From positions 1-22,336 of IMG/VR virus record IMGVR_UViG_3300025646_000425: a stretch of DNA of 22,336 nt; one strand, written 5' to 3'. A program made the position numbers and the translations under genes. This document shows positions 1 to 22,336 of this stretch, piece after piece; positions within the stretch are counted from its first letter, which is position 1, and each line of letters starts with the position of its first letter. Source of the stretch: a virus. The notes below the pieces were generated by a model, which worked only from the letters and a program-made list of their open reading frames with translations, had not been told where the DNA came from and ran no database searches.

Positions 1-128
1 TTATTACAGGCGGTGATACGTATGTAGTTGACTGGGAAAAATTAACACTAGGATATCACGATACACTACAAGCAAACGCAAACGTAACAAATAAGATTGT
101 AGCAACAGTAAGCACAATAGGTTTATAA
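1..128 (+). CDS. 3' end of an unrecognised gene (partial)
   Basis: An open frame enters from the left edge in the frame beginning at base 3 and runs 41 codons to a TAA at 126-128. The visible C-terminus contains GGDTYVVDWEKLTLGYHD and ends in STIGL. Its stop lies 3 nt before the start of the next gene, so it is probably the upstream member of the same structural operon. The residues are unremarkable and no family can be named from this fragment. The alternating polar/hydrophobic pattern would fit a beta-rich tail or fibre protein, but that is inference from context. Confidence 0.6.
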   Translation, partial: ITGGDTYVVDWEKLTLGYHDTLQANANVTNKIVATVSTIGL

Positions 129-131
129 TAC

Positions 132-563
132 ATGGGACGTTATTTAAAAAATACACAGGTAATTGGAGGCGACTATGCTATTCGGTTGCCTGTAGGCACA
201 AGATCAATTGGCCCTCAAAATCCACAGGCAGGGATGCTTAGGTATAATGCTTCAACAGAAAGAGTTGAGTTTTATAATGGAAATGGTTGGCATACAATTT
301 CAAAAGTAGGATCAGTACAGATCACTATAGATGAGTTTACAGGTGATAATGCTACAACGACATTTACAATGAGTCAATCAGAAGCAGATGCTAACGCAGT
401 ATTAGTACAAATTGGAGGAATTTACCAACAACCAAATGTTAACTACACTATGAATGGTAGTACCACAATCACATTTACCAGTGCCCCACCTGCACCTGGT
501 GTTAATCCAAACAAGATAGTTGTTGTTCACAATATAAACAGCACCGATTCTGTTTACGACTAG
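132..563 (+). CDS. Small fibre-module structural protein, 143 aa
   Basis: A 143-residue beta-rich protein of two short modules. Residues about 30-55 hold the AGMLRYN...VEFYNGNGWHTI motif, a small module found in fibre proteins of many T4-like phages. Residues about 60-140 form a beta module (FTGDNATTTFTM ... VLVQIGGIYQQP ... TITFTSAPP). The same pair of modules in the same order recurs in the 603-aa protein at 3983 (near its residues 285-405) and in the 1834-aa protein (near residues 1265-1380). This supports a role as a virion fibre or decoration subunit, possibly a stand-alone copy of that unit. The start follows the upstream stop by 3 nt and has only a weak AGG upstream, so translational coupling is likely. 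The exact virion position is unknown. Confidence 0.75.
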   Translation: MGRYLKNTQVIGGDYAIRLPVGTRSIGPQNPQAGMLRYNASTERVEFYNGNGWHTISKVGSVQITIDEFTGDNATTTFTMSQSEADANAVLVQIGGIYQQPNVNYTMNGSTTITFTSAPPAPGVNPNKIVVVHNINSTDSVYD

Positions 564-572
564 GAAGTTTAA

Positions 573-3500
573 ATGGCAATTGGGAGAGTTTCCGGACCAA
601 TGCTTTTTTCAAACCTTGAGCGTCAAGGTGTTGATTTAGCATTTGAATCAAACTTAATTTACTTAGATGTTGCTAATCATCGAGTTGGCGTTATCAACTC
701 CTCTCCGCAGTATGCACTTGACAGTTCTGGCAATGTAAAAATAGCAAACATAGTTGTAGAAGGACACACTATTAGTTCTAACACTGGCGTTATTGCGTTT
801 GGCAGTAATTCCAATGTTAGCATTACTGGTGGTACAAGCGGGCAAGTACTGACCACAGACGGATCAGGAAACCTGCGCTGGACTACACAGGAAACATCAG
901 CCGCAAGTTTAACATTAGGTACACCAAGTGATGGTACATTCTGGCCAGTAGGTATGTTAAGTACTTGGCAGTCCAGTACATCAATTAGTGATGCCATTGA
1001 TGATTGTAATGAATGTATGTTCAATATTATGAACAGCACAGCAGTTGCTAACGTATCATTTGTAGCAGACACTACAGCAGGTGGCGCTGGATCAGCAGTA
1101 ACACTAACAATTAGTACACTCGGCAATCCAAATCGTTACGATATTGATTGGGGTGATGGCGATACAACAACCAACACAACAGACAGCACACCAACCCACA
1201 CTTATGCTACAAACACAGGATCACCATTTACTGTAAATGTGCGAGCATATAACAACAGTGGTGTCGGTGCTTGTAGTGAAATGTACTCAGAACGTGAGAA
1301 CTACATTATCATTTACACTGCCGACCCAGTTGTAAGTTTTGTTGCTTACGATGCACCCACTGGTGGAAGTATTGTTACCAGCTGGGACGATGGCGATACA
1401 GTTTACTTTGAAAACACAACAACAAATATCCCAGGTGCCGCAACAATTCAGTTTACTTGGGACTGGGGTGATAGTGAAGCGGATGATGTTGTTTCAGATG
1501 ACACTGATGCGGGTGGTACAGCAGGATCACGTATAGCACATACATTTACTGCTAGTACAGAAACAGATGTAACACGTACTGTTCGACTAACACTAGATAG
1601 CCATAATACAGCTAACCCATCTGTAATACCTACCAATGATACTAATGCTTATAAGATTTACGATGATCATACACCTACTGTTACACTAAGTGGTACAACA
1701 GGTATTAACGAAGAAGGTACAAGTGGATTACCAATAACATTTACTAACACAACAGAAACAAGTATTGGTAGTTACGCTACATACGGCATTCAGTACAGAT
1801 ATGAATTTGGTGACGGTAACGTACACATTGTTAACACAGGATCGGGATCTCCAGGTGATACAAGTGGAACTATTGGGCACACTTATGCACTTAGCGCAGG
1901 TGAGCAGGCCGCAGGTACAGCAAGAGACTTTAGCGGTAACTTGAAAGTACTCAGCAGTCACGGTAGTTCACCATTTATCAGTTCAACATTTACAGTTCAC
2001 GTAGAACCAGATGTACGTGCTATTGTCAGCGGTACAGCAGTTACTACTAGTGATAGATCAGGTGATAACATATACGACCTCTACGATGGTGTAGACTATG
2101 ATGGTAACAACAGAGCATTAGCTCGTGTAACAAACTCAACACAGAACGCAGACGACTATGTTTACGATTGGGGTGATGCAACTAGTGATGACACAGTAAC
2201 AGAAGATGGTGTGAGCGCAGGTTCGATTGGCGCTACCATTGATCACGACTACACAGGTCAAACTATTGCAAACCATACGCTGACATTTACAGCAAATGGT
2301 CAACCGGATATTACTGTACAAACTGATGTTGATACCAGCATAGTATTCCAGTTAAATTCAGTTCCCGCCGCACCAGCAAACTTGAGTGCAAAGTCAATTA
2401 CACTGTCTGACAGTTATCAAGGTACAAGTCCAAAACTTTGTGCTGGATTTACTGACAATAGTGACACAAGTCCATTGTCAGCAGGTGACGCACTTACTAC
2501 CACAACAGCAAGACGTTACACGTCAGGTACTATTGATACTAGTGTAGTCGCTAATGCATATGATGGTGTTGATGGTACACTTACAGCAGTGATTAACGGT
2601 GTAGACAGCGGTAATAAAACATTTAGTGCATCACTAAACGAAAACGGCACATTTACAAGCCTAGTTGTTACTGATCAGCGTGATGCACACGACACAATTA
2701 GTTCTAGCACATATCCAACAGGCTTCTATCAAACATTTGACGCAAAGATTACACAAGCACTTACCAGTTATTCAGTAGGTGTTAACGACGAAAGATTAGA
2801 ACACACTAGAACGGGCAATACAAACTATGTTGCAGTAGTATATGATGATGTTACAGCATCACCAACTATTGCAAGTGCTGGTACACTATACGAAGGCACA
2901 GGCGGGACAAAACGCTACATATCAGGTATTCCATATTACAACAGTGGCTCACCAACTATTATTGTTGGTGGTGTACAGGTTGATGATTTAACAGGACAAG
3001 CATACTACGATGGTAGTGATGTTGTAGAAGTTGACACAGGTACAAATCAAGAAGGTACAAGTTCAGCAGGTACGGTAGATACAAATTACACCTACAGTGA
3101 TATTGATGGTGCAAGTAGTATGTTAACTGGTGGCATTCCAAATGTAGACACTGGTGTTGCTAGTGCATACACATTAGGTAATTTAACCTGTGCAATAACA
3201 TCAAGTTCAGTAAGAACAATTGATAGAGTTAGAGTCCGTGCTAGAAACTGTAATGGTGTCAGCAGTTACGTAGAAAATACCACTAATATTCAAGTACATA
3301 AGTCAGCACAAAGTGGTATTAGTGAGATTGCTATTGCAGTATCAGACAGTTTAGGTGCCACGTATGACGATGACGGTGTGCGTGTATTTGATTTTAATGC
3401 AGACACAACAGACACACCAAGTTTCGACGGTGCTACAAACTTCTACACAAACAGTCCTTACACAGAGTCAAGTGATCCAGGTGTTGAAGGAACAAAAGAA

Positions 3501-3983
3501 GCAACTATTAGATTAGGTGTCTTGAAGTATGATGTAACAGATTATAGTTCAGGGTATCTTCCTGTTGGTCCAGACAGATCGGGCGATACGGGCACACAAT
3601 ACTTTACATTTGCTTTCCGTAGAACTACAGCGGCTAACTTTGATATTAACATTACAAGTTCAGGCATTGCAGGCTTATGGATTGCGGCACCAGGTACTGC
3701 TATTGACTCTGCATCATCACTTAACGGTTGGTTAGATGCAAGTACAACATACGGCGGTTCGGGTGTACCAGGAGCAAACACAGGTAGTGGTGGTAATGGA
3801 TCTAACGGATGTGCGTTTACATCAGGTGATAGAATTGCCGCAAGTACATCACTCAGTGGTGGTTATACAATGACACTGGGTAGCGAGAATATGACAAACG
3901 CAACAGGCAATGTTGTGTTGGTGAGAATAGCATTAACAAGTGGTCAGAGTGTTACTGCACTTAGCATAGGAGTAGCGGCGTAA
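573..3983 (+). CDS. Large PKD-repeat adhesin-like tail protein, 1136 aa
   Basis: A 1136-residue Thr/Ser/Asp-rich secretion-style protein without membrane segments. Four PKD-like (Ig-fold) signatures are visible: DWGDGD near residue 191, DWGDSE near 296, EFGDGN near 410 and DWGDAT near 531, most followed at the end of the domain by a HTY/HTF/HDY motif. The N-terminal 60 residues (FSNLERQGVDLAFESNLIYL) resemble attachment modules of marine T4-like fibres. The last about 110 residues (GLWIAAPGT ... NGWLDAST ... GSNGCAFTSG) form a Gly/Ser-rich C-terminal domain that I recall from cyanophage structural proteins; that recollection is unverified. AGGAAG 8-13 nt upstream is a good ribosome-binding site. 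It overlaps the next gene by one base (TAATG). PKD domains mediate protein or carbohydrate contacts in surface proteins, so a host-binding or fibre-shaft role is inferred. Confidence 0.8.
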   Translation: MAIGRVSGPMLFSNLERQGVDLAFESNLIYLDVANHRVGVINSSPQYALDSSGNVKIANIVVEGHTISSNTGVIAFGSNSNVSITGGTSGQVLTTDGSGNLRWTTQETSAASLTLGTPSDGTFWPVGMLSTWQSSTSISDAIDDCNECMFNIMNSTAVANVSFVADTTAGGAGSAVTLTISTLGNPNRYDIDWGDGDTTTNTTDSTPTHTYATNTGSPFTVNVRAYNNSGVGACSEMYSERENYIIIYTADPVVSFVAYDAPTGGSIVTSWDDGDTVYFENTTTNIPGAATIQFTWDWGDSEADDVVSDDTDAGGTAGSRIAHTFTASTETDVTRTVRLTLDSHNTANPSVIPTNDTNAYKIYDDHTPTVTLSGTTGINEEGTSGLPITFTNTTETSIGSYATYGIQYRYEFGDGNVHIVNTGSGSPGDTSGTIGHTYALSAGEQAAGTARDFSGNLKVLSSHGSSPFISSTFTVHVEPDVRAIVSGTAVTTSDRSGDNIYDLYDGVDYDGNNRALARVTNSTQNADDYVYDWGDATSDDTVTEDGVSAGSIGATIDHDYTGQTIANHTLTFTANGQPDITVQTDVDTSIVFQLNSVPAAPANLSAKSITLSDSYQGTSPKLCAGFTDNSDTSPLSAGDALTTTTARRYTSGTIDTSVVANAYDGVDGTLTAVINGVDSGNKTFSASLNENGTFTSLVVTDQRDAHDTISSSTYPTGFYQTFDAKITQALTSYSVGVNDERLEHTRTGNTNYVAVVYDDVTASPTIASAGTLYEGTGGTKRYISGIPYYNSGSPTIIVGGVQVDDLTGQAYYDGSDVVEVDTGTNQEGTSSAGTVDTNYTYSDIDGASSMLTGGIPNVDTGVASAYTLGNLTCAITSSSVRTIDRVRVRARNCNGVSSYVENTTNIQVHKSAQSGISEIAIAVSDSLGATYDDDGVRVFDFNADTTDTPSFDGATNFYTNSPYTESSDPGVEGTKEATIRLGVLKYDVTDYSSGYLPVGPDRSGDTGTQYFTFAFRRTTAANFDINITSSGIAGLWIAAPGTAIDSASSLNGWLDASTTYGGSGVPGANTGSGGNGSNGCAFTSGDRIAASTSLSGGYTMTLGSENMTNATGNVVLVRIALTSGQSVTALSIGVAA

Positions 3984-5794
3984 TGGCTATATCAGACTCC
4001 CAAAAAGTTGACTACTTGTGGAAAAAGCTAGGTTACTCTGCTACTAAAACAGATACCAACGCTAATAAAAAAGCACCTAACGAAGCGATAGCAAGTCCGT
4101 TATTACTTCGTAGTGATACAATTTGGGCACAGGCGCACAATATTCCAGCAATTTTGCCAGGATCAACGTCACAACCTGTCACAGTTTATCCAACATCGGC
4201 ACCACAAGAGTGTACGCAAGATTTAACAGCAACAGCAAACAGAACTTGGAAAACAGGTGGTGCAAACTGGATTAGTCCTGAATTTGGATCAACATATCAA
4301 GTTAAAGTTTATATACATACTGCCGGTGATGCCGCAGGTGCTTCAGGTGGTACACAGGTGTTTGCTACTGGTTCAGGTAACGACGATGAATGGTTCTTTG
4401 ACTACCAGTCAGGTGTATTACATTTTATTGGTACAAACTTACCAAATGGTGTAAGTTTTACAGGTAAGAGCGTATACGTAAGCGGCGGACGTTACACAGG
4501 CGATTTAGGTATTGGTAGTATTGTTGACGCCAACATTAGTAGCGGTAATGTTACAGCAAACATTAGTGGTAACGTAGTTGGTGGTGGTTATGGTGTGTTT
4601 GAAGGTAATGTATCGGCAGATTGGTTCCTTGGTAATTTAGATTCAAACATTGGTACTTTTGACACCAGTTTGTACGCCGCAGAGGCTACTATAGGTAGTA
4701 ATACAGCATTTACTAACAGCAGTGCTACTATACAGTATTTGACTATTGAAGGCGAAACAATTACTAGTACAAATGCTAATTTAGTTATTAATCCAAATAC
4801 TAGTAATGCTAACAATGTTGTTAAAATTGGTGGAGTTACAGCACTAGATATCCCAACCGGTAATACTGCACAACGTCCAGCTAACCCAGACCAAGGTTAT
4901 ATCAGATTTAACAGTCAACTAGGTACACTAGAGTGGTACACTGGAGCCGCTTGGGCAACTGGATCTTCTGGCGTTACACAACAGAGTATTACACCTGATG
5001 GTACATCAGATACATATACACTAGATCAAGAATCAACAGAAGACAGTATTCTTGTTAACATCAACGGTACTGCACAGCACCCAGGTGTTGCGTATACTGT
5101 TAGTGGATTTGACATTACATTTGCTGAAGTTCCGCTAACAACTGATATTATTGACATACGCTTTATGGCTGTGGCAGTTGCGTCATCGGGACTGAACAGT
5201 GTAATACAAGACACCAGTCCGCAGTTGGGCGGTAACTTGGATGTTAACAGCAAGTTTATAACCAGTGCTAGTGACGGTAATGTACAAATTAAGCCCGATG
5301 GAATTGGTAATGTTATAGTAGAAGCAGAAACAAGAGTAACCGGCGATCTTATTGTAGAAGGTGCTATTAAGAGTGATACATTCTATTTTGTTAAACGCTC
5401 AACCAACACAAGTATAACATACCCAGGAAGTTATGGTGCAGTGACCATTGATTACGAAGATGCTGGTGATGATTATGGATCAACTGACGCTATGTGGGAT
5501 AGTAGTACAGATAGATTTACGCCAACTGTAGCAGGACTTTGGTACATACGTGCTAGTGTAGATGCATACAGCGGCGCCACACAAGAAGGTGGCATATACA
5601 TTGAAAAGAACGGAACACAAGTTGCACAAAACAGTCACATTGGATTTATTAGAGGCCAAATAGTTACACACCTTTATATGAACGGAACAACTGATTATAT
5701 ACAGTTTAAGTCATATACACAAAGCGCCACAACACGTGGACAAAGTGCCGTAAACAGTTTCTTTGAAGCATTGTTAGTTAAACAGGCAGAATAA
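3983..5794 (+). CDS. Tail fibre protein with C1q-like C-terminal head, 603 aa
   Basis: Modular fibre protein. Residues 1-90 (SDSQKVDYLWKKLGYSATKT ... PLLLRSDTIWAQ) are an N-terminal module typical of T4-like marine phage structural proteins, presumably for virion attachment. The middle is repetitive beta-strand sequence (SGNVTANISGNVVGGGYGVF). Residues about 285-405 contain the small GYIRFN...LEWYTGAAW module plus the beta module shared with the proteins at 132 and 6000. QDTSPQLGGNLDVNS near 409 also recurs in the 1834-aa protein. Residues about 465-603 look like a C1q/TNF-type jelly roll: FTPTVAGLWYIRASV, GGIYIEKNGTQVAQN and LYMNGTTDYIQFKSY follow the conserved order of that fold. Such heads form trimeric receptor-binding tips. 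AGGAG lies 11-15 nt upstream, and the start overlaps the previous stop (TAATG), implying coupled translation. Confidence 0.8.
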   Translation: MAISDSQKVDYLWKKLGYSATKTDTNANKKAPNEAIASPLLLRSDTIWAQAHNIPAILPGSTSQPVTVYPTSAPQECTQDLTATANRTWKTGGANWISPEFGSTYQVKVYIHTAGDAAGASGGTQVFATGSGNDDEWFFDYQSGVLHFIGTNLPNGVSFTGKSVYVSGGRYTGDLGIGSIVDANISSGNVTANISGNVVGGGYGVFEGNVSADWFLGNLDSNIGTFDTSLYAAEATIGSNTAFTNSSATIQYLTIEGETITSTNANLVINPNTSNANNVVKIGGVTALDIPTGNTAQRPANPDQGYIRFNSQLGTLEWYTGAAWATGSSGVTQQSITPDGTSDTYTLDQESTEDSILVNINGTAQHPGVAYTVSGFDITFAEVPLTTDIIDIRFMAVAVASSGLNSVIQDTSPQLGGNLDVNSKFITSASDGNVQIKPDGIGNVIVEAETRVTGDLIVEGAIKSDTFYFVKRSTNTSITYPGSYGAVTIDYEDAGDDYGSTDAMWDSSTDRFTPTVAGLWYIRASVDAYSGATQEGGIYIEKNGTQVAQNSHIGFIRGQIVTHLYMNGTTDYIQFKSYTQSATTRGQSAVNSFFEALLVKQAE

Positions 5795-5808
5795 TTTTAT
5801 ACATAGGC

Positions 5809-5814
5809 TAAATA
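5809..5814 (+). promoter_or_regulatory. Late-promoter-like box (GGCTAAATAAT)
   Basis: TAAATA 15 nt after the stop of the 603-aa fibre gene. The flank GGCTAAATA matches the box at 11562 and closely matches GCTAAATA at 20079. T4 late promoters are centred on TATAAATA at -10. No start codon with an open frame follows within 100 nt, so transcription from here would give a leader of about 180 nt to the gene at 6000, or the box is a relic. Confidence 0.4.
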
Positions 5815-5839
5815 ATATAGCAAGATCCACATCATAATA

Positions 5840-5859
5840 CCCCTCCTTCCTCCTTTTCC
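5840..5859 (+). other. Pyrimidine-only tract in the leader region
   Basis: Twenty consecutive pyrimidines (C and T only) interrupt an AT-rich spacer. Part of it, TCCTTTTC at 5851-5858, is an exact 8-base complement of GAAAAGGA at 5984-5991, which is the ribosome-binding site of the 1834-aa fibre gene. It could therefore act as an anti-Shine-Dalgarno arm in RNA started upstream. It lies outside any coding frame. Confidence 0.35.
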
Positions 5860-5905
5860 AAAATAATTCAAAAATAAAACGGACAAAGGTGTTTCCTTGC
5901 GATCC

Positions 5906-5914
5906 AAATAAATA
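5906..5914 (+). promoter_or_regulatory. Late promoter for the 1834-aa fibre gene (AAATAAATA)
   Basis: AAATAAATA followed by CAG resembles the T4 late core TATAAATA. By the T4 rule RNA would start near 5920, giving an approximately 80-nt leader before the GTG at 6000. This is much longer than at the other late promoters here, where the box lies 19-24 nt before the start codon. Confidence 0.55.
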
Positions 5915-5918
5915 CAGA

Positions 5919-5977
5919 ATAGTAGTCTGATTTTATCCGGATAAACTTAGTAATGAAAAATTAGAAATAGCTACTAT
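5919..5977 (+). promoter_or_regulatory. Structured 5' leader of the fibre gene
   Basis: ATAGTAGT at 5919-5926 can pair with GCTACTAT at 5970-5977 (8 pairs, one G:U). It encloses the perfect 14-bp palindrome TTTATCCGGATAAA at 5932-5945, which as RNA gives a short stem with a CCGG loop. The ribosome-binding site AAAAGGA follows at 5985-5991. Whether the outer stem forms depends on the exact RNA start near 5920. Confidence 0.35.
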
Positions 5978-5999
5978 ATTAGAGAAAAGGAAATAAACA

Positions 6000-8900
6000 G
6001 TGGCCGTTACACGAATAAAAAACAATCAGATCACCGATAGTACCATTACCGGTGGCAAGATTGCGTCGGCTACACTGACAGGTGGTTTATTCAGCCCAAC
6101 TTTAAGTATGACATCCAATGTTACAATCGTTGGTAACTTAACAGTTACTGGAACAACCTCTACAGTTAGTTCGACAAATACATTCATTAACGATCCTTTA
6201 GTTGTTTACAACAACGGCTATACAGGATCATTAAGTAACTATAGCATTGGTATGTTAGTCAACCGTAACTTAGCTTCGTTAGCTGACTACGGTAGTGTTA
6301 ACATGGCATGGGCGTGGGACGAATCCGCCGGTGCTTTCACTGCTATGGCGACTACAGACACTGGTACTGGTATTACCAGTATCAATAACAGTGGTTGGGG
6401 TAATGTTAAATTAGGTAATGCTGAAATCGTAAGCAAATTAACTGCAAGCTCTATGGTTATTACAACCTTAGAAGCAACTAACTTAGCCGCAACAACTTTA
6501 GTTGCTACTAACTTTAGTTCAGGTAATGCTCAAGTTTCAGGTGGTTATGCAGACGGATTTACAATTGGTGCTAACACAGCCGCTACAGCTACATTTACAG
6601 ATGTAACTTCAAGCGGTACAGCAACAATGAACACCGTTGATGCTATCACAACTACAAGTGGTACAGTTAATAGTACAACTGGTAACATTACAACTTTAAC
6701 AAGCACAACAGTTAACGCTGGAACTGCTACTGCCGCAACACTTAACAGTACAAGTGGCAATGTAACAACATTAACATCAACAACAGTTAATGCTGGTACA
6801 GCAACAGCCGCAACACTTAACAGCACAAGTGCTAATATTACAACATTAACAGCACCAACTGTCAATGCTGGTACTACTACAACTGCTACATTAAATGCTA
6901 CAACAGGTAATGTTACTACTGCAACAGCTGGTAGTTTAGCAGTTAGCGATTTAACAGACAATCGTGTTGTTATCGCAGGCACAAGTGGTGAACTTGAAGA
7001 TGACGCTAACTTCACATTTAATGGCACAACACTTGCTTTAACAGCAGGTATGGACATTACTGGTGATTTAGACGTTGACAACATTAATGTTAATGGTAAC
7101 AGCATCACATCAACTGATACTAATGGTGATATTAATATTACTCCAGATGGTACAGGTGACCTCGTACTTGATGGACTTAAATGGCCACAAGCAGATGGTA
7201 CATCAAACCAAGCGATTGTTACTGACGCTTCAGGACAGTTAAGTTTCTTAACAGTTATGACAGACGTTGTACAAGACACAACACCTCAATTGGGCGGTGA
7301 CTTAGACGTCAACGGTAATGACATCGTTTCAGTATCAAATGGTGATATTAACTTAACACCAGACGGAACAGGTGAAGTTGTTCTTTCAACAGCCGCAGTC
7401 AGTGATTTAACAAACAATCGTGTTGTTATTGCTGGTACAAGTGGTGCTTTAGAAGATGATGCAAACTTCACTTATGATGGTACTGATTTAACAGTTAATA
7501 GTGCTATTGTTGGTGACTTGACAAACAATAGAGTTGTTATTGCTGGTACAAGTGGTGCTTTAGAAGATGACGCAAACTTCACATACGACGGCACAGACTT
7601 AACAGTTAACAGTGCTATTGTTGGTGACTTGACAGACAATCGTGTTGTTATTGCTGGCACATCAGGTGCTTTGGAAGATGATGCTAACTTAACATACGAT
7701 GGCACAACATTAACCACAAACGGTTTAACAGCAACAGACGTAATTAATACTACATTAGTTGCTACAAACTTTAGTTCAGCTAACGTTGATGTTAACGGTG
7801 GTGCTATTGATGGCACAACAATTGGTGCCGCAAGTGCAAGCACAGGTGCATTTACAACATTAACAGCAAGTGGTGCTACAACATTAACAGCTACAACAAC
7901 AAGTACTACAACAGGTACTGGTGCATTAGTTGTTTCGGGTGGTGTTGGTATTGCTGAAAACTTAAACGTTGGTGGTGATGTTACAATCACTGGTGACTTA
8001 ACAGTTTTAGGTGATGCTACAACATTTAATGTTAGTGACTTAACTGTTGAAGATAAAAACATTATTATTGCTAATAATAGTGCAGATGCTACTGCCGCAG
8101 ATGGCGCAAGTATCTCAATTGACTTAGGTAGTGATGGATTTGCTAACATTTTCTACACACAGGTAGATGATAGCTTTAACTTTAACAAGAATGTTAACTT
8201 AACAGAGTTAACACTTGCTACATTAAATGCTACAGCTGGTAACATTACAACACTAAGTGCTCCAAACTTTAGCTCAAGTAACGTTCAGTTAACTGGTGGT
8301 TATGCAGACAATGTTCACATTGGTGCTAACACAGCCGCAACTGGTACATTTACTACAGTAGATGCTACTACAGCAACAGTTACAACAGTTAATGCTGGTA
8401 CTACAACAAGTGCAACACTTAACGCTACAACAGGTAATGTTACTACTGCAACAGCTGGTAGTTTAGCAGTTAGTGACTTGACAGACAATAGAGTTGTTAT
8501 TGCTGGCACAAGTGGCGAACTTGAAGATGATGCTAACTTAACTTATGATGGTACTAACTTAACCACAAACGGTTTAGTTGCTACAACAGGTACAGTTACT
8601 ACATTAAATGCTGGTACTACTACAAGTGCTACTGTAAATGCTACAACTGGTAATGTTACAACAATCAGTGGTACAACAGCAACTTACACAACAGTAAACG
8701 CTGGTACAACTACAAGTGCAACACTTAACGCTACAACTGGTAATGTAACAACATTAACAGCAGGTAGTGCTACTGTTAGCGATTTAACAGACAATCGTAT
8801 TGTTATCGCTGGTACAAGTGGCGCACTTGAAGATGATGCTAACTTAACTTGGGACGGCTCAGACATGGGCGTTACAGGTGGTGTTAACATCACTGGTGAC

Positions 8901-11504
8901 TTAGCAGTTGACAACCTCGCACTTAATGGCAACGATATCACATCAACTGATACCAATGGTGATATTAATATTACTCCAGATGGTACAGGTGAAGTTGTTT
9001 TATCAACAGCCGCAGTTAGCGACTTAACAAACAATCGTGTTGTTATTGCTGGTACATCAGGCGCACTTGAAGACGATGCTAACTTCACATACGATGGTAC
9101 AGACTTAACAGTTAACAGTGCAATCGTTGGTGACTTAACAGACAACCGTGTAGTTATCGCTGGTACAAGTGGCGCATTGGAAGATGATGCTAACTTAACA
9201 TACGACGGTACTAACTTAACCACAAATGGTTTAGTTGCTACAACAGGTACAGTTACTACACTTAATGCAGGTACTACAACAAGTGCTACATTAAACAGCA
9301 CAACAGGTAATATCACAACATTAACAAGCACAACAGTTAATGCTGGTACTACAACAAGTGCTACTGTAAATGCTACAACTGGTAACGTTACAACACTTAC
9401 ATCTACAAATGGTGCAGTTACAACATTAGTTGCAACAAACTTCAGTAGTGGTAATGTTGACATCAATGGTGGTGCTATTGACGGCACAAACATTGGTGCC
9501 GCAAGTGCCGGTACAGGTGCATTTACTACACTTGATGCAAGTGCTAACTTAGCAGTTAGTGGTGGTGCATTAATTAACACAGGTCAAAATGCTAACTATG
9601 ATATCAAAGTTAGTGGTGTAAATGATACATCATTAGTTTGGGCACGTAGTGCTAGTGCATACGACGCAGTGTTAATTGGTAACAGTGCTAGTGCAAGTAC
9701 ATTTGTTAGTGGTGCTAAACTACAAATTAACACAACAGACTCTATCTTACTACCAGCTGGTACAACAGCACAGCGTCCAGGTAGTGTTGGCGGTACCGAC
9801 ACAACTGGTATGTTGCGTTATAACACCAGTATTAGTAACCTTGAGTTCTACGACGGCGACAGCTGGAATACAGCAGGTACAACGTTTACTGTTATTGCAA
9901 GTCAGACCTTTGACGGTGATGACTCAACAACAGGCTTTACATTGAGTGAAGCACAAACAACTGCATCATGTATTGTTAGCATCAACGGTGTTGTTCAACT
10001 TCCAAGTACAGCTTACTCTGTAAGTGGTACAACTCTAACATTCACAGAAGCACCAGCAACTGGTGATAAGATTGAAGTTAGAAAGTTAACAACTACACAA
10101 TCTGTTACAGGTACTGCTAGTGCTAACGGTTATGTACAGGTCGCAACAGACGACGACGGTATTAAGTTCTACGCAGGTAGCGGTGCCGCAACATTACGTT
10201 GGACAATTAATACTGACGGTGACTTGATCCCAGCAGGTAATACTACACAAGACATTGGTAGTGCATCATCACAAATTGGTGCAATCTATGTTGCGGGTGG
10301 TACTATCCACTTAGGTGAATTACAACTTAAGGATAACGGTGATAACACACTTGGTATATTCCAAAGTGATGGTTCAACACCAGCTGGTACAGTAGTTAAC
10401 GACTTCGTTACTGGTGCACAAGGTGATGTACGCTTTATGGACGCTGACAGTAGTAACTTTGTTGCATTCCAAGCTCCTGCTACAGTGAGCTCAAATGTAA
10501 CTTGGACACTACCAAGTGCAGACGCTGGTACAAGTGGTTACGCTCTTGTTAGTGATGCCGCAGGCACATTAAGTTGGGCTGCCGCTGGTGCAACTATTAC
10601 CCAAGACGAAGCAACAAATACAAACTTTAACTTGTACTTTGCTTCAACTACTAGTGGTGCATTAACAGCAGTTAAGTACGACACAGATCTAAGCTACAAT
10701 CCAGGCACAGGTAGATTAAATGTTCCGGACTTGGTAGTATCAGGTGATTTAACAGTTAATGGTACAACTACAACAGTTGCAACAACAAACACAGTAGTAA
10801 CCGACAACCTCATCGAACTTAACAACGGTGTGGGAAGTAACGCCAACGACAGTGGTATTGTTATTGAGCGTGGTTCAGAAGGTGACAACGCATTTATGGG
10901 TTGGGACGAAAGTGCCGACTCGTTTATCGTTGGTACAACCACAGCAACTGGTGCAGACACAGGTGACTTATCTATTACTGCTGGTAATATTGCAGTTGCC
11001 CACGTAAATGCAACTGGTTCAATACAAGCTCAAGGTGTTAACCTCAGTAGTAGTATTAATGCCGCATCTGGTACATTTAGTGGTAACGTAACTGCAAGTT
11101 ACTTTGTTGGTACTGCTACACAAGCAATATACGCTGACTTGGCAGAGAACTATCAAGGTGATAAGCAATACGCCGCTGGTACAGTTGTTGAGTTTGGTGG
11201 TGAGCATGAAGTTACTGTTGGTCAAGTTGAAGGTTCAACAAGAGTTGCAGGTATTGTTTCTACAAATCCAGCACACTTGATGAACGGTGGCTTAACTGGC
11301 ACTAACGTAGTTGCAGTCGCACTTACAGGACGAGTACCATGTATGGTAATTGGCCCAGTACGCAAAGGTGATATGATGGTTAGCGCAGGCTTTGGTTATG
11401 CTAAGGCAAGTGCAAATCCAGCAGTTGGTTCAGTTGTTGGTAAAGCTCTCGAAAACTTTGATGGCGACAAAGGCGTTATCGAAGTTGTTGTTGGTAGAGT
11501 TTAA
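6000..11504 (+). CDS. Giant repetitive tail fibre protein, 1834 aa
   Basis: GTG start with AAAAGGAAA upstream. The N-terminus (AVTRIKNNQITDSTITGGKI) is a typical fibre attachment module, followed by a module near residues 40-125 (INDPLVVYNNG ... AWAWDESAGAF). Residues about 237-1090 are Thr/Ala/Asn-rich repeats: a 25-aa unit (VNAGTATAATLNSTSGNVTT) and eight copies of a 37-aa unit (DLTDNRVVIAGTSGALEDDA). Then come an AGMLRYN...LEFYDGDSW module (near 1265), a block near 1483-1570 (SNFVAFQAP ... TLPSADAGTSGYALVSD), a DLTVNGTTTTV ... WDESADSF block (near 1578-1663) and a C-terminal domain at about 1705-1834 (YADLAENY ... RVAGIVSTNPAHLMN ... LTGRVPC ... GKALENFDG). That C-terminal domain is shared with the 499-aa protein and common at the ends of marine T4-like fibres. 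It is probably a long host-recognition fibre. It is a monocistronic unit with its own late promoter and terminator, and no frame disruption is seen. Confidence 0.85.
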   Translation: MAVTRIKNNQITDSTITGGKIASATLTGGLFSPTLSMTSNVTIVGNLTVTGTTSTVSSTNTFINDPLVVYNNGYTGSLSNYSIGMLVNRNLASLADYGSVNMAWAWDESAGAFTAMATTDTGTGITSINNSGWGNVKLGNAEIVSKLTASSMVITTLEATNLAATTLVATNFSSGNAQVSGGYADGFTIGANTAATATFTDVTSSGTATMNTVDAITTTSGTVNSTTGNITTLTSTTVNAGTATAATLNSTSGNVTTLTSTTVNAGTATAATLNSTSANITTLTAPTVNAGTTTTATLNATTGNVTTATAGSLAVSDLTDNRVVIAGTSGELEDDANFTFNGTTLALTAGMDITGDLDVDNINVNGNSITSTDTNGDINITPDGTGDLVLDGLKWPQADGTSNQAIVTDASGQLSFLTVMTDVVQDTTPQLGGDLDVNGNDIVSVSNGDINLTPDGTGEVVLSTAAVSDLTNNRVVIAGTSGALEDDANFTYDGTDLTVNSAIVGDLTNNRVVIAGTSGALEDDANFTYDGTDLTVNSAIVGDLTDNRVVIAGTSGALEDDANLTYDGTTLTTNGLTATDVINTTLVATNFSSANVDVNGGAIDGTTIGAASASTGAFTTLTASGATTLTATTTSTTTGTGALVVSGGVGIAENLNVGGDVTITGDLTVLGDATTFNVSDLTVEDKNIIIANNSADATAADGASISIDLGSDGFANIFYTQVDDSFNFNKNVNLTELTLATLNATAGNITTLSAPNFSSSNVQLTGGYADNVHIGANTAATGTFTTVDATTATVTTVNAGTTTSATLNATTGNVTTATAGSLAVSDLTDNRVVIAGTSGELEDDANLTYDGTNLTTNGLVATTGTVTTLNAGTTTSATVNATTGNVTTISGTTATYTTVNAGTTTSATLNATTGNVTTLTAGSATVSDLTDNRIVIAGTSGALEDDANLTWDGSDMGVTGGVNITGDLAVDNLALNGNDITSTDTNGDINITPDGTGEVVLSTAAVSDLTNNRVVIAGTSGALEDDANFTYDGTDLTVNSAIVGDLTDNRVVIAGTSGALEDDANLTYDGTNLTTNGLVATTGTVTTLNAGTTTSATLNSTTGNITTLTSTTVNAGTTTSATVNATTGNVTTLTSTNGAVTTLVATNFSSGNVDINGGAIDGTNIGAASAGTGAFTTLDASANLAVSGGALINTGQNANYDIKVSGVNDTSLVWARSASAYDAVLIGNSASASTFVSGAKLQINTTDSILLPAGTTAQRPGSVGGTDTTGMLRYNTSISNLEFYDGDSWNTAGTTFTVIASQTFDGDDSTTGFTLSEAQTTASCIVSINGVVQLPSTAYSVSGTTLTFTEAPATGDKIEVRKLTTTQSVTGTASANGYVQVATDDDGIKFYAGSGAATLRWTINTDGDLIPAGNTTQDIGSASSQIGAIYVAGGTIHLGELQLKDNGDNTLGIFQSDGSTPAGTVVNDFVTGAQGDVRFMDADSSNFVAFQAPATVSSNVTWTLPSADAGTSGYALVSDAAGTLSWAAAGATITQDEATNTNFNLYFASTTSGALTAVKYDTDLSYNPGTGRLNVPDLVVSGDLTVNGTTTTVATTNTVVTDNLIELNNGVGSNANDSGIVIERGSEGDNAFMGWDESADSFIVGTTTATGADTGDLSITAGNIAVAHVNATGSIQAQGVNLSSSINAASGTFSGNVTASYFVGTATQAIYADLAENYQGDKQYAAGTVVEFGGEHEVTVGQVEGSTRVAGIVSTNPAHLMNGGLTGTNVVAVALTGRVPCMVIGPVRKGDMMVSAGFGYAKASANPAVGSVVGKALENFDGDKGVIEVVVGRV
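6711..6935 (+). repeat. 75-nt tandem repeat, three copies
   Basis: Copies begin at 6711, 6786 and 6861, each encoding a 25-residue unit starting VNAGT and containing TLN. The first two are most alike and the third has diverged at the protein level (TTTTATLNATTG). Related single units recur downstream near 8390, 8607, 8695, 9265 and 9340. The period keeps the reading frame. Confidence 0.8.
6948..9242 (+). repeat. Eight dispersed copies of the 111-nt unit with larger duplicated blocks
   Basis: Copies of the DLT[DN]NR[VI]VIAGTSG unit begin at 6948, 7404, 7515, 7626, 8475, 8781, 9021 and 9132. The spacings 7404-7515-7626 and 9021-9132 are exactly 111 nt. Larger blocks are also duplicated: about 6861-7008 resembles about 8390-8535, and about 8539-8630 resembles about 9199-9290. 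The whole area reads as an expanded and shuffled fibre shaft. All units are in frame and coding. Confidence 0.8.
7404..7736 (+). repeat. 111-nt tandem repeat, three copies
   Basis: Copies begin at 7404, 7515 and 7626, exactly 111 nt apart, each encoding a 37-residue unit starting DLT and containing NRVVIAGTSGALEDDAN. The first two are nearly identical at the DNA level (GTTGTTATTGCTGGTACAAG is present in both). The third diverges over its last 30 nt or so. Confidence 0.85.
10441..10711 (+). repeat. Shared cassette B, copy in the 1834-aa gene
   Basis: Encodes SNFVAFQAP ... TLPSADAGTSGYALVSD ... QDEATNT ... YFASTTSGAL. The 499-aa gene carries a close copy at about 13549-13815 with mostly synonymous differences. 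This copy holds the only GCWGC pentamer found in the window (10578-10582). Confidence 0.75.
10733..10990 (+). repeat. Shared cassette A, copy in the 1834-aa gene
   Basis: Encodes GDLTVNGTTTTV ... SNANDSGIVIERGS ... WDESADSFIVGTTTATGA. Close copies lie at about 12265-12510 (567-aa gene) and 14002-14250 (499-aa gene). The three-way similarity is clear in protein and in runs of DNA. Confidence 0.75.
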
Positions 11505-11527
11505 TCTAATAACACAGCCTCAAACTA

Positions 11528-11558
11528 TAAAGGGACACTCCGGTGTCCCTTTATTTTT
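11528..11558 (+). terminator. Intrinsic terminator after the giant fibre gene
   Basis: TAAAGGGACAC at 11528-11538 pairs perfectly with GTGTCCCTTTA at 11543-11553 around a TCCG tetraloop and is followed by TTTTT at 11554-11558. It begins 24 nt after the stop codon. An 11-bp stem plus U-tract is a textbook rho-independent terminator and isolates the fibre gene from the next late promoter. Confidence 0.93.
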
Positions 11559-11561
11559 GGC

Positions 11562-11567
11562 TAAATA
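11562..11567 (+). promoter_or_regulatory. Late promoter for the 567-aa fibre gene (GGCTAAATAGT)
   Basis: TAAATA immediately after the terminator and 22 nt before the ATG at 11589. By the T4 rule RNA starts near 11573, giving an approximately 16-nt leader that contains TTGGA as a weak ribosome-binding site. The flank matches the box at 5809. Confidence 0.7.
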
Positions 11568-11588
11568 GTATATAATTGGAATATTTTA

Positions 11589-13292
11589 ATGGCATTAACT
11601 AGACCTAAACTATCACAACTTGATTCCAGCAGTACAGTTTTTACTGATCCGCTATTAGTACTACATCAAGGCGCAACGGCCGCTAATATTGATGTTGGTT
11701 TCTTGTTTAATAGAGCAAACGGGCTAGTTAGTAATGTTGCTCTATACTGGAATGAAACTGACAAAGCGTTCTATACAACATACACAAACTCGGGTGGTGC
11801 TACAGATGCAAACCTTGTCCCTACTACATACGCTAACTTAGTTACTAATGTTCTATCAGCAAATACTATTAGCGTACCAAGTTTTACTACAACTGGTAAT
11901 ATCACAGGTGGTAACTTAATAACCACAGGAACTGTTACTGTTGATAGATTGTCTTTAAGCTCAAGTCAAACAACAGTACCTCCGTTACAGTTAACAGCAA
12001 GCTCGTTGCAGGACGGTGTTGGTGCCCTTAGAATAGATGGTTCACAAGCAGACATATTTTTAAATCCAGCTACCGCTACACATACTACTGTTACTTTTGC
12101 AGTAAACAACGACCAAAGATTAGCCTTTGGTATGGACAACAACAGTGATTTTTATATTACACGAAGAACTGGCGGAAGTTGGTATGACGATACATTAGTA
12201 ATAGACAGAGATAGTGGCCAAGTTGCGTTAGGGTACGACCTATTAGTATCAGGTGATGCAACTGTTAGTGGTAACTTAACAGTAAATGGCACAACCACAA
12301 CAGTTAGTACTACCAACACAGTAGTATCAGACAGTTTAATGGAATTAAACACAGGTGCTGGTAGCAATGCAAACGACTTAGGTTTTATATTTGAACGTGG
12401 TAGCACTGGTGACAATGCCGCAATTATCTGGGACGAATCAGCAGATGCTTTTGTACTAGGTACAACCACAGCAACAGGTGCTAGTACAGGTGACTTAACT
12501 GTTACAGCAGGTGCATTAAGTATTGGATCACTTACACTAGGTGGTACTGCTGTTACAAGCACAGCCGCTGAATTAAATTTACTAGATGGTGTTACTGCTA
12601 CTACAGCAGAGATTAATTACCTAGATGGTGTAACATCAGCAATTCAAACACAGATAGATAACATAAGTTCAGACTTTTATATTGCGGCTGACAATGGATC
12701 CAATGATACATTTACCACCGGACAAACACTTACATTTACTGGTAACACTGGTATAGACACAACAGTAGCAAATAATCAAGTATTCATTGCTCCCGATATT
12801 GGAGTTATTGCTACATTAACAGATGCACAAACACTTACAAACAAAACAATAACATCTCCAACTATTAACACACCAAGTATTAGTGGTAATATTACACTAG
12901 CAGGTAATGTGTTACCAAACCTAAACGAAGTATACAGTTTAGGTACAGCAGACAACAGATTTGCTACATTATTCGTTGCCAACAGCACAATTTATTTAGG
13001 TGATAGCGCACTTAGTTTAATTGGTGGTACACTATATGTTGACGGTACTCCGGTTACTGGTGCAGGAGATGCTTGGCCTGGGTACAATGGCGATTACGAT
13101 CTAGCAAAAGCACTGGCGCAAACTGATTCAGAAACACCGTTTGAAGCAGGTGGAACAGATGCATTTGGAGTAAGCACCTCGCTAGTTTTTGACAATATGG
13201 AGCCTGCAGGGTCAACAGTCACGTTTGATTATGCTGATAGTTACAGTAATGGTATAAAAGACAACTCAGCTGAAGCATACTTAGGTGCATAA
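11589..13292 (+). CDS. Tail fibre protein, 567 aa
   Basis: ALTRPKLSQLDSSSTVFTDP begins a fibre attachment module. Residues about 20-75 (FTDPLLVLHQG ... GFLFNRANG ... LYWNETDKAF) are a divergent copy of the module near residues 40-125 of the 1834-aa protein. Residues about 226-310 carry shared cassette A (GNLTVNGTTTTVST ... WDESADAFVLGTTTATGA). Then come TAAELNLLDGVT and EINYLDGVTSAIQTQID, motifs frequent in phage fibres, and DAQTLTNKTITSPTINTP, another common fibre motif. Unlike its neighbours it lacks the C-terminal YADLAENY domain and ends in a short Asp/Ser-rich tail (DAWPGYNGDYDLAKAL ... NSAEAYLGA). It may need another subunit as its tip. Weak ribosome-binding site; a terminator and late promoter precede it. 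Confidence 0.82.
   Translation: MALTRPKLSQLDSSSTVFTDPLLVLHQGATAANIDVGFLFNRANGLVSNVALYWNETDKAFYTTYTNSGGATDANLVPTTYANLVTNVLSANTISVPSFTTTGNITGGNLITTGTVTVDRLSLSSSQTTVPPLQLTASSLQDGVGALRIDGSQADIFLNPATATHTTVTFAVNNDQRLAFGMDNNSDFYITRRTGGSWYDDTLVIDRDSGQVALGYDLLVSGDATVSGNLTVNGTTTTVSTTNTVVSDSLMELNTGAGSNANDLGFIFERGSTGDNAAIIWDESADAFVLGTTTATGASTGDLTVTAGALSIGSLTLGGTAVTSTAAELNLLDGVTATTAEINYLDGVTSAIQTQIDNISSDFYIAADNGSNDTFTTGQTLTFTGNTGIDTTVANNQVFIAPDIGVIATLTDAQTLTNKTITSPTINTPSISGNITLAGNVLPNLNEVYSLGTADNRFATLFVANSTIYLGDSALSLIGGTLYVDGTPVTGAGDAWPGYNGDYDLAKALAQTDSETPFEAGGTDAFGVSTSLVFDNMEPAGSTVTFDYADSYSNGIKDNSAEAYLGA
12265..12510 (+). repeat. Shared cassette A, copy in the 567-aa gene
   Basis: Encodes GNLTVNGTTTTV ... 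SNANDLGFIFERGS ... WDESADAFVLGTTTATGA, aligned with the copies at 10733 and 14002. Codon-level differences indicate paralogues rather than a very recent duplication. Confidence 0.7.
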
Positions 13293-13295
13293 ATA
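13289..13295 (+). promoter_or_regulatory. Late promoter for the 499-aa fibre gene (GCATAAATAGT)
   Basis: ATAAATA overlaps the TAA stop (13290-13292) of the preceding gene and lies 24 nt before the ATG at 13319. Predicted RNA start is near 13301, followed by AGAGGAAG as a strong ribosome-binding site. Confidence 0.7.
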
Positions 13296-13318
13296 GTAAA
13301 ATAGAGGAAGAATTATAG

Positions 13319-14818
13319 ATGCCTACCGTACTACAACTTAGAAGAGGAACAACTTCACAGAATAATGCGTTCACAGGATCTGCTGGCGAACTTACATTCA
13401 ACACTACTACTGGTTCGGTAAGAGCACACGACGGTACTACTGCTGGTGGTGCTGAAATGATGAAAGCAGATGGTTCAAATTCAGGATCATCAATCAATTT
13501 TGCAGGTGATATACACACAAGTGCGCAGGGTGATGTAAGATTCTTAGATGCTGATAAAAGTAACTTTGTAGCATTTCAAGCACCAAGTACAATATCAGCA
13601 AATGTCACTTGGACACTACCGAGTGCTGATGCTGGTACAAGTGGATATGCTTTAGTTAGTGATTCTGCAGGTACATTGAGTTGGGCCGCGGCAGGTGCTA
13701 CAATTAGCCAAGACGAAGCAACAAATACAGATTTTAATTTATATTTTGCTTCAACTACTAGCGGTGCATTAACCACAGTAAAATATGATACTGGTGTACA
13801 CTACAATCCAAGCACAGGCACATTAACATCAAGTGTTGTTGACGCCACAACTCTTAAAATTGGTAGTACAGCAGTTACAGCAACAGCAACAGAACTTAAT
13901 TATGTAGACGGTGTAACATCAGCGATACAAACACAACTTGATGCCAAAGCACCACTAGCAAGCCCTGCATTAACCGGAACTGCTACTGCTGAGAACTTAA
14001 CACTTAGTGGTGATTTAACAGTTAACGGTACAACTACAACGGTTAACTCAACAAATACAGTAGTAAGCGATAATCTATTAGAGTTGAATAATGGCGCGGC
14101 ATCAAATGCTAATGATAGTGGTATTGTTATTGAACGTGGTTCAACCGGCGACAACGCAATTATTGCTTGGGATGAGTCAGCTGATAAGTTTACAATGGGA
14201 ACAACTACAGCAACCGGTGCAAGTACAGGTGACTTAACTATCACAGCAGGTACACTAGTTCTAAATACAGTTGAATCTGTAACCGGTACATTTAGTGGTA
14301 ACGTAAGTGCAAGTCACGTAACTGTAACTAATAGTGTACAAGCCGCAACTGTTAATGCCGCAACACACACAGGTACGACTGGTACGTTTAGTGGTAATGT
14401 AACTGCTACTTATTTGTCGGGTACAGCAACACAAGCACTATATGCTGACTTGGCAGAGAACTACGAAGCAGATGATAACTATGCACCAGGAACAGTTTTA
14501 ATATTTGGTGGCGAGGCAGAAGTAACAATCGCAACCACAACACACGATACACGAGTAGCAGGTATTGTTAGTACAAATCCTGCTTACTTAATGAATAAAG
14601 AAAATGGTAACACCACCATTGGATTAACAGGTCGTGTACCATGTCAAGTAAAAGGTCCGGTTGATAAAGGAACATTATTAGTAACAAGCGAAACACCAGG
14701 TGTTGCTCAAGCATTAAACGACGCATACTACAAACCAGGATGTGTAATTGGTAAGAGTATGGGCAAAATAGATAACTCTAGTATAGAAGTTATTGAAGTT
14801 GCTGTAGGTCGATTCTAA
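13319..14818 (+). CDS. Tail fibre protein with Mtd-N-like start and C-terminal tip domain, 499 aa
   Basis: The N-terminus PTVLQLRRGTTSQNNAFTGS ... GELTFNTTTGSVRAHDGTTAGG matches the short R-R-G-T ... GE ... HDG-T-GG module found at the start of many phage fibres, including the N-terminal module of the Bordetella phage tropism determinant. Residues about 77-165 carry cassette B (FVAFQAP ... SADAGTSGYALVSD). ELNYVDGVTSAIQTQLDAKA is a standard fibre motif near 195. Cassette A lies near 228-310. Residues about 369-499 form the YADLAENY ... RVAGIVSTNPAYLMN ... GRVPC tip domain shared with the 1834-aa protein. The C-terminal domains differ most in the middle (about residues 435-480), where specificity might vary; that is inference. 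AGAGGAAG ribosome-binding site; own late promoter. Confidence 0.83.
   Translation: MPTVLQLRRGTTSQNNAFTGSAGELTFNTTTGSVRAHDGTTAGGAEMMKADGSNSGSSINFAGDIHTSAQGDVRFLDADKSNFVAFQAPSTISANVTWTLPSADAGTSGYALVSDSAGTLSWAAAGATISQDEATNTDFNLYFASTTSGALTTVKYDTGVHYNPSTGTLTSSVVDATTLKIGSTAVTATATELNYVDGVTSAIQTQLDAKAPLASPALTGTATAENLTLSGDLTVNGTTTTVNSTNTVVSDNLLELNNGAASNANDSGIVIERGSTGDNAIIAWDESADKFTMGTTTATGASTGDLTITAGTLVLNTVESVTGTFSGNVSASHVTVTNSVQAATVNAATHTGTTGTFSGNVTATYLSGTATQALYADLAENYEADDNYAPGTVLIFGGEAEVTIATTTHDTRVAGIVSTNPAYLMNKENGNTTIGLTGRVPCQVKGPVDKGTLLVTSETPGVAQALNDAYYKPGCVIGKSMGKIDNSSIEVIEVAVGRF
13549..13815 (+). repeat. Shared cassette B, copy in the 499-aa gene
   Basis: Counterpart of 10441-10711. At the position where that copy has GCT GCC GCT (Ala-Ala-Ala) this one has GCC GCG GCA, avoiding the pentamer GCTGC. 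Confidence 0.72.
14002..14250 (+). repeat. Shared cassette A, copy in the 499-aa gene
   Basis: Encodes GDLTVNGTTTTV ... SNANDSGIVIERGS ... WDESADKFTMGTTTATGA. Closest by eye to the copy at 10733. Confidence 0.72.
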
Positions 14819-14822
14819 AATA

Positions 14823-14885
14823 CATGGGTGCAAAGCATTTAAACCAAAATACAATAAATACAAATATTAGCGGAGATCACCCATG
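14823..14885 (+). promoter_or_regulatory. Inverted repeat enclosing a late promoter and masking the next start codon
   Basis: CATGGGTG at 14823-14830 is the exact reverse complement of CACCCATG at 14878-14885. The right arm contains the ATG (14883) of the GT42-like gene, next to its AGCGGAG ribosome-binding site. The 47-nt loop contains the late promoter at 14853. RNA entering from upstream could hide the start codon, whereas RNA started in the loop lacks the left arm. Confidence 0.5.
14853..14860 (+). promoter_or_regulatory. Late promoter for the GT42/DUF115-like gene (AATAAATA)
   Basis: AATAAATA followed by CAAAT, 23 nt before the ATG at 14883. Predicted RNA start is near 14866, so the leader would be about 17 nt and contain AGCGGAG. 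Confidence 0.7.
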
Positions 14886-15623
14886 ATTGATATTAAAACA
14901 ATGTACAGATCCTCATACGTAGGCGAAGATATTACATCTACAGCCACTTACGAAAACGGTGTTTGGACATACGAAACAGACAACATTACAAACTCATTAA
15001 GCAATGATCGATCTGGTAAAATTGCAGTGGTCGTTGGCAATGGACCTTCGAGAAGGGTGTGGGAAAGAAAATTTGGTGGACTAGCCAAAATTAGAAGAAA
15101 CCCACAACTACAAATGTATGGATGTAACGCAGGTTACAGAGATTTCAAGTATGACTACTTAGTAGTAACAGGTACAAAAATTGCCGCAGAAATTGCAACT
15201 ACAAGCTACCCAGATGGAACAGTTTGCTATGCTAACATTGAAAGCATTTTATCCCACCCAGGTAAGTATCACCTAGTACCACAAAACCCACGATGGGACG
15301 CAGGCTCAATGGCCGCATACCTAGCCGCATTTGATGGACACGCAAAAGTCTATCTATTAGGCTTTGATGGTATTGACACTCCTAACTACAATATGAATTA
15401 CTATGCTGGTACCAACGGTTACAACCCAACCGGTGACAGCGCCGCTAGTGATGTATTCTGGGGTAAAGCAATGGGACAAGTCTTTGCCAAGTATCCACTT
15501 GTAGACTTTGTCTATGTTAATGAAACAGGTAAAGGTTACATGCCACTACCATATCGTGTATCATCAAACTTACGTAGAATCAACTACGATGGTATGGTAA
15601 AAGAGTGCGATCTATATCGATAG
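14883..15623 (+). CDS. Rossmann-like protein resembling GT42/DUF115 glycan enzymes, 246 aa
   Basis: Residues 47-57 (IAVVVGNGPSR) form a strand-loop like the nucleotide-binding GNGPS motif of GT42 sialyltransferases and of the DUF115/MptE-like proteins that modify flagella. YGCNAGYRDFKYDYLVV near 80-97 matches the next segment of that fold (a short N-containing turn, then a strand). DAGSMAAYLAAF near 139-150 and KVYLLGFDGID near 154-164 match the later helix-strand pair. The family call rests on motif order only. The protein is soluble, with no signal peptide. It sits among late structural genes with its own late promoter, so it may modify virion or host glycans; this is inference. Its 3' end overlaps the opposing Nudix gene by 44 nt. 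A nucleotide-binding enzyme of other specificity is possible. Confidence 0.55.
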   Translation: MIDIKTMYRSSYVGEDITSTATYENGVWTYETDNITNSLSNDRSGKIAVVVGNGPSRRVWERKFGGLAKIRRNPQLQMYGCNAGYRDFKYDYLVVTGTKIAAEIATTSYPDGTVCYANIESILSHPGKYHLVPQNPRWDAGSMAAYLAAFDGHAKVYLLGFDGIDTPNYNMNYYAGTNGYNPTGDSAASDVFWGKAMGQVFAKYPLVDFVYVNETGKGYMPLPYRVSSNLRRINYDGMVKECDLYR

Positions 15624-16035
15624 ACTCAAACGTTTTAATCTTATCTAGTATTACTTCAAAACTAAATGTTCGCCACACACCCGGATGCAGAGGCTTCGGG
15701 TGATCGGCGATCGTTGTCCAAGCATATCCTCTATGCTCATCATTTAATGTAGGAACAAACTCGCCGTCAACAGGAATGAGATAGGTGTGGTATTCAAATT
15801 GATTTTTTTCGTTGGTAAACTTTTCTAACGGTATAACTTTTTCAACAGTTACACTACCAATCTCTTCAGATATTTCCCTAAGTAATGCAGTATGCGGAGA
15901 TTCACCCTCCTCTACACGCCCGCCAACTAAACCCCAATGACCAGCATGACGCTTATGATTGCGTAATAAAAAAAGATATCTATGTGTTTGTTTACTGTAT
16001 ACTAAAGCACCACAGCCTATATAGCCAGACTCCAC
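15580..16035 (-). CDS. Nudix hydrolase, 151 aa
   Basis: The Nudix box is complete in its key residues: G39, E45, R53, E54, E57, E58 and G60 (GGRVEEGESPHTALL then REISEEIGS). The usual hydrophobic residue after the last Gly is Ser61. The N-terminal strand CGALVYSK and HWGLVGG fit the fold. These enzymes hydrolyse nucleoside diphosphates linked to another moiety (dNTPs, ADP-ribose, ApnA, RNA caps), and the substrate cannot be read from sequence. The start is GTG at 16033-16035, supported by GAGGTGGTGA directly upstream on the minus strand. It overlaps the gp15 stop by 19 nt, so it is the last gene of the gp14-gp15 operon and is likely expressed late. Its last 14 codons are antisense to the GT42-like gene. 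Confidence 0.9.
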   Translation of the reverse strand: MESGYIGCGALVYSKQTHRYLFLLRNHKRHAGHWGLVGGRVEEGESPHTALLREISEEIGSVTVEKVIPLEKFTNEKNQFEYHTYLIPVDGEFVPTLNDEHRGYAWTTIADHPKPLHPGVWRTFSFEVILDKIKTFESIDIDRTLLPYHRS

Positions 16036-17375
16036 TCACCACCTCGATATAAACCTTCAACGCTCTTGACCCAGTCAGTGCCGGTCCAGCGATATTGAAC
16101 ACCAGTATTTGTGTTTGTTAGATATTCTGTATCTGTGTTGTTACTAGAATCAAATACAACGACCCAGTTTGCGCCATCGTATTCTATAATATCATTTGCA
16201 TGTGCTACTACATCACCCCACACACTGTAGTTTTCGTTGCTATCTGCACCGATGCTGTCTGTCAACAAATATCTTGCACCAGTAGCAGGTGTTAGTATAT
16301 TGCTATCAACCTTAACATTGATAGGATTGATAATAGCAGTAACAGCAGTTAATGTATTAAGAGGCATAGTATCTTCTGTTGGGGTAAACAACAGTACTGT
16401 TGGATCTGTTGGATGATACGTGATCTGGCCAATCAACTCGTTGCCAGTGGCAAGTTCTAGTCTTATCTCTGTTGTGCCTGTTACTAGTGTACCATAAACT
16501 TCAATAAGTGCTTGCCAAGTTTCTTTTGCTGGTGCAACTTTTATAATTGTACCAGTGCTGTCAACTATTTCTTGTGGTTTAACAAGTTTAAGTTGGTTAC
16601 CAGTATAATAGATACCATAATCCATTGGAGTCACTCTCACACGAGCAACAAGATTGCTTAGTATAGTATCGTCGCTAAATTCGCCTTGTTCGTCGTATAC
16701 ACTAGCAATAAACTTTTGTATAACACCAAGACGCTTGACTTTAGCAGGGCTAGTGATCCAAATTGGCATTTCAAATGTTAGACTAGCAATGTCTATATTT
16801 TCGTCCGGACCAGCTGGAACGGTTCTTGATGTCCAATTCATATCTATCAATTGCACAAACGTTAGGCTAGTCCAGTCTACATAATTGTCTGTTGACTGAA
16901 TTTCAAAACTAGGATTAAACAGAGTAGCAATCTGCTCAATTATTTGCATTTTTTGTTCTGTATTACTAGTCCATATATCTAGTTTAACTGTCAATTTATA
17001 TGGCACCGGCATTAAACGTTCAACAGTATAACTGTCGCCTTGCTGATTGGTATATGTTCCAGTCTCAACATCAAAGTGTCGTTGACGCAGGTGTATTTTT
17101 CCAACGTGAGAAGGATCCTGCATTCTAGTTTGTTCATAAGTTAATCCACTTATGTAAGCACTCATAGCAGGAACACCATTCAATGCATTTTCAGAATTTT
17201 GTCGTAGAATTGTTGCGGCCTGTCTACTTTGATCGCCGTAATAAATGGGAACTTGTTGTAGTGTACGAACACCATTGCGGTCCTTACCAAACTCCACCTG
17301 GAAGCCGGTTAAGATACGCATAAATTGAACTAAGAATCTGCGGATTTGCCCGTCATAGAAAAATTGTTGTGCCAT
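16017..17375 (-). CDS. gp15: gp15-like tail completion / sheath terminator protein, 452 aa
   Basis: Residues 1-230 match T4 gp15 in layout: FFYDGQIRRFLVQFMRIL ... QVPIYYGDQSRQAA corresponds to gp15 FYNSSFRRY ... RVPITYA, and KLDIWTSNTEQKMQIIEQIA followed by LFNPSFEIQ corresponds to LSIFTRYEDDMFQIVEQI and YFQPHF. gp15 caps the sheath and tube and joins the tail to the head neck. Here the protein is about 180 residues longer than T4 gp15 (272 aa). The extension (about 240-452) is beta-rich, ending TGVQYRWTGTDWVKSVEGLY. ATG overlaps the gp14 stop (TAATG), with AAGG upstream. gp14-then-gp15 order is as in T4, which supports the call. Homologues of this longer form are known to me from cyanophages, but alignment was from memory. 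Confidence 0.85.
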   Translation of the reverse strand: MAQQFFYDGQIRRFLVQFMRILTGFQVEFGKDRNGVRTLQQVPIYYGDQSRQAATILRQNSENALNGVPAMSAYISGLTYEQTRMQDPSHVGKIHLRQRHFDVETGTYTNQQGDSYTVERLMPVPYKLTVKLDIWTSNTEQKMQIIEQIATLFNPSFEIQSTDNYVDWTSLTFVQLIDMNWTSRTVPAGPDENIDIASLTFEMPIWITSPAKVKRLGVIQKFIASVYDEQGEFSDDTILSNLVARVRVTPMDYGIYYTGNQLKLVKPQEIVDSTGTIIKVAPAKETWQALIEVYGTLVTGTTEIRLELATGNELIGQITYHPTDPTVLLFTPTEDTMPLNTLTAVTAIINPINVKVDSNILTPATGARYLLTDSIGADSNENYSVWGDVVAHANDIIEYDGANWVVVFDSSNNTDTEYLTNTNTGVQYRWTGTDWVKSVEGLYRGGEWSLAI

Positions 17376-18760
17376 TAATTATCTGCCTTTATGCGTAGTG
17401 CATCACTAAGACTTTGTCGTACACTGACATTACCTGAATTGTTTGTGTATGTTTCAGTGTTATTTACGAAACCGCTACGTTGTGTTGTATTATCTGGACC
17501 CGGTGTTAGTGTGGTCTTAACATTATCTTCTACCTTCACCCAACGTCTCCCGTCATATCTAAATAATCTGTTTGGTAAGTAGTCTGTTCTTAGTGCATAG
17601 TCGCCAACTGCTGGGCTAGTCGGGAAAGCAATACCAACTGCAACAGGCATACCGTTTGGTGTAAGTCCATTACCTGTTAGCCATCCTTCAGGCACTGCTT
17701 GTGGGCTCAGTATAGCGTAGTCTGTAGTAACTTGACTGCTGTCTACTGTTACATTACCGTCAGCGGTAACACCAATTGGGTCTCCTGGGTACTTACTATC
17801 TGGCGTAGTTGACTTAACATATAAGTGACTAATGTCGTAACCACTGAGTGGAACTTCTTTTTCTGCTTCGGCAAGTATAGCGTCATTGATGTTTTGATAT
17901 GTGCTAATAGTACTGAGTGTACTGCCAAGACTGACGTTACCATTAGTAGGATCATAGTCAGGAGCATCAACCATAATGTTGTTAAGAATATCTTTGTATT
18001 CCTGACTATCTGTAAGCGGATTAAGTTTAACACGCCATAAGTGTGGCCACCAAGTTTGACTAAAGCCTTCTGCGGCATTTTGACAATCACTTACAACATA
18101 ATATCTTTTTAGTGCCACTGGCAGTGTGCTATCCAATGGGTAGTAATCTTTAAGGTGCTGTAGTTCTAGCACATCACCGTTCATAATCTTACGTCCAAGT
18201 CTCTCAACCATATCGTTAATATGGAAAGTCATAAACAGTGTACCTGTTTGTAAGAACATTCCAAACTGACTTAAATCAAATGTAGTGTCTGATACTTGGT
18301 AGATACCACGCATAGGATAAATGCTAGTATCGTATTTGCGGTCTCTGTTCTCCAGGAAGAATAAATCTTGTATATTTAATGCGCTTTGGTTAGTATAACT
18401 TGGCTCACTTGGGTTTTCATAAAACTTTACAGTTGCTCCAGATAGTAGAGCAGATGTAGTAGCATTGTTTAAGGTTACCGATGTAGCACTTTTAGCAATA
18501 ACTTTTGATCCACTAGCAATACCTTCACCTGTGACCAACATACCTAATACAATATCAGTGGTGCTGGCAAAACTTAAGATAGCACTAGTAGATGATTGAA
18601 CAGCATTAGTAACCTTGGTAGTATTCTGTTCGTGTGTGCCTAAATATTTGTGTACGTTTACACCCGTGCCGCCAACAGTAAATTGTTCGCTAATAACACG
18701 ATCCATAAATTTGTAGTCGTTTGAGTGTTTTCCGTCTTTCCAGAGTGATAACCGTGGCAC
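17375..18760 (-). CDS. gp14: gp14-like neck protein, 461 aa
   Basis: PRLSLWKDGKHSNDYKFMDR ... QFTVGGTGVNVHKYLG, then IQDLFFLENRDRKYD, FDLSQFGMFLQTGTLFMTFH and RLGRKIMNGDVLELQHL follow the conserved order of gp14 neck proteins of marine T4-like phages; T4 gp14 (256 aa) is shorter and more distant. gp14 joins gp13 on the portal to form the neck that gates DNA and docks the tail. Residues about 50-115 (TSAILSFASTTDIVLGMLVT ... SATSVTLNNATTSALLSGAT) look like an inserted beta-sandwich decoration domain splitting the N-terminal region. The C-terminal part has FPTSPAVGDYALRTDYLPNR and RRWVKVED. GTG start 23 nt after the late-promoter box, AGGA upstream. First gene of the minus-strand operon. Confidence 0.83.
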   Translation of the reverse strand: MPRLSLWKDGKHSNDYKFMDRVISEQFTVGGTGVNVHKYLGTHEQNTTKVTNAVQSSTSAILSFASTTDIVLGMLVTGEGIASGSKVIAKSATSVTLNNATTSALLSGATVKFYENPSEPSYTNQSALNIQDLFFLENRDRKYDTSIYPMRGIYQVSDTTFDLSQFGMFLQTGTLFMTFHINDMVERLGRKIMNGDVLELQHLKDYYPLDSTLPVALKRYYVVSDCQNAAEGFSQTWWPHLWRVKLNPLTDSQEYKDILNNIMVDAPDYDPTNGNVSLGSTLSTISTYQNINDAILAEAEKEVPLSGYDISHLYVKSTTPDSKYPGDPIGVTADGNVTVDSSQVTTDYAILSPQAVPEGWLTGNGLTPNGMPVAVGIAFPTSPAVGDYALRTDYLPNRLFRYDGRRWVKVEDNVKTTLTPGPDNTTQRSGFVNNTETYTNNSGNVSVRQSLSDALRIKADN

Positions 18761-18762
18761 AA

Positions 18763-18799
18763 TAAAATCCTAAAGTATCTAGTATTTATCGGTATTTTA
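18763..18799 (-). promoter_or_regulatory. Imperfect inverted repeat around the gp14 late promoter
   Basis: On the minus strand TAAAATACC (18799-18791) can pair with GGATTTTA (18770-18763), 8 pairs with one bulged A. The right arm covers AGGA of the gp14 ribosome-binding site and the loop contains GATAAATAC. It has the same layout as the repeats at 14823 and 20069, but is AT-rich and weaker. Confidence 0.3.
18783..18790 (-). promoter_or_regulatory. Late promoter for gp14-gp15-Nudix (GATAAATA)
   Basis: Minus-strand GATAAATACT matches the T4 late core at seven of eight positions and lies 23 nt before the GTG start of gp14. Predicted RNA start is near 18777. Confidence 0.75.
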
Positions 18800-18831
18800 A
18801 ACCTATGCTAAGTTGTTGATTTTACTAGGGC

Positions 18832-18860
18832 TTGACATATATAGTAAATGAGCGTATAAT
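18832..18860 (+). promoter_or_regulatory. Exact-consensus sigma70 promoter
   Basis: TTGACA at 18832-18837, a 17-nt spacer and TATAAT at 18855-18860: both hexamers and the spacing are perfect. RNA would start near 18867, about 25 nt before the ATG at 18892, which has AAGGAG at 18881-18886. It is divergent from the gp14 late promoter about 40 nt away. Host-type promoters drive early genes in T4-like phages. Confidence 0.92.
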
Positions 18861-18891
18861 AACCTTATGCTAGTTAAATTAAGGAGCGATA

Positions 18892-20061
18892 ATGGCTGTT
18901 AAGACACGTAAAAAATCCAGTGGTAAACGAGTATATTTGGCAGACGAAAAGTATACTGGGCCCGAGCCAGTATGGGATACTGAACGTGCATTACAAATGG
19001 ACGAAGCAGAGTTCAATGGTCATTTGCACAAAAGTCTTAACTATTATAACTATCACTATGGTCCAAAAGATGTTAAGAAACACGTGGTCGCTTGGATGCA
19101 GGATAACGAATATAGCAAACAGGATGTAAGTGATTTTGTGCGTAGTCCAGATAGAATGTTGCCAATGACCGCTTGCAGTTTAGTTATGGCCTATAATGCA
19201 GGAATGCCATTGCAGGGTAAACGACTAGCCTATGTTAAAGATACAATCAAACAGGTTTGTAGTATTGTAGACTCAGGCGATTACGAAGATGAAACTCCTG
19301 TTAAGAGTAAAAAAGTAACACAGCCTGCACAGGTAAAAACCATTCAGGATAGACTACAAGAAAAAACAAACGAGCACCTTGGACACTTTGAAGGCCTAGT
19401 TGATGAACTTATCAGAGGCAACAAAGTAGATCCTAAAGCGTTTGAATACTTCAAAGCAAATAACATACCACAGGCGCAGTTAAGCAAGTACGAAGAATAC
19501 GCTAACTCATTTGTTGATGAACTCAAAGAATCGCAGAACACAGATGACGAAGATTTACGGGATGGTTATAGACATTTAAAAGCCGCAGACTATAAACGTT
19601 TCTTTGCGTTCTTTGACAAGTTCTACGAAGCAATAGAAGCATACAGACAAGTTAAGAAGCAGACTAAGAAGGCACGAGTAAAACGTGCGCCTAACAAAGA
19701 AAAACAGGTCAGCAAGTTAAAGTATATGAAGGAAGATAATACTCTCAAACTTGTAAGTATCAATCCTGTTGATATTATAGGTGCCGAAGAACTGTGGGTT
19801 TATAACACAAAAACACGCAAGTTATTTAAGTATGTCAGCGATAATTTAACTGGCCCCCTAAACGTTAAAGGAACTAGCATTTTAGGCTACGATAGTGCCA
19901 AAAGTATAGGGAAAACGCTCCGTAAACCAGATCAAAAACTAATGGAGTTTATGAAAGCGGGCAAAGTACAGTTACGCAAGTTTTTAGACGACATAAAGGC
20001 TACAAGTATCCCTGCCAATGGTCGTATCAACAACGATATACTGTTACTCAAAGCTCTTTAA
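18892..20061 (+). CDS. Unrecognised basic, helical protein, 389 aa (probably early)
   Basis: Strong start: AAGGAG 6-11 nt upstream and a perfect sigma70 promoter. The N-terminus is very basic (AVKTRKKSSGKR), a second Lys/Arg cluster (RQVKKQTKKARVKRAPNKEK) lies near residues 253-272, and acidic helical stretches lie between (DELKESQNTDDEDLRD). Residues about 45-70 (LHKSLNYYNYHYGPKDVKKH) are Tyr/His-rich. About 285-340 (LKLVSINPVDIIGAEELWVY) looks like a small alpha/beta domain. No membrane segment or signal. I recall proteins of this type in marine T4-like phages but not a function. The basic, mixed-charge character would suit nucleic-acid binding or a scaffold; that is a guess. It is the only gene here with a consensus host promoter, set between gp14 and gp13. 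Confidence 0.85.
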   Translation: MAVKTRKKSSGKRVYLADEKYTGPEPVWDTERALQMDEAEFNGHLHKSLNYYNYHYGPKDVKKHVVAWMQDNEYSKQDVSDFVRSPDRMLPMTACSLVMAYNAGMPLQGKRLAYVKDTIKQVCSIVDSGDYEDETPVKSKKVTQPAQVKTIQDRLQEKTNEHLGHFEGLVDELIRGNKVDPKAFEYFKANNIPQAQLSKYEEYANSFVDELKESQNTDDEDLRDGYRHLKAADYKRFFAFFDKFYEAIEAYRQVKKQTKKARVKRAPNKEKQVSKLKYMKEDNTLKLVSINPVDIIGAEELWVYNTKTRKLFKYVSDNLTGPLNVKGTSILGYDSAKSIGKTLRKPDQKLMEFMKAGKVQLRKFLDDIKATSIPANGRINNDILLLKAL

Positions 20062-20068
20062 CAGACTA

Positions 20069-20099
20069 GGTATCCTGCTAAATACAATATAAGGATACC
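20069..20099 (+). promoter_or_regulatory. Hairpin enclosing the gp13 late promoter and masking its ribosome-binding site
   Basis: GGTATCCT at 20069-20076 is the exact reverse complement of AGGATACC at 20092-20099. The right arm holds the AAGGAT ribosome-binding site of gp13, and the 15-nt loop contains TAAATA. No U-tract follows, so it is not a terminator. RNA reading through from the upstream gene would form the stem, while RNA started from the late promoter (predicted near 20090) would lack the left arm. Confidence 0.6.
20079..20084 (+). promoter_or_regulatory. Late promoter for gp13 (GCTAAATACAA)
   Basis: TAAATA 19 nt before the ATG at 20103, flanked as at 5809 and 11562. Predicted RNA start is near 20090, leaving a leader of about 13 nt that begins at the ribosome-binding site. 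Confidence 0.72.
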
Positions 20100-20102
20100 A
20101 AT

Positions 20103-21026
20103 ATGGCTGAACAAGACCTCACTAATTTTTACGCAAACGGAACTATAGTTACTGATAGCCTCTACGATGCCGCAACAGGCACAGGTAGCGGACATATCAA
20201 ATACGATCCAGATGGTAACTTTGGTGATTTAACTACTGCTCCAGTTGACGGAACCGTACAGTTAAAGCGTGGTGAGATCGCAGACTATATTAGACTTCGT
20301 TTAGCAGATGGTATTGTTGATGTAGAGCTTGATACTGACCATTATGATCTTGCTATTGATCAAGCAGTATTAAAGTATCGTCAACGTGCCAGTAACAGCC
20401 AAGAAGAATCCTACGCATTTTTAAAACTAAAGCCAGAAACACAAGAGTACATACTGCCTAATACAGTTATGGATGTACGTGCCGCTTATAGACGTGGTAT
20501 CGGAAGTGTAACAGGTACAACAGCAAGCCAGTTTGAGCCATTTGCTAGTGGTTACTTAAACACTTATATGTTAGTAGCAGGTCGTGTTGGCGGCTTATTA
20601 AGTTACGAACTATTTGTTGATTATCAAAAGCAGTCAATGAAGATGTTTGGTGGTTATTTAAATTTCCACTACAACAAAACTATGCGAAAGTTAACAATTA
20701 TTCGCAAGATGCCTACTCAAGGTGCTAATCCACAAGAAAGTGAAATGGAAGATGTGTTATTGCACATTTATAACTACAAGCCAGAAAGTATGTTGTTAAA
20801 TGACTACCAGGCTTTTCCGTGGATACAAGAGTATGCTTATAGTTTTGCTAAACGTATACTTGGCGAAGCACGTGAAAAGTTTGCTACAATCGCTGGACCG
20901 TCGGGCGGTACAAGTCTAAATGGTGCAAGTCTCAAAGCAGAAGCAAATGAAGAAATGGGTTCGCTAGAACAGCAACTTAAAGATTATGTTGATGGTAGTT
21001 ACCCACTTACTTGGGTTATTGGTTAA
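20103..21026 (+). CDS. gp13: gp13-like neck protein, 307 aa
   Basis: Length is almost that of T4 gp13 (309 aa). An early segment [20 protein letters not shown] followed by [14 protein letters not shown] parallels gp13 [47 protein letters not shown] matches the VFAVTRILRTNIGSIT region. [20 protein letters not shown] matches [20 protein letters not shown], and the end PLTWVIG matches FGILVG. gp13 sits under the portal and, with gp14, forms the head completion neck. In T4 gp13 and gp14 are adjacent and co-oriented; here gp14 lies on the other strand beyond the unknown 389-aa gene. AAGGAT ribosome-binding site within a hairpin. The stop overlaps the next ATG (TAATG). Confidence 0.88.
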   Translation: [307 protein letters not shown]

Positions 21027-21379
21027 TGCGAGCTAAAGAGTTCATTACAGAATCGCCTAAGTCTAAAATATCTAAGAACTTAGAATATTCAGGCTTGCAT
21101 AGTATGACACTTGGTAATAAAGATTATTACAGCCATTACAGACTTGGATTAGCAATGGCAGGTAGTCCAGATCTTGATAGTCCAAAATCTTCGCCGGCCG
21201 GAGACGAAGGACATATTTGGATGTATTCTGAAGCAGACGAAGAGATTGCTAAAACCGCAATGAAAAAGCAAGGTATCAAAGGCAAGACATTCGTACCTAA
21301 AGGTCCAAGTGTTGAAGTGCCTGCAATTAACAAACAAAGTCCTGTAGTACAACGCAAAAAGAACAAATACGGCGTTTGA
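21026..21379 (+). CDS. Small unrecognised protein (MRAKEFITE type), 117 aa
   Basis: I place the start at ATG 21026, which overlaps the gp13 stop as TAATG; an in-frame TTG at 21011 is possible but less likely. The N-terminus MRAKEFITESPKSK is a recurrent opening of small proteins in marine T4-like phages (from memory). The core YYSHYRLGLAMAGSPD is followed by an acidic segment (GDEGHIWMYSEADEEIAKTA) and a basic end (VVQRKKNKYG). Soluble and charged. Coupled translation with gp13 suggests late expression. No function can be assigned. Confidence 0.75.
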   Translation: MRAKEFITESPKSKISKNLEYSGLHSMTLGNKDYYSHYRLGLAMAGSPDLDSPKSSPAGDEGHIWMYSEADEEIAKTAMKKQGIKGKTFVPKGPSVEVPAINKQSPVVQRKKNKYGV

Positions 21380-21404
21380 CATTTCTGTTGTAATCCTTTA
21401 AAAT
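21376..21404 (+). promoter_or_regulatory. Sigma70-type promoter for the SGNH-like gene
   Basis: TTGACA at 21376-21381, a 17-nt spacer and TAAAAT at 21399-21404 (one mismatch to TATAAT). The predicted start, near 21411, coincides with the ATG, so the transcript would be leaderless. The -35 box overlaps the stop of the preceding gene. A TATAAAT at 21406 overlaps the ATG and is too close to serve this gene as a late promoter. Confidence 0.6.
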
Positions 21405-21410
21405 TTATAA

Positions 21411-22124
21411 ATGAATCTAATTGTTTCTGGGTGTTCTTTTACATACTGGATATATAAAACTTGGGCTGACTATACTGCTGACTATTTTGGCTATAATCTA
21501 ATACAGCAAGGACATCCTGGCGCAGGTAATACGTATATTAGACGAAGTATTACAGACTATATTATACAAAACGATTCAACCCCAACTAATACACTTGTAA
21601 TGGTTATGTGGTCTGGACTAAGTAGACTAGGATTAGAAGTAAGTAGAAATTTTGTAGACTTATCAAAAAACTTTATGCGAGATACTAAAAATATCAACAA
21701 GATGTTTTTTGTTGAAAGTGGTGGTATGCATGGTCATTGGCACGATAACCCGTATACTAAAAATTATTTTAACAACTTATACAAACTTACTGACAAAGAT
21801 ACGTATCTCAATAATACTATAGACAGCATTATTATGTTAAAAGCATTCTTAGAGTATAAAGGAATACCTTACTACTTTATGAGTCATTGTGATACTTTTA
21901 CAACAGAAGAAGAATGGATAAAAGATGATTATACTGCAAAAGGATGCGATCCGTATTATGATTGTAGTAGATTAATTGATGACCATTGGATCTTTAATAA
22001 TAACGATAGTATCTATTCATTTGCTAAAAAGATAAATGGGTTTTCAGAAGATAACTATCATCCTAGCACCGAAACACACGAGAAATTTTTTACAGAAGCG
22101 ATACTACCAAGGTTAACAAAATGA
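21411..22124 (+). CDS. SGNH/GDSL-hydrolase-like protein, 237 aa
   Basis: Block I is SGCSFT with candidate nucleophile Ser9 at the end of the first strand. GAGN at 37-40 resembles block II. DNYHPSTETH has Asp214 and His217 in the DxxH position of block V. The block III GxND Asn is not evident; MVMWSGLSR occupies that place, as in a subgroup of phage SGNH-like proteins I recall. Family members are esterases or acyl and acetyl hydrolases, often acting on carbohydrates. No signal peptide. No Shine-Dalgarno sequence precedes the ATG, but the protein plainly starts with its first strand (NLIVSG), consistent with leaderless expression. It overlaps the dNMP kinase start as ATGA, so the two are coupled. 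Confidence 0.72.
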   Translation: MNLIVSGCSFTYWIYKTWADYTADYFGYNLIQQGHPGAGNTYIRRSITDYIIQNDSTPTNTLVMVMWSGLSRLGLEVSRNFVDLSKNFMRDTKNINKMFFVESGGMHGHWHDNPYTKNYFNNLYKLTDKDTYLNNTIDSIIMLKAFLEYKGIPYYFMSHCDTFTTEEEWIKDDYTAKGCDPYYDCSRLIDDHWIFNNNDSIYSFAKKINGFSEDNYHPSTETHEKFFTEAILPRLTK

Positions 22125-22336
22125 TTATAGGAATATGCGGATTTATTGGCTGTGGCAAAGACACAGTAGCAAACTATCTAGTGGGCTTTCACGGCTATAG
22201 ACGTGATAGTTTTGCTGGCGCACTTAAAGATGCTGTGGCAACAGTGTTTGGTTGGGACAGAGAACTACTAGAAGGCATAACACCAGAAGCACGTAAATGG
22301 CGTGAACAAGTTGATACTTGGTGGGCAGAAAGACTA
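22121..22336 (+). CDS. gp1: gp1-like deoxynucleoside monophosphate kinase (5' part)
   Basis: The first 72 codons of a P-loop kinase: IIGICGFIGCGKDTVANYLV with Walker A residues Gly7, Gly12, Lys13, Asp14 and Thr15, then RRDSFAGALKDAVATVFGW. T4 gp1 has the same layout (SGKDT followed by AGPIKDAL). These enzymes phosphorylate dNMPs for phage DNA synthesis, including modified nucleotides in T4. The GITPEARKWREQVDTWWAER segment is the start of the substrate-side helices. ATG overlaps the SGNH gene stop (ATGA). The gene runs off the right edge. Confidence 0.82.
   Translation, partial: MIIGICGFIGCGKDTVANYLVGFHGYRRDSFAGALKDAVATVFGWDRELLEGITPEARKWREQVDTWWAERL

Follow-up and report, generated by a model that had tools for sequence, protein, structure and literature searches.

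The gp13 gene of this large T4-related phage very probably carries a cis-acting timing switch in its leader, by which early RNA would stay silent and late RNA would be translated. The DNA analyzed, here called the window, is the whole 22,336-nucleotide stretch of IMG/VR virus record IMGVR_UViG_3300025646_000425. According to our model, the sigma70 promoter at 18832 would give rise to early RNA that traverses the upstream gene phrog_11903 into gp13. A hairpin at 20069-20099 would fold in this RNA and mask the gp13 Shine-Dalgarno (SD) sequence, so that little neck protein would appear at that stage. A gp55-type sigma factor would initiate RNA late in infection at about 20090, inside the hairpin loop, and the late leader of about 13 nt, without the 5' arm, would leave gp13 freely translated. 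A preliminary description of the window had proposed such a switch. The hairpin, the compensatory changes in its stem, the early promoter and the absence of the block behind most opposite-strand genes all speak for the proposal, while the late 5' end near 20090, the read-through and the difference in translation are what we infer from these features.

The gp13 leader in the window

The features of the locus are collected in Table 1. The two arms, GGTATCCT and AGGATACC, are perfect complements that form an 8-bp stem around a 15-nt loop (20077-20091, GCTAAATACAATATA). The loop contains TAAATA and the 3' arm nearly all of the SD sequence, just as the preliminary description had placed them; six bases separate the SD from the ATG. 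The 3' arm is followed by AATATGG, again in agreement with that description, and thus lacks the U-tract of an intrinsic terminator. Folding gave -10.3 kcal/mol for the hairpin on its own. The fold of 20040-20120 reached -17.0, against -10.1 +/- 2.5 in dinucleotide shuffles (z -2.75). No Rfam covariance model matched positions 19900-20300 at E values up to 1.

Table 1. Positions of the features around the gp13 leader in the window.
Feature	Position	Strand	Basis
Sigma70 promoter TTGACA-17-TATAAT, early-type	18832..18860	+	12/12 consensus matches
Upstream gene phrog_11903, presumed early	18892..20061	+	PHROG match, E 4.5e-75
Hairpin 5' arm GGTATCCT	20069..20076	+	Covariation; predicted missing from late RNA
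Late promoter box TAAATA, in the loop	20079..20084	+	T4 spacing would place +1 at about 20090
Shine-Dalgarno AAGGAT of gp13	20091..20096	+	Sequence; opening cost
Hairpin 3' arm AGGATACC	20092..20099	+	Covariation; contains most of the SD
gp13-like neck protein (head-tail adaptor Ad2), 307 aa	20103..21026	+	phrog_211, E 1.6e-32

The strength of the block was expressed as the cost (kcal/mol) of making the stretch from -14 to +3 single-stranded, in the long RNA and in the predicted late RNA. Opening the ribosome-binding site (RBS) of gp13 in the window costs 13.1 kcal/mol in the long RNA, in which the SD has a paired probability of 0.83, and 2.3 kcal/mol in RNA starting at 20090. This comparison with and without the first arm is a check suggested in the preliminary description. 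T4 gene e, a proven case, gave 16.4 (long) and 1.6-4.1 kcal/mol (late) by the identical method. The medians of the 114 leaders that follow phrog_11903 were 14.0 and 2.4 kcal/mol, and those of late-box genes generally in two large relatives were near 5 and 2.5.

Taken singly, the window sequence is only suggestive of a functional hairpin. When the 41-nt gp13 spacer was dinucleotide-shuffled 20,000 times, a perfect 8-bp inverted repeat arose in 97 of the shuffles, so that the earlier estimate of a chance below about 1% was a fair one for this spacer. The 22-kb window holds 11 perfect 8-bp repeats (about 2% per 42 nt), and the chance of such a repeat is about 0.5-2% per spacer. Only the gp13 site among the 16 TAAATA sites of the window has a strong flanking stem. 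Elsewhere in the window, a perfect 12-bp inverted repeat of terminator-like appearance (ATAAAGGGACAC/GTGTCCCTTTAT, 11527-11554) immediately precedes a late box at 11562 and the gene at 11589.

Conserved pairing among relatives

Five scans of viral contigs, together with a few named phages, yielded 128 distinct gp13 leaders, with phrog_11903 directly upstream in 114. TAAATA was found upstream of gp13 in all 128, a figure somewhat favoured by the method because gp13 start codons were picked partly by an upstream TAAATA. In each of the 114 leaders after phrog_11903 it lies 23-38 nt ahead of the start, and in 111 of these the SD is predicted to be hidden, by very different stems. The arms are GGTATCCT/AGGATACC in the window's clade, GATATCCT/AGGATATC in L013 and GGTGTCCT/AGGACACC in the L028-L067 group. 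More distant leaders have ACTCCGT/ACGGAGT, GTTCTTG/CAGGAAC, GATCCTG/CAGGATC or AGTCCCG/CGGGACT. In the outer clade (L068-L080) the hairpin seemed to lie upstream of the SD; this was rejected for L074 and its kin, in which a longer stem covers the SD. The spacer and the whole window had zero matches in the DNA of named phages, and no relative turned up when bacterial and archaeal genomes were scanned.

The preliminary description had asked whether the arms of relatives carry compensatory changes, and they do so strongly. In the near clade, 97.7% of the cells are paired, whereas slid registers give 38-50%. Two pairs show two-sided changes, and three positions of the stem have G-U pairs. A stem score of at least 16 was reached by 84% of native leaders, by 15% when the 5' arms were swapped for those of dissimilar leaders and by 5% with shuffled arms. 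These comparisons are strong evidence that the hairpin is real and is kept in more than 100 distinct leaders with changed stem sequences. A chance inverted repeat, for which the frequency of such repeats in the window would speak, is consequently next to negligible as an explanation, since compensatory change on this scale removes the doubt that the chance estimate had left.

The same data bear on whether the repeat works as DNA, either by belonging to the late promoter or by binding a transcription factor. It does enclose the late box and could make a palindromic DNA site. However, such repeats are missing at most late boxes of these phages, it is the pairing and not the arm sequence that is conserved, and the G-U pairs at three stem positions pair in RNA but not in DNA. 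We regard a DNA site as quite improbable.

The jumbo phages GAP32, 121Q, CBB and XaC1 (L087, L411, L413 and L416), whose gp13 starts were read directly from the sequence, have CTAAATA in or beside the hairpin 5' arm and the SD in the 3' arm. A T-run follows their hairpin, which may therefore also terminate; possibly it unites a terminator, a late promoter and an RBS hairpin. This T-run is what would favour an intrinsic terminator that halts early RNA ahead of gp13 as the function of the element as a whole. The window has no T-run, though, and the terminator scan reports no terminator there; near relatives have no T-run either. Such a function is very improbable. In 121Q and RaK2 the annotated gp13 start (L411 1935, L412 1941) falls within the hairpin 3' arm, and an in-frame or nearby later ATG after GAGGTG looks the likelier start. 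In L436, a strong GC-rich terminator-like hairpin with a T-run stands just 5' of the gp13 late box in place of the RBS hairpin, perhaps as an alternative means of stopping early read-through.

Read-through, neighbour orientation and late transcription

The timing switch presupposes early RNA that enters gp13. The preliminary description had named a consensus sigma70 promoter at 18832, and the match is indeed perfect. It is also conserved, as a sigma70 promoter with zero to two mismatches precedes phrog_11903 in nearly all relatives' loci that extend that far. The terminator scan found no + strand terminator between 18860 and 20100. Beyond the gp13 cassette, at 21376-21404, there is a near-consensus sigma70 promoter (TTGACA-17-TAAAAT), so that late gp13 appears to be flanked by early-type genes.

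In some relatives the gene preceding gp13 lies on the opposite strand. This is the case in L042/L046 and L056, where phrog_11903 is found downstream on the opposite strand and, in L056, the preceding gene resembles the kinase-like gene at the right end of the window. L282 and L358 have a gene on the opposite strand between phrog_11903 and gp13, and in L358 this gene is weakly HNH-like. The predicted RBS block is missing in eight of nine opposite-strand cases, with the late box retained; opening the RBS takes 3 to 8 kcal/mol in L042/L046, L056, L282, L358, Atu_ph07, Vibrio phage 2.275, Phosso and L418. The exception is L306, with an opening cost of 17.8 behind an opposite-strand gene; at its gp13 start (2501), a strong hairpin (CTACTCCG/CGGAGTAG) with an inner stem is present, although it is an opposite-strand gene that lies between phrog_11903 and gp13.

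An opening cost of at least 9 was found in 108 of 124 same-strand leaders and in one of nine opposite-strand leaders (Fisher p 3e-6, a value that ignores relatedness and uses a cut-off chosen once the data had been seen). A contiguous-stem score of at least 16 was reached in 106/124 and 2/9, respectively. In a tree-based test of opening cost against neighbour strand, on a set that gives about six pairs, about 3.9 pairs went the expected way and none the other, which was not significant (p 0.125). The opening cost is low in 16 of the 124 same-strand leaders. PA5oct has the phrog_11903-gp13 gene order, and a convincing hairpin over its late box was not found.

These leaders also bear on a further explanation, in which a trans-acting translational repressor, either gp13 itself or a RegA-like protein, would use the hairpin as its operator and recognise the loop. 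T4 offers precedents (gene 43, RegA; PMC3014915), and no part of the gp13 hairpin is more conserved than the loop sequence. However, TAAATA persists where the hairpin is lost (L042, L056, L282) and precedes many late genes that have no hairpin, as expected of a promoter but not of an RNA loop. Both the stem and the loop size, moreover, vary widely among leaders. A repressor operator is in our judgement unlikely.

The timing switch also needs a late sigma factor. Its gene lies outside the window, a genome fragment, and a gp55-type factor is seen in relatives: ten of 11 large relatives' records contain a gp55-like match, and the two gp55-like proteins that were scanned both matched phrog_12791 ('sigma factor for late transcription') with E values no higher than 1e-76. 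In the cultured jumbo phage CBB, ATAAATA ahead of structural genes has been proposed as the late promoter, and a gp55-like sigma factor is described (PMC5259590).

Known devices and other late genes

In T4 genes e, soc and 49, a hairpin hides the SD in early read-through RNA, and transcripts that lack the 5' arm arise from a late promoter located between or in the arms (PMC3014915). The leaders of T4 I-TevI and segB and of Aeh1 mobE likewise form an RBS hairpin in RNA from an upstream promoter, which a late promoter relieves (PMC2988022). The gp13 leader resembles T4 e, soc and 49 in its SD-hiding hairpin, in the late box between the arms and in similar opening energetics (computed for e). The marks of a T4-type device found here are an SD paired in the long RNA, a late box between the arms, an early promoter with no terminator in between, compensatory pairing and, in relatives, a gp55-type sigma factor. 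The gp13 leader differs from T4 gene e in serving a neck-protein gene of a very distant phage through another stem, and in having one late box instead of two; its effect is predicted from sequence, whereas T4 e is a proven case. With the I-TevI, segB and mobE leaders it shares an RBS hairpin relieved by a late promoter, but these serve homing endonucleases and the gp13 leader an essential-type structural gene. CBB and GAP32 likewise have a gp55-like sigma factor, and structural genes in them are preceded by a TAAATA-type box (PMC5259590, in whose consulted passages RBS hairpins are not mentioned). The gp13 RBS hairpin that we observed in these phages has a T-run that the window's lacks. On these predicted features, the gp13 element is the device of T4 e, soc, 49 and I-TevI in a distant lineage. 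A search of the open-access literature turned up no description of this arrangement before gp13. The novelty lies in the gene served, in the phage lineage and in how broad the comparative evidence is; the device itself is known from T4.

Other late genes of these phages carry the same arrangement. In a 354-kb and a 374-kb relative, seven and five late-box genes reached a stem score of 18, against shuffled expectations of 1.3 and 0.8. They include a GH19-type endolysin, an SprT-like protein and fibre-like genes. The endolysin hairpins with a late box (G011:C1:146376(-), AACTCCTTTGG/TCAAAGGAGTT; G013:C1:120393(-), AAACTCCT/AGGAGTTT) parallel T4 gene e. RBS hairpins over a late box also precede the SprT-like genes (G011:C1:203351(-), TTGCCCTC/GAGGGCAA; G013:C1:197921(-), AAAGAGCTCTC/GAGGGCTTTTT), and their stems differ between the two genomes. 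A hairpin at every late box was rejected, as most late-box genes were at or below the shuffled controls; most of them lack the device, which is thus selective. We lean slightly towards a lineage-wide timing regulon in large T4-related phages, in which late genes that follow early genes (gp13, the GH19 endolysin, the SprT-like protein, tail sheath and fibre genes) would carry late-box hairpins, gained and lost with neighbour orientation. In GAP32-like phages, a few dozen bases would then combine the terminator, the late promoter and the RBS hairpin.

These results indicate that selection has maintained, across a wide group of large environmental phages, a form of control known from only a few genes of T4. 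Here it is kept at a structural gene, through dozens of different stem sequences, and the absence of the block in most opposite-strand relatives provides a natural test of the hairpin's purpose. The pattern could reveal, from sequence alone, which late genes of uncultured phages lie under early read-through.
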